Made by a program: the position numbers and the translations under genes. Positions 1-64,000 of a DNA stretch of 64,000 bases are shown in pieces. Origin of the DNA: Streptomyces sp. NBC_01231 (lineage in GTDB: Bacteria; Actinomycetota; Actinomycetes; Streptomycetales; Streptomycetaceae); assembly GCA_035999765.1 (NCBI GenBank), contig CP108521.1, forward strand, positions 992,001-1,056,000. Reading direction: 5' to 3'. A model generated the notes under the pieces. It was not told the DNA's origin. It worked only from the letters and a program-made list of their open reading frames with translations, and did no database searches. Position 1 is the first letter of the stretch, and every line of letters begins with the position of its first letter.

Positions 1-1
1 G

Positions 2-121
2 CTGGAACGACGGCTGGACGGGCTGGGCATCGCGCCTCCTGGCTCGTACGACTCACAGAGATTCATCGGAGCTATCTCTGACCGAAAGGTAGAGATGGCG
101 CGAGGAGTCGTCAACGCTTAG
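2..121 (+). CDS. C-terminal end of an unidentified protein (partial)
   Basis: The reading frame enters at the window edge and is open for 39 codons to a TAG at 119-121. The peptide ends in DRKVEMARGVVNA, and its third codon positions are mixed rather than strongly G/C. The piece is too short for a family call. It converges with the GAPDH gene on the minus strand, with about 70 bases between them. That gap holds a weak GC-rich inverted repeat (148-153 with 164-169) that might terminate either gene. The reading frame looks real because it runs to the edge without a stop and no other frame there looks coding, but this is not proven. Confidence 0.45.
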   Translation: MERRLDGLGIAPPGSYDSQRFIGAISDRKVEMARGVVNA

Positions 122-194
122 GAAGAGATCCGATGTGTTGGTTGCGTGGGCGGATCCAAGGACCCGCCCGTTGCCCGTTCCAGTTCCCGCTCGG

Positions 195-1193
195 TCAGGG
201 GGCGGCGAGGAGCTCGAGCGTGTCGATCACACGGTTCGAGAAGCCCCACTCGTTGTCGTACCAGGCGACCACCTTCACATGCCGGCCGTCGACCCGGGTG
301 AGTTCCGAGTCGAAGATCGAGGAGGCCGGATTGCCCGTGATGTCGGAGGACACCAGCGGGAAGTCCGAGTACTCCAGGACCCCGGCGAGCGGCCCCTGAG
401 CCGCGGAGCGGTACGCGGCCAGCACGTCCTCTCGCGTCACGTCGCGGGAGACGGTCGTGTTGAGTTCGACGATCGAGCCCACCGGAACAGGCACGCGGAT
501 CGAGTCACCCGAGAGCCTGCCCTCCAGGTTCGGCAGCACGAGGCCGATCGCCTTGGCGGCGCCCGTCGTGGTCGGCACGATGTTGACGGCGGCGGCTCGG
601 GCACGACGTGCGTCGCGGTGCGGGCCGTCCTGGAGGTTCTGCTCCTGCGTGTACGCGTGCACCGTCGTCATGAAGCCGTGCTCGATGCCGGCGAGCTCGT
701 CGAGCACCGCGGCCAGTGGTGCCAGCGCGTTGGTCGTGCACGAGGCGTTGGAGACGATCGTGTGCACGGCCGGGTCGTACGCGTCGGTGTTGACTCCGAA
801 CGCGAGCGTGACGTCGGCGCCGTCGGACGGCGCGCTGACGAGGACCTTCTTCGCGCCCGCGTCGAGGTGCGCGCGGGCGGCCTTGGCCGAGGTGAAGCGA
901 CCGGTCGCCTCGAGGACGATGTCGACGCCGAGTTCGGCCCACGGCAGTTGCGCCGGCTCACGCTCGGCCAGAACCGTGATGCGGCGGCCGTCGACCACCA
1001 GGGCGTCCCCGTCGGCGGTCACCGGACGACCGAGCCTGCCGGCCGTGCTGTCGTAGGCGAGTAGTCGCGCGAGTGTGGCCGGCTCCGTGAGGTCGTTGAC
1101 GGCGACGACCTCGAGGGCGCTGTGGCGTTCGAGCAGGGCACGCAGCACATTGCGTCCGATGCGGCCGAATCCGTTGATGGCGATGCGAGTCAT
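195..1193 (-). CDS. gap: Type I glyceraldehyde-3-phosphate dehydrogenase
   Basis: The 332-residue cytoplasmic enzyme oxidises and phosphorylates glyceraldehyde 3-phosphate to 1,3-bisphosphoglycerate with NAD+ in glycolysis. The N-terminus INGFGRIGRN is the dinucleotide-binding motif. Asp33 in VNDL is the position that favours NAD. The catalytic Cys152 lies in SNASCTTNALAPL, and the conserved end WYDNEWGFSNRV is present. Length is normal for the family. The ATG at 1193 was chosen because it begins MTRIAINGFG as in homologues and has GGAAGGGA upstream; the open frame extends 24 codons further without support. It lies 102 bases downstream of the GlxA-type regulator on the same strand, so read-through is possible. 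Streptomycetes often carry more than one gap gene, so this may be a secondary copy. Confidence 0.95.
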   Translation of the reverse strand: MTRIAINGFGRIGRNVLRALLERHSALEVVAVNDLTEPATLARLLAYDSTAGRLGRPVTADGDALVVDGRRITVLAEREPAQLPWAELGVDIVLEATGRFTSAKAARAHLDAGAKKVLVSAPSDGADVTLAFGVNTDAYDPAVHTIVSNASCTTNALAPLAAVLDELAGIEHGFMTTVHAYTQEQNLQDGPHRDARRARAAAVNIVPTTTGAAKAIGLVLPNLEGRLSGDSIRVPVPVGSIVELNTTVSRDVTREDVLAAYRSAAQGPLAGVLEYSDFPLVSSDITGNPASSIFDSELTRVDGRHVKVVAWYDNEWGFSNRVIDTLELLAAP

Positions 1194-1295
1194 GAATGGT
1201 GTCCCTTCCGTTCGCCATCCAGCCTCGCTCGCGCCCGCGGCCGCTGACAGCGGCGCGATCGCCACCGTTCAAAAGGATCGCGCCAGGTGGTGCGC

Positions 1296-2252
1296 CTACT
1301 CGCCCTGGGCGAAGGTGCGCCGGTACTCGCTCGGTGTGGTGGCGAGGATGCGCTGGAAGTGCGACCGCAGATTCGCACCGGTGCCGAGGCCGACGTCGGC
1401 GGCGATCTGCTCGATGCCGCGCTGCGAACGTTCGAGCAGTTCGCGGGCCATGTCGATACGGGCGCGCATCACCCACTGCATCGGCGTGTACCCGGTCTCT
1501 TCGACGAAGCGCCGCGAGAACGTGCGCGGCGAGACCGCGGCCCGCCGCGCCAGCACCTCCAGGGTGAGGGGCTCGCCGAGCCGCCGCAGCGCCCACTCGC
1601 GGGTGGCGGCGAAGCGCTCGCCGAGCGGCTCGGGCACGCTGCGCGGCACGTACTGCGCCTGGCCACCGCTGCGGTAGGGGGCCGCGACCAGGCGTCTGGC
1701 CGCGTGGTTCGACGCGGCCACCCCGAGGTCGCCGCGCAGGATGTGCAGGCACAGGTCGATGCCGGATGCGGCACCTGCCGACGTCAGCACGCTGCCCTCG
1801 TCGACGAACAGGACGTTCTCGTCGACCTGTACGAGCGGATGCCGCGCCATCAGCGCCCGCGTGTAGTGCCAATGCGTCGTGGCCCGCTTACCGTCCAGCA
1901 GACCCGTGGCCGCGAGCGCGAAGGCTCCCGTCGAAATGGCGGCGAGCCGTGCGCCCCGCTCGTGGGCGGCGATCAACGCGTCGGCGACGGCCGGCGACGG
2001 ATCGTCGCGGTCCGGGAACCGGTACCCGGGGACGAAGACGACGTCGGCCCACGCGAGCGCCTCGAGGCCATGGGCGACGTGGTACGACAGGCCGTCGCCG
2101 CCGGTCACGAGACCCGGTTCCGCGCCGCACAGCCGCACCTCGTACGGCATGCTCGCGCGCGTGGTGAACACCTGCGCGGGAATGCCGACATCGAGCGGTT
2201 TGGCACCGTCGAGCACGAGAACGGCGACGCGACGCAGGCAGGAGGCTGACAC
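1296..2252 (-). CDS. GlxA-type transcriptional regulator (DJ-1/PfpI plus AraC HTH)
   Basis: About 318 residues. The N-terminal half (RRVAVLVLDGAKPLDVGIPAQVF onwards, split here only for description) is a DJ-1/PfpI-like ligand-sensing domain. The C-terminal 100 residues are an AraC helix-turn-helix, with LARRAAVSPRTFSRRFVEE and a second helix pair ending ATTPSEYRRTF. Members of this family act as cytoplasmic DNA-binding regulators, often of nitrogen or amine metabolism; the target here is unknown. The GTG at 2252 places the first strand right at the start, as in family members. The open frame continues upstream, but that sequence overlaps the end of the TnpB element and looks non-coding. The ribosome binding site is weak, so the start could shift by a few codons. 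No predicted partner gene is adjacent except gap downstream. Confidence 0.85.
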   Translation of the reverse strand: MSASCLRRVAVLVLDGAKPLDVGIPAQVFTTRASMPYEVRLCGAEPGLVTGGDGLSYHVAHGLEALAWADVVFVPGYRFPDRDDPSPAVADALIAAHERGARLAAISTGAFALAATGLLDGKRATTHWHYTRALMARHPLVQVDENVLFVDEGSVLTSAGAASGIDLCLHILRGDLGVAASNHAARRLVAAPYRSGGQAQYVPRSVPEPLGERFAATREWALRRLGEPLTLEVLARRAAVSPRTFSRRFVEETGYTPMQWVMRARIDMARELLERSQRGIEQIAADVGLGTGANLRSHFQRILATTPSEYRRTFAQGE

Positions 2253-2385
2253 GGTGACAGGGTACGTAGCTGCCTCTCCGCGTACGTCCTGAGCTCGCCT
2301 CCGTTCCGGCAGCCGGGGGCTCATCGAAGACACGGGGAGGGCCCGCGCCTCCTGCCGGGAAGGTGAGGGTGCCGCTGAACCGTTC

Positions 2386-2610
2386 CTAAAGACTGAGCGG
2401 GAGTGAGTTCTGTTGCCAGAACTCGGGCTCAGCCGGGTGTCCCGAACGGTGGTGGGCACCCTGGTCGCCCGCTTTCGCTCCACGGCCGGGCGGCGCGCAT
2501 CCGGTGCGCGGTCCGGGGATGTGGGGGCGGGTTTCCTCACGCCGCCGGGTCTCCGGTCGGGCCTGGGCGGTCCGATGCCCACGACGATCACTCTGGTCGT
2601 CGTGGGGCGG
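2386..2610 (-). ncRNA. Candidate omega-RNA scaffold at the 3' end of the TnpB gene
   Basis: The last 75 codons of the TnpB gene translate to an Arg/Pro-rich sequence with no recognisable fold, but the DNA is rich in secondary structure. There is a perfect 10-bp stem at 2578-2587 with 2597-2606 (9-base loop) and a 6-bp stem at 2494-2499 with 2505-2510. In TnpB systems the guide RNA is transcribed from the 3' end of tnpB into the element's right end, with the guide just beyond it. The position and structure fit that model. Exact ends cannot be set from one copy, and GC-rich DNA makes stems common, so this remains a hypothesis. Confidence 0.3.
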
Positions 2611-4020
2611 TGTCGTCCGTCGCCTGATCGGATATCCGAGGGCGCGTCGCCCGACCGCGATGCTCGCCGCATCGTGCCGGGACGGTCTACGTCGTGGGGT
2701 GGTCAGTGGTTTCTGCCAGTGCTGAGCACCCCACCGGGAGGTGTAGGCGGGGTCGACCGCGATAATCGCGATGTCCTGCTCGGCGGCCATCGACACCAGC
2801 CGGGCTTTCAGTTTCGCGGTGGGGAAGCGGGAGATCAGACGGCGGAAACGCTTGTTGCGGCCGTGCCGCTCGCGGCTTGTGCCCTCGCGGAAGTCGAGGT
2901 CCTCGATGGCGATCGCGGCCGTCCCGCAGCGGCGCGTGTAGTGGAGCAGCCGGGTCAGGGCGTGCCGGATCTGCGCGTCCCGGTGTGCGGCGTTGCCGGT
3001 CAGGTCGTAGAAGAAGCGCTGCGGCTCGCCGACCGGGTTGCCGTGCACATCCAGACGCCAGCAGGCGAGGTGGTCGTCGTTCATGTCCACCCCCACCACC
3101 CCCCGCGCCAGCGCCGCCTCAAGCGGCAGCACCGGGGCGGCGGCACGCTGCCACGAGGCGGTGACATACCAGCGGCCGCGTGCCACATCGTGGTGGATGC
3201 GGTAGGCCACCGCCCGATTCGCGGTGATCCGGTCGAGCCACTCCTCACCCCGGTGCCGGAACGCCACGGTCGCGTCCAGCAGATACCGGCCGTGCGGCGC
3301 GTTGGCCAGATGGGCCAGTGGTGCCGGCAGCTTGATGGAGAGCCGGCCGGTGTCGGTGACGCGGATGGTCTCGTTGCCGAAGCGCTTGCCGGATTCTCCG
3401 TCGGCGGCAAGGAACATCCGCTCCGCCTGCCACCGCTGTCGCCACGCTGCTTCGTCCAGTCCGGCCGCCTCCAGGTGGTGGCGGGTGTGGGCGAGGCGCT
3501 TGCCGCCGCGCACCACCCGCACCCGGCCCGCCACCCAGTCCGCCTCCACTCTCGCCAACCGCGCCTTCAGGGTCTGCAGACGCCGGGACTTGGCATGCCA
3601 CTCACCACGCGAGGCATACCCGCGCACCAGCCCCGCCCGCTTGTCCGCCTTGGCGCACAGCGGCCGGCCAAGCCGCGCCTCCACCGACGCAATCTGCCCG
3701 CGCAGCCAGGCCATGTGGGCGGCCTGCCCACGCCTCGCCAGCGCCCACTGATCGTGGCTGGCCTTGGTGATACTGCCCGCCCAACGCGCCGACGACCTCC
3801 CCGTCAACTCCCGCTTACGCACCGCCCACCCGGCCGCATCATGCGCCACACCCTGCCGGGAACGCACCGCGAGATCCCCGGCCGCCAGCGAACCCAGGAA
3901 CACCCCCACCTCGGCAAGCACCACCGCGTCCGACCCGCTCACCCGCAGCCGGTCCCTGACCGCCACCCCAGCCGGACCGGGCACCACGAACGACGCCGCC
4001 AACTCCCGCAACCCACCCAC
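2386..4020 (-). CDS. TnpB-like RuvC nuclease of the IS200/IS605 accessory type
   Basis: The 544-residue protein has a helical N-terminal half, then the three RuvC motifs: Asp312 in VGVDMNDDHLA, Glu373 in AIAIEDLDF and Asp450 in RHDAASIAVGRR. All three acidic residues are present, so the nuclease centre looks intact. TnpB proteins usually carry a CxxC...CxxC zinc ribbon between motifs II and III; here DPAYTSRWGAQHW leads straight to motif III without cysteines. The basic tail after residue 465 has no visible fold and probably overlaps the guide RNA. No TnpA transposase lies nearby, so mobility would depend on one elsewhere. The GTG at 4020 is the first in-frame start and is poorly supported. 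It separates the GlxA-type gene from the lipoprotein gene. Confidence 0.8.
   Translation of the reverse strand: MGGLRELAASFVVPGPAGVAVRDRLRVSGSDAVVLAEVGVFLGSLAAGDLAVRSRQGVAHDAAGWAVRKRELTGRSSARWAGSITKASHDQWALARRGQAAHMAWLRGQIASVEARLGRPLCAKADKRAGLVRGYASRGEWHAKSRRLQTLKARLARVEADWVAGRVRVVRGGKRLAHTRHHLEAAGLDEAAWRQRWQAERMFLAADGESGKRFGNETIRVTDTGRLSIKLPAPLAHLANAPHGRYLLDATVAFRHRGEEWLDRITANRAVAYRIHHDVARGRWYVTASWQRAAAPVLPLEAALARGVVGVDMNDDHLACWRLDVHGNPVGEPQRFFYDLTGNAAHRDAQIRHALTRLLHYTRRCGTAAIAIEDLDFREGTSRERHGRNKRFRRLISRFPTAKLKARLVSMAAEQDIAIIAVDPAYTSRWGAQHWQKPLTTPRRRPSRHDAASIAVGRRALGYPIRRRTTPPHDDQSDRRGHRTAQARPETRRREETRPHIPGPRTGCAPPGRGAKAGDQGAHHRSGHPAEPEFWQQNSLPLSL
2386..4020 (-). mobile_element. TnpB-only (IS605-related) element, ends undetermined
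   Basis: The element is recognised only through its TnpB-like gene and structured 3' region. No TnpA gene, target duplication or flanking palindromes could be defined with confidence. The sequence upstream of the gene (4021-4280) has no coding look and may hold the left end. The right end probably lies within 2300-2390, between the TnpB stop codon and the start of the GlxA-type gene. Confidence 0.5.
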
Positions 4021-4365
4021 CCGTACACCCCCGACCCCGATACGAAGACCCCGTCACCGCAGTCAACGACCACCACCCACAAAGGTCACCCATTCGACCC
4101 AAGAACTCCCGTTCCCCACAGGCGGGCGAAGCGCAGACACCCTTCGGCAGCAGAGAACACCCCCAGCGCACCGCGGACGACCGGACCCACACATCCGGCC
4201 TCGGCACGCACTCACACCCAAACTCACTCCTGCTTACTACTCCGCCAGCAGCGCTGAACCCCTCCGCCGTCCCTTCCGTCTCCATGGTCGATGCGGCCCC
4301 TCGGCGCGAGCTGCCTCGGGGGTCGTCAAGCGACATGGATGTCTACTGGAAGGGCTTCAGAAGTG
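4021..4365. other. Intergenic region between the TnpB element and the lipoprotein gene
   Basis: These 345 bases lie between the divergent TnpB-like and lipoprotein genes. Open frames exist on both strands but look like composition artefacts. The right-hand 30 bases contain the lipoprotein ribosome binding site (4348-4355). The rest may include the left end of the TnpB element. No operator or promoter with good consensus was seen. Confidence 0.5.
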
Positions 4366-4998
4366 GTGTCAGACAGCAACAGGAGCAGGACCGTCGGCTG
4401 GGCGGTCGGGGCCACGCTGGTGGCGACGGTCGCGGGTGTCACGGGCTGCTCGAACGACACGGACTCCGCCGCGGACGAGAAGCCGAGCGCAAGCAGCTCG
4501 ACCACGTCCGGGGCGCAGAAGGGGAAGAAGGGAGATGAATCAAAGGCCACGCAGCCCTCGGCCGCCCGCCAGTCCACAGCCGAGGAGGCCGTTGCCGCCT
4601 GGGTCACCGCGGTCGTCCAGGGCAAGCCGAAGCAGGCGTGTCTGGTGATGGCTGAACCGGCCACCTCCTCGTCGCCGGCTGAGGTCGGCAGTCCCTCGAA
4701 GTGCGACAGCAACACGCCCGAGGTACGGAAAATGCAGAAAAACATCGGCCAGATCCGTACGTCGTTCACGCCCAAGCCGCCCACGAGCAACCCGGAGGTG
4801 GAGGTCGCCCAAGTCCCGGTCACCGGAGGCAAGGCCGTGGTTCCCGCCGACAAGGTCACCATCGACGGGCAGAGTCTCGACAAGGTCATCCTGTCCAACT
4901 CCACCGGAGTGAAGCCGGGCCAGTTGGACGTCAATGTGGAGTCCACCAAGATCGACGATGCCTGGTATGTGACGAACCTAGATTTCAACATCGGCTGA
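4366..4998 (+). CDS. Secreted lipoprotein of unknown function
   Basis: The 210-residue protein starts with a basic stretch and a hydrophobic segment (TVGWAVGATLVATVAG) ending in the lipobox VTGC. The cysteine would be lipidated, placing the protein on the outer face of the membrane. A Ser/Lys-rich linker of about 35 residues follows, then a domain resembling the small NTF2/DUF4878-like fold seen in many actinobacterial lipoproteins (AEEAVAAWVTAVVQGK ... ESTKIDDAWYVTNLDF); the fold is inference. The GTG at 4366 was chosen for GGAAGGGC 10 bases upstream; an in-frame ATG at 4339 is the alternative. A strong hairpin follows the stop. The gene stands alone. Confidence 0.75.
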   Translation: MSDSNRSRTVGWAVGATLVATVAGVTGCSNDTDSAADEKPSASSSTTSGAQKGKKGDESKATQPSAARQSTAEEAVAAWVTAVVQGKPKQACLVMAEPATSSSPAEVGSPSKCDSNTPEVRKMQKNIGQIRTSFTPKPPTSNPEVEVAQVPVTGGKAVVPADKVTIDGQSLDKVILSNSTGVKPGQLDVNVESTKIDDAWYVTNLDFNIG

Positions 4999-5058
4999 CC
5001 CACGAGCCGACGCTGGTCCTTTCCCTCCCACCTGTCCCTGCCAGTAGTCGCCGAAGAC

Positions 5059-5092
5059 GTGAGCGCCCCCGCCTTCAGGCGGGGGCGCTCAC
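5059..5092. terminator. Bidirectional hairpin terminator
   Basis: A perfect 15-bp stem (5059-5073 with 5078-5092) has a TTCA loop. It lies between the convergent lipoprotein and GlsB-type genes, 60 bases after one stop and 52 before the other. No long T-run follows, as is usual in Streptomyces. Confidence 0.85.
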
Positions 5093-5143
5093 GCACCTCA
5101 CTTCGTGTTGCTGTGCTCCGGCCACGCCGACCACTCGGACCTG

Positions 5144-5440
5144 TTATGCGTGGACGTGTCCTCGCCGGTGTCCGCGGCCGTGCCCGCGGTTGGCGAACAC
5201 CCGGTACAGCGCGAGGAGGATGACGGACCCGACGATGGCCGCGATCCAGGTGGACAGGTCGAAGAAGCCGTCGATCGAGTCGACGCCGAAGATCACCTTG
5301 CCGAGGAAGCCTCCGAGCAGGCCTCCGGCGATACCGATGAGCATGGTGATGATGATTCCGCCCGGGTCCTTGCCCGGCATGAGCGCCTTGGCAATAGCCC
5401 CGGCGAGCAGCCCGATAACTATCCACGCGATGATGCCCAT
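5144..5440 (-). CDS. GlsB/YeaQ/YmgE family stress-response membrane protein
   Basis: The 98-residue integral membrane protein has three hydrophobic segments. The glycine-rich family signature runs through LLAGAIAKALMPGKDPGG and GIAGGLLGGFLG. Homologues are called transglycosylase-associated or stress-response proteins, but their biochemical role is not established. The tail after the last membrane segment is His/Arg-rich (RGHGRGHRRGHVHA), which could bind metal or contact the lipid surface. The ATG at 5440 has GGGAGGT 9 bases upstream; the open frame extends further but lacks family similarity. It is probably a single-gene unit, with its terminator shared with the lipoprotein gene. Confidence 0.88.
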   Translation of the reverse strand: MGIIAWIVIGLLAGAIAKALMPGKDPGGIIITMLIGIAGGLLGGFLGKVIFGVDSIDGFFDLSTWIAAIVGSVILLALYRVFANRGHGRGHRRGHVHA

Positions 5441-5668
5441 AGCAGAGTTACCTCCCTGGCTTTCGGTTCGCCGGACGTGTTTCCGCGGAAGGCGTCGCCA
5501 AACAGACGAAGACGAAAACGCGGCCACAGCATGCCGTTACCGATCTTCAGGAAATGCTGTCGTGAGGGGGCATCACCCCACTTCAGACACCCGCTCCGAG
5601 ATCGTCCTGCGGTCCCTTTCCTTTTCCTTCGCCGGACGTCGCTCCGAGGTGGTCCCCGGGCACCTCGC

Positions 5669-6355
5669 TCACGGCGCCAAGTACGCCTGCACCGCGGGTG
5701 CGTACCGTTCGACGACGACGTCGACCTCCGTCGCCCGCACCTCTTCGCCCCGCGCGATGCCGTACATCACGCCGAGGCCGAGCAGCATGCTCACGGCGAG
5801 TTCGGCCCGCAGTCCGGCGTCGGGGCCGTCGAGGCGCAGGGCGAGCCGGTCGCTCACCTGGGTGCGGAAATTGGTGCGGAGGGTGTCTCCCTGGTCGCCG
5901 TGGAGCGGGGCGAAGACGATCCGTAGCAGAGGGTCGGCGCCCTGTTCGGACTGGCTGACGAGCACATGGCGGACCATGTGCCGCCCGAGGTCTGCCAGTG
6001 GCGCGTCCAGCAGGGCGGCCGCGTCCTCCTCGAAGGACATCACCTGCGCGAAGAGAGCGTCCTTGTTGCCGAAGTACTTCATGATCAGGGGCGGGCTGAC
6101 ACCGGCCCGTTCGGCCACGGACTTGAGCGTGATGTCCGCGTGGGCGTGCCGTGCGAGGAGGTAGCGGGCCGCGCGTTGGATCGCCGCCCTGGTGGCCTGG
6201 GCGTCCCGACGGCTCGGACCGGTGTCCGTGGCCGCCGCGGTCGCTGAATTCGGCGTCGTGATCACGGAATTCGGCCCCGCGGTCGCGGAGTTCGGCGCCG
6301 TCGAGGCGGAATGTGGCCTGGTGCTGGAGGAGTTCGCTGACCTCATGGCTCTCAT
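5669..6355 (-). CDS. TetR-family repressor with N-terminal heptapeptide repeats
   Basis: The 228-residue regulator probably represses the exporter gene it is coupled to. The helix-turn-helix is ITLKSVAERAGVSPPLIMKYFGNKDALF, followed by an all-helical ligand domain. Before the HTH is an unusual extension of about 45 residues with seven-residue repeats of the type PNSATAx (four clear copies), encoded by 21-bp DNA repeats at 6246-6341. The ATG at 6355 overlaps the stop of the upstream MFS gene (ATGA) and has GGAGGG close by, which argues for translational coupling and for this start. An in-frame GTG inside the repeat is a possible shorter start. The likely operators lie upstream of the MFS gene. 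Confidence 0.88.
   Translation of the reverse strand: MRAMRSANSSSTRPHSASTAPNSATAGPNSVITTPNSATAAATDTGPSRRDAQATRAAIQRAARYLLARHAHADITLKSVAERAGVSPPLIMKYFGNKDALFAQVMSFEEDAAALLDAPLADLGRHMVRHVLVSQSEQGADPLLRIVFAPLHGDQGDTLRTNFRTQVSDRLALRLDGPDAGLRAELAVSMLLGLGVMYGIARGEEVRATEVDVVVERYAPAVQAYLAP
6246..6341. repeat. 21-bp tandem repeat in the 5' end of the tetR gene
   Basis: Units begin at 6246, 6267, 6288, 6309 and 6330 (last one partial). Each begins with GAATTCGG or a close variant. The period of 21 keeps the reading frame and gives a heptapeptide repeat in the protein. The first three units are the most alike. Confidence 0.8.
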
Positions 6356-7851
6356 GCTCCCTCCAGCACCCGGTCCGCGGCCTGTCCGCCGCGCCGCCGG
6401 GACCATCGGCCGGCCTTGTCCGACTCACTGTCCTTCGGTATGGCGAGGGCCATCGCGCACCCGGCCAGTGCGACGGCGCCGGCCATGGCGAAGGCCAGCA
6501 GATAGCCGTGCAGAGTGGGCAGCGGCGCTCCCGCGACCGGGCTGGTGTGGTGGATCAGGACGGCGGCCACGGCGGCACTGCACACGGCCTGGCCGATGGT
6601 CCGCATCAGAACGTTGACGCCGCTGGCGGAACCCGTCTGCCCGGCGGGCACGGCGCCCAGGATCAGCGTCGGGAGGGCGGAATAGGCGAGGGCCGTACCG
6701 GCCGACACGATGGCTCCGCCCAGGATGATCACCCACAGGTGATGGCTGTCCAGGATCCGTATGCCGTACCCGAACGCGATGACGAGGGCGCCGAGCACCA
6801 GCGTCACGCGGGGACCGCGGGCGGTCGAGATGCGGGCGGAGACCGGTGAGAGGAACAGCATGATCACGCCGCTGGGAAGCAGGCACAGTCCCGCGCCGAC
6901 GATCGACAGGCCCAGCCCGTACCCGGTGCCCGCGGGCGCCTGCACCAGCTGAGCCGTGACCAACGAGTTGCCGTAGAAGGCGAATCCCACGAGGAACGCG
7001 GTCAGGTGCGGCAGCGCGACACGCGGCCGGGACGCCAGCCTGAGGTCCACCAGCGGCCGTTCGGCCCGCAGTTGCTGCCACCACCACAGGGCCAGTACGA
7101 ACGCGAAGCCCGCGAACAGCGCGATGACCGGCGCGCTGGTCCAGCCCCACTCGCCGCCCTGTGAGACCGCAAGGAGCAGACAGATGAGCACCGTGGACAG
7201 GCCGAGCGCACCGAGCGTGTCGAACCGTCCCGGCTGCCGTACGGCCGACTCGTCCACCGCCCACCAGGCGAGCGCCAGCCCCGCTGCCCCCAGCGCGCCG
7301 GACACCCAGAACATGGTGTGCCAGTCGGCGTACTGGACGATGAGCGCCGCGAGCGGCAGGCCCAATGCCGCGCCGATGCCGACGGTGGAGCTCATCAGGG
7401 CCACGGCGGAGGCGGTGCGCTCGGGCGGCAGGACGTCGCGGAGGATGCTGATGGACAGGGGCACCAGGGCCGCGGCGGCGCCCTGAAGTGCCCGCGCCGC
7501 GACGAGTACGCGGATGTCGGAGGTCAGCGCGCACAGAACCGAGCCGGCTGTCATCAGGGCGAGGGCGAGGAGCAGGACGCGCTTCTTGCCGTACATGTCC
7601 CCGGCGCGGCCCAGCACGGGGGTCAGCACCGCGCCCGCGAGGAGTGTCGCGGTGACGGTCCATGACACGGCGCCCGCGGAGGAGCCGGTCAGCCGCGGCA
7701 GGTCGGGAAGCAGCGGTACGACGGCGGTCTGCATGACCGCCATCAGGATGCCGCCGAACGCGAGGACCGGGACCGTCAGGCGGGCGCGCACCCCGTCCCG
7801 GGACGCGGACGCTACGGCCCCGGCGGGCTCGCCTGGCAGCGGATCCGGCAT
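6352..7851 (-). CDS. MFS multidrug exporter, DHA2 (14-helix) type
   Basis: The 499-residue proton-driven efflux pump of the cytoplasmic membrane has about 14 hydrophobic segments. The motif A region is GRAGDMYGKKRVLLLALAL, between helices 2 and 3. The motif C-type segment is STVGIGAALGLPLAALI, near helix 5. Family members export drugs, dyes or the cell's own antibiotics; the substrate here cannot be told. Its stop codon overlaps the start of the tetR gene, so the two are one operon. Upstream are three copies of a 16-bp palindromic operator, two of which surround the predicted -10 region. This makes drug-inducible, TetR-controlled expression likely. Confidence 0.9.
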   Translation of the reverse strand: MPDPLPGEPAGAVASASRDGVRARLTVPVLAFGGILMAVMQTAVVPLLPDLPRLTGSSAGAVSWTVTATLLAGAVLTPVLGRAGDMYGKKRVLLLALALMTAGSVLCALTSDIRVLVAARALQGAAAALVPLSISILRDVLPPERTASAVALMSSTVGIGAALGLPLAALIVQYADWHTMFWVSGALGAAGLALAWWAVDESAVRQPGRFDTLGALGLSTVLICLLLAVSQGGEWGWTSAPVIALFAGFAFVLALWWWQQLRAERPLVDLRLASRPRVALPHLTAFLVGFAFYGNSLVTAQLVQAPAGTGYGLGLSIVGAGLCLLPSGVIMLFLSPVSARISTARGPRVTLVLGALVIAFGYGIRILDSHHLWVIILGGAIVSAGTALAYSALPTLILGAVPAGQTGSASGVNVLMRTIGQAVCSAAVAAVLIHHTSPVAGAPLPTLHGYLLAFAMAGAVALAGCAMALAIPKDSESDKAGRWSRRRGGQAADRVLEGA

Positions 7852-7882
7852 GGGCGTTCTCCCGAGCAGTGGACAAGGTGGC

Positions 7883-7957
7883 GTGAATAGCCATTCATCC
7901 TAGCTGATGAATGGCTATTCACCTCCCTTTTTCCATATCAGGTGAATTACCATTCAC
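7883..7957. promoter_or_regulatory. Triple TetR-type operator upstream of the MFS-tetR operon
   Basis: Three copies of GTGAAT-N4-ATTCAC are present. Copy 3 at 7942-7957 is perfect. Copy 1 at 7883-7898 and copy 2 at 7907-7922 each have one changed base. Copies 1 and 2 also form a perfect 17-bp inverted repeat with each other (7883-7899 with 7906-7922). A -10-like TAGGAT on the minus strand lies between them at 7897-7902. Centres are 24 and 35 bp apart. Confidence 0.85.
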
Positions 7958-8012
7958 CCGCTTTCACCGTCCGACCCCGCCACCCGACCCGGCCGCCCAC
8001 CCCGACAGCCGG

Positions 8013-10445
8013 TCAGGTCGGGGAGGGCTCGGCGGGGAGCGCCTGTTCGGCCCAGATGATCTTTCCGTTGGTCGTCTGGCGGGTCCCCCAGCCCTGAGTG
8101 AGCTGGGCTACGAGCAGCAGCCCCCGGCCCCCTTCGTCGAAGGTACGGGCCCGGCGCAGGTGGGGGGCGGTGGTGCTGCCGTCGGAGACTTCGCAGATGA
8201 GGGTGCGGTCGTGGATCAGCCGGAGCTCGATGGGGGGCTCGGCATAGCGGATGGCGTTGGTGACCAGTTCGCTGACCACCAGCTCGGTGACGAACGCGGC
8301 CTCGTCCAGGCCCCACTCGGACAGCTGCCGGCTGGCGTTCTTGCGGGCCGGCCCGACCATGGCGGGGTCGGGCGGTACCTGCCAGGTGGCCACGTGGGAG
8401 GCGTCGAGGGCGCGGGTGCGGGCCACGAGGAGTGCCACGTCGTCCGAAGGGCCGTCCGTGAGCATGGTCCGCAGCAGGGCGTCGCAGGTCACCTCCAGGT
8501 TGTCGGTCGGTCGGCGCAGCACCTCGCGCAGGGCGTCGATCCCCTCGTCGATGTCGTGGCCGCGGACCCCCACGAGCCCGTCCGTGTAGAGGACGAGCAG
8601 GCTGCCCTCGTCCAGTTTCAGCTCGGTGGACTCGAACGGCAGGCCGCCGAGGCCGAGCGGAGGGCCCGCAGGAACGTCCAGGAAGTCGACCGTGCCGTCG
8701 GGCGTCACGAGGGCGGGCACGGGATGGCCGGCGCGGGCGACGGTGCAGTGTCTGGAGACCGGGTCGTAGACGGCGTAGAGACAGGTGGCTCCGACGTCAC
8801 CGGCGGTCACGGCCGTGCTGTCGGCCGCGCCGGCGAGGCGGTTGATCAGGTCGTCGAGGTGGACGAGCAGTTCGTCGGGGGGAAGGTCGATGTCGGCGAG
8901 TGTGCGTACGGCGGTGCGCAGCCGCCCCATGGTGGCGGAGGCCTGGATGCCGTGGCCGACGACGTCGCCGACGACCAGGGCCACCCGGGCGCCGGAGAGC
9001 GGAATGACGTCGAACCAGTCGCCGCCGACTCCGGCCCGGGAGCTGGCGGGCAGGTAGCGGGAGGCGACGTCCAGGGCCGCCTGTTCGGGGAGTTGCTGCG
9101 GCAGCAGGCTGCTCTGCAGTGCGAGGGAGATGGAGCGTTCGCGGGTGTAGCGGCGGGCGTTGTCGATGCACACGGCGGCGCGGGCGGTGATCTCCTCGCC
9201 CAGCAGCAGATCATCCTGCTCGAAGAGCTTGGGCTGCCGGTGGCGGGAGAACGTGGCCACGCCCAGGGTGAGGCCACGGGCGCGCATCGGCACCGCGAGC
9301 ACCGAATGGAAGCCGAACCTCCGCATGCGTTCGGCCCGCTGCGGGGTCTGCCGTTCCACCTCCGCCAACGCGGCGGGGGTCACGTGTTCGATGATGGGCC
9401 GGCCTGAGGCCAGGCACTCGGCCGCGGTGCAGCCGGCCGGGTACGCGGCCACGATTCCCCGCCGTACGACGGCTTCGGGGCACCCCTCCAGGACCGACTG
9501 GTAGGCGACCCGGCGCAGCCTGACGGGCCCGTGCGGAGGTCCCTGGGGCGGGTCCTCACCGCCCTCGATCGCCGGCAGGAGATCGACGGTGACGAAGTCC
9601 GCGAACCGTGGGACGGCGACGTCGGCGAGTTCCTGAGCGGTGCGCGCCAGGTCAAGGGTGCTGCCGATGCGCACGCTGGCGTCGTTGAGCAGCACCAGCC
9701 GCTGCCGTGCCAGGTGCTGTTCCGTCACGTCGTGCGCCGACAGCAGGACGCCCTCCAGCCGCCCGATGGTGTCCCACACGGGGGCGAGGGACACCGTCCA
9801 CACGCTCTGGCGCTCATGGCCGGCGAGTTGCAGCGCGGCTCCGAGCTCCTGCGGCCGGCCCGTCTCGAGCACGCGCCGCATCCCCGCTTCGGTCCGCTCG
9901 CTCTCCGGGTCGACGACGATCTCCGTCACCCGCAGTCCGCGCATCGCCTCCTCGGACAGGCCCATGGCGCGCTCCATGTCCCCGTTCGCCCGGCGCAGCC
10001 GCAGTCCGGTGTCGTACAGGGCCATCGTGCAGGGGGAATGCGTAAAACCCCGCTGCACGAACGCGTCGTCCGCGGGTCCGCGGGCCGGGCGGGTCACCGC
10101 CGACACCAGCAGCCACCCGTCGCCGTCGTTCTGGCTGCGGTGAGCCAACAGCTCGACGGGGAGGCGGCGGCCGTCCCGGTGCAGCACCGTCACCGTCCCG
10201 CTCCACCTCGGCAGATCCGCCAGGGAACGGGGCACCGCCGTGGCATCGACGTCCGGGAGCAGCAGGGTCACGTTCCGGCCGACGACCTCGGAGGCACGGT
10301 GGCCGAGGAGCCGCCGCGCCCCGTCGTTCCACGCGGTCACGACGCCGTGCCCGTCCACGCGGACGCGCGCCGTGGCCGCCTCGTCGACGGTCTCCCGCGC
10401 CCCGGCGTTCGGACCGTCGCCCTCGGCGGACGCGGATCCGGTCAT
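8013..10445 (-). CDS. PAS-PAS-GAF sensor with PP2C/SpoIIE phosphatase and HATPase domain
   Basis: The 810-residue cytoplasmic regulator has PAS folds at about 25-115 and 130-245, a GAF domain at about 250-430, a SpoIIE-type PP2C phosphatase at about 455-650 and an anti-sigma-type HATPase at about 675-800. Metal-binding acidic motifs are visible in GVGGDWFDVIPL, VVGDVVGHG, LLVLYTDGLVG and GPSDDVALLVAR. The HATPase shows ELVVSELVTNAIRYA and the late motif GGRGLLLV. Such proteins are thought to set the phosphorylation of anti-anti-sigma proteins, here combining phosphatase and kinase modules in one chain. No sigma factor or antagonist is adjacent. The ATG at 10445 has GGGATGA upstream; the frame stays open 25 codons further. 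Confidence 0.9.
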   Translation of the reverse strand: MTGSASAEGDGPNAGARETVDEAATARVRVDGHGVVTAWNDGARRLLGHRASEVVGRNVTLLLPDVDATAVPRSLADLPRWSGTVTVLHRDGRRLPVELLAHRSQNDGDGWLLVSAVTRPARGPADDAFVQRGFTHSPCTMALYDTGLRLRRANGDMERAMGLSEEAMRGLRVTEIVVDPESERTEAGMRRVLETGRPQELGAALQLAGHERQSVWTVSLAPVWDTIGRLEGVLLSAHDVTEQHLARQRLVLLNDASVRIGSTLDLARTAQELADVAVPRFADFVTVDLLPAIEGGEDPPQGPPHGPVRLRRVAYQSVLEGCPEAVVRRGIVAAYPAGCTAAECLASGRPIIEHVTPAALAEVERQTPQRAERMRRFGFHSVLAVPMRARGLTLGVATFSRHRQPKLFEQDDLLLGEEITARAAVCIDNARRYTRERSISLALQSSLLPQQLPEQAALDVASRYLPASSRAGVGGDWFDVIPLSGARVALVVGDVVGHGIQASATMGRLRTAVRTLADIDLPPDELLVHLDDLINRLAGAADSTAVTAGDVGATCLYAVYDPVSRHCTVARAGHPVPALVTPDGTVDFLDVPAGPPLGLGGLPFESTELKLDEGSLLVLYTDGLVGVRGHDIDEGIDALREVLRRPTDNLEVTCDALLRTMLTDGPSDDVALLVARTRALDASHVATWQVPPDPAMVGPARKNASRQLSEWGLDEAAFVTELVVSELVTNAIRYAEPPIELRLIHDRTLICEVSDGSTTAPHLRRARTFDEGGRGLLLVAQLTQGWGTRQTTNGKIIWAEQALPAEPSPT

Positions 10446-10610
10446 GACGTCATCCCGCCTCGCTCCCGCCCTGGGACCTTCTGCCCGGGAAGGCCGGTAC
10501 CCAAGGTGCGCCACTCTCATTTATTACGACACTAGACAATAAGAGTGACAGATCACCGCGAATCGGTCTTCATGGTGGGACGGCACCCGGACTTCCCGGA
10601 GGGCGGGATC

Positions 10611-12080
10611 ATGACCATGACTGTCAACGGCGAGGGGGCGTGGCCCGCCCCGGCCGAGTGGACCGGGAAGATCTACAGCGGGGGCTGGTGCGACTCCGAA
10701 GGCGGCACCCGCCAGGTCATCGAACCGGCCACCGGCCACCCGCTGGCCGAAGTCGGCGTGGCGGCCCCTGCTGACGTCGCGCGAGCCGGCGCGAGGGCCG
10801 CCCGCGCCGCCGTGGGCTGGGCCGCGGCCGATCCCTCCGAACGGATCGAGGTGTTGCTGCGTGCCGCCTCGGCGCTGCGGGAGCACAGCGGGACGGTCCG
10901 TGACTGGATCGTCCGTGAATCGGCCGGCGTCCCGGCCAAGGGTGACTACGAGATCGCCGCCGCCCTGGGCCAGCTGACACACGGCGTCGGACTCGCGTCG
11001 CTGCCCCTGGGCGAGGTGCTGACTCCGCAGCCCCCCGGCGCGACCAGTCTGGCCTGGCGGGTGCCGGTGGGGGTCGTGGGCGTCATCAACCCGTGGAACG
11101 CGCCGCTGCTGTTCGCGATGCGCGTGCTGGCTCCGGCCCTCGCGCTGGGCAACGCCGTACTGCTCAAGCCCGACCCGCTCACGCCCGTGTCCGGGGGCAT
11201 CCTCGTCGCGCGGCTCTTCGAGGAGGCCGGGCTGCCGGACGGGGTGCTGCACGTCCTGCCCGGAGAGGCCGCGACCGGGCGGGCGGTGGCGGCCGATCCC
11301 CATGTCGACATGGTCTCGTTCACCGGCTCCACCGAGGCCGGACGTGCGGTGGCCCGCGTGGCGGGAGAAGGCCTGAAGCGGGTTTCCCTGGAACTCGGCG
11401 GCAAGAACTCGATCATCGTGCTCGAAGACGCGGACATCGGGGCCGCCGCCGCTGCCGGAGCGGCGAGCGCTTTCGGCTACCAGGGTCAGGCCTGCGTCGC
11501 CGCCGGCCGCCACCTCGTCCACACCGACCTGATCGAGGCGTACACCGACGCGCTGGTCAGCCAGGCGCATGCCATGGCGATCGGCGACCCGCGCACGGAG
11601 CACGTCACGATCGGTCCCGTCATCAGCGAGCGGCAGGCCCTGCGCATCGAGCGCATCGTCGACGCGAGCGTGGCCGCCGGGGCACGGCTGCGCACCGGCG
11701 GCCGACGCGACGGGCTCTTCTACCCGCCCACCGTCCTGGACCGCGTCGAGCGCGGCATGCCGGCCTTCACCGAGGAGATCTTCGGCCCGGTCGCCCCGGT
11801 CCTCCCCTTCCGCAGCGAGGCGGAGGCCGTCGAGATCGCCAACGACACCGCATACGGCCTGACAGCCGCGGTGCACTCCGGCTCCGTACCGAAAGCAGCC
11901 GCCGTCGCCCAACGACTGCGCACCGGCATGGTCCATATCAACGACGTCTGCGCCAAGGACGCCGCGAACGCGCCTTTCGGCGGCATGGGCATCTCCGGCA
12001 ACGGCTCGCGGATCGGCGGCACCGCCAGTCTGGAGCAGTTCACCCAGTGGCGTTGGATGACGATTCCGAAGCCGAGCTGA
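10611..12080 (+). CDS. NAD(P)-dependent aldehyde dehydrogenase, aromatic-aldehyde type
   Basis: The 489-residue enzyme oxidises an aldehyde to the carboxylic acid in the cytoplasm. The catalytic residues are present: Asn163 in INPWNAP, Glu261 in SLELGGKN and Cys295 in YQGQACVAAG. The cofactor loop is FTGSTEAGRAV. Sequence features are closest to benzaldehyde or vanillin dehydrogenases, so an aromatic aldehyde is the best guess; this is inference. The ATG at 10611 is preceded by GGAGGGCG at proper spacing. The open frame begins 22 codons earlier without a ribosome binding site. It is divergent from the sensor phosphatase gene, and the 165-bp region between is short and partly AT-rich. Confidence 0.88.
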   Translation: MTMTVNGEGAWPAPAEWTGKIYSGGWCDSEGGTRQVIEPATGHPLAEVGVAAPADVARAGARAARAAVGWAAADPSERIEVLLRAASALREHSGTVRDWIVRESAGVPAKGDYEIAAALGQLTHGVGLASLPLGEVLTPQPPGATSLAWRVPVGVVGVINPWNAPLLFAMRVLAPALALGNAVLLKPDPLTPVSGGILVARLFEEAGLPDGVLHVLPGEAATGRAVAADPHVDMVSFTGSTEAGRAVARVAGEGLKRVSLELGGKNSIIVLEDADIGAAAAAGAASAFGYQGQACVAAGRHLVHTDLIEAYTDALVSQAHAMAIGDPRTEHVTIGPVISERQALRIERIVDASVAAGARLRTGGRRDGLFYPPTVLDRVERGMPAFTEEIFGPVAPVLPFRSEAEAVEIANDTAYGLTAAVHSGSVPKAAAVAQRLRTGMVHINDVCAKDAANAPFGGMGISGNGSRIGGTASLEQFTQWRWMTIPKPS

Positions 12081-12123
12081 TCCACAACCTCGGACCTGAA
12101 GGTTACGGATGCGTTCCGGACTC

Positions 12124-12166
12124 TTGACGGCCGCCGCATGACTGCGTAGACATGACAGCGCAGTCA
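12124..12166 (+). promoter_or_regulatory. Promoter and inverted repeat upstream of the LacI-family gene
   Basis: A -35 TTGACG (12124-12129) and -10 TAGACA (12147-12152) are 17 bp apart. A perfect 8-bp inverted repeat, TGACTGCG (12139-12146) and CGCAGTCA (12159-12166), surrounds the -10 box. This placement would suit autorepression by the LacI-type protein, but the repeat arms are further apart than in typical LacI operators. Confidence 0.55.
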
Positions 12167-12221
12167 GACACACGGCGTCTGGCAGTATGGGGCTCGATCG
12201 TGCGGCCGACCAGGAGACGTC

Positions 12222-13364
12222 ATGACGCGAGGGACAGGACGGGACGGAAGTCCCGGGGCGCCGCGCAGTGTGGACGTGGCCCGGGTGGCCGGTGTCTCGC
12301 AGAAGACGGTGTCGAGGGTCTTCAACGACGAGCCGTACGTCTCCGCCGACGTGCGCCGACGCGTCCTCGACGCCGCCGAGCAACTCGGTTACCGCCGCAA
12401 CAACGCCGCCCGGGCGCTGGCCTCCGGACGGACCCGCTCGATCGGTGTGGTGACGCTGGGCACCGCTCTCTACGGTCCCGCCTCACTGCTCATGGGCGTG
12501 GAGCGGGTCGTCCGGGACACGGGGTACGCGCTCCGCGTGGTCAACACGATGGAAGGCGACCCCTCGGGGCTCGCCGGCGCCGTCGACTCGCTCCTCGACC
12601 AGGGCGTGGACGGGATCGTCATCTCCGAGCCGATCGAGGAGGAAGCGGGCGCGGGAGACCTCTCCGCCCGCATCAACGTGCCGGTCCTGGTCCTCGGCGC
12701 GCCACCGCCCTTCACCGCCTCCACGGTGCTGGCCGCGGGAGGCGGCGCCGACCTGATGGCCCGGGCGGCCGTCGAGCATCTGCTGGACCTGGGACACCCG
12801 ACCGTGCATCACCTCGCCGGTCCCCAGCGGTGGTACGCCGCCAAGGACCGTCTTGAGGGATGGCGGGCGGCCCTGGCAGCACACGGCAGGGACGAACCGC
12901 CGGTCTTCGAGGGCGACTGGTCGGCCGCCTCCGGCTACTCGGCGGGCCAGGAGCTGGCCGCCGACCCCGACGTGACGGCGGTGTTCGCCGCGAACGACGA
13001 CATGGCCATCGGCCTGATCCGTGCCCTGACGGAAGCCGGCCGGCGTGTGCCGGAGGACATCAGCGTCGTCGGCTTCGACGACATCCCGGTCGCCGCCTAT
13101 GTGACTCCTCCGCTGACCACGGTGCGCCAGCCGTTCGACACCGTGGCGCAGGAGGGGCTCAAGCGCCTGGTGCACGCCATCGAGAACCCGCAGGCGGAGC
13201 CTCTGCCGGCGAGCGGCCCACCGGTCGATCTCGTCGTCCGTGCCTCGACCCAGCCCCCGCCGTCCGTCAGGCCCCCGGGACGGCGCCGACATAGCGCCTC
13301 CCGGTCCCGGGTCGAGGCGTCCAGTCCCCCGCCTCCGAAGGGAGGGTCGTCCACCCGGCGCTGA
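12222..13364 (+). CDS. LacI-family sugar-responsive regulator
   Basis: The 380-residue DNA-binding repressor has an N-terminal LacI helix-turn-helix (VDVARVAGVSQKTVSRVFND) and the hinge helix region NNAARALASGRT. A periplasmic-binding-protein-like sugar domain follows, with the effector-site motifs VFAANDDMAIGL and SVVGFDDIPVAAY. The C-terminal 35 residues are a Pro/Arg/Ser-rich tail beyond the normal end. The ATG at 12222 has AGGAGA 7 bases upstream. It sits directly before the ABC importer and GH42 operon on the same strand and probably represses it in the absence of a galactoside-type inducer; that link rests on position only. Confidence 0.9.
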   Translation: MTRGTGRDGSPGAPRSVDVARVAGVSQKTVSRVFNDEPYVSADVRRRVLDAAEQLGYRRNNAARALASGRTRSIGVVTLGTALYGPASLLMGVERVVRDTGYALRVVNTMEGDPSGLAGAVDSLLDQGVDGIVISEPIEEEAGAGDLSARINVPVLVLGAPPPFTASTVLAAGGGADLMARAAVEHLLDLGHPTVHHLAGPQRWYAAKDRLEGWRAALAAHGRDEPPVFEGDWSAASGYSAGQELAADPDVTAVFAANDDMAIGLIRALTEAGRRVPEDISVVGFDDIPVAAYVTPPLTTVRQPFDTVAQEGLKRLVHAIENPQAEPLPASGPPVDLVVRASTQPPPSVRPPGRRRHSASRSRVEASSPPPPKGGSSTRR

Positions 13365-13744
13365 ACAGCGCCGCCGGCCCGGCCGCAAAAACCGGACCGG
13401 GCATGTGATCCCAGGGGCGAGCCGCCGTACCGGCCCTTGTTCAGCCCTGCCCATCCCGACCGTGTCCCCGCCGCCGCGGACGACCCCGCAGCTCGGACGA
13501 CGCGCGCACTCCTCCTCACCCAGTGGCTCTCGAGCCGCATGGGCGCGGCGTTCTCCGGCCCGTCCCGCACACACCTGTGCGCCGTCAACCGGTAGCAGCC
13601 GGCGCACTTTCTGAACCGTCAGCTCGACACCGTCGGCTTCGACGTCCAGGCCGTCACGCCCACGCCCGCTGTCCCCTTCGTCATCCCCTTTTCGCACGCC
13701 CTCCCTCGGCGTGCGGTCCCCTTCGCCATCGGCGGGAGTTCACC
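13365..13744. other. Intergenic region upstream of carbohydrate operon 1
   Basis: These 380 bases between the LacI-type gene and the binding-protein gene hold no convincing gene on either strand. The open frames present have no start signal or family features. The operon 1 promoter should lie here, but no clear -35/-10 pair or LacI-type palindrome was found. The last 15 bases contain the GGGAG ribosome binding site of the binding-protein gene. Confidence 0.5.
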
Positions 13745-15136
13745 ATGCCCACATCCGGATCCTTCGCAAGCCTCTCCTCCATGAACCGCAGGCTCTTCCT
13801 CACCACGACGGGCGCCCTGTCACTCGGGGCCGCCCTCACGGCCTGCGGTGGCGGTGACTCCGGTGGTTCCTCCACCGCCGCCAAGCCGGTCAGCCAGGCC
13901 GACATCGACAAGGCGATGAAGACACCGACCGAGCTGACGTTCTGGACCTGGGTCCCGAACATCGCGAAGGAAGTCGCGCTCTTCGAGAAGAAGTACCCGG
14001 CCGTCAAGGTCAAGGTCGTCAACGCCGGCCAGGGCACCCCGCAGTACACGAAGCTGCGTACGGCTCTGAAGGCGGGCAGCGGCGCCCCGGACCTGGTGCA
14101 GATCGAGTACCAGGCGATACCGACCTTCACGATCACCGACAGTCTGCTGGACCTGCGCCCCTACGGCGCCTCCGCGCTCAAGGGGCAGTTCGTCGACTGG
14201 ACGTGGGGCCAGGTCAGCGGCAGCGACGGCGAGGTCTGGGCGATCCCGCAGGACACCGGCCCGATGGGCATGCTGTACCGGCAGGACATCTTCGACAAGC
14301 ACGGCATCGAAGTCCCGGGAACCTGGGACGAGTTCGCCGCCGCGGCACGCAAGCTCCACAAGGCCGACCCCGACGTCTACCTGACCAACCTCGCGGCCAA
14401 CCAGGTCGCCGCCTGGCACGGTCTGCTGTGGCAGGCGGGCGCCAAGCCGTACGTGACCTCCGGCAAGAGCGACATCGCCATCAGTGTCGACGACGCGGTC
14501 TCCCGGAAGCTCGGCGACTACTGGGGCGGGCTCGCCAAGGAGGGGGTCATCGGCGTCGAGCCGGACTTCACCGACTCCTGGTACGCGGCGCTCAACAAGG
14601 GCAAGTACGCCACCTGGATCACCGCCGCCTGGGGGCCGGTCTTCCTCTCCGGTTCCGCCAAGGCCACCGCCGGCAAGTGGCGCGCGGCCCCGCTGCCCCA
14701 GTGGGACGCGGCCAAGCCCAGCTCCGGCAACTGGGGCGGCTCGACCACCGCCGTCATCCGCTCCACCAAGAACCCCGTCGCGGCTGCGGTGTTCGCGCAG
14801 TTCCTCAACAGCGACCCGGCCAGCGCGAAGATGTTCGCCACCGAACAGTTCTTCTTCCCGGCGACGAAGGCGCTCCTCACGGACCCCGCCTTCGTCGGAG
14901 AGAAGCCGACGTTCTACGGCGGCCAGCAGGTCAACCAGGTCTTCGCCGACATCGGCACCACGGTCAACTCCTCTTTCCAGTGGCCTCCGTTCCTCGACCA
15001 GGCGGCGACCGACTGGACCGAGACGGTCGGCAAGTCCCTCGCCGACAAGACCGACACCGCCCGCGCGCTCGGCACCTGGCAGACGCGGCTGACCACGTAC
15101 GCCAAGGGCCAGGGCTTCACCGTCAAGGGGCGCTGA
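13745..15136 (+). CDS. ABC sugar transporter, solute-binding lipoprotein
   Basis: The 463-residue protein captures a sugar outside the cell and delivers it to the permeases. It has a signal peptide ([17 protein letters not shown]) and lipobox LTAC. Ligand-fold features of family 1 binding proteins follow ([23 protein letters not shown] would be the first strand region). The ATG at 13745 has GGGAG at normal spacing; an ATG 12 codons later would give a more usual signal peptide. It is the first gene of a five-gene operon (binding protein, two permeases, GH42, secreted glycosidase). The ATPase subunit is missing, as is normal in Streptomyces, where a shared MsiK-type ATPase energises such importers. 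The ligand is probably a galactose-containing oligosaccharide. Confidence 0.9.
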
Positions 15137-15137
15137 G

Positions 15138-16034
15138 ATGGCCGTCACCACCGCTCCCTCCGCCAAGGGGAGGCGCCGGGCGGCGGGGCCGCTGTTCGTC
15201 GCACCGTTCATGGTGCTCTTCGTCCTGCTCTTCCTCGCCCCGCTCGGCTACGCCGCCTACCTCAGCCTGTTCCAGGAACGCCTCATCGGCGGCACCGCGT
15301 TCGTCGGACTGGACAACTACGTCAAGGCCGTCCAGGACCCGCTGCTCATCCACGGCGTCGGACGGGTCGCGCTGTTCTTCGTGATCCAGGTCCCGGTGAT
15401 GCTGCTGCTGGCGCTGCTGTTCGCCCTCGCGCTCGACAGTGGTCTGCTGCGGCTCGCCCGGGTGATCCGGCTGGGCATCTTCGTGCCGTACGCCGTGCCC
15501 AGCGTGGTCGCCGCACTCATGTGGGGCTATCTGTACGGCCCGGACTTCGGCCCGTTCGCCCAGCTGAGCCGGAAGCTGGACCTGCCGGTCCCCGGCTTCC
15601 TCAGCGAGAGCTGGATGCTCGGCAGTCTGGCGAACATCGTGACCTGGGAGTTCGTCGGCTACAACATGATCATCCTGTACGCCGCCCTGCGCACCATCCC
15701 GCAGGAGCTGTACGAGGCGGCCGCGATGGACGGAGCCGGTGCCTGGCGGATCGCCTGGTCCGTCAAACTCCCGGCGCTCAAACCGGCGTTGCTGCTCACC
15801 CTGCTGTTCTCCGTCATCGGCAGTTTCCAGCTGTTCAACGAACCGAACCTGCTGATGAAGGTCGCCCCGGACGTCATCAGCAGTTCCTACACCGCCAACC
15901 TCTACGCCTACACGCTCGCCTTCACCGGCCAGCAGGTCAACTACGCGGCCACGGTGTCCTTCCTCCTCGGCCTCGTCATCGTGATCGCCTCCTACGCCAT
16001 CCTGCTCACCGCGAACCGCAGGAGGACCCCGTGA
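15138..16034 (+). CDS. ABC sugar transporter permease, MalF/UgpA type
   Basis: The 298-residue membrane protein has six predicted helices. The cytoplasmic EAA loop that contacts the ATPase is ELYEAAAMDGAGAWRIAWSV followed by KLP. It forms a heterodimeric pore with the next gene product. The start lies one base after the stop of the binding-protein gene, and its own end overlaps the next start as GTGA, so all three are translationally coupled. Confidence 0.92.
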   Translation: MAVTTAPSAKGRRRAAGPLFVAPFMVLFVLLFLAPLGYAAYLSLFQERLIGGTAFVGLDNYVKAVQDPLLIHGVGRVALFFVIQVPVMLLLALLFALALDSGLLRLARVIRLGIFVPYAVPSVVAALMWGYLYGPDFGPFAQLSRKLDLPVPGFLSESWMLGSLANIVTWEFVGYNMIILYAALRTIPQELYEAAAMDGAGAWRIAWSVKLPALKPALLLTLLFSVIGSFQLFNEPNLLMKVAPDVISSSYTANLYAYTLAFTGQQVNYAATVSFLLGLVIVIASYAILLTANRRRTP

Positions 16035-16963
16035 CGACCACGACCCCCACGGTCGCCGCCGCCCCGGTGGCGACCCCGGTTCCCGTCGCCCCTCGGCGAC
16101 GCCGCCGCTCCCGTGCCCGCCGCAGCACCCCGCTCACCATCGCCATGCTGGCCGCCCTGGCCTACTTCCTGCTTCCCCTGTTCTGGCTGCTGATCGCCTC
16201 GACCAAGAGCACCCAGGACCTGTTCAACAGCTTCGGCCTGTGGTTCTCACACGCCCCGCAACTTTTGGCGAACGTCAAGGAGACCTTCACCCAGGACGAC
16301 GGGGTCTTCGTGCACTGGCTGCTCAACACGGTGATGTACGCCGTGGTGAGCTCCGTGGGTGCCGCCCTGCTCGCGGCCGCGGCCGGGTACGGCTTCGCCA
16401 AGTTCCGCTTCCGCGGCGACCGGCTCGGCTTCAACCTGGTTCTGGGCGCCGTCATGGTCCCGACCACCGCCCTGGCGATCCCGACCTACCTGCTCTTCGC
16501 CGAGGCGGGCCTGGTCAACACCCCGTGGGCGATCATCCTGCCCTCCCTGGTCAATCCGTTCGGCCTCTACCTCATGCGCGTCTACGCCCAGGACGCCATT
16601 CCCGACAGCATCCTGGAGGCGGCCCGCATCGACGGCGCCGGGGAAGCCCGGATCTTCTTCACGATCGCCCTGCGGCTGCTCGCACCGGGCCTGGTGACCG
16701 TCCTGCTGTTCACGCTCGTGGCGACCTGGAACAACTACTTCCTGCCGCTGATCATGCTCAACGACCCGGACCTGTACCCGATCACGGTCGGGCTCTCCTC
16801 CTGGGCCGCGCAGGCCCAGAACGGCGGGGCCGGCTCCAGCAGCGACATGCTCGCGCTCGTCGTGACCGGATCCCTGATCTCGATCCTGCCCCTCGTCGTG
16901 GCCTTCCTGCTGCTCCAGCGGTACTGGCAGAGCGGCCTGGCCGCCGGCGGCGTCAAGCAGTAG
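16031..16963 (+). CDS. ABC sugar transporter permease, MalG/UgpE type
   Basis: The 310-residue membrane protein has six helices after a 35-residue Pro/Arg-rich cytoplasmic N-terminus. The EAA loop reads ILEAARIDGAGEARIFFTIA. The GTG start at 16031 overlaps the TGA of the preceding permease gene (GTGA). It ends in the typical GLAAGGVKQ of MalG-like permeases. The GH42 gene follows after 48 bases with its own strong ribosome binding site, consistent with one transcript. Confidence 0.92.
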   Translation: MTTTTPTVAAAPVATPVPVAPRRRRRSRARRSTPLTIAMLAALAYFLLPLFWLLIASTKSTQDLFNSFGLWFSHAPQLLANVKETFTQDDGVFVHWLLNTVMYAVVSSVGAALLAAAAGYGFAKFRFRGDRLGFNLVLGAVMVPTTALAIPTYLLFAEAGLVNTPWAIILPSLVNPFGLYLMRVYAQDAIPDSILEAARIDGAGEARIFFTIALRLLAPGLVTVLLFTLVATWNNYFLPLIMLNDPDLYPITVGLSSWAAQAQNGGAGSSSDMLALVVTGSLISILPLVVAFLLLQRYWQSGLAAGGVKQ

Positions 16964-17011
16964 GGCACGCAGTCCTCCTCGTACTCCCTGTTCTCCTTCG
17001 GAGGTTTCTTC

Positions 17012-19147
17012 ATGGCGGCTCTGCCTGCCCGCGTCCTCTTCGGCGCCGCGTACTACCACGAGTACCGGCCTCCCTACGGCGACGAACGCCCCGACGAACG
17101 CCTCAAGACCGACCTCGATCTCATGGCCGACGCGCATGTCACCGTCATCAGGGTCGGCGAGTCCGTCTGGTCCACCTGGGAGCCCGAGAACGGGCGCTTC
17201 GACCTCGACTGGCTCCAGCCCGTCCTCGACGGCGCCCACGAACGCGGCATCTCCGTCGTCCTCGGCACCCCGACCTACGCCGTCCCGCCGTGGCTGGCCC
17301 GCCAGTACCCGGAGATCACCGGCGAGCGGCGCACCGGAGAGCGCATCGGCTGGGGCGCCCGTCAGGAGGTCGACTTCACCCACCCCGCGTTCCGGTTCCA
17401 CGCCGAGCGGATCATCCGCAAGATCGTCGCCCGGTACGCCGGGCACCCCGCGGTCATCGGCTTCCAGGTCGACAACGAACCAGGCCTGGAGCTCTTCCAC
17501 AACCACGGCGTCTTCCAGCGCTTCGTGGACCACCTGCGCGCCAGGTACGGCGACGTCGAGACCCTCAACCGCGAGTGGGGCCTGGTCTACTGGTCGCACC
17601 GGCTGTCGACGTGGGCCGACCTGTGGACCCCGGACGGTAACGCGCAGCCGCAGTACGACGTCGCCTGGCGGGAGTTCCAGGCCCGCCAGGTCACCGAGTT
17701 CATCGGCTGGCAGGCCGACATCGTCCGCGAGTACGCCGACCCCGAGCACTTCGTCACCACCTGCATCTCCTACAAGCGCCCCGGGGTGGAGGACGACGAG
17801 CTGACCGACCGCCTCGACATCGCCACGGGCAACGCGTACTACGGCATGCAGGACGATCTGCTGCTGCCCGACCCCACGCCCGACGACCACGTGCAGGGCT
17901 GGCAGACCACCGGCGTGTGGGCGCTGTACCAGACCGCCGACTGGATGTTCTCCTCCCGCCAGGAGCCCTTCCTCGTCACCGAGACCAACGCCGGCTCCAT
18001 CGGCATGCCGTGGGACAACCGCCCCGCCTACGACGGTCAGTGGCGGCAGGCGGCGTGGGCGCTGGTCGGTCGCGGGGCCCGCATGATCGAGTACTGGCAC
18101 TGGCACACGCTGCACTTCGGCGCGGAGACCTACTGGGGCGGCATCCTGCCCCACACCGGCCGTCCCGGCCGCACCTACGCCGAACTCGCGCGTCTGGGCG
18201 CCGAGTTCGAGGCGGCAGGTCCGCTCGTCGCCGGGCTCGAACCGGACGCCGACATCACGATGGTGTACTCGACGCCGAGCAAGTGGCTCATGCAGAAGTA
18301 CCCGCCGCTCGCGACACCCGACGGCGAGCCGGACCCGGAGGCCTACCACGGCATCTTCGACCCCCTCTACCGCGGCGCCTTCGACGCCGGCCGTCAGGTC
18401 CGCATCGTCCACGCCCGCCAACTGCACGACCCGCGCGGCGACCGGGAGGGCATGACGCCGGAGGAGGCAGTGGTCCGCCACCCCGTCCTCGTCGTCCCGG
18501 CGTTGTACCTCGCCGCCGACTCGACGCTCGACTGGCTGTCGGCCTACGCGCGGGCGGGCGGCCATCTGGTCCTCGGTCCGCGCACCGGCTACGCCGACCA
18601 CGAGGCCCGGGCCCGCCACGAACCGGCCCCCGGGCGACTGGTGGAGGCCGCGGGTGTCCACTACGACGAGTTCAGCAACCTCGCACAGGAGGTCCCCGTC
18701 CGGTCGGCGTCCGGTGGGCCGCTCGACCTGCCGGAGGGCGCGACGGCGACCCGCTGGGCGGACGGCCTGACCGTCACCGACGCCGAGGTGCTCGCCGGCT
18801 ACGACCACCCCCACTTCGGCCGCTGGCCCGCGGTCACCACCCGCCGCCACGGATCCGGCCGCGTCACCACCGTCGGCACCGTCCCCGGCCGCGACCTCGC
18901 CCGGGCACTGGCGGCCTGGATGGCACCGGTCTCCCGCAGCGCGTGGCAGGACCTCCCGGAATCCGTCACCGCGACGACCGGCACCTCACCCGACGGACGC
19001 CGCGTGCACATCGTCCACAACTGGAGCTGGGAGCCCGCGAGTATCCCCGCCCCGATGGGCCTCTCCGACGCCCTGACCGGCACGTCCCTCCCGGCGGGCA
19101 CGGCGCTGCACCTCGGCGCCTGGGACGTCCGCGTGTTCGCCTCCTGA
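17012..19147 (+). CDS. Beta-galactosidase, glycoside hydrolase family 42
   Basis: The 711-residue cytoplasmic enzyme removes terminal beta-galactosyl residues from imported oligosaccharides. The N-terminal TIM barrel begins VLFGAAYYHEYRP. The acid/base is Glu156 in QVDNEPGLE and the nucleophile is Glu324 in FLVTETNAGS. The trimerisation (glutamine-amidotransferase-like) and C-terminal beta domains follow. The cysteine cluster that binds zinc in some GH42 enzymes is absent. There is no signal peptide. GGAGG lies 9 bases before the ATG. Co-location with an ABC importer supports intracellular cleavage of galactosides, perhaps from galactan or arabinogalactan. Specificity for beta-1,3, 1,4 or 1,6 links cannot be read from sequence. 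Confidence 0.93.
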   Translation: MAALPARVLFGAAYYHEYRPPYGDERPDERLKTDLDLMADAHVTVIRVGESVWSTWEPENGRFDLDWLQPVLDGAHERGISVVLGTPTYAVPPWLARQYPEITGERRTGERIGWGARQEVDFTHPAFRFHAERIIRKIVARYAGHPAVIGFQVDNEPGLELFHNHGVFQRFVDHLRARYGDVETLNREWGLVYWSHRLSTWADLWTPDGNAQPQYDVAWREFQARQVTEFIGWQADIVREYADPEHFVTTCISYKRPGVEDDELTDRLDIATGNAYYGMQDDLLLPDPTPDDHVQGWQTTGVWALYQTADWMFSSRQEPFLVTETNAGSIGMPWDNRPAYDGQWRQAAWALVGRGARMIEYWHWHTLHFGAETYWGGILPHTGRPGRTYAELARLGAEFEAAGPLVAGLEPDADITMVYSTPSKWLMQKYPPLATPDGEPDPEAYHGIFDPLYRGAFDAGRQVRIVHARQLHDPRGDREGMTPEEAVVRHPVLVVPALYLAADSTLDWLSAYARAGGHLVLGPRTGYADHEARARHEPAPGRLVEAAGVHYDEFSNLAQEVPVRSASGGPLDLPEGATATRWADGLTVTDAEVLAGYDHPHFGRWPAVTTRRHGSGRVTTVGTVPGRDLARALAAWMAPVSRSAWQDLPESVTATTGTSPDGRRVHIVHNWSWEPASIPAPMGLSDALTGTSLPAGTALHLGAWDVRVFAS

Positions 19148-19193
19148 TCCGATCCCTGACCGACACCACCGTGGCCATCCCCGAGGAGGGGCT

Positions 19194-20999
19194 ATGCACA
19201 GAAGAAGAGCACGCAGAGCGCTGGGAACCTTCGTCGCGGCATCAGCGATGCTGGCGATCCCCATGGGCAGCGCGCACGCGTACAACCCGACGGGCGGGAT
19301 CGTCTACCAGCTCGGAAACGAACCATGCCTGAAGGGGCGGGGCAACTGCGCGGTCTACCCGAAGTCGGCGCAGCTGCCGAGCGGCCGTCTGGTCGCGTCC
19401 TTCGAGAAGTCCACGGTGGTGTCGGCGACGGGCAGCGCCGACCAGCAGACCCTGCCCGTCTACAAGAGCGACGACCGCGGAACGTCGTGGCAGCCGCTGT
19501 CCGAGGTCAAGGCTCCGGCGTATCTGTCCAGCGACCCCCAGTACGCGAAGTACACGAGCAACTGGACCAACCCGTACCTGTACACGCTTCCGCAGGACGT
19601 CGGGAACCTGAAGCAGGGCACGCTGCTCCTTGCGAGTGTCGTGTCGGGCGACGACTACTACTACAAGGAGCACAAGGCGGCCGACCCGAACTGGACGCCG
19701 TCCAACGACGGTGACCGCAAGGACCTGGCGATCGCCCTGTACTCCAGCACCGACGAAGGCACGACGTGGAAGGTCGTCAACGTCATCGCGACGGGCGGCT
19801 GGCAGGGCGGCAGCGCCGGCGCGACCGGGCAGAACATCGCCGCCGCGAACACGAACAAGCAGGTGGACCCCATCTGGGAGCCGTACCTGATGGTCTACAA
19901 GGGCCGACTCGTCTGCTACTACTCCGACGAGAACGACTACACCGGCTTCAACGCGACCACGGGCGCCCCCACGCTGGACCCCTCCAACGACACCGCCACG
20001 GACTCCCAGGGCCAGATCCTGGCCCACAAGACCTGGGACGGTCGCAGCGCGCAGTGGAGCGCCCCCGTCGTCGACGTCGCCGGACTGACGCAGGACATGG
20101 GAGGCGGCAAGACGGAGATCGGGGGCGGACGGCCGGGCATGGCGAACGTCGTGCGGACGACGGACGGCAAGTGGCTCCTGACCTTCGAGTACTGGGGCGG
20201 CGGAGTCAACACCAAGTACCTGCTCTCCGATGACCCGTTGAAGTTCTACACCGGCTCCGCCACCGGCACGGGCGTCACCACGTTGCCTCTTGACGCTGGT
20301 TCCCACGCCCTCGCGACGGGCGGCAGTCCGGTCCTCATCAGGCTTCCCGGCGGGCGCCTGGTGTACAACGCGGCCGGCAGCGGCAACGTCTGGGTCAACG
20401 AGAGCGGACGCGGCGACGGCACCTGGAAGGAGTACCAGACGACCTCGCAGGCCGGTTACAGCCGCAACCTGCAGTACGTCGAGGGCACCAGCCGTATCGC
20501 GATCCTCAACAACCAGGGCACCTCGACGATCGCCCACGCCGAGGTCGACCTCGGCCACTCGGCCGGCGCCTACTACCAGTTGGTGAACCGCAGGACCGAC
20601 CAGGTGATCGGCACCGGGAACAAGACCAACGACGCGAACATCGGCAACTCGGACGTACCCGACGTCCGCCTGGAGGAGCCCGGCTCGGCGGCGAACCCGG
20701 ACACCCAGTACTGGCACGTGGTGACCGAGCCGAACGGCGGCACGACCCTGCTGAACAAGTCGGGCGGCCGGGCGGCGGCCATCTGGACGGGGAGCTCGAC
20801 GGCCGGCCAACGGATCGGACAGTGGGTCGACAACAGCACCACCGGCAGCTGGAACCTGGTCAAGACCAGCGACGGGTTCTACAAGCTCCAGTCGGTCAAG
20901 AACACCACCCTGTACCTGACCGGCGCGTCCGACGGAGCGCCGCTGACCCTGCAGAGCGCGGCCACGGACGGCTCGCAGGACTGGGAGCTCGTGCAGTAG
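19194..20999 (+). CDS. Secreted propeller-type (sialidase-fold) glycosidase with ricin-type lectin domain
   Basis: The 601-residue protein has a signal peptide (RRRARRALGTFVAASAMLAI, cleavage near SAHA). A catalytic region of about 400 residues has Asp-box-like repeats (SDDRGTSWQPL and SSTDEGTTWKVV). The C-terminal 140 residues form a beta-trefoil ricin-type carbohydrate-binding domain. The fold is that of sialidase-like six-bladed propellers. GH93 exo-arabinanase-like enzymes share this look and would fit the plant-glycan context; GH33 sialidase is less likely. The substrate is therefore open. GGAGGGG precedes the ATG. It is the last gene of operon 1 and would act outside the cell, releasing sugars that the importer takes up. 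A strong terminator follows. Confidence 0.75.
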   Translation: MHRRRARRALGTFVAASAMLAIPMGSAHAYNPTGGIVYQLGNEPCLKGRGNCAVYPKSAQLPSGRLVASFEKSTVVSATGSADQQTLPVYKSDDRGTSWQPLSEVKAPAYLSSDPQYAKYTSNWTNPYLYTLPQDVGNLKQGTLLLASVVSGDDYYYKEHKAADPNWTPSNDGDRKDLAIALYSSTDEGTTWKVVNVIATGGWQGGSAGATGQNIAAANTNKQVDPIWEPYLMVYKGRLVCYYSDENDYTGFNATTGAPTLDPSNDTATDSQGQILAHKTWDGRSAQWSAPVVDVAGLTQDMGGGKTEIGGGRPGMANVVRTTDGKWLLTFEYWGGGVNTKYLLSDDPLKFYTGSATGTGVTTLPLDAGSHALATGGSPVLIRLPGGRLVYNAAGSGNVWVNESGRGDGTWKEYQTTSQAGYSRNLQYVEGTSRIAILNNQGTSTIAHAEVDLGHSAGAYYQLVNRRTDQVIGTGNKTNDANIGNSDVPDVRLEEPGSAANPDTQYWHVVTEPNGGTTLLNKSGGRAAAIWTGSSTAGQRIGQWVDNSTTGSWNLVKTSDGFYKLQSVKNTTLYLTGASDGAPLTLQSAATDGSQDWELVQ

Positions 21000-21022
21000 G
21001 CGTCGGCTTTCCCTGTCGTCGG

Positions 21023-21068
21023 CACCCCGTACGAGGGCTCTCGAAAGCGCGGCCCCTCGCACGGGGTG
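21023..21068. terminator. Bidirectional hairpin terminator
   Basis: A 15-bp stem with one mismatch (21023-21037 with 21054-21068) and a 16-base loop lies between the convergent ends of carbohydrate operons 1 and 2. Confidence 0.8.
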
Positions 21069-21069
21069 G

Positions 21070-22089
21070 TCACTCGGGCGGACCTGTCCGGTGGGTCAGG
21101 AGCGGCGGCTGTTTCCGGTCGGCTATGGCCTCGCGCAGGCGGTGTTGTACGGCGGCCGGGGCGCCCACCGCCAGGAGTGCCTCCCGCAGCGCGCCCGCGA
21201 TCGGGGGCACATCGAGTACCCGGGGCCGGGCCAGCGGCGCCTCGGTGGCCAGACGGGCTCTGATGTGGTCCCGCAGCAGTACCTGGTCGTTCTGCAGGGT
21301 GCCGCCGCCGAGTACCACCGGTGTCGGGGTGCGCAGCAGGCGGAGTCGGCGCAGCAGGGCGGTCACCATGACGACGATCTCGTCGCCGAGGCGTTCCACG
21401 ATGCCCCGTGCCACGGCGTCGCCGTCGGCGGCGGTCGCGAAGACCAGGGGTGCCAGGCCGTGCAGCGCGGTCACCGGTAGGTCGCCGCTGCTGACGGCCA
21501 GCGCGACGGACTCCACGCTGGCCAGGCCGAAGTGCCCCGGCAGGGTTTTCCGCAGCCGGGTCGCCGGTCCCCGCCCGTCGCCCGCGCGGACGGCGGCCCC
21601 CAGGCCCGCCCGGGCCACGGCGAGCCCGCCGCCCCAGTCCCCGGTGAGGTCACCGAGGGACAGGAAGCGGGCCGAACGGCCCCCCGGATGGACCGCGGCC
21701 GCGTTGATGCCTGCTCCGGACACCACCGCGACTCCCCAGCCGTCCGGTGCGCCGGCGTTCAGGACGGCGAGCGTGTCGTTGCGCACCAGGGTCCGGTCGG
21801 CCACGCCCAGGCGGGTCAACTGCCGTAGCGCCAGGCGCTCCTGGGCCCGGCGGTCGACGTTGGCGAGGAAGTACGCGCCGACCGAGACCGGCGTCGTGTC
21901 GGGAAGGCCGGCCTCCGCCAGCGCGTGCCGGCCCAGGTGGGCGAGCCGTTCGGTGGTGATCTCCATTCCCTCGGTGTGCGGACGGGTGCCCGGGCCGCGT
22001 ACCCAGGACAGCAGCCGTCCCTCGGTGTCCGCGAGGACGAGGTCGGTCTTGGAGTTTCCTCCGTCGACGCCCACCACGAGGTCAGGCAT
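21070..22089 (-). CDS. BadF/BadG-family sugar kinase (N-acetylglucosamine kinase-like)
   Basis: The 339-residue ASKHA-fold kinase probably phosphorylates a hexose or amino sugar in the cytoplasm with ATP. The first phosphate loop is VVGVDGGNSKTDLVLAD. The second is SGAGINAAAV, with the adjacent conserved GDLTGDWGGG. The adenosine motif lies near VVLGGGTLQND. Such kinases act on free GlcNAc or glucosamine in related loci; the sugar is not certain here. Its start overlaps the end of the GH4 gene by 8 bases, so it is the last gene of operon 2. It probably phosphorylates the monosaccharide released by the GH4 enzyme. Confidence 0.85.
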   Translation of the reverse strand: MPDLVVGVDGGNSKTDLVLADTEGRLLSWVRGPGTRPHTEGMEITTERLAHLGRHALAEAGLPDTTPVSVGAYFLANVDRRAQERLALRQLTRLGVADRTLVRNDTLAVLNAGAPDGWGVAVVSGAGINAAAVHPGGRSARFLSLGDLTGDWGGGLAVARAGLGAAVRAGDGRGPATRLRKTLPGHFGLASVESVALAVSSGDLPVTALHGLAPLVFATAADGDAVARGIVERLGDEIVVMVTALLRRLRLLRTPTPVVLGGGTLQNDQVLLRDHIRARLATEAPLARPRVLDVPPIAGALREALLAVGAPAAVQHRLREAIADRKQPPLLTHRTGPPE

Positions 22090-23365
22090 CGACGGCCTCG
22101 CTCGTGAAGAACCGGGGCAGATGGGGGCGGTTTGCCTCCAGCAGGGCGTCGAGAAGCGTCTCCGCCCGCACCCATTCGCGTACCAGCGGGTTGGCGATCA
22201 GGGCGCGCCGGGCCACCGTCCGGTCCCCCGTCAACGCGGCCTCGACGGTGAGGGTCTCGTACGCGGTGACCGCCTGGACGAGCCCGAGCATCTCGGGCGG
22301 CAGCGGTGGCACGGGGAGCGGATGCGGCCCGTCGGTGTCGACGTGGGCCGGCACCTCGACCACGGCCTCGTCCGGCAGGCCGGCCAGGACTCCGTCGTTG
22401 CGTACGTTCACGTAGTGGTGGGCGCCGTCGCCGGTGAGCAGGCTGGTGACCAGGGCGGCCGCGGCTTCGCTGTAGTACGCCCCGCCGCGCTGCTCCAGCA
22501 GGTCGGGCTTGCGGTCCAGGCCGGGGTCCGCGTAGAGGGTCAGCAACTCCCTTTCGATGGCGAGGACTTGTGAGGCACGGTGGGTTCCGGCCTGCTGGGC
22601 CCGGACCTCGTCGTCCGTGCAGTAGAAGTAGTGGAGGTAGTACGAGGGGATGGCACCGAGGTCGCGCAGCGCCCCGGCGGGGACGCGGGTCTGCGCGGCG
22701 AGTTCGTCGAGGGCGTCGCCGCTCAGCAGTTCCGGCAGGCGGTCCACTCCGTCCACGGTGACCGAGCGGATCCAGGACAGGTGGTTGAGTCCTGCGTGGC
22801 CGAGCCGTACGCGGTCGGCTTCGGTGCCGAGGCGGGCCGCCAACTGCCGCTGGAACTTGATCGCCACATTGCACAGGCCGACGGCGCGATGCCCGGCGTC
22901 CAGCAGGGCGCGGGTGACGATGCCGACCGGGTTGGTGAAGTCGACGATCCAGGCGCCGGGCCTGGCGCGGCGGCGTACCTCCGCGGCGATGTCGAGCACC
23001 ACCGGCACCGTGCGCAGGGCCTTCGCGAAGCCGCCGGGGCCGGTGGTCTCCTGCCCCAGCAGGCCGAAGCGGTTCGGCAGGGTCTCGTCCACCAGACGGG
23101 CCGCCTGCCCGCCCACGCGGAGTTGGACGAGCACCGCGGCCGCTCCGTCGACCGCGTGGGCAAGGTCGCCGGTGGTGGTCAGGCGGCCGGGGAAGCCGTG
23201 CCGGGCGAGGATACGACGGGACAGGCCGCCGATCACGGCCAGCCGTTCGGCGTCGATGTCGTGCAGGACGAGTTCGTCGACGGGCAGCACACCGGCGCGC
23301 CGGGCGAAACCCTCGATCAGTTCGGGTGTGTAGGTACTGCCACCGCCGACAACGGTGATCTTCAT
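22082..23365 (-). CDS. Glycoside hydrolase family 4, 6-phospho-beta-glucosidase type
   Basis: The 427-residue enzyme hydrolyses glycosides by an NAD+- and metal-dependent redox mechanism. The Rossmann motif is ITVVGGGSTYTPEL. The metal ligands are in GLCNVAIKF (Cys-Asn) and GLNHLSW (His). Family members of this branch are annotated as 6-phospho-beta-glucosidases. No PTS genes are present, and the importer is an ABC system, so the substrate may be unphosphorylated or phosphorylated by another kinase. Length and motifs are normal. It lies 30 bases downstream of the second permease gene and overlaps the kinase gene. Confidence 0.9.
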   Translation of the reverse strand: MKITVVGGGSTYTPELIEGFARRAGVLPVDELVLHDIDAERLAVIGGLSRRILARHGFPGRLTTTGDLAHAVDGAAAVLVQLRVGGQAARLVDETLPNRFGLLGQETTGPGGFAKALRTVPVVLDIAAEVRRRARPGAWIVDFTNPVGIVTRALLDAGHRAVGLCNVAIKFQRQLAARLGTEADRVRLGHAGLNHLSWIRSVTVDGVDRLPELLSGDALDELAAQTRVPAGALRDLGAIPSYYLHYFYCTDDEVRAQQAGTHRASQVLAIERELLTLYADPGLDRKPDLLEQRGGAYYSEAAAALVTSLLTGDGAHHYVNVRNDGVLAGLPDEAVVEVPAHVDTDGPHPLPVPPLPPEMLGLVQAVTAYETLTVEAALTGDRTVARRALIANPLVREWVRAETLLDALLEANRPHLPRFFTSEAVDA

Positions 23366-23395
23366 CGTGCTCCTGGAGTGTGCGTGGGGGGAGGT

Positions 23396-24259
23396 TCAGC
23401 CCTTGACGCCGGTCAGCGCGATGCCCTCGACGAAGACCTTCTGCGCCAGGAAGAACAGCACCAGGACGGGCAGCAGGAACATCAGTGAGGCCGCCATCTG
23501 CAGCTCGTAGGCGTTCTGGTGCCCGTTCTTGGCGAGCTGGCTGAGGGCCACCGCGAGGGTCTGGCCGGTGTCGCTGTTGCCCGTGTAGAGCAGCGGGTTG
23601 TAGAAGTCGTTCCACGCGTACAGGAACGCGAAGAGCCCCACGGCGGCGATCGCCGGCTTGGCCATGGGGATCAGGACCCGCCACAGGATGCGCAGTTCGC
23701 CCGCGCCGTCGACCCGGGCCGCCTCGGTGAACTCGTCGGGGATGGTCAGGAAGAACTGGCGCAGCAGGAAGATGCTGAAGGCGTCGCCGAAGAAGGACGG
23801 GACAATGAGGGGTTTGAGTGTGCCCACCCAGCCGACGTGCGCGTACATGACGTACAGGGGAAGGCTGGTGACCTGTGCCGGGATCATCATCGCGGCGAGG
23901 ACCACCAGGAAGACGCCCTCCCGGCCACGCCACCGCAGCCGGGCCAGCGCGTAGGCCACGGGTACCGAGGAGACGACGACGCCCACCGTGGACAGTCCGG
24001 CGTACAGCATCGTGTTGAGCAGGTCGCGGCCGAACGGCATGGCCGAGAAGACCTTGCGGAAGTTGCCGAACTCCCAGGGGGAGGGCCACAGCGAGCCGGT
24101 GCCGGCCTGGTGCCGGGTCATGAACGCGGTGAGCACGCCGATGGTCAGCGGCAGCAGGAAGCACAGCGCGATCGCGACGGCCGGCGCGTGCTCGGCCAGC
24201 AGGTACAACAGGCGTCGTCCCGTGCGAGGTTGACGTTTCGTCAGGTCGAGAGTGCTCAT
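23396..24259 (-). CDS. ABC sugar transporter permease, MalG type
   Basis: The 287-residue protein has six membrane helices. The EAA loop is FTEAARVDGAGELRILWRVL followed by IPMAKP. It ends in the typical GIALTGVKG. The ATG at 24259 overlaps the TGA of the upstream permease gene (ATGA), indicating coupled translation. It is paired with the 332-residue permease encoded upstream and the lipoprotein at 25257-26606. Confidence 0.92.
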   Translation of the reverse strand: MSTLDLTKRQPRTGRRLLYLLAEHAPAVAIALCFLLPLTIGVLTAFMTRHQAGTGSLWPSPWEFGNFRKVFSAMPFGRDLLNTMLYAGLSTVGVVVSSVPVAYALARLRWRGREGVFLVVLAAMMIPAQVTSLPLYVMYAHVGWVGTLKPLIVPSFFGDAFSIFLLRQFFLTIPDEFTEAARVDGAGELRILWRVLIPMAKPAIAAVGLFAFLYAWNDFYNPLLYTGNSDTGQTLAVALSQLAKNGHQNAYELQMAASLMFLLPVLVLFFLAQKVFVEGIALTGVKG

Positions 24260-25254
24260 CGGCCACCGCCCGCGTGGTGCACGAAGCGGCGCGAGGCGCG
24301 GATGAAGACCACGGTCGCCGCGAAGATGACCAGGAACAGCAGCCAGGCCATGGCCGAGGCGTAGCCGGTCTTGAAGTAGGAGAAGCCCTGCCGGTACAGC
24401 TCCGTGGAGTAGAACAGCAGGGAGTTGGCCGGGTAGCCGATCAGGTCGTTGCTGGACGACGTGGCGTTCGCGGAGCTGGAGGCGACGAACGCCTCGGTGA
24501 AGTACTGGAAGGTGTAGATCATTCCGGTGAGCAGCGCGAAGAAGATGACCGGGGAGATCGCCGGGAGGGTGATGCTGCGGAACTTCCGCAACGCGCCCGC
24601 ACCGTCGAGTTCGGCGGCCTCGTACAGCTCGCGCGGTACGTCGAGCATGGCGGCGGAGAAGATGACCATCACGTTGCCGCTGGCCCACAGCGCCATCATG
24701 ACGAGGCTCGGCTTGGACCAGGCGGGGTCGGAGAACCAGCCGGGGCCATCCACGCCCACGAGACCCAGCAGCCGGTTGAGCGGCCCGACCGGGTTGAGCA
24801 GCACGATGAACGACAGGGCGGCGGCCACGACCGGCACCATGGACGGCAGGAAGAACAGCGTGCGGTACACGGCCCTGCCGCGCTTGACGCGGATGATCAC
24901 CCAGGCGGCGAGCATGGCCCAGGCGGTGCGCAGCGGCACCATGACGACGACCATCCACAGTGTGTTGCGTACGGCCACCCAGAAGGTGTCGGACTGGCTG
25001 AACAGGGCGCGGTAGTTGCGCAGTCCGACGAACCGCACCGGCCGGTAGGAGCCGGCCTGGAAGTCGGTGAGGGAGTAGTAGAGCGTGGCGGCCACCGGGT
25101 AGAGCACGAAGACGGTGAACCCGAGGACGAACGGGGACAGGAAGGCGAGGACGACCCACCAGCGGGCTCTGCTCGGACGGCGCCGCCCGCCCCGGGCAGG
25201 GCGCGGGTGCGCCGTGCCCGGGGCGTCGCCCACGGGGGCGAGAACGGTCGTCAT
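24256..25254 (-). CDS. ABC sugar transporter permease, MalF type
   Basis: The 332-residue protein has six helices after a 30-residue basic cytoplasmic start. The EAA loop reads ELYEAAELDGAGALRKFRSI followed by TLPAISP. The ATG at 25254 lies two bases after the stop of the binding-protein gene. A Ser/Asn-rich insert (VASSSANATSSSND) sits in the external loop before helix 6. It is the second gene of operon 2. Confidence 0.92.
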   Translation of the reverse strand: MTTVLAPVGDAPGTAHPRPARGGRRRPSRARWWVVLAFLSPFVLGFTVFVLYPVAATLYYSLTDFQAGSYRPVRFVGLRNYRALFSQSDTFWVAVRNTLWMVVVMVPLRTAWAMLAAWVIIRVKRGRAVYRTLFFLPSMVPVVAAALSFIVLLNPVGPLNRLLGLVGVDGPGWFSDPAWSKPSLVMMALWASGNVMVIFSAAMLDVPRELYEAAELDGAGALRKFRSITLPAISPVIFFALLTGMIYTFQYFTEAFVASSSANATSSSNDLIGYPANSLLFYSTELYRQGFSYFKTGYASAMAWLLFLVIFAATVVFIRASRRFVHHAGGGR

Positions 25255-25256
25255 CC

Positions 25257-26606
25257 CTACTGCCCGCTGTCGGAGTTGAGGCCGTCGATCTTCTTGCCGA
25301 CCCCTGCCAGTCCGCCGGCGGGGTCCTTCACCTTGCCCTGCTCGTAGTCGAGGAGGAAGGCGCGCCAGGTGTCCATGTCCTCGATGCCGGCCGGGGTGAG
25401 CGTCTTGTAGGAGGAGTGCGGGTTCTGGAAGATGTCGACGAACGGCTTCCAGTGCGGGTCGTCCGCCTTGTCCCAGGCCTTGAGCGCGGCGAACGTGCTC
25501 GGGACGTTGTAGACCGTGTCCGCGAGGGTGTTCAGGAACGTGGTGTCGGTGGTGAGCTGCTGGAGCGCGAAGAACGCCTCCTGCTTCTGCTGGGAGCCCG
25601 CGGACAGATAGGCGACGGTGCCGAGCGTGGCGCCCGCGCCGTAGGTGCCCGAGGACCCGTCCAGGACCGGCATCGGTACGACGCCGTAGTCGAAGTCCTT
25701 CTTCTCCGTGGCGATCTCGCCGACGTGCCACTCACCGTCGTACTCCATCGCCGCGGCGCCGGTCAGCAGCGGGTTGCCCGCGTCGTCCGCGTGCGGCTGG
25801 TAGCGGCCCACGAACTTCTGCACGTTCGCCTTGCCGTAGTAGTCGATGAGCTCCTGGTCCCAGGTGAGGATCTGCTGCCACTTGGGGTCGGAGGCGAAAG
25901 TTGTTTTGCCGTCCTTGCCGTAGAAGTCGGTGCCGCTGTGCGCTCCGACGAAGAGGTACCGGTTGACGTCGTAGTCGGAGCGGGGGACGAAGCCGTAGGT
26001 CTTGATGGAGCCGTCCGCGTTCTTGGCCGTCAACTTCTTGGCGTCGGCGGTCAGTTCGGCGAGGGTGGTGGGGGGCTTGGTGATGCCGGCCGCGGCGAAC
26101 ATCTTCTTGTTGTAGTAGAGCGCGAACGCATCGGTCAGCAGCGGCAGCGCGCACTGCTTGCTCTGGTAGCGGGTGTAGACGAGGGTCGCGGGCGGGAAGG
26201 TCTTCGCCGTGTCGATCTTGGCCGAGGACAGGTAGGGGCCGAGGTCGGCGACCGTGCCGTTGTAGCAGAACTTCGCCACGTTGTCGGGCGTGGAGCTGAT
26301 GAAGACGTCGGGCGGGTTGCCCGCGGCGACCGCCTTGGCGTAGGCGGCGTCGTCCTTGTTGGGCACGAACTTCACGGTCAGCCACGGGTACTTGGTGTGC
26401 AGTCGGCTCAGTGTCGCCTTGAACGCCGCCACTTCGTTGGGGAGGTGGTTGAACGTCCAGACCGTGACGGTGGTGGCCTTGTGCGAGGCACCCGGCGAGA
26501 TGGCGGAGTCGGGCTGTGAGGAGGCGGGCCCGGATGACGTACAGCCGGCCAGCAACAGCACGCCGGCAGCCGTGACGGCCGCGGCCCCGGTGATAGGTTT
26601 GAACAC
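25257..26606 (-). CDS. ABC sugar transporter, solute-binding lipoprotein
   Basis: The 449-residue extracytoplasmic binding protein has a signal peptide (ITGAAAVTAAGVLLL) and lipobox LAGC. The mature part begins VTVWTFNHLPNEVAAF, typical of family 1 sugar-binding proteins. The GTG at 26606 has GAGGAAGGA at good spacing; the longer open frame upstream includes intergenic sequence. It is the first gene of operon 2. As in operon 1, no ATPase gene is present, so a shared ATPase is expected. The ligand is probably a beta-linked disaccharide processed by the GH4 enzyme; this rests on context. Confidence 0.9.
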   Translation of the reverse strand: MFKPITGAAAVTAAGVLLLAGCTSSGPASSQPDSAISPGASHKATTVTVWTFNHLPNEVAAFKATLSRLHTKYPWLTVKFVPNKDDAAYAKAVAAGNPPDVFISSTPDNVAKFCYNGTVADLGPYLSSAKIDTAKTFPPATLVYTRYQSKQCALPLLTDAFALYYNKKMFAAAGITKPPTTLAELTADAKKLTAKNADGSIKTYGFVPRSDYDVNRYLFVGAHSGTDFYGKDGKTTFASDPKWQQILTWDQELIDYYGKANVQKFVGRYQPHADDAGNPLLTGAAAMEYDGEWHVGEIATEKKDFDYGVVPMPVLDGSSGTYGAGATLGTVAYLSAGSQQKQEAFFALQQLTTDTTFLNTLADTVYNVPSTFAALKAWDKADDPHWKPFVDIFQNPHSSYKTLTPAGIEDMDTWRAFLLDYEQGKVKDPAGGLAGVGKKIDGLNSDSGQ

Positions 26607-26663
26607 TGATCGTCCTTCCTCGGAGACGGGATTTCCTGGGTGACGGATCGGTCGTCGGTCGAT

Positions 26664-26681
26664 CGGGCGCGACAACGCCCG
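26664..26681. promoter_or_regulatory. Inverted repeat upstream of carbohydrate operon 2
   Basis: CGGGCG (26664-26669) and CGCCCG (26676-26681) are separated by CGACAA, 58 to 75 bases before the GTG of the binding-protein gene. The site could be an operator or a hairpin in the leader. No matching copy was found near the ROK gene. Confidence 0.35.
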
Positions 26682-26733
26682 GTGACCTTGAGCGGCGGCG
26701 CTGTCCGGCAAGACGGCGTCGCCGCGGTGTTGT

Positions 26734-26822
26734 AGGACACGGCGGTGTTCGAGACACAGCGGTTTTTCGAGGCACAGCAGTTTTCGCGGTACAGCGGTGT
26801 TACGGGGTACAGCGGTTCTCAG
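26734..26822. repeat. Five tandem 17-18-bp repeats
   Basis: Units start at 26734, 26752, 26770, 26787 and 26805. The shared core is ACAGCGGTNTT with a following CG. The last unit runs into the 3' end of the ROK gene. The array lies 128 to 216 bases upstream of the operon 2 start codon. Confidence 0.75.
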
Positions 26823-28030
26823 GACAGGGACGACGGTGGCTCTGTCTGTGGGACGGGAGTGGTGGCGGCGGCGAAGGCGGCCTCCCGGGCCAGCTCCGCC
26901 GACATGGTCGTGGCTCCGGTGAGCACGGCGTCCGGACCGAGGCCCGACACGACGATGGGCGGCCGGAACGTACTGAAATCGGCCAGATGACGGGTGACCG
27001 GTTCGAGCAACAGGTCGCCGTTGGCGCCGATGGCGCCCCCCAGCACGATGAGTGCCGGGTCGATGAGGGGTACGACGCAGGCCACCACGTAGGCGACGCT
27101 GCGGGCGGTGTCGTCCACGATCTCCAGCGCGCCCGGGTCTCCGGCGCGGGCGAGTTCGAAGACGGTGCGCGGGCTGCCGTCACCGGGCAGCCCGAGCCGC
27201 TGGGCCCGGTCGCTGATGTAGCGCGCGCCCAGGTGTTCCTGCACGAGGTCCCGGCGCTGCCCGACCGGCGCGACCATACGGTCACTGGGCAGATAGCCCG
27301 CCTCACCGGCCACACCCGTGGCACCCCGCCGGACCCGGCCGTCCACGACCAGCCCGAGTCCGAGCCCGACACCCAGGCTGACCAGGACGAAGTCGTCGGT
27401 GTCGGTACCGCGTCCATGGGTCCGCTCGGCCAGCGCGGCGAGGTTCACGTCGTTCTCGAGGACCAGCGGCACCGGCATCGCACGGCCGAGCGCCTCACCG
27501 ATCCCCCGCCCGGCGTCTGGAAGTCCGGCGGCGTACGACAGGTGGCGTCCGTCCGAGCCGACCGCGGCCGGCAGTCCCGCGACGACCTGGGTGATGTCCC
27601 GCAGCGGCCGGCCCACCTGCTCGGCCAGGTCCACGCACATGTCCAGGACCTGCCCGACGAGCGCGTCACCACCGCGATCACCGTGCTGCTCGGACTCGGC
27701 CCGTCCCCGTACCCGGCCGGTGACATCGGCGACCGCGGCGCGGATCCTGCGGTGCCCGACGTCCACGCCGATCGCGAAGGCGCAGTCGGCGTTCACCCGG
27801 TACTGCGCCGGTGCCGGACCCTTGCGGCCCGTCACCGGGCCCACCTCGGTGATCACCCCACGCTCCAGCAGCAGCCCGACCGCGGCAGCCACCGTGGGCC
27901 GTGACAGCGGGATCCGCCCGGCCAGGTCGGTGGTCGTGACCGGGCCCTGATCGTCGATCGCCTCCAGCACGGCACGGCCGTTGAGCGAACGCAGCAACCG
28001 CTGCGGGCCTGCTGGATAACGACGGGTCAC
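26819..28030 (-). CDS. ROK-family transcriptional regulator
   Basis: The 403-residue protein has an N-terminal winged helix (TTTDLAGRIPLSRPTVAAAVGLLLERGVI, residues about 33-61) and a C-terminal ROK sugar-kinase-like domain. The domain has the phosphate loop AIGVDVGHRRIRAAVAD and the glycine-rich sugar site ATGVAGEAGYLP. The cysteine-rich zinc motif of ROK kinases (CxCGxxGC) is absent, which supports a purely regulatory role. The GTG at 28030 has GAGGG upstream. It is transcribed toward operon 2 and probably controls it in response to the imported or phosphorylated sugar. Its own promoter is clear. Confidence 0.9.
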   Translation of the reverse strand: MTRRYPAGPQRLLRSLNGRAVLEAIDDQGPVTTTDLAGRIPLSRPTVAAAVGLLLERGVITEVGPVTGRKGPAPAQYRVNADCAFAIGVDVGHRRIRAAVADVTGRVRGRAESEQHGDRGGDALVGQVLDMCVDLAEQVGRPLRDITQVVAGLPAAVGSDGRHLSYAAGLPDAGRGIGEALGRAMPVPLVLENDVNLAALAERTHGRGTDTDDFVLVSLGVGLGLGLVVDGRVRRGATGVAGEAGYLPSDRMVAPVGQRRDLVQEHLGARYISDRAQRLGLPGDGSPRTVFELARAGDPGALEIVDDTARSVAYVVACVVPLIDPALIVLGGAIGANGDLLLEPVTRHLADFSTFRPPIVVSGLGPDAVLTGATTMSAELAREAAFAAATTPVPQTEPPSSLS

Positions 28031-28059
28031 GGTGCCCTCGTCTCGGCGTCGGCGTTCTG

Positions 28060-28107
28060 TAAGAAAGAAAGTTGCTTATTTATACGCGCGCACATGGCCG
28101 GAATCAA
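28060..28107 (-). promoter_or_regulatory. Promoter and possible operator of the ROK gene
   Basis: On the minus strand, -35 TTGATT (28102-28107) and -10 TATAAA (28079-28084) are 17 bp apart. The predicted start region is followed by AT-rich DNA with GTAAG and CTTAT arms around 28060-28080, a possible ROK box. This is the most AT-rich stretch of the neighbourhood. Confidence 0.55.
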
Positions 28108-28167
28108 CCCTTCGCCCGCACCGCAATTGGGTTGCGGCGGTAAGGACGAGCCCGTTGAGGTATCCCC

Positions 28168-29093
28168 ATGGACGGGGCCACGGAGCAGGCGCAGCGGGCG
28201 GGGTCTGGGCGAGACCGTGCGGTCCGGATGCAATCGGCTCCATGGCACGGACCAGCGGTGCTTGTTGCTCTGATGCTGGCCGCCTTCACCTTCAACACCG
28301 CGGAGAACCTGCCAGTCGGCCTCCTGGAGCTCATGTCCGAAGGCCTGAGGGTGTCCGTGCCGACGGTCGGTCTCTTGGGTACCGGTTATGGCGTAACGGT
28401 GGCCGTCGCGTCCGTGCCACTCGCCCACGTCATGCGGGACGTTCCCCGTCGACACGTGCTCACCGCGGTACTGGCCGCGCTCGTCGTGTCCAGGAAGAGC
28501 CCGCCGCATACGGAACCCATCCCGACCCTCGTAGGTTCGGGATCGAGTTGGGGGCCGGGGCCCTGTCCGCCACGGGGGCGTTCGCGGGGTACACCTACCT
28601 CGTCGCATTCCTGGGTGACGTGAGTGGCTTCCCCGGAGGGACGGTCAGCACCTTGCTCGTGGTGTTCGGTGGTGCGTGTCTGGCAGGGGTGAGCATCACC
28701 GGAGCGTTGCTGGACCGCTTTCCGCAGTCCGCGTTGGCCGTTGCCGTCACTACGCAGGCGGTGGACATGCTCGGCTTGTACGCGGCCGGCAGCGACCCGG
28801 TGGCGGCGGTGGTGTTCCTGGTGCTGACGGGCAGCGCGCTCGGCCCGGTCTTCATGACCACCCAGAACGCGATGTTGCGGTGCGCGCCGAGTCGCACGGA
28901 CATCGCACTCGCGGCGAACTCCGGTGCCTACAACCTCGGCATCGCGGCGGACGCCGCGCTCGGCGGACTGGTCCTGTCGCTGGCCGACGTACGGGGCGCC
29001 TTCCTCGCCGGCGGCCTGCTGACCGTCGGGGCCTGCACGGTGCTTCTCGGCGGGGGGCTGCTGCGTTGCCGGTCGGCGGCTGACGGCGGCTGA
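28168..29093 (+). pseudogene. Truncated and frameshifted MFS transporter
   Basis: The first part (28168 to about 28500) encodes the N-terminus and helices 1-3 (VALMLAAFTFNTAENLPVG, then TVGLLGTGYGVTVAVASVPL). The frame then changes near 28490-28540. The remainder, from FGIELGAGALSATGAFAGY to the stop at 29093, encodes what look like helices 7-12 of an AraJ/NepI-like sugar or drug exporter. The middle of a normal 400-residue protein (about helices 4-6) is missing. Both a deletion and a frame change are needed, so this is decay rather than a sequencing slip. The end holds three 10-bp direct repeats (29074-29103). Confidence 0.85.
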
Positions 29094-29103
29094 CGGCGGC
29101 TGA
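29074..29103. repeat. Three 10-bp direct repeats at the end of the MFS pseudogene
   Basis: CGGCGGCTGA occurs three times in tandem at 29074, 29084 and 29094. The array spans the stop codon of the pseudogene and looks like slippage. Confidence 0.75.
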
Positions 29104-29174
29104 CGGCGTGAGCAGACACGGAGTAGCGCATCCGCAGGGCGGGCGGCGGCGGCCGACTTCCTCAACCCACGTGG

Positions 29175-29717
29175 CTACTCCGGGAGTTCGAGCATGGGTT
29201 CGCCGCAGGATTGGCATTCGGCGAAGACGTCCAACTCGTTGAGTATCTCGGCGTATTCGGGGTGGCCCTTGAGGGCCGCCGCGGCGGCGAGCAGGTAGCG
29301 GGTCGTGATCTGGTCGTGTTCCGCCGTGGCCAGCGTTTCCGCCAGGAGAGTCATGGCCTCGGGGAGGGCTCGCCGGTACGCGTCCGCGAGGTCGTCGGGC
29401 AGGTCGACCGGGACCTCTCCGAGTGCGCCGGAGCACATGGCCACGAGGCCGATGACGTACAGGTAGTCGTCGCGCTCGGCCGGAGGAAGGCCGCGCGCGA
29501 TCGTGACGAGGTGAGGCACGGCGGCGTAGGCAGCCGGCCAGGCGGTGCCCTCGGAGCACAGGTAGGGCCACAGGTCGTTGAAGCGCTCGCCGTTCGTGGG
29601 ATGGGCCACCAGGAGTCGCAACTCGTCGGGGACGAAGGGGGCGTCCTGCGCGCCCTGTCCCTGTGACCAACCCCGATGGTCGAGGGTGGGCCAGCGCGGG
29701 TCGTCCAAGGGCATCAT
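29175..29717 (-). CDS. Conserved hypothetical protein with C-terminal CxxC
   Basis: The 180-residue soluble protein starts MMPLDDPRWPTLDHRGW. It has a mainly helical core (LWPYLCSEGTAWPAAYAAVPHLV and LADAYRRALPEAMTLLAETL are helix-like) that may form HEAT-type repeats. It ends with a possible zinc or redox motif CQSCGEPMLELPE. I recall similar sequences as uncharacterised actinobacterial proteins but cannot name a function. Codon use is typical of the host and no signal peptide is visible. It stands alone between the MFS pseudogene and the duplicated exporter cassette. Confidence 0.65.
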   Translation of the reverse strand: MMPLDDPRWPTLDHRGWSQGQGAQDAPFVPDELRLLVAHPTNGERFNDLWPYLCSEGTAWPAAYAAVPHLVTIARGLPPAERDDYLYVIGLVAMCSGALGEVPVDLPDDLADAYRRALPEAMTLLAETLATAEHDQITTRYLLAAAAALKGHPEYAEILNELDVFAECQSCGEPMLELPE

Positions 29718-29939
29718 GGCCGGGAGTCTAGAGGTCTCCGGTACTCCGGTAGTCCGAACCCGCGCACGGCCTCAACAGAGCCCGTTCCGCACGCAGGCTC
29801 CCGTCCACACCCGTTCAGAAATTTCACGATCTCGCGCGCTTTCGACCGGCCGGCGCTAACCCGTGGCGGCCGTGTCGTGGTCACCGTCTCTCTTGCGTCG
29901 GGGCATCGCCGGTCGGCGGGCTTCGAGGAGGACAGGACG

Positions 29940-30016
29940 TAGTACCGCGGTACTAACGGGCCCCGCCGGATTCGGTTCCGCGGTACGGGATGGTCCCCCG
30001 GTACCGCTCCTAGGTT
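29940..30016 (+). promoter_or_regulatory. Promoter of MMPL copy A with palindromic activator site
   Basis: A perfect 16-bp palindrome TAGTACCGCGGTACTA lies at 29940-29955. A related half-site, CCGCGGTAC, lies at 29978-29986. A -10 box TAGGTT is at 30011-30016, with no good -35. The palindrome centre is 63.5 bp upstream of the first -10 base, the same as in copy B at 35571. Confidence 0.8.
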
Positions 30017-30078
30017 GAGATCGCGGGTCAGTCAGGCCCAGCTCACCCAATGATCTCTTCTCCTGGTGGGAGTAATCC

Positions 30079-32556
30079 GTGGCCACCTTCCTCTATCGGC
30101 TCGGCCGGCTGACGTTCCGGCGACGACGCCTTGTCGTGATGCTGTGGATCGGCGTCCTCGCCGCCATCGGCATCGGCGCCATGAGTGCGCCCGGCACCTC
30201 CTCCGGGGCTCTGAGCGTTCCGGGCACGCAGTCGCAGAAGGCGATCGACCTGCTGCGGAAGGAGTTCCCGCAGGCCTCCGCCGACGGCGCCACCGCGCGT
30301 GTGGTGTTCGAGGCGCCCGACGGGCAGAAGCTCACCTCCGGCGCCACCAAGGCCGAGGTCGAGTCCCTGGTGGCGAAGCTGGAGAAGTCACCGCAGGTGT
30401 CGGGCGTCTCGGATCCGTTCACCAGCGGTCTGGTCAGCAGGTCCGGCACCATCGCCTACGCCCAGGTGTCCTACATGGTCGCCCAGGCCGACGTCAGCGG
30501 CGCGGCCCACGCCGTGCAGACCGGTGTCGTCCAGCAGGGCGAGAAGGCGGGCCTGAAGGTGAGCCTGGGCGGCAACGCCGTCGAGAACAAGGCCACGAGC
30601 AAGGCGGCCGAGCTGATCGGCGTCGGGGTCGCCGCCGTCGTCCTGGTGATCACCTTCGGCTCGATGATCGCGGCCGGACTGCCCCTGCTCACCGCGATCC
30701 TCGGGGTGGCCGCGGCCGTCCTGTCGGTCACGCTCGCCACGCATTTCTTCGACCTGGCCTCGTCCTCCACGACCCTGGCACTGATGCTGGGCCTGGCCGT
30801 CGCCATCGACTACGCCCTGTTCATCGTCTCCCGCTACCGCAACGAGATCCGCGACGGCCACGAACCCGAGGAAGCGTGCGGACGTGCCGTGGGCACCGCC
30901 GGGTCGGCGGTCGTCTTCGCCGGTCTGACCGTGATCGTCGCGCTGAGCGGCCTGAGCGTCATCGGCATCGGCATGCTCACCTCGATGGGCCTGGCCTCCG
31001 CCTTCGCCGTCGCCGTCGCCGTGGTCATCGCGCTGACCCTGCTGCCCGCCGTCCTCGGCTTCGCCGGCCTGCGGATCATGAAGGGCAAGCTGCTCACCCG
31101 CCGTATGAAGGCGCTGGAGCGCGGCGAGGGCGAGTCGATGGGCGTGCGCTGGGCGAGGTTCGTCACCCGCAACCCGGTCAAGGTGCTCGCGGTGTCGGTG
31201 GTCGGCCTGGCCCTGCTGGCCATCCCCACGATGTCCCTGAAGATGGCCCTGAACGACGACTCCGGGAAGCCCCCCGGCACCACCCAGCGCATCGCCTACG
31301 ACACCCTCAGCGAGGGCTTCGGGCCGGGCTTCAACGGACCGCTCACCGTGGTCGTCGACGCCCGGGACAGCGACAGTCCCAAGGCAGCCGCCCAGGACGC
31401 GTACACCATGCTGAGCAAGCTGGACGATGTCGCCGCCGTCCGTCCTCCCTCCTTCAACCAGGCCGGCGACGTGGCCCTGCTCGGCGCCGTCCCCAAGAGC
31501 GCCCCCACCAGTGAGGCCACCAAGGACCTCGTGGGCGAGATCCGTGACCATGGGACCGCTCTGCACCAGGAATCCGGTGCCGACCTGATGGTCACCGGCC
31601 TGACGGCCGTCAACATCGACGTCAGCACCAAGCTCTCCGACGCCCTCGTGCCCTACCTGGCCATCGTCGTCGGTCTGGCCCTGATCCTGCTCCTGCTGGT
31701 CTTCCGGTCGATCGTGATCCCGCTCAAGGCCGCCCTGGGCTTCCTGCTCAGCGTGGTCTCGACCCTCGGTGTCCTGGTCGCGGTCTTCCAGTGGGGCTGG
31801 CTGAAGGACCTCTTCGGCGTCGACCAGACCGGACCCATCGTCAGCCTGCTGCCCATCGTGCTGATCGGCGTGGTGTTCGGACTCGCCATGGACTACGAGG
31901 TCTTCCTCGTCTCCCGCATGCGGGAGGAGTACGTCCACGGTGCCGAACCCACACAGGCCATCGTGCGGGGTTTCCGGCACAGCGGCCGGGTGGTCACCGC
32001 GGCCGCGGTCATCATGGTCTCCGTCTTCTCCGGATTCCTCCTCGACGACGAGGTGCTGATCAAGTCGATCGGGCTGGGGCTCGCCGCCGCCGTGTTCTTG
32101 GACGCCTTCGTCGTCCGGATGACCATCGTCCCGGCGGTGATGGCCCTGCTCGGCCACCGCTCCTGGACTTTGCCGAAGTGGCTGGACCGCATCCTGCCCG
32201 ACGTGGATGTCGAGGGCGAGAAACTGCGCCACGCGCTCGAAGCCGAACAGGCCGAACAGGCCGAACAGGCGGACTCCGCGCCTGAACTCGTACCCGCCGG
32301 TGTCGCCGCCGGTATCCACACGGACTCGGACGGCCACGGCGCTCCCCATCCCACCGGCGTCCCCGCTTCTGCTGTCACGGACGAGCCGGCACCTGCCCAG
32401 CAGGCCCCGGGGAAGGCTTCGGGGAAGGCCCGAGGACTGTCCAGGTTCAAGCAGCGCCTGGCACGGGGCGGTGACACCACCGTCCCCGCCGACACGACGG
32501 AGTCAAAGGCACCGGTACGCCGGAAGCTGCTGAAGAACCCGATGCGCAGGAGTTGA
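30079..32556 (+). CDS. MMPL/RND-type membrane exporter
   Basis: The 825-residue inner-membrane exporter is energised by the proton gradient and is related to ActII-3 and mycobacterial MmpL proteins that export lipids or antibiotics. It has the expected two halves: a first helix (VVMLWIGVLAAIGIGA) with an external loop, a five-helix bundle including MLGLAVAIDYALFIVSRYRNE, a second external loop, then a second bundle with GVVFGLAMDYEVFLVSRMRE. The two IDYALF/MDYEVF motifs hold the aspartates thought to carry protons. The C-terminal 130 residues are a hydrophilic Ala/Glu- and basic-rich tail. The GTG at 30079 has GGTGGGAG upstream. It is probably activated by the nearby two-component system. Confidence 0.92.
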   Translation: MATFLYRLGRLTFRRRRLVVMLWIGVLAAIGIGAMSAPGTSSGALSVPGTQSQKAIDLLRKEFPQASADGATARVVFEAPDGQKLTSGATKAEVESLVAKLEKSPQVSGVSDPFTSGLVSRSGTIAYAQVSYMVAQADVSGAAHAVQTGVVQQGEKAGLKVSLGGNAVENKATSKAAELIGVGVAAVVLVITFGSMIAAGLPLLTAILGVAAAVLSVTLATHFFDLASSSTTLALMLGLAVAIDYALFIVSRYRNEIRDGHEPEEACGRAVGTAGSAVVFAGLTVIVALSGLSVIGIGMLTSMGLASAFAVAVAVVIALTLLPAVLGFAGLRIMKGKLLTRRMKALERGEGESMGVRWARFVTRNPVKVLAVSVVGLALLAIPTMSLKMALNDDSGKPPGTTQRIAYDTLSEGFGPGFNGPLTVVVDARDSDSPKAAAQDAYTMLSKLDDVAAVRPPSFNQAGDVALLGAVPKSAPTSEATKDLVGEIRDHGTALHQESGADLMVTGLTAVNIDVSTKLSDALVPYLAIVVGLALILLLLVFRSIVIPLKAALGFLLSVVSTLGVLVAVFQWGWLKDLFGVDQTGPIVSLLPIVLIGVVFGLAMDYEVFLVSRMREEYVHGAEPTQAIVRGFRHSGRVVTAAAVIMVSVFSGFLLDDEVLIKSIGLGLAAAVFLDAFVVRMTIVPAVMALLGHRSWTLPKWLDRILPDVDVEGEKLRHALEAEQAEQAEQADSAPELVPAGVAAGIHTDSDGHGAPHPTGVPASAVTDEPAPAQQAPGKASGKARGLSRFKQRLARGGDTTVPADTTESKAPVRRKLLKNPMRRS

Positions 32557-32696
32557 CGAGAGCGAGCCGTAACACCGGCTTCCGCACCGGCTCCTGACGT
32601 GGCGGCCGACTCTCACCGGCCGTCTCCCCCCGCCCCGCCCGTCGGCCCGATCCCCCCGGGCCGGCGGGCGGCCTGACATCGCGAAGGGCCCATCCC

Positions 32697-34022
32697 GTGA
32701 CCGCACCGAGTGCCCCCGCTCCCGCCCCACGCCCGGACGAGCGCCAGTTCCTTCAGGCCCTGACGAGCGATCCCGAGCAGCGGGTGATCGTCTCGGTCGT
32801 CTCCCGGCTCGCCTCGTGGCGGCGGGCCGACCGGGCCCACCCCTGGGTCCGGCGGTGGGGGGTCCCGGTCTTCTGCTTCGCGGGCGGCAGCGACGCGTAC
32901 CTCAATCCCCACAACGTCGGCAATCCCCAGCTGCCGCTCGTCCTCGCCTTCTGTATCCCGCTGCTGTGGCGGGAACGACGCCCCATGCTGGTGTTCGCCC
33001 TCACCACGGCCGTTTCCGTCGTGTCCCTTCCTCTGGGTGTGCTGACCGGCGCCGAATTCGCCCGGGTGGTCGCCCTCTTCAATGTCGGCCGTCACTGCAC
33101 CCCACGCCGGCTGGCCCTCGCCACCGGTGTCACCCTCGTGCAACTCGTCGCATGGGCCTACTTCTTCTGGCGCGGCCAGCAGCTGGAGTACGTCACGCGT
33201 CCGGAGCCCGTGACCTTGATGGTGATGGTCGCCGTAGTGGCGTTCGCGGCACTGGGCCTGCTGGTGCGGCTGGCCAACGCCTACATCGACGCCCTGAAGA
33301 AGCAACGCGACCAGCAGGCCCGACTCGCCACCGCGCAGGAACGCGCCCGTGTCTCCCGCGAGATGCACGACATCCTCGGCCACACCCTCGCCGTCATCGT
33401 CGGCCTCGCGGACGGCGCAGCCGGCCTCACCGAGACCGAGCCCGAGCGCGGCGCCCAGACCCTCCGCACCATCAGCGTCAGCGGCCGCGACGCCCTGGCC
33501 GAACTTCGCCGCCTGCTCGCCGTCATCGGCGACGACCGCCACGGCCGGGACCGCCACGGCCAGGACCGCTCACACGACATTCCGCTCGCCCCGCAGCCCA
33601 GCCTCGCCGACCTCGACGCCCTGCTCGACCGAGTCCGCGCCGCCGGCCCGACCGTCGCCCTGCACGCACACGGCGACCTCACCGAACTGGCCCCGGGACT
33701 CCAGCTGTCCGCGTACCGCATCATCCAGGAGGCCCTGACCAACACCGTCAAGTACGCCGCCTCCGACAGCTCGGTCCACGTCTCCATCGCCGCCGACCCC
33801 GACAGCGTGCGCCTCACGGTCGAGGACACCGGCCCGCCCCGTACCCCGCGTGCACGCGTTGGCCGGACGGGCAGCGGGCGGGGCCTGATCGGCATGCGCG
33901 AGCGCGCCGCCCTCTACCGGGGCGAGGTCACCGCCGGCCCCAACCCTCACGGCGGCTGGACCGTCCACGCCGTCCTCATCACCAATCCGCCGGTCAACTC
34001 CCTTGAGAGGCAACCCGCTTGA
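32697..34022 (+). CDS. NarL-type sensor histidine kinase, copy A
   Basis: The 441-residue membrane kinase has four to five helices between residues 50 and 195, a HisKA_3 dimerisation domain with the phospho-acceptor His224 in EMHDILGH, and a C-terminal HATPase with QEALTNTVKYA and GRGLIGMRERA. All key motifs are intact. The GTG at 32697 follows CGAAGGGC at the same spacing as copy B. It is closely related along its whole length to the kinase at 36146-37477 (for example AHPWVRRWGVP, WRERRPMLVFA and VALFNVGR are shared). Its cognate regulator gene downstream is broken, so it either signals to the copy B regulator or is idle. Confidence 0.92.
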   Translation: MTAPSAPAPAPRPDERQFLQALTSDPEQRVIVSVVSRLASWRRADRAHPWVRRWGVPVFCFAGGSDAYLNPHNVGNPQLPLVLAFCIPLLWRERRPMLVFALTTAVSVVSLPLGVLTGAEFARVVALFNVGRHCTPRRLALATGVTLVQLVAWAYFFWRGQQLEYVTRPEPVTLMVMVAVVAFAALGLLVRLANAYIDALKKQRDQQARLATAQERARVSREMHDILGHTLAVIVGLADGAAGLTETEPERGAQTLRTISVSGRDALAELRRLLAVIGDDRHGRDRHGQDRSHDIPLAPQPSLADLDALLDRVRAAGPTVALHAHGDLTELAPGLQLSAYRIIQEALTNTVKYAASDSSVHVSIAADPDSVRLTVEDTGPPRTPRARVGRTGSGRGLIGMRERAALYRGEVTAGPNPHGGWTVHAVLITNPPVNSLERQPA

Positions 34023-34215
34023 CCATAGTCACCGTCGACGACCAAGCGCTGCAGCGGACTGGGCTTCGGCATGCTGCTGGAGGCTCGGCCCTGGCCTCAC
34101 CGTCGTCGGCGGGGCCGCGGACCAGCGCGGCAGTCCGTACCGCCCCGGACTCCGCCGATGCCGTCCTGACGGATCGGTGTACGACCCATGCCGCAGGACT
34201 CGCCGACCGGCGTGA
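34019..34215 (+). pseudogene. Broken response regulator, copy A
   Basis: The TTG at 34019 overlaps the kinase stop, as in the intact pair. The first codons read MTIVTVDDQALQR, matching the copy B regulator. An extra base near 34058 then shifts the frame; restoring it gives LGFGMLLE as in copy B. A second shift near 34083 and a further change follow, with scraps such as GLTVVGGA and AVRTAPDSADAVLTD still recognisable in different frames. The LuxR helix-turn-helix is gone. The remnant fades out near 34215. Confidence 0.88.
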
Positions 34216-34494
34216 CCGCACCTCCGCCCCGAGTCGACGCACCTTCCTACCCCGGTACCGCTCGGCCCCTCCGTATTCGGTCCCACGGTGCCGATGACAA
34301 GCGCGTTTCCCCGCCTAGTTTGACGGCAGGTTCGCACACGCCCTCATCCCCACCTGCTCCGGGCAAGCCTTCCACCTCCCCCAGCCGGCCCTGCCGGTCC
34401 CGCTCCGGGCACCGCCGCCCATCGCACACAGCCGCCTGGCCTGCGGTGCCCGCCCAGCAGTTGGTCATCCGTGACGACGACAGGAGAGAAAACC

Positions 34495-35429
34495 ATGGGA
34501 CCGTACGCACGCGCAGGTCTGGCCGGAATCATGAGCTGCGGCGTTCTGCTCACCGCCGTCCTCATCGGACGACCGGACGGCACCTACGACAACGCGGGGA
34601 CGAGGGCCCGCAGCCGGGACCCTACGTCGCTCTCGGCGACTCCTACACCTCCGGCCCGAAGATCCCCCGACAGACCGGGACGCCGGTCGGCTGCGACCGC
34701 TCCGACCACAACTACCCCGCACTGGTGGCACGCCAACTCGGCGTCAGAGCCTCCCACTTCCGTGACATCAGCTGCAGCGGCGCCACCATCACCAGGCTCA
34801 CCTCGCCGCAGACGACGTCCAACGGCACCAACCCCGCCCAGCTTTCGGCCCTCTCGACACGGACGCGGCTGGTCACCCTCGGCATCGGCGGCAACGACAT
34901 CGGCTTCGGCTCGACGGTCACGCGATGCGTCACGATGGGGTCGCTGTACCGCGCGACCGGCGGCGGACGCCTCTTCTCCGACACCGCGCCCTGCAAGAAG
35001 CAGTACGTCGACGGCGGCACCGACGAAGTGGCACAGAAGATCCAGGCGACCGGCCGGCAGCTGTCCGCGGCACTGGCCGCGATCGAACGGCGCGCTCCGA
35101 AGGCCCGCGTCTACGTCGTCGGCTATCCGGCGATCCTGCCCGCCGAAGGGAAAGGCTGCGGCAAGGAGCTGCCTCTCGCACCCGGTGACGCGACCTACCT
35201 GCACGACAAGGAGAAGCAGCTCAACACCATGCTGCGCGAGCAGGCCGAGGCCGCCGGAGCAGCGTACGTCGACACCTACTCCCCGTCCGTCGGCCGCGAC
35301 GCCTGCTCCGCTGAGCACACGCGCTGGATCGAGCCTCTGCGGCCCACCAGGCCGGCCGCCGCCGTCCATCCGAACGCGCACGGCGAGCAAGGCATGGCCG
35401 ATGCCGTGCTCCGCGCGATCGGCGACTGA
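34495..35429 (+). pseudogene. Secreted SGNH/GDSL hydrolase, frameshifted after the signal peptide
   Basis: AGGAGAG and an ATG at 34495 start a signal peptide (AGLAGIMSCGVLLTAVLIG). The catalytic domain is in another frame from about 34600: GDS nucleophile block in VALGDSYTSG, GxND block in GIGGNDIGF and the catalytic His in VHPNAHG. All expected residues for a secreted esterase/lipase of about 300 residues are there. Adding one G to the GGGG run at 34596-34599 restores a single frame reading NAGDEGPQPGPYVALGD. A recent one-base loss, a phase-variable tract or a sequencing error would each explain it. It sits between the two exporter cassette copies and is not part of either. Confidence 0.8.
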
Positions 35430-35570
35430 TCGACACCGTCCCCCGCATCGCATCGACGACAGCCCGCCCCGCACACCATTCGCTCGCCGCCCCCTCCGCC
35501 CGGCCCCGCTCGCCACGACCCCGTGAGGCAGACCGTGGACCACTCATCGCAGCCGCAAGGAGGATGGAGC

Positions 35571-35648
35571 CTAGTACCGCGGTACTAGTCAGTGTCGCCG
35601 CATTCCCGCCCGCAGTGCCGTAGCGCCCGTTGATACCGCTTCTAGGGT
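35571..35648 (+). promoter_or_regulatory. Promoter of the copy B cassette with palindromic activator site
   Basis: A perfect 18-bp palindrome CTAGTACCGCGGTACTAG lies at 35571-35588. A -10 box TAGGGT is at 35643-35648, again without a good -35. The spacing to the -10 box equals that in copy A. The flanks around the -10 box (TACCGCTTCTAGG) and the leader down to the start codon are also shared with copy A. Confidence 0.8.
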
Positions 35649-35709
35649 GAAGTCCGGGCCAGGTCGGGCCCCGTCCATGCAATGACCTCTTCTCTGGCGG
35701 GAGTAACCC

Positions 35710-35860
35710 GTGGCCACCGTCCTGCACCGACTCGATCCGGTCGGCGTTTCACTCCGACCATCGGTTGCCACCTCGTGGATCACCATCCCGACATCGGCGA
35801 TCCTCAGCGGCTCGTCGCAGGCCCCCTGGCCGGCCGCCTTGGGACTCGCCGTGGCGTCAC
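35710..35860 (+). pseudogene. Remnant of the copy B MMPL gene
   Basis: The leader CTGGCGGGAGTAACCC and GTG at 35710 match the copy A exporter start almost base for base. The first residues read MATVLHRLDP against MATFLYRLGR in copy A. Resemblance becomes patchy within about 150 bases, and the remaining 2.3 kb of the gene is absent. The sequence from here to 36120 has no recognisable coding content. Confidence 0.75.
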
Positions 35861-36145
35861 GGTCCGCCTCGCCTCCACCGTGTTCGCGGGCCGGAAGTCG
35901 CGCCGCGCAGTCGAAGCCCGGCAGGGCGCCCACCGCACGGCCGCCTTCTTACCGGGGTGGGCCCCCGGCTCCGGCGACGCGGGCGCCGGCCAGGCCAGGA
36001 CGACCGCCGAACCAGAGCCGCTGTCGGCCGTACGATCACGGAAGGACGGTCGGCCCCGGTCGGCGTTCTCCCCCCAGTCGCCGCCCCTCCGCCCATTCAC
36101 CGGGGGCCGGCGAGCGGCTCGCCTGCACCGCGAAGGGCACAGACC

Positions 36146-37477
36146 TTGACCTCCACGCCCCCACCGGAATCCCGGCCCGGTCGACAGGTTCCCGACCGGC
36201 CCGCGCTGCCCGAGGCACTGACGAGCGATGCTGAGCAGCGTGTGATGGTGTCGATCATTGTGCGGCTGTCTTCCTGGCGGTGGGCGGACCGGGCCCACCC
36301 CTGGGTTCGGCGGTGGGGCGTGCCGCTGTTCTGCGTCGCCGTGGGCCTGCCGTCCGTACTCGATCCCGCCGGTGACTCCGCAGTCGCCGAAGAGCTGGCC
36401 CTCACCATCGCCGTGGTCGTTCCGCTGGTGTGGCGCGAGCGCAGGCCCATGCTGGTCTTCGCACTCATTACCGCCACCGCCGTGCTCACGACCTACGCAG
36501 GGTCGCTCCACGGCGACAGCGCCAGCGCCGACGTCGCCCGCGTCGTGGCCCTGTTCAACGTGGGCCGCTTCGGTACCCCCCGCCAGCTGCTCATCGCCGT
36601 CGCCATCTCCCTGGCGCAGCTGGTCGCCTGGGCCGCCAGGCTCTGGAGCGACGGTCAGCTGGAGTACGCCGCACGCCCGGAACCGGTCATGCTGCTGGGG
36701 GCGGTGACGGTCACGGCCATCGCCGGCCTCGGCCTCGCCACCCGCCTGGTCAACGTCGTCATCGCCGCACTGCAGAAGGAGAAGGACCAGCAGGCCCGCC
36801 TCGCCGTCGCCCAGGAACGTGCCCGCGTCTCGAAGGAGATGCACGACATCCTCGGCCACACCCTCGCCGTCATGGTCGGCCTCGCCGACGGCGCCGCGGG
36901 CCTGACCGAGACAAAGCCCCAGCGCGGCGCCGAGACCCTGCGGATCATCGCCGACAGCGGCCGCGGCGCCCTCGCCGAACTGCGCCGCCTCCTCTCCGTC
37001 ATCGGCGACGACAGCGACCCGGATGGTGCCCCGCTCGCCCCGCAGCCCGGGCTGGCCGACCTCGATCCGCTGATCGAACGCGTCCGCGCCGCCGGCCCGA
37101 GCGTCACCCTCAGCGCCGACGGCGACCTCACCGCGCCGGCCCCCGGTCTCCAGCTGGCCGTCTACCGCATCGTCCAGGAAGCCCTCACCAACGCCCTCAA
37201 ATACGCCGCCGCCGACACCTCCATCAGCGTCCGGGTAGCCATCGGGTCCGGCACGGTCCACGTCGACGTGGAGGACACCGGCCCCCTCCACGCACCCCGC
37301 TCCCGGAGACGGAGCGCCGCAAACGGCCGCGGTCTGGTCGGCATGCGCGAGCGCGCGGCCATCTACCAGGGCCAGGTCACCGCCGGACCCAACCGCCAGG
37401 GCGGCTGGAGCGTCCACGCCCGCCTCCTGACCACCCCGCCCTCATCCACGACCACGACGGAGAACCCCCGCGCATGA
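36146..37477 (+). CDS. NarL-type sensor histidine kinase, copy B
   Basis: The 443-residue membrane kinase has helices between residues 55 and 205, the phospho-acceptor His233 in EMHDILGH and an HATPase domain with QEALTNALKYA and GRGLVGMRERA. It pairs with the regulator gene that overlaps its stop (ATGA). The TTG at 36146 was chosen because CGAAGGGC and the following MTSTPPP align with the GTG start of copy A; the frame is open about 380 bases further, but that upstream part overlaps the MMPL remnant. The signal sensed is unknown. Kinases of this type next to MMPL exporters often respond to envelope stress or antibiotics, which is inference here. Confidence 0.92.
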   Translation: MTSTPPPESRPGRQVPDRPALPEALTSDAEQRVMVSIIVRLSSWRWADRAHPWVRRWGVPLFCVAVGLPSVLDPAGDSAVAEELALTIAVVVPLVWRERRPMLVFALITATAVLTTYAGSLHGDSASADVARVVALFNVGRFGTPRQLLIAVAISLAQLVAWAARLWSDGQLEYAARPEPVMLLGAVTVTAIAGLGLATRLVNVVIAALQKEKDQQARLAVAQERARVSKEMHDILGHTLAVMVGLADGAAGLTETKPQRGAETLRIIADSGRGALAELRRLLSVIGDDSDPDGAPLAPQPGLADLDPLIERVRAAGPSVTLSADGDLTAPAPGLQLAVYRIVQEALTNALKYAAADTSISVRVAIGSGTVHVDVEDTGPLHAPRSRRRSAANGRGLVGMRERAAIYQGQVTAGPNRQGGWSVHARLLTTPPSSTTTTENPRA

Positions 37478-38130
37478 CCACCGTCCTCATCGTCGACGAC
37501 CAGGCCCTGCAACGCCTCGGTTTCAGCATGCTCCTGGAACAGCACCCCGACCTCACCCTCATCGGCGAGGCCACCCATGGTGCCGAAGCCGTCCGCAAGG
37601 CGGCCGAGCTCAAGCCCGATGTCGTCCTCATGGACGTCCGCATGCCCGGCATGGACGGCATCGAGGCCACCAGACGCATCGTCGAGTCCGGCGGCCGCTC
37701 CCGCATCCTGGTCCTGACCACCTTCGACCTCGACGAATACGCCTACGACGCCCTGCGAGCCGGAGCGTCCGGGTTCCTGCTCAAAGACGCCATGCCCGAC
37801 GAACTCGTCGCCGGTATTCGCGCGGTGGCCGCCGGAGACGCCGTCATCTCTCCCGGCCTGACGCGCAAGCTCATCGACGCCTTCGGCAGCCGCCTTCCGG
37901 GTCACACGCCCGAACAGCAACGGCAGCTGGGCCGCCTCACCAACCGCGAACGCGAAGTACTCACCGCCATGGCGACCGGCTGGAGCAACACCGAGATCGC
38001 CGAACGCTTCTCACTCGCCGAGTCCACCGTCAAGTCGCACGTGAGCAGCATCCTCACCAAGATCGGGGTCCGGGACCGGGTCCAAGCGGTGATCTTCGCC
38101 TACGACACCGGCCTCGTCCGACCTGCCTGA
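37474..38130 (+). CDS. NarL/LuxR-type response regulator, copy B
   Basis: The 218-residue protein has a receiver domain with the acidic pair DD8-9, phospho-acceptor Asp54 in VLMDVRMPGMDG and Lys104 in GFLLKDAM. A LuxR-type helix-turn-helix follows (LTNREREVLTAMATGWSNTE onward). It is intact, unlike its copy A counterpart. It is the only complete regulator of the duplicated cassette and the best candidate to bind the TAGTACCGCGGTACTA palindromes at 29940 and 35571. Its 3' end overlaps the convergent DedA-type gene by 31 bases. Confidence 0.93.
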   Translation: MTTVLIVDDQALQRLGFSMLLEQHPDLTLIGEATHGAEAVRKAAELKPDVVLMDVRMPGMDGIEATRRIVESGGRSRILVLTTFDLDEYAYDALRAGASGFLLKDAMPDELVAGIRAVAAGDAVISPGLTRKLIDAFGSRLPGHTPEQQRQLGRLTNREREVLTAMATGWSNTEIAERFSLAESTVKSHVSSILTKIGVRDRVQAVIFAYDTGLVRPA

Positions 38131-38780
38131 CCATGGCCGGAGGACTCCGTACCGGGCTCGATGGCCGGTCCTTGAGCTTCAGGAAGCGGACGGCGCCCGC
38201 GTCGCCACAGCAGCACGACGCCGATCACCGTCAGAGCGACCAGGGCGGAGGCGGGGCCACCCAGCGTCAGGATGCGCTGGAGAGAGGTCGCGGCGGCGTA
38301 TCCGACACCCGCTTCCGCGGTGGCCCACATACAGGCGGCGAGGACGCTGTACGGGGCGATGCGACGGTAGGGCAGGCGGGTGACGCCCGCGCAGTGCGGG
38401 GCGAGGGTGCGCACCACCGGCAGGAAGCGCGCCAGGAAGACCGCTCGGCCGCCATGGCGCGTCATCAGCGTCTCGGCCTGGTACCAGGCGGCACCGGGGA
38501 TACGTCGACCCATACGGCCTCCGCGCAGCCGGTCACCGAGGAACCTGCCGGTGCGGTGAGCGAGGAAGTCACCCGCCATCACGGCTCCGGCCGCGGCGGC
38601 GATGACGAGGGGCAGGCTGATGTGACCGGTGCGGGCCAGTGCGCCGGCGGTCAGGAGCAGGGTGAGTGTGGGGATGAAAGCGCCGACGAGAAGGATCGAC
38701 TCGGCCAGGACGGCGGCGGCCACCACCGCGTACGCCGCGGTCGGCGGGAGGTGGCCGAGGAGGTCGGAGAGCGCGTTCAC
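38100..38780 (-). CDS. DedA-family membrane protein
   Basis: The 226-residue integral membrane protein has about five helices and the DedA/SNARE-associated signature ARFLPVVRTLAPHCAG. DedA proteins are linked to lipid flipping and membrane homeostasis; some transport undecaprenyl phosphate or phospholipids. The GTG at 38780 overlaps the stop of the upstream methyltransferase gene (GTGA), so the two are coupled. The C-terminal 25 residues are hydrophilic and lie opposite the end of the copy B regulator gene. Acidic residues typical of the family are present in the first re-entrant region (LAESILLVGAFIPT). Confidence 0.88.
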   Translation of the reverse strand: MNALSDLLGHLPPTAAYAVVAAAVLAESILLVGAFIPTLTLLLTAGALARTGHISLPLVIAAAAGAVMAGDFLAHRTGRFLGDRLRGGRMGRRIPGAAWYQAETLMTRHGGRAVFLARFLPVVRTLAPHCAGVTRLPYRRIAPYSVLAACMWATAEAGVGYAAATSLQRILTLGGPASALVALTVIGVVLLWRRGRRPLPEAQGPAIEPGTESSGHGQAGRTRPVS

Positions 38781-39502
38781 CGACTCGCCCCGTCGAACTG
38801 CGGCTCGGGGTGGTCCGCGGAGACGAGGGGTCGTTGCAGATGCCAGACGTAGGCGGGGGGAACGTTGGCCCATACCGTCCAGCGGCCCGTGGCGTAGGTG
38901 CTCTGGTAGGCGGACATGATGTCGTCGACGGCGGCGTGGCGGCGGGCTTCGGCTCGCGATGCCGTCAGGGCACGCGCCTTGCGGGTGCCGAGGTAGGCGA
39001 AGTAGGTCAGGGTGCCGCCGGGGTGGAGCAGTTCCATGTAGCGGGCCATGATCCGCCCGACCTGCTCGGGCGTGAAGTTGGTCAACGGCAGACCCGAGAC
39101 GATCACGTCGTAGCGCTGGTCGCTGTCGAGCTGCTCGACGTAGGTCTGATGCACGTTCACCTGCGCGGGCCTGGCAGCCAGGTCAGGATGTGTGGTGACG
39201 AGACGGCGCAGTCGCGCGGCGAAACGCGGGTTTGCCTCGACGATGTCCAGGCGGCTGGCTCGGGGCAGTTCGGGTATCAGGGTGCGGGTGACCGCGCCGG
39301 TGCCGGCGCCGGCCTCCAGGACCGCCAGCGGTCGGGGTGCCTGAGCGCGTACGGGATCGGTCAGAGCGCGGGCCAGGGCCTTTCCGCTGGGGGCTATGGC
39401 ACCCGTGGTGCGCAGATCACGAGCTGCCTCGATCAGGAACATCCAGCCTTCGGCATTGCGCTGCGCCAGGACACGGTCGTGGGAGGTGGTCCAGTCGTTC
39501 AT
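38777..39502 (-). CDS. Class I SAM-dependent methyltransferase, PmtA-like
   Basis: The 241-residue soluble protein has the SAM-binding motif I LAVLEAGAGTGAVTRTL and motif II acidic residue in LDIVEANPRFAARL. The motif IV region is YDVIVSGLPLTNF, where SGLP resembles the SGLPL motif of bacterial phospholipid N-methyltransferases and the related rRNA-methylase group. Coupling to a DedA-type protein supports a lipid substrate, such as phosphatidylethanolamine or an ornithine lipid, but this is inference. The ATG at 39502 gives a normal length. It is divergent from the third two-component pair. Confidence 0.82.
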   Translation of the reverse strand: MNDWTTSHDRVLAQRNAEGWMFLIEAARDLRTTGAIAPSGKALARALTDPVRAQAPRPLAVLEAGAGTGAVTRTLIPELPRASRLDIVEANPRFAARLRRLVTTHPDLAARPAQVNVHQTYVEQLDSDQRYDVIVSGLPLTNFTPEQVGRIMARYMELLHPGGTLTYFAYLGTRKARALTASRAEARRHAAVDDIMSAYQSTYATGRWTVWANVPPAYVWHLQRPLVSADHPEPQFDGASR

Positions 39503-39621
39503 GGAATTGACGCTAGAAAGCCGCGATCGGCATCGGATCCGCCGTTCTGCGACGGCGTCCCCCTACGAAAGTTGGGGGTGACCATCGCCGACCGTCGGAC
39601 GGAACGACGCACCGGTCTGCC

Positions 39622-39637
39622 TAGCATGGGCCTGGTG
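39622..39637 (+). promoter_or_regulatory. Possible promoter for a leaderless kinase transcript
   Basis: TAGCAT at 39622-39627 fits a -10 box, and a GTG start follows 7 bases later at 39635. No ribosome binding site is visible. This arrangement is typical of leaderless mRNAs in Streptomyces. The -35 is poor. Confidence 0.4.
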
Positions 39638-40780
39638 AGCAGCAGAGATGGCCGCAGACGGCCGGCCTACGGGCGTGGCGCACTCGTGGCGTTGTGCGTA
39701 CTGGCCGCCGCGCTCAACGACATGTCGTTGGAAGGGCGCCACCTGGCCCCCGTCATCACCGCGGCGCTGGTGTGCGGAACGGCGCTGCTCGTGCCCCGGC
39801 TGCGATGGCCGATCGCACCGCTGTTGGTCACCGTGGCCACGGCGTGGTGGGGATGGCCGTTGCTGCCGCTGCTGGCAGTCGCCCTGTTCGACCTGGCCGT
39901 GGATCGCCGGGCACGGGTGGCGGTGGGATGTGCCGTCGCCGCCCTGGGCGCCAACCTGCTCAGCTACCGGGCCACCTCCCTGTGGACGGCGCAGTCCTAC
40001 GCGTCCACGCTGCTCCTGCCGGTGCTGGCCATGCTCGTCGGGCTGTGGCTGGGTGGCCGGCGCCGCCTGGTCCAGGCACTGGCGGCCGACGTCGAGCACC
40101 TGCGCATCGAGTCGGAGTTGCGCGAGGAGGCGGCCCGCATCGCGGAACGGTCCCGTATCGCCGCCGAGATGCACGACGTCCTGGCCCATCGCCTGAGTCT
40201 GATCGCGCTGCACACCGGAGTGCTGGCCACCAAGGGCGACATGCTGCCCGCACCGGTCACGGAACGACTCGGTCTGCTGCGCACGGCGTCCGTCGAAGCC
40301 CTCACCGATCTGCGCGATGTTCTCGGGGTGCTGCGCGACCCCGACGCCTCGCCGACCAGCTCCGCGCTCACGCCGGTGATGAGGGACGTGGGGGAACTGG
40401 CGGACGAGGCCCGCGCCGCCGGCCAGCGCGTCGAGCTGACCATCGACGGCCTTCCCGAGCAGGCTCCCACCACCCACCGCCTGGCCGTGCACCGCGTCGT
40501 CCAGGAAGCACTGACCAACGCCCGCAAGCACGCCGACGGTGCTCCAGTGACCGTACGCATCGACTACCGGCCGCCCGCCACCCTCGTCGAGGTCACCAAC
40601 CCTCCTGGCACTCCCCGCACGGACACCGTCGGCAGCGGCTACGGGCTCGTCGGCCTGCGCGAACGCGTCACCGCCCTCGGCGGCCACCTGAACGCCGGAC
40701 CGGCCGGCGCGGGCGCCTGGCGACTGGCCGCCCGTATCCCCCGCCCCGCTGCCCTCGAAGAGAACGGCACCCGCACATGA
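39635..40780 (+). CDS. NarL-type sensor histidine kinase
   Basis: The 381-residue membrane kinase has about six helices in residues 12-145, the phospho-acceptor His180 in AEMHDVLAHRLSLIA, and the HATPase motifs QEALTNARKHA and GYGLVGLRERV. It resembles DesK/LiaS-like kinases more than the duplicated kinases upstream. The start is uncertain: ATG at 39626 or GTG at 39635, neither with a ribosome binding site. The GTG is preferred for its position just after a -10-like box. Its stop overlaps the regulator start (ATGA). The stimulus is unknown. Confidence 0.88.
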   Translation: MSSRDGRRRPAYGRGALVALCVLAAALNDMSLEGRHLAPVITAALVCGTALLVPRLRWPIAPLLVTVATAWWGWPLLPLLAVALFDLAVDRRARVAVGCAVAALGANLLSYRATSLWTAQSYASTLLLPVLAMLVGLWLGGRRRLVQALAADVEHLRIESELREEAARIAERSRIAAEMHDVLAHRLSLIALHTGVLATKGDMLPAPVTERLGLLRTASVEALTDLRDVLGVLRDPDASPTSSALTPVMRDVGELADEARAAGQRVELTIDGLPEQAPTTHRLAVHRVVQEALTNARKHADGAPVTVRIDYRPPATLVEVTNPPGTPRTDTVGSGYGLVGLRERVTALGGHLNAGPAGAGAWRLAARIPRPAALEENGTRT

Positions 40781-41427
40781 TCCGCGCCATGATCGTCGAC
40801 GATGACGCCCTGGTCCGCCTCGGCCTGGCCGACCTCCTCGAAGGCGACCAGGGCATCGAGGTGGTGGCCCAGGCCGCCGACGGCCTCCAGGCCATCGAGC
40901 AGGCCACGGCACACCGCGTCGACGTCGCGCTCGTCGACGTACGCATGCCCCGCATGGACGGCATCACCGCCACGCCCCGGCTACGGGCCCTCCCCCACCC
41001 CCCGAAGGTGATCACTCTGACCACCTTCGACCTCGACGAATACGTCTACGACGCCCTCGCCGCCGGAGCCGACGGGTTCCTCCTCAAGGACACCGACCCA
41101 GCCGAAATACTGCGCGCCGTCCATCTTGTGGCCGCGGGCTCGGCCATGCTCCACCCCACCGCGGCCCGCCGCCTCATCGACCGCTACCACGCCACCAACC
41201 AGCCCCAAGTCGCCGCGGCCCAGGCCCGTTTGGAGCGGCTCACCCCCCGCGAACGCGACGTACTCGCCCTGCTCGCCCAGGGCGACACCAACGCCGACAT
41301 CGCCACGTGTCTCGCCATGCGCGAGAGCACCGTCAAGGCCCACGTGAGTCGCATCCTGACCGCGCTGGAGGTCACCAACCGCGTCCAAGCCGCCCTCGTG
41401 GCCCGCGACGCAGGCCTCACCACCTGA
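40777..41427 (+). CDS. NarL/LuxR-type response regulator
   Basis: The 216-residue partner of the preceding kinase has a receiver domain with acidic residues DDD8-10, phospho-acceptor Asp54 in ALVDVRMPRMDG and the conserved lysine in GFLLKDTD. The C-terminal HTH is LTPRERDVLALLAQGDTNAD onward. All activation residues are intact. The two genes are translationally coupled. Targets cannot be deduced; no copy of the TACCGCGGTA palindrome lies next to this pair. Confidence 0.93.
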   Translation: MIRAMIVDDDALVRLGLADLLEGDQGIEVVAQAADGLQAIEQATAHRVDVALVDVRMPRMDGITATPRLRALPHPPKVITLTTFDLDEYVYDALAAGADGFLLKDTDPAEILRAVHLVAAGSAMLHPTAARRLIDRYHATNQPQVAAAQARLERLTPRERDVLALLAQGDTNADIATCLAMRESTVKAHVSRILTALEVTNRVQAALVARDAGLTT

Positions 41428-41595
41428 CCAGAACGACAGCGAGCATGGTGTCACTGCCAGGTATCGGCCTGGTGGGGTGCCGAGTTGTCAGTGGCAGGCC
41501 GGAGCACCGGAACCCGGACGACGGCGCAGGCGTTCTCATCTGTTGTAGAGGGGCGGGCCGACAGGCTCGCCGAGGTGACGAACGGGGACGACACG

Positions 41596-41850
41596 ATGAG
41601 CGACAAGGCCCGGAAACTGTTCGAGGCGCTCGATCTCGACGAGAACGGAACGCTCACCCGCGAAGAGGTGATCATCGCCCTGCGGACGAAGGGCCCGACG
41701 CTGGCGGCGTCCGGGGACCTGCCGTTCTGGGCCGTGGGAGACGCCGATGCCTCCTCCGCGCTGTTCGACGCCGCCGACCAGAACGGGGACGCGGTCCTGA
41801 CCCTCGAGGAGTTCGCCGCGGTCGTGGACCGCCGTTTCGGCTGGCACTGA
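41596..41850 (+). CDS. Small EF-hand calcium-binding protein
   Basis: The 84-residue soluble protein has two EF-hand loops. The first is DLDENGTLTREE (near residue 13) and the second DQNGDAVLTLEE (near residue 62), both with acidic or Asn ligands at positions 1, 3 and 5 and Glu at 12. It resembles the calerythrin/CabB-like calcium sensors of actinomycetes. The ATG at 41596 is the family-like start. An in-frame GTG at 41575 is possible. It stands alone after the third two-component pair. It may buffer calcium or signal during development, but no partner is visible. Confidence 0.85.
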   Translation: MSDKARKLFEALDLDENGTLTREEVIIALRTKGPTLAASGDLPFWAVGDADASSALFDAADQNGDAVLTLEEFAAVVDRRFGWH

Positions 41851-41968
41851 CGGCGGAGCGGCCGGACCGGGTGAAGACCAGTGCCGGGCGTCCCGTCCCA
41901 TCGGTCCGCCACTGAGCTCCGACCGACGGCGCGTTCCTCTGGTTCATCGCCGGAGCCGCACCGCGAGC

Positions 41969-41977
41969 GGGGGGGGG
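41969..41977. repeat. Run of nine G upstream of the beta-lactamase gene
   Basis: A G9 homopolymer lies 46 bases before the first possible start codon of the beta-lactamase gene. Runs of this length slip readily in replication and are prone to assembly error. It could change promoter spacing but not the reading frame. Confidence 0.8.
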
Positions 41978-42022
41978 AAACCGACCTCAGCGTCATGGCG
42001 TCCTGAGTATCGAAACACGATC

Positions 42023-42982
42023 ATGACCGTACGAATGAATGGGACGATTCGGATGGATATGGCCGCCTCGGCTTCCACAGAGATTCACGCCCGTCGCAGG
42101 GCGTTACTGGCCCTCGGCGCCGGAGCGGCGCTGACGGTCGCCGTACCGACCGCGGCACACGCCTCGACGGCCGGCGGGGCAGAGCTGTCCCGGCAGTTGA
42201 GTGACCTGGAGCAGGAGTATTCCGCGCGTCTTGGGATCTTCGCCCACGACATCGCCACCGGGCGGACAGTGGCGTACCGCGCCGAGGAACGCTTCCCGAT
42301 CTGCTCGGTGTTCAAGACGCTCGCCGCCGCGGCGGTCCTGCGGGACCTCGACCAGAACGGTGAGTACCTGGCCAAGAGGATCCACTACACCAAGGATTAC
42401 GTCACGGCCGCGGGGTACGCACCGATCACGAGTACGGACGACAGCGTCGCGCGCGGCATGACCGTCGAGGAGTTGTGCTCCGCCGCCGTCTCCCACAGCG
42501 ACAATGGGGCGGCGAACCTCCTGATGATCGAACTGGGAGGGCCGACCGCGATCACCCGGTTCTGCCGCTCGCTCGGGGACCGGACGACGCGGCTCGACCG
42601 GTGGGAACCCGAGCTGAACACGGCGGAACCGTGGCGGAGGACCGACACCACCACCCCTCGCGCGGTCGGGCAGACCTACGCGCGGCTCGTCCTCGGGCGA
42701 GCCCTGGCGCACGAGGACCGGGAACGGCTGACCGGGTGGCTGATCGCCAACTCCACCAATGTCGAGCGCTTCCGCGCGGGCCTGCCCGACGACTGGACGC
42801 TCGCGGACAAGACCGGGGGCGGACCGGCGTACGGGATCGCCAACGACGTGGGCGTCGTCTGGCCTCCCGGCCGACCGCCCCTCGTCCTGTCCGTCCTGTC
42901 GACCAAACTCGCTCCCGAAGGACCTACGGACAACCCGTTGGTGGCCAGGTCCGCCGCGCTGGTGGCGGCAGCACTCACCTGA
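42023..42982 (+). CDS. Class A beta-lactamase
   Basis: The 319-residue secreted serine hydrolase opens beta-lactam rings. All class A motifs are present: SxxK in CSVFKT, SDN in SHSDNGA, the omega-loop ExxLN in EPELN and KTG in ADKTGGG. The N-terminus has RRRALLALGAGAALTVAVP and a probable cleavage after AAHA; the paired arginines could allow Tat export. The start is uncertain: ATG at 42023 is the longest, while ATG at 42053 has GGGA 8 bases upstream and may be the real one. No regulator of the BlaI/AmpR type is adjacent. Streptomycetes commonly carry chromosomal enzymes like this. Confidence 0.9.
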   Translation: MTVRMNGTIRMDMAASASTEIHARRRALLALGAGAALTVAVPTAAHASTAGGAELSRQLSDLEQEYSARLGIFAHDIATGRTVAYRAEERFPICSVFKTLAAAAVLRDLDQNGEYLAKRIHYTKDYVTAAGYAPITSTDDSVARGMTVEELCSAAVSHSDNGAANLLMIELGGPTAITRFCRSLGDRTTRLDRWEPELNTAEPWRRTDTTTPRAVGQTYARLVLGRALAHEDRERLTGWLIANSTNVERFRAGLPDDWTLADKTGGGPAYGIANDVGVVWPPGRPPLVLSVLSTKLAPEGPTDNPLVARSAALVAAALT

Positions 42983-43134
42983 CCCGGCAACCTGCTTCGC
43001 GCGGCTCGGATCGGGGCGCGTCCCCCTCACCGCTCCGTTGAGGTCCCTGCCCCTCCTCCGCGAACCGAGTCCCGTGCCCGGACCGTGCCGCACGCCGCCT
43101 GGCGCGGCCCGGCCCCGGGCACGGCCCGAGAGCG

Positions 43135-45831
43135 TCACCGGCGGCCAGGACCACGATCCGTGGCACGCCGTCGACGGACCGCCATGTAGGCGCACAGCAG
43201 GAACAGCGCCAGGAGAGAGGCGCAGCCGACGGCCGTGCCCAGCCGCAGACCGGGCGGGTGGAACGTGCAGGTGACGCTGGTCGAGGAGGCGTCGAGGGGG
43301 ACGGCGATCAGCCCGTAGTACTGCCCGGCCGGTGCGGCGGAGCCGTCGTCCGCGGCGCAGCGCCATCCGGCGATCCGGGGAGCCGCGACGAGGGCGGTGC
43401 CCGTGCTGCCGGCGGGGAGTGTGGCCCGTACCGTGCCGCCGGATACGGTCACTTCGCTGGCACCGGTGGTCTTGAGGCGTACGACGGCGGAGTGCAGCCG
43501 GGTGGCGTCCAGGCAGCCGATCGCACCGTCCGGGACGACGCTCGTCCGGTTGGGGGACAGCTCGACGCGCAGATGTCCGGAGGCCGGGGCCGTGCCGAGC
43601 CGTTGCATGGCGGCGATCTTGGTGACGGGGTCGGACCGGAAACGCCCGGTCAGGCCATCGGCAAAGTCGCCGGTGAGTCGTGCGGTGCCCGCGAAGTGCG
43701 GCGCCCAGAGGTACACCTCGCTTCCCGCCGGGCACTGGGTCGTGATCGTCGGCTTCCGTACGGCGGTCCCGGGATCGAGGGCTCCGATGCGCACGCCCGG
43801 CCGCTCGCCGTCGCTGCGGTGCGGCGGCTTCCCGGTGCTGGTCCGTACCGTGAGGCGGGGCACGGTGTAGACCCGGGTGCCCAGCAGCAGTTCCTGGTTG
43901 CGGTACGGCGACGGCCCGAAGGCAAAGACGCCCGTGCGTGCGGAGGCGGCGGACGGTCGTACCGTCACCAGGGGCGGTACGTCCCGCCGGGTCACGGTCA
44001 CCCGGCTGCCGTCCTGAGGGAACCAGTTCTGGTGCGGGTCCGGCGGGGAGTGCACCCGGGCGCCGACGGAGAAGATGACGTCCGTGACGGCGTTGTCCAG
44101 GCTCTGCAGGCTGCGGCCCCCCGAGGTCCAGCCGCCCCCGAGGGCGGTGAGGGTTCGGAAGAGCACGTCGGAGGTGTGGCTGCTGTAGTACTGGGCGCCC
44201 TGGCCGCCCACCAGCAGCGGATCGTTGCCGACGGTCTGCTCCCGGCCGGCGTCGGTACGGTAGCGGGGCCAGCCGTCGGCCTCGGCTATCGCCTGCGCCT
44301 GCTGCTGTCGCCGGTCCCCCCAGGGCGCGTAGTCGTCCATGTGCCCGAGCCGCATACGGGTGGCCACGGCGGAGGTGGCGGTGGCCTCGCCGAGTTGGGT
44401 GCCGACGAGCAGCGCCACGGCGAGTACGGCAGGCAGAGCGCGGCGCCCGTTGCCGACGGAACGTTCGCCGTCCGTGCGGCGGAGCAGGGCCAGCCCGCCC
44501 AGCGCGCCCGCCGCGGCGCCGAGCAGCACCGGCCAGGTGAAGGAACGCACCAGGTCGCTTCGGCTCGCGATGGCGGTGATGAGCGCGAACAGCGCGCCTG
44601 CCGCACACAGCGCGCGCCGGTCGGGCGGCCCGTACGAGAGTGAGTGCCAGGCCGCGATCACCAGCAGCGCGCACAGCACGAAGGTCTCGCGGTACGAACT
44701 GCCCTGCGGTGGGGTGAAGGCGTGCCAGAGCAGTTGGGTCGGGCCCCACTGCATCGAGAGCGTCATCCCGGCCACCAGCAGGGTCCATCCGGTGCGCACC
44801 CGCCTGGGAGCCGCGCGGTGGAAGGGCAGGGCGAGGGCCAGCAGCAGCGCGGTGGTCCCCACGTAGACCGCCGGCGAACTGAAGCTGTACGTGGTCGGCA
44901 GCAGGCGGGCCAGGAGGTCCTCCGTCGCCACCGGCGTGAAGTTCTTGAATCTGCCCGGCGAGGCGTGCGTGGTGCCGAAGTAGACCACCGTCACCAGCGG
45001 GGCGGCGAGACCGATGCCGAGTACGACGGTGAGGCCGGCTCGGCCCGCCGCGGCGAGTCTTCGGCGACGCGGGAGATCGGAGAGCCACAGCCGCAGAAGC
45101 AGCACGAGACCGGCCGCGAGGGTGGCCATGTACGCCGTGTAGAAATTGGCGATCCACGCGGCGGCCACGACCACCACACCGAGGATCTGACGCCGTCCGT
45201 CGAGCAGCCATTCGCCGACCAGGCACAGCAGCGGCAGGGCGATGAGCCCGTCCAGCCACATCAGGTTGTACGCGGCACTCGCCACGGTCCACCCGCACAG
45301 GGCGTAGGACGCCCCCAGCAGCCCCGCCGCCCACCAGCGGCCTGGCCGCAGGCTCAGCAGCAGCCAGGCCATGACGGCGCCGGCGGACGCGACCTTCAGC
45401 ACGGTGATCACATACACCGCGAGGTCGATCCGGTCCCGCGGAAACACCGCCACGAGCAGGGCGAACGGGCTGGTGAGATACGTCCCGAGGTCGGGAAGGA
45501 AGCTGGAGCCGTACCCGGACTGCCAGTTGAGGACGAGACCGCCGTCGGCCCTTCCGTGCAGCAGGTCCCACAGGTGCTCGTGGAACGGCACGTACTGGTT
45601 GCCCAGGTCGTTGACGCTCCGGGTGCGGGAGCCGAAGGGGTAGCTGCGGGCGATGACATCGGCAGCGCAGAAGGCGGTGACGGTGACGATCGCCGCGAGC
45701 AGCGCGGCGGCCGGCCCCGGTCCGGTCGGGCGCGGCAGGCGGACTCGGCCCGCACGGTCGCGCGCCGGGCCGGACGGCGGATCGGCCGGCCGGTCCGGCG
45801 CGGGGGCAGGAGGCAGGGTCGTCGGTTTCAC
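43135..45831 (-). CDS. YfhO-family membrane protein
   Basis: The 898-residue protein has about a dozen helices in its first 500 residues, then a large external domain of about 350 residues and a last helix near the C-terminus (GTAVGCASLLALFLLCAYMA). The N-terminal half resembles GT-C fold glycosyltransferases. The family feature NDLGNQYVPFHEHL lies in the first external loop, with acidic residues that may form the active site. YfhO proteins are linked to glycosylation of cell-wall polymers such as teichoic acids in Firmicutes; the role in Streptomyces is open. The GTG at 45831 has AGGGG upstream and removes a meaningless 39-codon extension. An inverted repeat lies 110 bases before it. Confidence 0.85.
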   Translation of the reverse strand: MKPTTLPPAPAPDRPADPPSGPARDRAGRVRLPRPTGPGPAAALLAAIVTVTAFCAADVIARSYPFGSRTRSVNDLGNQYVPFHEHLWDLLHGRADGGLVLNWQSGYGSSFLPDLGTYLTSPFALLVAVFPRDRIDLAVYVITVLKVASAGAVMAWLLLSLRPGRWWAAGLLGASYALCGWTVASAAYNLMWLDGLIALPLLCLVGEWLLDGRRQILGVVVVAAAWIANFYTAYMATLAAGLVLLLRLWLSDLPRRRRLAAAGRAGLTVVLGIGLAAPLVTVVYFGTTHASPGRFKNFTPVATEDLLARLLPTTYSFSSPAVYVGTTALLLALALPFHRAAPRRVRTGWTLLVAGMTLSMQWGPTQLLWHAFTPPQGSSYRETFVLCALLVIAAWHSLSYGPPDRRALCAAGALFALITAIASRSDLVRSFTWPVLLGAAAGALGGLALLRRTDGERSVGNGRRALPAVLAVALLVGTQLGEATATSAVATRMRLGHMDDYAPWGDRRQQQAQAIAEADGWPRYRTDAGREQTVGNDPLLVGGQGAQYYSSHTSDVLFRTLTALGGGWTSGGRSLQSLDNAVTDVIFSVGARVHSPPDPHQNWFPQDGSRVTVTRRDVPPLVTVRPSAASARTGVFAFGPSPYRNQELLLGTRVYTVPRLTVRTSTGKPPHRSDGERPGVRIGALDPGTAVRKPTITTQCPAGSEVYLWAPHFAGTARLTGDFADGLTGRFRSDPVTKIAAMQRLGTAPASGHLRVELSPNRTSVVPDGAIGCLDATRLHSAVVRLKTTGASEVTVSGGTVRATLPAGSTGTALVAAPRIAGWRCAADDGSAAPAGQYYGLIAVPLDASSTSVTCTFHPPGLRLGTAVGCASLLALFLLCAYMAVRRRRATDRGPGRR

Positions 45832-46178
45832 ACCGTGCCCCTGACCGGTCGTCGCAGGGCGTTCCGATGGGAAATTCCCGGTGGTAATGCGGCCGAATAC
45901 AGGGTCGAACCATGCATGCCTGACAGCCCCCCAGAGCATTCGGGACACACGATGTCCCGGCCGGGGATGTCACCCCCGTCTCGTCGATTCGCCGACTTAG
46001 ACGGGCCTTGTTTCCGCATGGTTGTGCGGCCCCCGGAAAAAGACCGACGCGATGTCGAATTCGTGCGCAAGGCTTTTGCATGAACTCCGTTACCGGAAAG
46101 TGAACGGTAGTCGTCCGGCGCATTGTTCGAGAATTAAGAGAGTGTGCCGATAGGAGGTGGCTGGGTGCGGGCGGCTCG
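45832..46178. other. Intergenic region upstream of the YfhO-type gene
   Basis: These 347 bases lie between the 3' end of the GH106-like gene and the YfhO-type gene, both on the minus strand. No gene is visible. The inverted repeat at 45941-45959 and AT-richer DNA around 46080-46140 probably include the YfhO promoter. No clear terminator hairpin for the GH106-like gene was found. Confidence 0.5.
45941..45959. promoter_or_regulatory. Inverted repeat upstream of the YfhO-type gene
   Basis: CGGGACA (45941-45947) and TGTCCCG (45953-45959) are perfect 7-bp arms with a 5-base spacer, 110 to 128 bases upstream of the GTG. The 19-bp size and symmetry suit a dimeric repressor or activator site. Confidence 0.5.
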
Positions 46179-49100
46179 TCAGACGTGGTCCAGTACGGCG
46201 GTGACGCGGCGCTTGAAGCGCAGGGTGACCGGGCCGAGCAGGCCGGAGGGCAGGGGCTTGTTGCGTTCGTTGGAGAGAGTGTTGGAGACGCGCACGGCGA
46301 GGCGGTTGCGTCCGGGGACGAGCAGGCCGGTGACGTCCGTGACGAACGGCGGCCACAACAGCGGGGCGAGTGCCTCGCCGTTGACGACCACGCCGGCCAC
46401 GTCCCGAACGTCTCCGAGGTCGAGCAGTACGCGCCGGCCGTCGAGGACGGCGCGGTCCACGTCGATCTCCCTGGTGTAGGTGCCGCTGCCGGAGAACAGC
46501 GGGGCGTACGCGGTCCAGCTGCCGAGCGGGCCGCTGACCGGGGTGCCCCCGTCGCGGTCCAGGGTGAGGGTCCAGTCACCGGTGACGGGGACCGGGGTGA
46601 GCGGGTCGTCGACGCGGACCGTGCCTCGGTACGTGCGCCCGGCGTCGGTGCCGGTGAGCCGGTGGGTGCCGGGAGAGCCGGTCTCGACGGTGGCGCGCAG
46701 GGTGCGGCCGTGCCGTTCGACGGAGAGGACGTCGAGCGTGGCGTCCGTCAGGTGGGGCCGGACCGACGCGCCCTGACGCACGACGACGATCCGGGTCTCG
46801 AACGGCGCGAAAGCGAGCGGTACGTGCAGTCCGCGCCTGCTCGCCCGGTGGACGGGCGCCGGTGCGGTCCTGCCGGTCGCGGGGTCCCACAGCTCGGGGG
46901 CGCCCCGGGCGGGCAGGACCGCCGTGGTCGTGACGGCGGTGGCGCTCTCGTTGTTGAACAGGAACGCGGTGTCCTTGCCCCTGGTGACCCGCAGTGCCCG
47001 GATCGTCTCCAGGGCGGGTTCAAGGACGGCCGCCGCGACCCCGGTGTCGTGGGCGGCGGCGCCCAGGGTCGTCACGTCGGCGACGCGCAGCGCCCGTCCC
47101 CGGCCGAGAGGGCGGCTGGCGGGGACGGTGTCGCCGAACAGGTCGTGCAGCTTGCGGCTCAGGGAGCGGTCGTTGCCGTCGGCGTCGTCGGCGGGCAACG
47201 GGCCCACCGCGACGACGGTCCCGCCGGCGCGGACGAACGCGTCCAGGGCGCGGACGGTCGCCGTGTCCAGGGTCGGGGTGAGAGGCAGGACGACGAGGTC
47301 GTAGCGGGCGGCTCCCACAGCGAGGCGTCCGGACCGCACCCGGGCGTGGGCCAGCAGCTCAGGGTCACCCGTCAGGGCGCCCTCGTGGAGGAGGTCGAAG
47401 TCGACCTGGGCGCGTTCCAGCGCGTAGGCGGCACCCGAGAGGGCGCCGTCGACCTCGCCCTGCCGGTCGGTACCCGTCCACTGTTCGGCGGCCCGCTGGG
47501 GCTGGAGGATCGCCGTGCGGGCGGCGGACGTGCCTCGGCCGGCCTCCATGACCCGCCCAATCCACTCGGCGAGCGGACGCATGGACCACCACCACGGCGC
47601 CCTGGGACCGAAGGGCGGCGGGAAGTAGACGACGGCCTCGTCGGTCCACAGCGCGTGCAGGACCGTCAGGTTGACCCCGCGGGCCGCCTGCGCTCCGACG
47701 GTCGCGTGCACGAAACCGGGCGTGACCTGCCAGCCCATGTTGCCGAACATCTCCATCAGGGCCCGCTCCCGGCCCATCTGGTGGGCGACCGAGACCGGGT
47801 TGCGCGGCAGCATGGTCTGCCGTCCGGCCACGTACTCGGCGGTGATGATGTCACCGCCGGGGACCTGCGCCCACTGGTGGACCTTGTGCAGGTCGCCGGT
47901 GGTGGGGATCCGCTTCGCGGGCGCCGCCTCGTCGTAGAGCGGGTTGGTGATGAGTGCCACGCCCCGCTCCTCGCACCAGCGGGCCTGCGCGCGGAAGTAC
48001 TGGGCGAAGCGGTTGGACACGGCCTGCCAGTAACGGCCGCGGACGATACGGCCGGTGCGGCCCAGGTCGTCGAAGGCGGCGGCGTAGGCCACGCCGGGCT
48101 CGACGTCCACCGCGCGCAGCGCCTTGTCGAGGGTGGGTGACCAGGGAAGCCGCTTGAAGTGGGCCTCGGCGGAGGCGAAGAACGGCTCGTCGTCCCAGAA
48201 GCCGGGGACGACGGTGCCGAAGTAGCGGCGGAAACGGCGGTGGTACTCGCCGGGGACGATGTCCAGGAACAGCCGCACGGGCTCGTCGTCGAGCAGGTCC
48301 ACGTAGCTGCGGCTGTAGCCCTGGGAGTCGTCGATCAGCGGGACGCCACCGAACAGGTCGATCTGCCAACGGCCCGCGGGGACCTGCCAGATGCCGTCCG
48401 CGGTGAGCCGCTTCGTCAGGTCGACGACGTCGGAGGCGTCCTTGGAGCCGGCCGGGCGGGCCGCGGCGGCGACCGCCCGGACGCCGAGGGACGCCCGCTC
48501 GGGGAAGTCGCCCGCGACGGCGGCGTCCTCGAACGTCGTCGAGTACAGCGTGGTGCCGTCCGCCGCCGTGACGGTGAGGCTGTCCCACAGGCCGCGCTCG
48601 TCGCCGACCGCGCGTAACCCGACGCCTCCGGACAGGTAACGGTCGTCGTCGACGGTGCCCTTGGCGCGGCCGTCGAGGGTGACCGAGAGGCTGCGGTCGC
48701 GGACGGTGACGGCGAGCGTGTGGTACTTGGTCTTGTTGAAGCCGTCCGTGCGGGTGCTGCGGAGCAGTTCGACGGGCTCGGAGCCGCGGGCCAGGCGCCG
48801 CACGGTGACGACGCCGGTCTGGTCGAAGGCGACCGCGTAGCCGTCGAGCGCGTCGGCCGAGGCGCGCACGACGAGCCCGGCGGCGGTGTGGTCCGCCTTG
48901 GCGCTCGCGGTGACGGTGAGGTCGCCCCAGTCCTCGCCGCCGCGGAGCACGGTGGCCCCGTCGAGGACCGCGGCGTCGGCGACCAGGTGTCCGCCCTCCA
49001 CGCCCACGCCGGTGCTGCGGCGCAGGTCGGCGCGGGCCGGACCGTCGATCACCGTGGTGGAGCGCCACAGGGCCTTGAGGCGGAGGTCCGGGCGGGGTTC

Positions 49101-49616
49101 GTAGGTGCGGGAGCCGACCGTGCCGCCCTTGACGATGTACTCGCCGGCCCGGCCGCTGGGGAAGTGGTCGTCGTTGAACAGCCAGACGCGCATGCCGGTG
49201 CGTTCCGCGGTCCGCAGGACGTGCTCGACGATGTCGAACCATTCCTCGGTGAAGAAGACGGGTCGCATCGCGTCGTTGTCGAAGGAGAAGAGGATGACCT
49301 CGTACATGCCCTTGTCCCGCAGGTCGGCGAGTTGCCGGTCGACGAGTTCCGGGGTGACGGGGCCGTTCCAGTACCAGTAGACGGTGGGGCGGCTGTCCTT
49401 GGGCGGGTCGGTGAAGCGCCGTGTGGTGAAGGCGGCGGGGTCGGTGTCCGGTGCGGAGTCCCGGGGCGTGGCGGATGCGGGCGGTACGGCGAGGCCCAGG
49501 CCGGGCAGGCCCACCGCCGCTGCGGTGCCGGCGCTTGCCGCGGCGACGAACCCGCGTCTGGACAGGGGGACTTGAGGGGCGGGGCCGGAGTGGGTGGGCT
49601 GGGTGGTGTCGGACAT
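46179..49616 (-). CDS. Secreted GH106-like alpha-L-rhamnosidase
   Basis: The 1145-residue protein has a Tat signal (SRRGFVAAASAGTAAAVGLPG). The start of the catalytic barrel is YWYWNGPVTPELVDRQLADL, with RVWLFNDDHFPSGRAG, as in GH106-type proteins. Residues about 225-370 form an inserted jelly-roll module of the LamG/DUF1080 kind (GLVVRASADALDGYAVAF). The barrel resumes with FFASAEAHFKRLPW, and the end is a GH2-like sugar-binding domain. It would remove rhamnose from pectic or other plant glycans outside the cell. Family assignment is fair rather than firm because the insert and divergence are large. It follows the GH127 gene by 96 bases on the same strand and is probably in the same operon. 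Confidence 0.65.
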   Translation of the reverse strand: MSDTTQPTHSGPAPQVPLSRRGFVAAASAGTAAAVGLPGLGLAVPPASATPRDSAPDTDPAAFTTRRFTDPPKDSRPTVYWYWNGPVTPELVDRQLADLRDKGMYEVILFSFDNDAMRPVFFTEEWFDIVEHVLRTAERTGMRVWLFNDDHFPSGRAGEYIVKGGTVGSRTYEPRPDLRLKALWRSTTVIDGPARADLRRSTGVGVEGGHLVADAAVLDGATVLRGGEDWGDLTVTASAKADHTAAGLVVRASADALDGYAVAFDQTGVVTVRRLARGSEPVELLRSTRTDGFNKTKYHTLAVTVRDRSLSVTLDGRAKGTVDDDRYLSGGVGLRAVGDERGLWDSLTVTAADGTTLYSTTFEDAAVAGDFPERASLGVRAVAAAARPAGSKDASDVVDLTKRLTADGIWQVPAGRWQIDLFGGVPLIDDSQGYSRSYVDLLDDEPVRLFLDIVPGEYHRRFRRYFGTVVPGFWDDEPFFASAEAHFKRLPWSPTLDKALRAVDVEPGVAYAAAFDDLGRTGRIVRGRYWQAVSNRFAQYFRAQARWCEERGVALITNPLYDEAAPAKRIPTTGDLHKVHQWAQVPGGDIITAEYVAGRQTMLPRNPVSVAHQMGRERALMEMFGNMGWQVTPGFVHATVGAQAARGVNLTVLHALWTDEAVVYFPPPFGPRAPWWWSMRPLAEWIGRVMEAGRGTSAARTAILQPQRAAEQWTGTDRQGEVDGALSGAAYALERAQVDFDLLHEGALTGDPELLAHARVRSGRLAVGAARYDLVVLPLTPTLDTATVRALDAFVRAGGTVVAVGPLPADDADGNDRSLSRKLHDLFGDTVPASRPLGRGRALRVADVTTLGAAAHDTGVAAAVLEPALETIRALRVTRGKDTAFLFNNESATAVTTTAVLPARGAPELWDPATGRTAPAPVHRASRRGLHVPLAFAPFETRIVVVRQGASVRPHLTDATLDVLSVERHGRTLRATVETGSPGTHRLTGTDAGRTYRGTVRVDDPLTPVPVTGDWTLTLDRDGGTPVSGPLGSWTAYAPLFSGSGTYTREIDVDRAVLDGRRVLLDLGDVRDVAGVVVNGEALAPLLWPPFVTDVTGLLVPGRNRLAVRVSNTLSNERNKPLPSGLLGPVTLRFKRRVTAVLDHV

Positions 49617-49712
49617 GCGTGAGCTCCTGCGCAGTACGGCGTGCGGGCGCGGCCGTGACGGGAAGGGAAGGGTGAGACGGAAAGGGGGGCGAGTGCGGGT
49701 GGGACGAAGCGC

Positions 49713-52298
49713 TCAGCCGGCGGCCAGGCGAGCCACTTCGGACGCGGGCAGGGCCCTGTTGTGCACCCGGAGGTCGCGCACGGCTCCGTGCAGGTAGGGG
49801 TGGGTGCTGTTCTGGGAGCGTCCGAGGAAGCTGCGGGTGGTCATGCCGAGCAGCAGGGGGCTCGCGACCATGGCGGGGTTGCGGCCCGTCTCGGCGCCGT
49901 CGAGGTAGAGCACGCCGGTGCCGCCGCCGAGAGTGAGGGCGACGTGTGTCCAACGGCCCACGTCCAGCGGTCCGTTCGCGTCGATGAAGTCCTCGCGTTC
50001 CATTCCCGCGATCTTCAGGGCGGCACGGGCGCGTCCCGCTCCGGTGGTGGCGGCCAGGAACAGGTAGGTGTCCTTGTGATAGCCGAAGTCGAAGACGCGT
50101 GCCGAGGCGGCGAGGGTGTCGACCCGGACCCGTACGCTGATCGTCAGCTCGTCCAGGCGGCTCAACAGACCTGCGGGCAGGGCGATATGCCCGCCGCGTC
50201 CGTCCAGTGACACGGCGGGGCCCGTGCCGTCGGACGCCCAGGCGGCGCCCGCGGCCAGGGCCGCGGTGGCGAACGTGCCGGTGGAGTCGGCGGCGGTGGT
50301 GCCGGTCCTCTCGTCCAACCGGTAGCGTGCGACGTCCCGTTCGCGGCTGCGGCGCGGAGTCACCGCCCAGTAGACGTTGTAGCGCTGGTGGTGCACCTCG
50401 TGGAAGGGGCGCAGTGCCACGGCGCGGCCGTCGGCGAGTGCGGTGAACCGCGTGGAGGTGCCGGGGACGGGCCGCAGCGAATCCGGGCGGATCGTCGGCA
50501 GCGTGGCGAGGTCGGTGTCGCCGTACTGCCCCGCCAGCACCAGGGGGCCGTATGACAGCGATGTCACCTGGGGATTGTCGGGGGCCGGGGTCCATACGGG
50601 CCTGCGTGGGAGGGTCAGTTCGACCGTGTCGCCGGTGCGCCAGGTCCGTTCGACCGTGGCGTACGTGCCGGGACGGAGCGGGGTCGTGACGGGGTGGCCG
50701 TCGACCTTCAGTACCGCGGGGCGTCCGGTGTCCGCCACCCAGGCCGGGATCCTGATCCGCAGCGCGAAGCGACCTCGGCCCGCGGTGACGGTGAGCCTCG
50801 TGTGCCCCTCCGTCGGGTACCGCGTCTGCTGGCGGACCGTCACTCCAAGCTGTGACCACCGCACTTCGGAGGGAATGAACAGGTTCACGTAGAGAGCCGG
50901 CGGGTCCGAGGCGCCGGAGCGGAAGTAGACCGAGTCGGCGAACTTGGTGTGGGTCTCCAGCCCGGTGCCGTGGTCGCAGGAGAAGTTGTCGTAGTCACCG
51001 CTGTAGCTGCCCGGGGCCGAGCCGAGACCACCCTTGGGTTCCCGCCGCGAGCCCGCCCACAGGCCGGTGTAGTAGGTGACGAAGCCATGCGCGGAGTCGG
51101 GATCCTGCTCCGCCAGCATCTGGTTGTAGAGCGTCCACTCGTAGTGGTCCATGAACTCCGCCCGGTGGGGGCGGTGCAGGAAGAGGTGGCGCCCCAGCTT
51201 CAGCATGTTGTAGCTGTTGCAGTTCTCGCAGGTGACCTCGGAGAGCCTGCCGGCGATTTCGTCGGGCGGCCCGAAGAGTTCCTGGCTGGAATTGCCGCCG
51301 ATGACGTACGAGTGGTGGCGTACGACGGTGGTCCAGAAGGCGTCCGCGATGTCCAGGTAACGCCGGTCCCCCGTCGCCTCGAAGGACGGGACCGCCCCGA
51401 CGACCTTGGCGATCTCGGTGTTGGCGTGCCGTCCGGCGAGCTCGTCGCGGCCGGCGGCGAGCGGCGCGTACAGCTCCTCGTGGTCGAAGCGGCGGGCGGT
51501 GCGCAGATGCGCCGGATCGCCCGTCGCCTGGTGGAGCCGCGTCAGTACGTCGTTCATGCCGCCGAACTCCACCCTGAGCACGCTCTGCATGCGCTCGTAC
51601 GACAAGGGCTCGGTGCGGGCATCGGCCCATGCGGCCATACCCCGCAGAACGTCCAGGGCTTCGCGGTTGCCGCTCAGCCCGTACTGGTCCAGCAGTCCGG
51701 CCATGATCTTGTGCAGCGTGTAGTACGGAGCCCAGGGCTTGCCGCCCGCCTCCAACTGGTCGAAGACCGACTCGGGGAACGCGGAGAGGTAACCGGGGGT
51801 GAAGCCGGCCGCCGGGGCGGCCCGCTGACACTCGGCGAGCGCCGAGACCAGGGCCCGGCCCTTGTCGTCGTACGCCCGGTCACCGGTGCCGGCGTGCGCC
51901 TGGGCCAGGGCGCTGAGGAGATGACCGGTGGTGTGGCCGCGTAACTGGACGTCGGGCGCCTCCCATCCGCCGCAGGGTTGCGCCGAGGACGGCAGGCCGA
52001 CGGTCAGACGGAAGGTGCGCAGGAGCCGGTCGGCGTCCACGAAGAGCAGATAGGCGCAGGTGCGGCGCATGTTGGCAAAAAAGGGACTGTCCAGGAGTCG
52101 GACCTCGGACAGGTCGAAGGGGGCCAGGGCGGGTCTGGTCCCGGGTCTGGCGGCGGCGGGGCGAGCGTCGGCGAGTGGGGTGGCGTGGGCAGCCGCGGCG
52201 GGTCCGACCCCGGTGACGGCCGCCGCGGTCGTGACGGCCGTGCCGGTGAAGAGGACCTGGCGGCGGGACGGACCGGTGGTTTCGCGGGGTGCTGGCAA
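49713..52298 (-). CDS. Secreted GH127-type beta-L-arabinofuranosidase with LamG domain
   Basis: The 861-residue protein has a Tat motif (SRRQVLF), then the DUF1680 alpha/alpha barrel with PFFANMRRTCAYLL, GWEAPDVQLRGHTTGHLLSA and the ENCNSYNMLKL segment holding a Glu and a Cys of the metal site. The later active-site cysteine segment reads DNFSCDHGTGLETH; many relatives have two adjacent cysteines here, whereas this one has Cys-Asp. The C-terminal 200 residues are a LamG module that probably binds carbohydrate. It would cleave beta-linked L-arabinofuranose from hydroxyproline-rich plant glycans. The TTG at 52298 has GGGAG 9 bases upstream; an earlier in-frame start is possible. Promoter and operator lie within 52386-52441. 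Confidence 0.82.
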   Translation of the reverse strand: MPAPRETTGPSRRQVLFTGTAVTTAAAVTGVGPAAAAHATPLADARPAAARPGTRPALAPFDLSEVRLLDSPFFANMRRTCAYLLFVDADRLLRTFRLTVGLPSSAQPCGGWEAPDVQLRGHTTGHLLSALAQAHAGTGDRAYDDKGRALVSALAECQRAAPAAGFTPGYLSAFPESVFDQLEAGGKPWAPYYTLHKIMAGLLDQYGLSGNREALDVLRGMAAWADARTEPLSYERMQSVLRVEFGGMNDVLTRLHQATGDPAHLRTARRFDHEELYAPLAAGRDELAGRHANTEIAKVVGAVPSFEATGDRRYLDIADAFWTTVVRHHSYVIGGNSSQELFGPPDEIAGRLSEVTCENCNSYNMLKLGRHLFLHRPHRAEFMDHYEWTLYNQMLAEQDPDSAHGFVTYYTGLWAGSRREPKGGLGSAPGSYSGDYDNFSCDHGTGLETHTKFADSVYFRSGASDPPALYVNLFIPSEVRWSQLGVTVRQQTRYPTEGHTRLTVTAGRGRFALRIRIPAWVADTGRPAVLKVDGHPVTTPLRPGTYATVERTWRTGDTVELTLPRRPVWTPAPDNPQVTSLSYGPLVLAGQYGDTDLATLPTIRPDSLRPVPGTSTRFTALADGRAVALRPFHEVHHQRYNVYWAVTPRRSRERDVARYRLDERTGTTAADSTGTFATAALAAGAAWASDGTGPAVSLDGRGGHIALPAGLLSRLDELTISVRVRVDTLAASARVFDFGYHKDTYLFLAATTGAGRARAALKIAGMEREDFIDANGPLDVGRWTHVALTLGGGTGVLYLDGAETGRNPAMVASPLLLGMTTRSFLGRSQNSTHPYLHGAVRDLRVHNRALPASEVARLAAG

Positions 52299-52385
52299 CG
52301 TGCCGGACTCCCTTCGGGGGCGGAGCAGCACGAAACGGCCAGCCCCACTTCGGCGCCGACGAGCGAAGAGCTGCGCCGCACGGGA

Positions 52386-52441
52386 TTGAATCGTTTTATG
52401 GTGCAGCCGCAGACGTTAAGCTCGGCCATGACAGGCGTCAA
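52386..52441 (-). promoter_or_regulatory. GH127 operon promoter with LacI-type operator
   Basis: On the minus strand, -35 TTGACG (52436-52441) and -10 TAACGT (52413-52418) are separated by 17 bp. A LacI-like site TGAATCGTTTTA (52387-52398 on the plus strand) lies about 8-20 bases after the expected transcription start. It matches 10 of 12 bases of the perfect site in front of the GH78 gene. Confidence 0.7.
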
Positions 52442-52503
52442 GGCTTTTCACATGGCTTGATCGAAGCACTTGGGGGACCCGCCAAGAAAGTCCTGCACGC
52501 TCA

Positions 52504-52554
52504 TTGACCCTCATCCCGCGCGCCTCTACGTTTCACCGCCATGAATCGATTCAT
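52504..52554 (+). promoter_or_regulatory. GH78 promoter with perfect LacI-type operator
   Basis: -35 TTGACC (52504-52509) and -10 TACGTT (52527-52532) are 17 bp apart. The 14-bp palindrome ATGAATCGATTCAT (52541-52554) begins about two bases after the expected transcription start. The central CG and 5'-TGAA arms are typical of LacI-family operators. Confidence 0.78.
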
Positions 52555-52576
52555 CATTTCTGTGTGAGGGGTCGTA

Positions 52577-55500
52577 GTGATCAGTAGGAGGAACATCCTG
52601 ACGGCTGCGGCGGCCGCGGCCGGCACGGCAGCCGCCACGGCCGCCGACGCCGGATCAGCGACGGCCGCACCGGCGTCCGCACCAGCCCGGGCGGGTACGC
52701 GACGCGGCGCCCTGCGCGTCACCGCTCCGACCGTCGAGTACGTTCGGCACCCCCTGGGCCTCGACGTACAGCACCCGCGCCTGAGCTGGCCGATGGCCTC
52801 GGACAAGCAGGGTGCGCGACAGAGCGCCTACCAGGTCCGCGTCGCCTCCAGCGCGGCGGCGCTGTCGCATCCTGATGTCTGGGACAGCGGAAAGGTCAGC
52901 TCCGGCGAGTCCGTCCTCGTTCCGTACGCGGGCCCCCAACTGAAGCCGCGGACACGGTATTTCTGGTCCGTGCGCGTATGGGACGCCGCGAACGACGCCT
53001 CCGGCTGGAGCCCGGCGGCGTGGTGGGAGACCGGCCTCATGGACGCTGCGCAGTGGTCCGCCGACTGGGTCTCCGCTCCCCCGGCTCTCACCGACGCGCC
53101 CTCGCTGGAGCGCAGTGCGTGGATCTGGTTCCCCGAGGGCGAACCGGCCAACAGCGCACCAGCGGTGACCCGTTGGTTCCGGCGCACCGTCGATCTCCCG
53201 GACGGGATCACGGCCGCGACCCTGGCCATCACCGCCGACAACGTCTACGCCGTCTCCGTGAACGGCACCGAGGTGGCCCGCACCGACCTGGCCACCGACC
53301 ACGACGGCTGGCGCAGGCCGGCCGTCGTCGACGTCCTCGCTCAGGTGCGTTCCGGGAAGAACGCCCTCGCGGTCTCGGCCACCAACGCGACCGTGGGGCC
53401 CGCCGGCCTGGTCGCCGTCCTCACCCTTCGCACCGCATCCGGCGAACAGAGGATCGTCACCGACGCCTCCTGGAAGTCGACGGACGAGGAACCCGCCGCG
53501 GGCTGGCGCGAGGCCGACTTCGACGACACCGGCTGGCCGGCGGCCAAGGTGGCAGCCGCGTGGGGCGGCGGCCCCTGGGGGAGGGTCGTCCCGGTGTTGT
53601 ACGCCGCCAACCAGCTGCGACACGAGTTCAGGCTCTCGCGCAAGAAGGTGTCCCGCGCCCGCCTGTACGCCACCGCTCTCGGCCTGTACGAAGCCCACCT
53701 CAACGGCCACCGTGTGGGCCGCGATCAGCTCGCTCCCGGCTGGACCGACTACCGCGAACGTGTCCAGTACCAGACGTACGACGTCACCACGCTGGTGCGG
53801 CCCGGAGCCAACGCCATCGGCGCGTACCTGGCGCCCGGCTGGTACGCGGGCAACGTCGGCATGTTCGGACCGCACCAGTACGGTGAACGCCCCGCGCTGC
53901 TGGCGCAGTTGGAGGTGGAGTACACCGACGGGACGAGTGAGCGCGTCACCTCGGGCACCGACTGGCGGGCCGCCTCCGGACCGATCGTCTCCGCCGACCT
54001 GCTGGGCGGCGAGACGTACGACGCACGCGAGGAGACCCCCGGCTGGACCTCACCCGGCTTCGACGACCGGACCTGGCTCGACGTCCGCGCCGCGGTCGAG
54101 GCGGCTCCCGAGAGAATCGTCGCCCAGGTGGACGGGCCGGTCCGGGTGGCCGAGGAACTCCCGGTCAAGGAGGTGACCGAACCCAGGCCGGGCGTCTTCG
54201 TCTTCGATCTGGGTCAGAACATGGTCGGCTCGGTACGGCTGCGTGTCTCGGGCGCCGCGGGAACGACCGTACGTCTGAGGCACGCCGAGGTCCTCAACCC
54301 GGACGGCACCCTCTACACCGCGAATCTGCGCACCGCCGCGGCCACCGACACGTACACCCTCAAGGGCGGCGGAGAGGAGACGTACGAGCCGCGCTTCACC
54401 TTCCACGGCTTTCGCTACGTCGAGGTGACCGGCTTCCCCGGCACCCCCTCGGCGAAGGCCGTGACCGGTCGCGTCATGCATACGTCCGCCCCCTTCACCT
54501 TCGAGTTCGAGACCGACGTCCCGATGCTCAACACGCTGCACAGAAACATCACTTGGGGGCAGCGCGGCAACTTCCTCTCCATCCCGACGGACACCCCCGC
54601 GCGCGACGAGCGCCTGGGGTGGACGGGCGACATCAACGTCTTCGCGCCCACGGCCGCGTACACGATGGAGTCGGCCCGCTTCCTCACCAAGTGGCTCGTG
54701 GACCTGCGCGACGCGCAGACCACGGAGGGCGCCTTCACGGACGTGGCACCGACGGTCGGGACGCTCGGCGACGGTGTCGCCGGATGGGGCGACGCGGGTG
54801 TCACGGTCCCCTGGGCCCTGTACCAGGCGTACGGGGACCGGCAGGTCCTGGAGGACTCCTGGCCGTCCATTCAGGCCTGGCTGACGTACCTGGAGGAGAA
54901 CAGCGCCGACCTGCTGCGGCCGGCCGCCGGATACGGCGACTGGCTGAACGTCTCCGACGAGACCCCGGAGGACGTCGTCGCCACCGCCTACTTCGCGCAC
55001 AGCGCCGATCTCGCGGCCCGGATCGCTCAGGCGCTCGACGAGGACTCCGCCCCCTACCTCGACCTCTTCGAGCGCGTCCGCGAGGCGTTCCAGAACGCCT
55101 ACGTCACGGCCGCCGGCCGGGTGAAGGGTGACACGCAGACGGCCTATGTCCTCGCCCTGTCGATGAACCTGCTGCCGGATGCGCTGCGGAAGGCGGCGGC
55201 CGACCGTCTCGTCGCGCTGATCGAGGCCAAGGACTGGCACCTGTCGACGGGATTCCTCGGTGCGCCCCGGCTGCTGCCCGTCCTCACCGACACCGGCCAC
55301 AACGACGTCGCCTACCGGCTGCTCCAGCAACGTTCCTTCCCCAGCTGGGGCTATCAGATCGACAAGGGCGCCACCACGATGTGGGAACGCTGGGACTCCA
55401 TCCAGCCCGACGGAGCGTTCCAGACCCCGGACATGAACTCCTTCAACCACTACGCCTACGGCTCGGTGGGCGAGTGGATGTACACGAACATCGCCGGCAT

Positions 55501-55795
55501 CGCGGCGGGCCGACCCGGCTACCGGGAGATCGTCATCCGCCCCCGCCCGGGCGGCGACGTCACCTCCGCCCGCGCCACGTTCGCCTCGGTCCACGGCCCG
55601 GTCTCCACACAGTGGCGGCAGAAGTCCGGCGGCTTCGTCCTCACCTGTGCCGTGCCGCCCAACACGACCGCCGAAGTGTGGATTCCCGCGGACGCGCCGG
55701 ACGCGGTCACCCACACCCACGCGACGTTCCTGCGCGAGGAGGACGGCTGCGTGGTCTACCAGGTCGGATCCGGCAACCACCGCTTCGCAACGTAA
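52577..55795 (+). CDS. Secreted alpha-L-rhamnosidase, glycoside hydrolase family 78
   Basis: The 1072-residue enzyme hydrolyses terminal alpha-L-rhamnose. The Tat signal is SRRNILTAAAAAAG. Beta-sandwich domains follow, including a first fibronectin-like unit (RLSWPMASDKQGARQSAYQV) and a CBM67-like region around residues 170-300. The catalytic (alpha/alpha)6 barrel begins near FLSIPTDTPARDERLGWTGD, where the acidic residues DxxxRDE of GH78 are found. A last beta domain ends the protein. The GTG at 52577 has GAGGGG upstream. It is divergent from the GH127-GH106 operon, and both promoters have the same operator type. A hairpin terminator follows the gene. Confidence 0.93.
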   Translation: MISRRNILTAAAAAAGTAAATAADAGSATAAPASAPARAGTRRGALRVTAPTVEYVRHPLGLDVQHPRLSWPMASDKQGARQSAYQVRVASSAAALSHPDVWDSGKVSSGESVLVPYAGPQLKPRTRYFWSVRVWDAANDASGWSPAAWWETGLMDAAQWSADWVSAPPALTDAPSLERSAWIWFPEGEPANSAPAVTRWFRRTVDLPDGITAATLAITADNVYAVSVNGTEVARTDLATDHDGWRRPAVVDVLAQVRSGKNALAVSATNATVGPAGLVAVLTLRTASGEQRIVTDASWKSTDEEPAAGWREADFDDTGWPAAKVAAAWGGGPWGRVVPVLYAANQLRHEFRLSRKKVSRARLYATALGLYEAHLNGHRVGRDQLAPGWTDYRERVQYQTYDVTTLVRPGANAIGAYLAPGWYAGNVGMFGPHQYGERPALLAQLEVEYTDGTSERVTSGTDWRAASGPIVSADLLGGETYDAREETPGWTSPGFDDRTWLDVRAAVEAAPERIVAQVDGPVRVAEELPVKEVTEPRPGVFVFDLGQNMVGSVRLRVSGAAGTTVRLRHAEVLNPDGTLYTANLRTAAATDTYTLKGGGEETYEPRFTFHGFRYVEVTGFPGTPSAKAVTGRVMHTSAPFTFEFETDVPMLNTLHRNITWGQRGNFLSIPTDTPARDERLGWTGDINVFAPTAAYTMESARFLTKWLVDLRDAQTTEGAFTDVAPTVGTLGDGVAGWGDAGVTVPWALYQAYGDRQVLEDSWPSIQAWLTYLEENSADLLRPAAGYGDWLNVSDETPEDVVATAYFAHSADLAARIAQALDEDSAPYLDLFERVREAFQNAYVTAAGRVKGDTQTAYVLALSMNLLPDALRKAAADRLVALIEAKDWHLSTGFLGAPRLLPVLTDTGHNDVAYRLLQQRSFPSWGYQIDKGATTMWERWDSIQPDGAFQTPDMNSFNHYAYGSVGEWMYTNIAGIAAGRPGYREIVIRPRPGGDVTSARATFASVHGPVSTQWRQKSGGFVLTCAVPPNTTAEVWIPADAPDAVTHTHATFLREEDGCVVYQVGSGNHRFAT

Positions 55796-55805
55796 CGCGC
55801 CCGCA

Positions 55806-55839
55806 GGCCGGCCCGCGGCACGTCACCGGCGGGCCGGCC
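55806..55839 (+). terminator. Hairpin terminator after the GH78 gene
   Basis: A perfect 11-bp GC stem (55806-55816 with 55829-55839) with a 12-base loop lies 11 bases after the stop codon. Confidence 0.7.
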
Positions 55840-56081
55840 GTGGGAAGCGGCGTGTCCACACGAGATGCCCATGTACTCGACGGCCCGGTGGTACGGGGTG
55901 CGTGCCGCGCGCCTGTCCAGCGGACAGAATGCAATGCCCAACTGACTAGATCGCATCGCTCGCCCACTATCGGCGTCTCCTCACGGACAACCCACAGACC
56001 CCCCCTCCCCCCTCCTAGGTGACGCGAGAGGCGCCCGGGACCGACGGGACGTCTGCGCACGGTGTTTTGAGGAGAGGATCA

Positions 56082-58850
56082 TTGATCCGTGCCCGGCGAA
56101 TATGTGTGACCGCCGTGGCGGTGCTGGCGGCCCTGGCGGGCTCGCCCGGACTGGCACAGGCCGAACAGCCGCACGAATCGGGGCTGTTGAGCGCGACGGA
56201 CGACAACCCCCTTCCGCCGGGGTGGCGGATCGGCGGGGAGGGCGGGGCGCGCGAGCTGGTCTGGCGTGCGCCGAAGGCCGTACCCATGGGGGATGCGCGA
56301 GTCGAGTTCCGTACCGGGGACCGGTTGCTCGGGGTGCCGAAGCCGGCGAGGGACGGGCGGACCTTCCGGCTCGCCCTCGGCGAGACGCGGCCCCAGCAGC
56401 TGACGGACCTTCAAGTGACGGCCGCGGGGCGTCGGCTGGACGCGACGGCCAAGGACACGCAGAGGTCCGGCTCGCGCGTGGCACGGATGCCCGCGCAGGC
56501 GCCGGCGAACGGCGTTGATCCGGGCGAACCCGGCTCGTACCGCACGGTCACCGGGGAGTACGACCTCGACCCGGTGCGCCTGCCCGGGTTCGACACCCCG
56601 GTGGAGATGACCGCCGAGGTGGTGGCGCCGAAGGGTGCCACCGGCAGTCGGCCGCTCGCGCTGTTCCTGCACGGCCGCCACAACACCTGCTACAAGCCGG
56701 GCTCCGAGGACGACGTGACCGGCGACTGGCCCTGTGCGGACGGCTACCAGCCGATCCCGAGCTACCTGGGCCATCTGCGCGACCAGCAACTGCTGGCCTC
56801 CCAGGGGTATGTGACGGTGTCGATCTCGGCGAACGGCATCAACGCCCAGGACGAGGAGACCGAGGACGCCGGCGCGCAGGCGCGTTCCTCGCTGGTACGG
56901 CAGCACCTCGCCCGCTGGGCCGACTGGACCGCCCATCGCTCCTCCGCCCCGGCCGTCGTACGCGAGGCGACGAAGGCGGACCTCTCCCAGGTCCTGCTCG
57001 TCGGCCACTCGCGCGGTGGCGAGGGCGTCAACCGGGCCGCCATGGACAGCCTCTACCCGCCGCCGGCCGCCGAGGACGGCTACCGGGGCCCGGTGCGCTG
57101 GAAGGTGCGCGGGACCGTGCTCATCGGACCGACGATCTTCGGCCAGAATCCAGTCGCCGACGTGCCGTCCGTGACGCTGTTGCCGGGCTGCGACGGCGAC
57201 GTGTCGGACCTCCAGGGCGAGGACTTCGTCGACGGGACGCGCGGGATCAGCCGGGGCACGGCACTGCACAGCGCGGTCTACATGGTCGGCGCCAACCACA
57301 ACTACTTCAACAGCGAGTGGACCCCGGGCGAGGCCGTCGCACCGGCCAGGGACGACTTCCGGGCCGACCCGGAGCAGCCGGACCCGGTGTGCACGCCGGG
57401 TGCCGCGACCCGGCTGACCGCCGCCCAGCAGCACAAGGCGGGCGCCACGTACATCGCCGCCGCGGCCCGGCTCTTCCTCGCCGGGGACGATCGGGTGCGT
57501 CCGCTGCTCGACGGTTCCGGCAAGCGGGCCCCGTCCGCGGACCCGGCCCGGGTGCTGACCCACGCGGTCGGCGGCCGCCGCAGCGGTGGTTTCCTGCCGG
57601 ACGGCGGGGCGAAGGTGACCGGCGCCCGGCTGTGTTCGGCGATCGACCCCGACCCGGCCGTGGCCTGTCTGGACCCGGAGACCCCCGGATCGTCACCGCA
57701 CTTCGCGTCCTGGGAGACGGACCAGGAGACCAGCCGCAGCGCGGTGGACCTGAAGTGGTCCGCGCCGGGCACGGCCGCCCGTATCACTCCGGCCGAGCCG
57801 CTCTCCCTGCGCGACTCCCAGAAGCTCGCGCTTCGGGTCTTCGTACCGCCGAACACGACCGGCACGAAGTTCGACGTGTCCGTCACCGACTCCTCCGGCC
57901 GTCGGGTGACACTGGGCTCGGTCCAGGTGGACGGGCTCCCGGGCTCCACGTACACGGCCTCCTACTGGGCTCAGGAGCTGCGCGTCCCGCTGTCGGCAGC
58001 GACCCGGGCCGGGCTCGATCTCAGGCATGTCAAGTCCCTTGAGCTGACGCCCCGTTCGCAGTCCGGGCGGGCCTGGTTGATGGACGCCTGGGGCTGGGCG
58101 CCCGGCACTTCGGCGGTGGAGGCGGCCGCACTGCCGCGTGTCGACGTGGGCCGCACGATCGTCAAGGAGGGCGACTCGGGCACCCGCACCTACCGAATCC
58201 CGGTCGAGATCTCCGGGCACGGCAGCGGGCAGGTCCGCGTGTACGTCCTCGACCCGGACGGCGGCCGGGCCGAGAACCGCCTCGTGACCGTACGGCCCGG
58301 CAGCGACGCGATCGACGTGCCGGTCGAGGTGAAGGGCGACACGGTCTACGGCGGCGACGTGGAGCACGACATCGCCGTCAAGGCCGTCCGGGGCGCCGTC
58401 GTCGGCAAGTACCGGGGCGGGTTCACCGTCGAGAACGACGACCCCGAGCCGGTGGTCACCCTGTCGCCGGTCGCGGACCGGGTGACCGAGGGAGGGACGC
58501 TGACCTGGCGGCTGTCCGTGGACGCGCCCACGGCGGTGGACATCTGGACGCCGGTGCGGGTGCTTCCCGTCACCGAGGGCGCCGAGCTGTCCACCAAGGA
58601 CGTGGACCCGCAGTGGCTCAAGGAATGGTCCGGTGACGTGCCCGACCCCGAGCGGCCGCTGTCCGACGCGCACCTGTGGGTGTGGCTGAACATCCCGCCC
58701 GGCAGCAGCAGCGTGGACTTCGTCGTGCCGACCGTGCGGGACCAGGTGGCCGAGCCGACGGAGTCGCTGCGCCTCGCACAGACCGACAGAAACGCCGAGC
58801 CTCTGCCCGACAGGCCGGCGCTGACGGGGACGGTGCTCGACAAGCCGTAA
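56082..58850 (+). CDS. Large secreted alpha/beta hydrolase with C-terminal beta modules
   Basis: The 922-residue protein has a signal peptide (RRICVTAVAVLAALAGSPGL, cleavage near AQA). An alpha/beta-hydrolase domain follows at about 190-480, with FLHGRHNTC as oxyanion region and the nucleophile serine in LVGHSRGGEGV; GANHNYF may hold the catalytic His. A middle beta domain (about 530-680) and a Calx-beta-like stretch (VKEGDSGTRTYRIPVEISG and VTEGGTLTWRLSVDA) end the chain. The TTG at 56082 is supported by GAGGAGAGG 5 bases upstream. The substrate is unknown; an extracellular esterase or lipase-like role is plausible. A strong terminator follows. It is not clearly part of the rhamnosidase cluster. 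Confidence 0.75.
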   Translation: MIRARRICVTAVAVLAALAGSPGLAQAEQPHESGLLSATDDNPLPPGWRIGGEGGARELVWRAPKAVPMGDARVEFRTGDRLLGVPKPARDGRTFRLALGETRPQQLTDLQVTAAGRRLDATAKDTQRSGSRVARMPAQAPANGVDPGEPGSYRTVTGEYDLDPVRLPGFDTPVEMTAEVVAPKGATGSRPLALFLHGRHNTCYKPGSEDDVTGDWPCADGYQPIPSYLGHLRDQQLLASQGYVTVSISANGINAQDEETEDAGAQARSSLVRQHLARWADWTAHRSSAPAVVREATKADLSQVLLVGHSRGGEGVNRAAMDSLYPPPAAEDGYRGPVRWKVRGTVLIGPTIFGQNPVADVPSVTLLPGCDGDVSDLQGEDFVDGTRGISRGTALHSAVYMVGANHNYFNSEWTPGEAVAPARDDFRADPEQPDPVCTPGAATRLTAAQQHKAGATYIAAAARLFLAGDDRVRPLLDGSGKRAPSADPARVLTHAVGGRRSGGFLPDGGAKVTGARLCSAIDPDPAVACLDPETPGSSPHFASWETDQETSRSAVDLKWSAPGTAARITPAEPLSLRDSQKLALRVFVPPNTTGTKFDVSVTDSSGRRVTLGSVQVDGLPGSTYTASYWAQELRVPLSAATRAGLDLRHVKSLELTPRSQSGRAWLMDAWGWAPGTSAVEAAALPRVDVGRTIVKEGDSGTRTYRIPVEISGHGSGQVRVYVLDPDGGRAENRLVTVRPGSDAIDVPVEVKGDTVYGGDVEHDIAVKAVRGAVVGKYRGGFTVENDDPEPVVTLSPVADRVTEGGTLTWRLSVDAPTAVDIWTPVRVLPVTEGAELSTKDVDPQWLKEWSGDVPDPERPLSDAHLWVWLNIPPGSSSVDFVVPTVRDQVAEPTESLRLAQTDRNAEPLPDRPALTGTVLDKP

Positions 58851-59285
58851 GCACGATGTACGAGGGATCGTGAGCACCCTCTTGTGCGGGGTCCGGTCTC
58901 CGGACCCCGCGCTTCACGGGGACACGCGGATCCCGACCGTCCCGTCCAGCCGCCGGTGCCCTGCTGCCGAAGAGCGTGAGCCGGCCGAGGATGCCGTACT
59001 CGTGGGCCGGGAGCTGCCGGTAGGGGGCGGTGGTCGCCGCGTCGATCGGTCCACCCGCACGGCCAACGGTGGGGCACCCCCGCGCCGTCTTCGCCGCCCT
59101 CCGGGCGGGCGGAAACACCAGGATGCTGAGCCGTTCGAAGGGCTTCGGAGGAACGTCGGTCGGACGTCCTCGGTCATGACGGCCGCCCGCCGAACCGCCA
59201 GTTGGCTCAGCTGGGCACAACGCGACATCGGATGCCCCCGTGCCGACAGCGGAGGATGAGGCCGGCCGACGAACCCGTCGAAGTC
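58851..59285. other. Intergenic region between convergent hydrolase genes
   Basis: These 435 bases contain the terminator at 58886-58910 and no convincing gene. Minus-strand frames give peptides such as PYRQLPAHEYGILGRLTLFG, which look slightly protein-like and might be a degraded gene, but nothing could be identified. Confidence 0.5.
58886..58910 (+). terminator. Hairpin terminator after the large hydrolase gene
   Basis: A perfect 11-bp stem (58886-58896 with 58900-58910) with a TCT loop lies 36 bases after the stop codon. Confidence 0.85.
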
Positions 59286-60158
59286 CTATACGCCCACGGC
59301 GCCTTGCACGAATCGCCGAAGGTGCGTACGCACGACGTCGGGCCGCTCCAACCACGGCTCGTGTCCTGCGCCCTCGATCCGGGTCAGCGGAAGAGCGAGC
59401 CGGAGCGCGAGTGATTCGAGCGCCGACACAGGACGGGGATCGTCGGCCCCACCGAGGAGCTCCGCCCGCGCGGGCAGGCGTGCGCGTAGATCGGCAAGGT
59501 GCTCATCGAGCGGATCCGCGCGTCCTTCCCTGCCAAGTTCGCGGTTCATGGACCAGTTGACCGGGCGACGCCGCCGGGCATCCTTGGCGGCCCAGTGCGA
59601 CCCGCGGTCGGGATCGGCGTGGTCGGTGGACCAGGCCAGCGTGAGCAGCTCGACTTCCTGATCCTCCGTGCGGTGCGGCAGCTCCTCCAATGCACGGAGC
59701 CGCTCCCGCTGCCCCGCGGACATGCGGCGGCCTCGCTCCACGCGGTATTCGGTACGCCAATCGCCGACGAACGGCCCGCACATCAGCAGCATTGCGGCAA
59801 CCCGGTCAGGATGCCTCAGACAGAACCGGCTCGCCAGATCGGTGCCGTAGGAATGCCCGATCAGCACGGCCTTGGACACCTCCCATGCGTCGAGCAGCTC
59901 GGCCAGATCGTCGACATGCCGGGCAAGGGAGTGGGTGCCCCGCCAAGGGGATCGACCCGTGCCGCGCTGGTCGTACCGGTAGACAGGCGCGAGGTCCGCG
60001 ATCATGGGGGCGACCTCGCCCAGATAGTCCGGCAGACCCGGACCGCCATGGAGCAGGATCACGGCCGGCTTCCGAGCCGTGTCCCCCAGCGCCATCCAGC
60101 GCAACTGCGCCTCGTCGGTCGTCGACACGAGGCCCTGCGTCTCCATGAGTTCTCCCAT
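59286..60158 (-). CDS. Alpha/beta hydrolase, proline iminopeptidase-like
   Basis: The 290-residue cytoplasmic hydrolase has HGGPGLPDYLG (oxyanion motif typical of prolyl aminopeptidases), nucleophile Ser in LIGHSYGTDLA, Asp in LLGGADDPRP and His in EGAGHEPW. Residues YDQRGTGRS also match the family. Prolyl iminopeptidases remove N-terminal proline; related enzymes act on other small amides or esters, so the substrate is not fixed. The ATG at 60158 has GGGGAG 9 bases upstream. It is divergent from the M20-type gene with about 105 bases between. Confidence 0.85.
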   Translation of the reverse strand: MGELMETQGLVSTTDEAQLRWMALGDTARKPAVILLHGGPGLPDYLGEVAPMIADLAPVYRYDQRGTGRSPWRGTHSLARHVDDLAELLDAWEVSKAVLIGHSYGTDLASRFCLRHPDRVAAMLLMCGPFVGDWRTEYRVERGRRMSAGQRERLRALEELPHRTEDQEVELLTLAWSTDHADPDRGSHWAAKDARRRRPVNWSMNRELGREGRADPLDEHLADLRARLPARAELLGGADDPRPVSALESLALRLALPLTRIEGAGHEPWLERPDVVRTHLRRFVQGAVGV

Positions 60159-60263
60159 GGTGAGGTTCTCCCCACCGCCGACGGGTGGCTCACCGGATGG
60201 GCAATGGCATCAGTGCGCGGCGATCATGTGTCCTGGAAGACGACTTGAGGCAAAGGGGTACCA

Positions 60264-61577
60264 GTGGATCGTCCGAATCGGGCCATGGAGCACGCTCTCA
60301 CGCGCCGCACGTTATTGGCCGGCACAGCGGCAGCCGGTGTGGGAATGGTGTGGGGAGGCACGGGCAATGCCGTCGCGGGTGGATGGAGAGGACCGGTGAG
60401 GCAGGCGGCGGTGGTCGCCGAGGCGGCGCGTCTGGACCGTGTGCTGATTGAGCTGCGGCGGGATATCCATCGGCACCCTGAGGCCCCGGGGCAGGAACAG
60501 CGCACCGCCGCCGTGGTGGCCCGGGAGCTGCGGGCGGCGGGGCTGACCGTCACCACCGGAGTGGGCGGCCACGGAGTCGTCGGGGTCCTGCGGGGCGCGC
60601 GTCCAGGCCGGACCGTCGCCTATCGGGCGGACATGGACGCGGTTCCGCCCAAAGACATCGTCGGAGGAGGTTCCGCGCCGGCCCATCTCTGCGGACACGA
60701 CGTCCACACCACGGTGAGTATCGGCGTCGCGCGGGTCCTGGCGCGGCTGCGGCAGCATCTGAGCGGAACGGTGGTTTTCCTCTCCCAGCCTGCCGAGGAG
60801 GCGCTGTCCGGGGCCCGCGCACTGATCGACTCAGGTGTGCTGGAGCGTGAGCACGTCGAGGAAATCCATGCGCTGCACTGCGGGCCGTTCCCGGTCGGCC
60901 AGTTCGCCGTGACTCCTGGCTACGGGATGCCGGGCCAGGACAAGGCGGAAGTGACCCTCTCCGGGCCGGACGCACTCGATGCCGCGCGGCGCCTGGCCGT
61001 CGATATCGGCGCGCTCGCAACCGTGGCTCTGCCACAGACCCCGGCGGACCTGGAGCGGATCATCGCTGAGTCCCAGACGCCCGACGGGCCGCTGGCCCGG
61101 TTCGTAGCCCTGCGGGCAACAGCGCAGGAGGCGAAGGTGAGTGTGTCCTATCGCTGCTGGCCGCAGGAGCGGTACGTGGAGGTGCGGGAAAACATTCGTC
61201 GACTGGCCAAGCCCTATGCGGGGGCCGGGGTGCGCTTCCCCGCTGAGCCGTTCCCGGCCATGGTCTGCCCAGAACGCGACGCCCGCCTGCTCGCCCACCA
61301 CCTGCGCCGCACCGTCGGCCAGGACATGGTCACCGAGCTCTGTGCCGCCTTCCCGCCCTTCAGCGGCGAGGACTTCGCCCTCTTCCTGGAGCGGCTCCCC
61401 GGTACGTACACCTTCCTCGGTGTCCAAGCCCCAGGCAGCCCCATCACCACGAGTTATCCGCATTACCCCGACTTCTCCCCTGATGAGCGGGCCATCGGCG
61501 TCGGCGTGCGGGCGATGGCGGGCTGGATCGCGGAGCGCACCCACAGGGGCGCAGGGCCTGCCGGGCGGACTCAGTAG
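60264..61577 (+). CDS. M20-family amidohydrolase/metallopeptidase, probably exported
   Basis: The 437-residue enzyme resembles hippurate- or N-acyl-amino-acid-hydrolase-type M20D proteins. It starts with a twin-arginine signal (LTRRTLLAGTAAAGVGMVWG). The body begins LRRDIHRHPEAPGQE. Metal and catalytic residues are visible in AYRADMDAVP, CGHDVHTT and PAEEALSGA, and a late FSGEDFALFL. A C-terminal metal ligand His lies in TTSYPHYPDF. It probably removes an acyl group from an amino acid or related amide in the extracytoplasmic space. The GTG at 60264 has AAAGGGG upstream. It converges on the MFS gene 18 bases away. Confidence 0.87.
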   Translation: MDRPNRAMEHALTRRTLLAGTAAAGVGMVWGGTGNAVAGGWRGPVRQAAVVAEAARLDRVLIELRRDIHRHPEAPGQEQRTAAVVARELRAAGLTVTTGVGGHGVVGVLRGARPGRTVAYRADMDAVPPKDIVGGGSAPAHLCGHDVHTTVSIGVARVLARLRQHLSGTVVFLSQPAEEALSGARALIDSGVLEREHVEEIHALHCGPFPVGQFAVTPGYGMPGQDKAEVTLSGPDALDAARRLAVDIGALATVALPQTPADLERIIAESQTPDGPLARFVALRATAQEAKVSVSYRCWPQERYVEVRENIRRLAKPYAGAGVRFPAEPFPAMVCPERDARLLAHHLRRTVGQDMVTELCAAFPPFSGEDFALFLERLPGTYTFLGVQAPGSPITTSYPHYPDFSPDERAIGVGVRAMAGWIAERTHRGAGPAGRTQ

Positions 61578-61595
61578 TCCGGCCGGTGTACGCCG

Positions 61596-63209
61596 TCAAC
61601 GGTCCGCCGGCACCCTCTGGGGTGTCCGCGCCTCGTCGGTGACCCGCGTCCCGGGGTGCATCAGCGCGCACACGAACCCGATGCCGAGTGCGATGGCCAT
61701 GCCGTAGAACACCCACTGGTTGGCCTCGGCGAAGTCCATCCGGATGGCGTTCATCGAGTCACGCATCACCGTGGCGACGGGCCCCTCCCCGGTCGGCGTC
61801 TTGGCGTCAGGGTTGCCGGTCACCGCCTCGGAGATGTCACGGGCGGCTGCTCTCGCCGGGCCTTGAGGCACTCCCCTGGCCTGGAGTGTCTCGACGACCT
61901 TGTTGGTGGTGACATGCGTCAGGACCGTGCCGAACACCGCGAGGCCCACGGCAGCCGCGTAGTTGCGCACGGTCTGGGTGATGCCCGTGACCTCGCCGTA
62001 CGAGGCGTTGAGGGACCGGTTCACGGCGTCCGTCGAGGCGGGCGCGAGCAGGAGGCCGATACCGGCGCCGGCGAGGGCTGCGTAGAGCCACTGGTCGTGC
62101 ATCGAAAGGTCCGTCAGCTTGCCGGCCCACAACGCGAACCCGACCGCGCCGAGTGCCGTACCCAGTTTCATCGCGGGACGCGCGCCACGCTTGTCGAGGA
62201 TTCGCCCGCCCCACTGGGAGGCGATACCGAAGCCGATGAAGAAGTACAGGAGATACAGCGCGGCCTGGTTCGGGGAGGCGCTGAGGGAGACCTGGGCGTA
62301 GACGGAGGCGAAGAAGAACACCGGGACGAAGGCGAGCATCGCGAAGAACAGGACGGCCGAGTCGACGCTGAACGCCCTGTCTCGGAAGACCTGGAGCCTG
62401 ATGAGCGGTTCCTCGACGCGCAGTTCGTACGCGCAGAACGCCACCAGCACCGCGAGTCCGCCGATGATGCAGGCCCAGGTGGCGAAGCTGCTCCAGCCCC
62501 AGGCGGAGGCCTGTTGCAGGCCCAGCACGCTCAGCCCCATGCCGGCGGCGACGAGGACGGCGCCGGGCACGTCGAGCCGTTCACGGCGGACCTGGTGGGG
62601 GATGTGGGCGAGCGCGGTCAGGACCAGGGCGATGACCGCGACGGGCACGTTGACCCAGAAGATCGAGCGCCAGGTCCAGTCGGTGAGCCAGCCGCCGAGG
62701 AGCGGGCCGAGCGCGGTGAGGGCGCCGGACAGGCCGAAGAACAGGGCGAGGGCCCGGCCGCGCCTGTCCACCGGGAAGACGGCGACGACGACGGCGAGCG
62801 CGGCGGGGAACATCAGGGCGGCGCCCAGTCCCTGGGTGGCGCGGAAGACGATCAGCCAGCTCTGGGCGAAGCTGTCGTCGGGGACGCAGCCGCACAGCAC
62901 CGAGGAGACGACGAAGAGCAGGGTGCCGATCACCATCATCCGGCGGTGCCCCAGGATGTCGGCGAGCCGGCCGCCGAGCGCGAAGAACGCGGCCAGGGCG
63001 AGCAGATAGGCGTTGATCACCCACTGCATCCCCGACGCGGAGAGGCCGAGCTCGTCCACGATGCTGGGAGCGGCGATGGCGACGATCGTCTGGTCGATGA
63101 ACGTCATCGACACGGCGAACAGCGTCGCCGCGAGAGCCAAGGTCTCGTTGGGCGGAGCAGGACCGGGAACGACCGCCTCAGAACCAGAACGTCCCTTTAT
63201 GTCTGCCAT
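61596..63209 (-). CDS. MFS exporter, DHA2 (14-helix) drug:H+ antiporter
   Basis: The 537-residue membrane protein has about 14 helices. Family features are the first helix FIDQTIVAIAAPSIVDEL, motif A GGRLADILGHRRMMVIG, RATQGLGAALMFPAAL and motif C-type GLSGALTALGPLLGGWLT. It is an EmrB/QacA-type proton-driven exporter; the substrate is unknown. The last periplasmic loop (residues about 450-505) is longer than usual. The ATG at 63209 starts a normal N-terminus. No adjacent regulator is evident. It is divergent from the VOC gene. Confidence 0.92.
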   Translation of the reverse strand: MADIKGRSGSEAVVPGPAPPNETLALAATLFAVSMTFIDQTIVAIAAPSIVDELGLSASGMQWVINAYLLALAAFFALGGRLADILGHRRMMVIGTLLFVVSSVLCGCVPDDSFAQSWLIVFRATQGLGAALMFPAALAVVVAVFPVDRRGRALALFFGLSGALTALGPLLGGWLTDWTWRSIFWVNVPVAVIALVLTALAHIPHQVRRERLDVPGAVLVAAGMGLSVLGLQQASAWGWSSFATWACIIGGLAVLVAFCAYELRVEEPLIRLQVFRDRAFSVDSAVLFFAMLAFVPVFFFASVYAQVSLSASPNQAALYLLYFFIGFGIASQWGGRILDKRGARPAMKLGTALGAVGFALWAGKLTDLSMHDQWLYAALAGAGIGLLLAPASTDAVNRSLNASYGEVTGITQTVRNYAAAVGLAVFGTVLTHVTTNKVVETLQARGVPQGPARAAARDISEAVTGNPDAKTPTGEGPVATVMRDSMNAIRMDFAEANQWVFYGMAIALGIGFVCALMHPGTRVTDEARTPQRVPADR

Positions 63210-63309
63210 ACGCGGATTCTCCCTCTGCCTCGGATGGTGCGCACGCGACAGCAGGCCGTCGTTGCCCGTCCGGCCTGCCTCCTGTCTCGACTCGCGGCAC
63301 AGTGGAGGT

Positions 63310-63750
63310 ATGAACGCAGACGACAGGAACCTGCTGGCTCGGGGACGCGTGGCGACCAGGCTGCCCGCCCAGGACCTGGACCGGGCACGGCGTTTCTACT
63401 CCGAGCGGCTCGGCCTGGAGCCCGTCGACGAACGGCCCGGTGGCCTGCTGTACCGGTGCGGAGGGACGGATTTCGCCCTGTTCGAGTCGACGGGGTCCTC
63501 GACCGGCGCCTTCACCCAGATGGGGTGGGAGGTCGATGACATCGAGACGATCGTCGCGGAACTCAAGCGGCGCGGTGTGGTGTTCGAAGAGGTCGACGTC
63601 CCCGGGTTCCGGACGAAGGACGGGATCGCCGAGATCGACGGAAACTACCCGAGCAAGGGCGCACGGGGTGAGCGCGCCGCCTGGTTCCGCGACAGTGAGG
63701 GAAACCTGCTGGGCATCGGCGAACCGGTGGCGGTGGCCGCGCCTGCGTGA
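63310..63750 (+). CDS. VOC-superfamily (glyoxalase/bleomycin-resistance fold) protein
   Basis: The 146-residue protein has the paired beta-alpha-beta-beta-beta units of the VOC fold: LPAQDLDRARRFYSERLGLE as the first unit and FTQMGWEVDDIETIVAELKR as part of the second, ending with WFRDSEGNLLGIGEP. VOC proteins bind metals and catalyse isomerisation, ring cleavage or resistance by drug binding; no specific role can be assigned. GGAGG lies very close to the ATG at 63310, so the start may be leaderless or slightly different. It is divergent from the drug exporter gene. Confidence 0.85.
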   Translation: MNADDRNLLARGRVATRLPAQDLDRARRFYSERLGLEPVDERPGGLLYRCGGTDFALFESTGSSTGAFTQMGWEVDDIETIVAELKRRGVVFEEVDVPGFRTKDGIAEIDGNYPSKGARGERAAWFRDSEGNLLGIGEPVAVAAPA

Positions 63751-63779
63751 TGACCGTGATGACCAGGCCGGGCAGCGGG

Positions 63780-63831
63780 CGCCGGAAGAACACCTTCTCC
63801 CCTCGGCAGGACGCCGGAAGAACACCTTCTC
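63780..63831. repeat. 20-bp direct repeat
   Basis: CGCCGGAAGAACACCTTCTC occurs at 63780-63799 and again at 63812-63831, an exact repeat with a 32-bp period. Each copy contains GAAG and CTTC arms around a five-base centre, so each could fold. It lies just after the VOC gene. Confidence 0.85.
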
Positions 63832-63929
63832 GCCGGGCAGGCATGTACGTGATTCCGGCGAACTCGGGAGCTGCCCGACTCCCGACTCAGGAGTAGCCGG
63901 AGACGATGCCGGGGCCCACCGCCGGACTA

Positions 63930-64000
63930 TCAGCGGCGCCGCAGTGCCGGGTCGAGCAGCGCGGGCGGGGTGTCGTGCTTCTCGTGCGCGGCGAGGTCGG
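63930..64000 (-). CDS. C-terminal end of an unidentified protein (partial)
   Basis: On the minus strand a frame enters from the window edge and ends in a TGA at 63930-63932. It encodes DLAAHEKHDTPPALLDPALRRR, with strongly G/C-rich third positions, so it looks like the real end of a gene. The piece is too short for a family call. It converges with the VOC gene. Confidence 0.5.
   Translation of the reverse strand, partial: DLAAHEKHDTPPALLDPALRRR

Follow-up and report, generated by a model that had tools for sequence, protein, structure and literature searches.

The window analysed here is a stretch of 64,000 nucleotides (positions 992001-1056000 of the single-contig genome of Streptomyces sp. 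NBC_01231, 11,338,389 bases), within which two related exporter/two-component units follow one another. The recognisable parts of the locus, in positions of the window, are:

29940..29955, no strand given: putative operator A, a perfect palindrome TAGTACCGCGGTACTA, found by pattern search
30004..30022, plus strand: promoter-like block of leader A, CCGCTCCTAGGTTGAGATC, conserved across the aligned leaders
30079..32556, plus strand: MMPL exporter (exporter A), intact, 825 aa, from the open frame and Pfam
32697..34022, plus strand: histidine kinase A, HisKA_3 + HATPase_c, intact, 441 aa, from the open frame and Pfam
34019..34174, plus strand: response regulator A relic with two 1-nt insertions and small deletions, the remainder deleted
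34245..34260, no strand given: degenerate operator ahead of the lipase, from alignment with relatives
34495..35429, plus strand: GDSL lipase of cassette A (domain frame 34617-35429), from Pfam
35424..35470, plus strand: regulator C (RR2) relic of about 47 bp, from comparison with relatives
35572..35587, no strand given: putative operator B, a perfect palindrome TAGTACCGCGGTACTA, found by pattern search
35636..35654, plus strand: promoter-like block of leader B, conserved across the aligned leaders
35710..35735, plus strand: exporter B start-codon relic, from alignment to exporter A
36146..37477, plus strand: histidine kinase B, HisKA_3 + HATPase_c, intact, 443 aa, TTG start at 36146
37474..38130, plus strand: response regulator B, receiver + LuxR-type HTH, intact, 218 aa, from Pfam

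Unit A is composed, in order, of the palindrome, the promoter-like block, the MMPL exporter, kinase A, the broken regulator A, the degenerate operator and the GDSL lipase, and unit B of the palindrome, the promoter-like block, the exporter relic, kinase B and regulator B. An earlier note on this DNA had described two homologous leader-exporter-kinase-regulator units 5.6 kb apart and had suggested their alignment at the nucleotide level. This alignment confirmed the description, as the leaders (29926-30103 and 35558-35734) are 72% identical (129/179) and the kinase regions (32617-34116 and 36061-37572) 71% identical (1106/1553), with 5632 bp separating operator A from operator B. A chance origin of the likeness between the two units is excluded. 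The same inventory had omitted the GDSL lipase of cassette A and the relic of a third regulator of about 47 bp at 35424-35470. Both kinases carry the HisKA_3 and HATPase_c domains above the Pfam cut-off, and so does regulator B its receiver and GerE domains, with all five receiver residues present (D8, D9, D54, T83 and K104). With two kinases encoded beside a single intact regulator, the locus has the parts list of an AbrC-type system. Just upstream of it (28168-29093), an MFS-transporter-like protein extends over two frames and looks frameshifted when read by eye.

The comparison covered 392 Streptomyces genomes and 80 loci, 18 of the latter being annotated (L029-L045 and L048); matches were collected from a minimum of 300 aligned residues for the kinase, 190 for the regulator, 600 for the exporter and 200 for the lipase. 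With kinase A as a query (E <= 1e-100), matches were found in 29 of the 392 genomes. Both kinase types occur in seven of them (the window's genome, G011, G125, G140, G239, G261 and G291), lying in G011 and G125 on different contigs, where adjacency is not demonstrated. Moreover, both types are found on one contig in S. flaveus JCM 3035 and S. phaeochromogenes NRRL B-1248, and S. hokutonensis has kinase B and regulator B on a contig starting inside leader B. In G140 and G291, the genes MMPL-HK A-lipase-HK B-RR B follow one another at intervals of about 0.2 kb and operator B is absent, an arrangement that looks like one operon built from the same parts. The two units are farther apart in G239 (L165), where about 9 kb of additional DNA lies between regulator C and operator B. 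Stand-alone cassettes were also identified: G033, G236, G068 and G266 carry MMPL-HK-RR1-lipase-RR2 (the lipase of G033 being in two pieces), the cassette of G091 gave no lipase match, and in G014 an RR2-type gene lies upstream of MMPL-HK-RR1-lipase. G011 has an additional, complete MMPL-HK-RR cassette (L126, G011:C5:668000-686000) whose operator has one mismatch, which brings the family kinases of this genome to three, and a kinase A-type cassette lies near each end of the G253 chromosome (C1:65521-66801 and 11474032-11475312), with equal scores and in opposite orientation as in terminal inverted repeats.

The reciprocal loss that the earlier note had described, leaving one exporter, one canonical regulator and two kinases, was found to be the same in every assessable tandem genome when gene order was compared in related Streptomyces, a comparison which the note had also suggested. 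In copy A the exporter and the kinase are open, and the regulator is indeed frameshifted at least twice: it starts at 34019 and, when aligned to an intact relative, displays two 1-nt insertions and several small deletions before ending after about 155 nt. Regulator A is intact in none of the seven assessable tandem genomes (a count leaving out G011 and G125, whose contigs end at that point). Relics of it were found in the window, S. flaveus, S. phaeochromogenes and G239; G261 has about 240 bp of weak similarity at this position, and no clear relic was detected in the 193 and 148 bp examined in G140 and G291, respectively. Relative to intact RR1, four small indels (near 44, 73-76, 106 and 141) are common to the window, S. 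flaveus and G239, and none of them is among the indels of S. phaeochromogenes. Because the two sets differ, regulator A appears to have decayed by at least two routes, besides its removal in G140 and G291, even though an earlier lesion of another kind may be common to these lineages.

In copy B, kinase and regulator are intact as previously described, but the exporter leftover, taken to be about 150 bases, comes down to about 25 recognisable coding nucleotides (35710-35735). The rest of the window's sequence up to kinase B aligned to the exporter with a score of 27, the shuffled mean being 27.1 and 93 of 200 shuffles scoring at least as high. An exporter is absent ahead of kinase B in all nine assessable genomes (intact in 0/9). 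Nevertheless, a 45-nt piece in S. flaveus and G239 matches the 3′ end of the exporter at 32210-32254 (0/200 shuffles as good), while the same search for a relic in S. phaeochromogenes gave nothing above shuffles (14/200 as good).

Regulator C, the third regulator, is open in S. flaveus, S. phaeochromogenes, G239 and G011, reduced to a fragment in G125 and to about 47 bp in the window, and it gave no match in G140, G291 or G261. The four open copies have the phospho-Asp replaced by His and the conserved Lys by Glu, whereas the six stand-alone RR2 rows all keep the phospho-Asp, with Asn in place of Asp8 in five and Pro or Ala in place of Thr83 in six. The copies in L029 (6668-7324), L030 (6890-7543), L165 and L125 retain the HTH, but neither the phospho-Asp (D to H) nor the Thr nor the Lys, which makes regulator C a candidate phosphorylation-independent regulator.

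Exporter A contains the MMPL domain (PF03176, 313 bits, in two stretches). Its nearest solved relative is MmpL3 (E 2.7e-57), the mycobacterial trehalose monomycolate exporter of the same superfamily, of which it is not an ortholog, as it scores 262.8 bits and the NCBIfam cut-off for MmpL3 is 1400. A lipid or envelope role with a lipid-like export substrate is suggested by this relationship to MmpL3 and by the GDSL lipase that usually lies next to the exporter. The lipase of the window belongs to cassette A, since the stand-alone cassettes carry a lipase after RR1. A 1-nt frame break (34495-34620) puts its signal peptide and its domain into different frames, reflecting either decay or a sequencing error; read by eye, this break is not found in S. 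flaveus or S. phaeochromogenes.

Regarding the history of the two units, a tree of 50 kinases (the distant row L134 HKA being dropped) places kinase A of nine tandem genomes together with nine stand-alone kinases, including the third kinase of G011, in one group (100/100). A separate group (100/100), outside the former and adjoining it (90/83), is made up of kinase B from ten genomes. The earlier note had interpreted the locus as duplicated in tandem, with a subfunctional division afterwards, which named the sisterhood of A and B before the AU test was run; forcing it cost 54.7 log-likelihood units (AU p = 0.0002). Kinases A and B are hence not each other's closest relatives and a recent tandem duplication is rejected. 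In fact, their proteins are 63% identical (the next kinase in the genome reaching 40%), so that the pair is not a recent copy. Since kinase A groups with stand-alone kinases and kinase B lies outside, these are two already diverged cassettes that stand as neighbours, neither being a fresh copy of the other. In the regulator tree (the short row L178 at 9804 being dropped), the nine rows of regulator B (100/99) and the nine of RR1 (92/93) form distinct groups, the branching order of which is without support. The regulator A relics were also tried as a second test of ancestry and set aside, as a DNA tree leaves them unplaced and their grouping with regulator B is not rejected (p = 0.367); their BLAST scores favour stand-alone RR1 genes.

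Tentatively, and at odds just short of even, we attribute the locus to a merger rather than to the copying of a sensor. Cassettes with a common operator would have met, regulator A would have been lost by lineage-specific lesions with its kinase kept, regulator B would have become the hub, and the atypical third regulator would have lost its phospho-Asp (D to H) and been deleted repeatedly, the living species representing successive stages of this rewiring. The kinase tree comes near to the two independent acquisitions that the earlier note had set against its own proposal, but an old duplication with later losses elsewhere is also quite possible, if clearly below an even chance. According to this alternative, the cassette was duplicated before the split from the stand-alone lineages and unit B was lost there, with no merger across lineages; the position of kinase B next to the A and stand-alone group would fit, as would the finding that no cassette B with a whole exporter exists outside the tandem clade among the 80 loci and 392 genomes. 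It requires, on the other hand, the loss of unit B in every stand-alone lineage, and the stand-alone loci were seen without the DedA-methyltransferase neighbours of the tandem locus. The third NarL-type kinase and regulator, directly downstream at 38810-41427 of the window, are kept beside DedA and the methyltransferase in the tandem genomes whose contig reaches there, and in G226. The latter is 92.6% identical over this DedA-methyltransferase-HK3-RR3 block and keeps the last 24 codons of regulator B, the rest of the locus being gone, so that this remnant is a scar of loss. In the stretches examined of seven more distant genomes (L215-L221), some of them below 2 kb on the relevant side, the block is accompanied by neither kinase B nor regulator B.

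Both kinases are under purifying selection. In the dN/dS comparison, also suggested in the earlier note, median omega was 0.34 for kinase A (sensor 0.25, DHp 0.34, CA 0.48; 28 pairs) and 0.40 for kinase B (sensor 0.54, DHp 0.20, CA 0.37; 28 pairs), against 0.21-0.45 in seven stand-alone pairs, these being Nei-Gojobori estimates that are biased in GC-rich DNA and meaningful as comparisons alone. The corresponding values were 0.33 for the exporter (28 pairs), 0.32 for the lipase (21 pairs), 0.084 for regulator B (21 pairs) and 0.43 for regulator C (6 pairs); the sets exclude S. hokutonensis and, except for regulator C, G011, and include the second piece only of the G125 exporter. An unusual constraint on regulator B was considered and dismissed, its omega lying inside the 0.056-0.216 of six stand-alone pairs, and no sign of relaxed selection on kinase A after the loss of its regulator was found relative to the stand-alone kinases. 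Kinase A is without internal stop in eight of nine tandem rows (G011 having a stop at codon 165 of the row) and kinase B in nine of ten (in G261 a stop lies 23 codons ahead of the end of the row). In S. phaeochromogenes, kinase B is truncated by the contig end, and the G125 frame continues beyond the usual end. It could be argued that kinase A is a remnant whose frame is still open only because decay set in recently or because it travels with the exporter. The in-frame stop of G011 and the almost complete loss of the locus in G226 would agree with this, yet kinase A stays open in the other eight rows next to a decayed regulator A and its omega is not above that of the stand-alone kinases, which makes this explanation highly doubtful.

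Identity between kinases A and B of one genome (eight genomes compared) is 51% for the sensor part, 82% for the DHp domain and 65% for the ATPase domain. Across the loci of the family, DHp identity ranges from 79 to 89%, so that the 82% is ordinary and the interface has never diverged; it indicates missing insulation and not selection for sharing, and an excess similarity of the docking region was discarded as a sign of such selection. Of the 50 residues surrounding the active His, A and B share 41, whereas the third kinase shares 27 and 24 with them, respectively. HDILGH-type motifs of HisKA_3 kinases have a phosphatase role. Both kinases keep the HDILGH segment and near-identical dimer helices, and perhaps they form a heterodimer, or one of them acts mainly as a phosphatase, making up one composite sensor instead of two independent ones. 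We regard this as improbable, as sensor parts that are only 51% identical fit separate signals at least as well.

The 16-base palindrome TAGTACCGCGGTACTA occurs in two perfect copies in the whole 11.3-Mb genome, and these are the ones in leaders A and B. Across the 392 Streptomyces genomes, seven perfect sites were found in six genomes, with none for the reversed-pattern control. All seven head an operon encoding a regulator of the subfamily of regulator B (in leader A, its relic), the first gene being the MMPL exporter in leader A, now kinase B in leader B, an ABC exporter in L133-L136 (assigned from sequence starts, and by NCBIfam for L136 only) and a kinase in L132. The regulators of these five outside loci are 64-70% identical to regulator B. 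It was observed that in the ABC exporter-HK-RR operons of L133-L136 operator and regulator subfamily stay paired as the type of exporter changes. A chance origin of the two perfect palindromes was rejected, since 0 of 100 window shuffles gave two sites, even at 3 mismatches, and the control had no perfect site in 392 genomes. Allowing up to one mismatch, 13 chosen genomes gave 21 sites against 3 for the control, while in the window's genome inexact sites show no excess over the reversed-pattern control (4 vs 3 at up to 2 mismatches, 3 vs 2 at up to 1) and thus gain weight from their position only. One such site, TAGTACCCCGGTACTA at C1:4925847, lies about 30 bp ahead of a kinase gene (L137 pair) whose partner at C1:4927189 is the regulator most similar to regulator B in the genome (68%). 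The degenerate operator ahead of the lipase reads TCCTACCGCGGTACTA in S. flaveus, S. phaeochromogenes, G239 and G261. Operator B was found, with up to 2 mismatches, in six of nine tandem genomes and is missing in G140, G291 and G261, and two other MMPL-HK-RR cassettes of the window's genome (L138 and L139) are without an operator site. A MacR motif is TGAGTACnnGTACTCA. Because perfect sites head operons of its subfamily, we infer that regulator B binds TAGTACCGCGGTACTA in both leaders, and it is probably an activator at both, as the operator is situated about 50 bp ahead of the promoter-like block.

Starting from the observed arrangement of the parts and their losses, the distinct lines of descent of the two kinases, the purifying selection and the common operator, our main reading, to which we assign a probability of roughly 0.6, is that two related cassettes of different ancestry lost regulator A and exporter B, and that kinases A and B both act on regulator B, bound at both leaders. 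The two exporter/two-component cassettes would have become, or remained, neighbours in one Streptomyces lineage. As their regulators would read the same operator and their kinases had kept near-identical docking helices, one regulator and one exporter would have been dispensable and decayed. The outcome would be a convergent circuit, in which kinases A and B, whose sensor parts differ strongly, both act on regulator B, which would bind the palindrome in both leaders, controlling the exporter and kinase A on one side and kinase B and itself on the other; the exporter would thereby come under two signals. Two sensors wired to one output is, judging from sequence, the best functional reading, with a predicted phosphotransfer from kinase A to regulator B. 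The retention of both kinases, the loss of regulator A (0/7) and exporter B (0/9), the two perfect operators, the docking match of 41/50 and the five receiver residues of regulator B all argue for such sharing. It is weakened by the missing operator B in G140, G291 and G261, by inexact operator matches not above control, by the stops of kinase A in G011 and kinase B in G261, and by the second regulator, 68% identical to B, with its one-mismatch operator. This last point raises the possibility that kinase A is now paired with a regulator elsewhere, such as the one at C1:4927189 in the TAGTACCCCGGTACTA operon, leaving regulator B for kinase B only. Such a regulator with its operator is present in the window's genome, and regulators 68-71% identical to B occur in G011, G125, G140, G239 and G291. 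Still, G261 keeps kinase A without any regulator at 60%-93% identity to B (E <= 1e-70), the third kinase's docking segment matches kinase A at only 27 of 50 residues, and the perfect operator of leader A is closer to leader B than to the third site, so this pairing seems unlikely. For the sharing of regulator B by both kinases, G261 is informative, as regulators A and C are gone there and the next regulator is only 59% identical to B, which would make regulator B the natural partner of kinase A.

Two kinases acting with one regulator have a precedent in AbrC1/AbrC2/AbrC3 of Streptomyces coelicolor, where two histidine kinases 57% identical in protein accompany one response regulator, and where one such triad was counted in the genome in a review (PMC4428217, PMC9739842). 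The likeness lies in two kinases beside one regulator, the kinase identity being 63% in the window locus; the latter differs by having an MMPL exporter and a lipase with one kinase, a perfect operator in both units and visible relics. Ancestry was compared with the only HK-HK-RR triad seen in the window's genome (C1:5456099-5459010), which resembles AbrC in gene order only and whose regulator is 54% identical to regulator B. The stand-alone cassettes of G033, G236, G068 and G266 share the gene order of cassette A, and those of G236, G068 and G266 also the operator type, but they have a single kinase with its own intact RR1 and no unit B. Similarly, L133-L136 and L137 resemble the locus in being headed by the perfect operator (with a single mismatch in L137) and in having related regulators, whereas they have an ABC exporter or none instead of MMPL and kinases only about 40% identical. 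In the openly available literature, no description of the operator or of an MMPL-linked Streptomyces two-component system was found.

The locus supplies a precise candidate operator for an exporter-associated regulator subfamily, and the proposed wiring would be testable by one binding assay and one phosphotransfer assay. The origin of several sensors acting on one regulator is usually known from end states only. Here, the intermediates appear to be alive in related species, in which a frameshifted relic, a near-complete excision and the loss of a phospho-Asp are found beside kinases under purifying selection.
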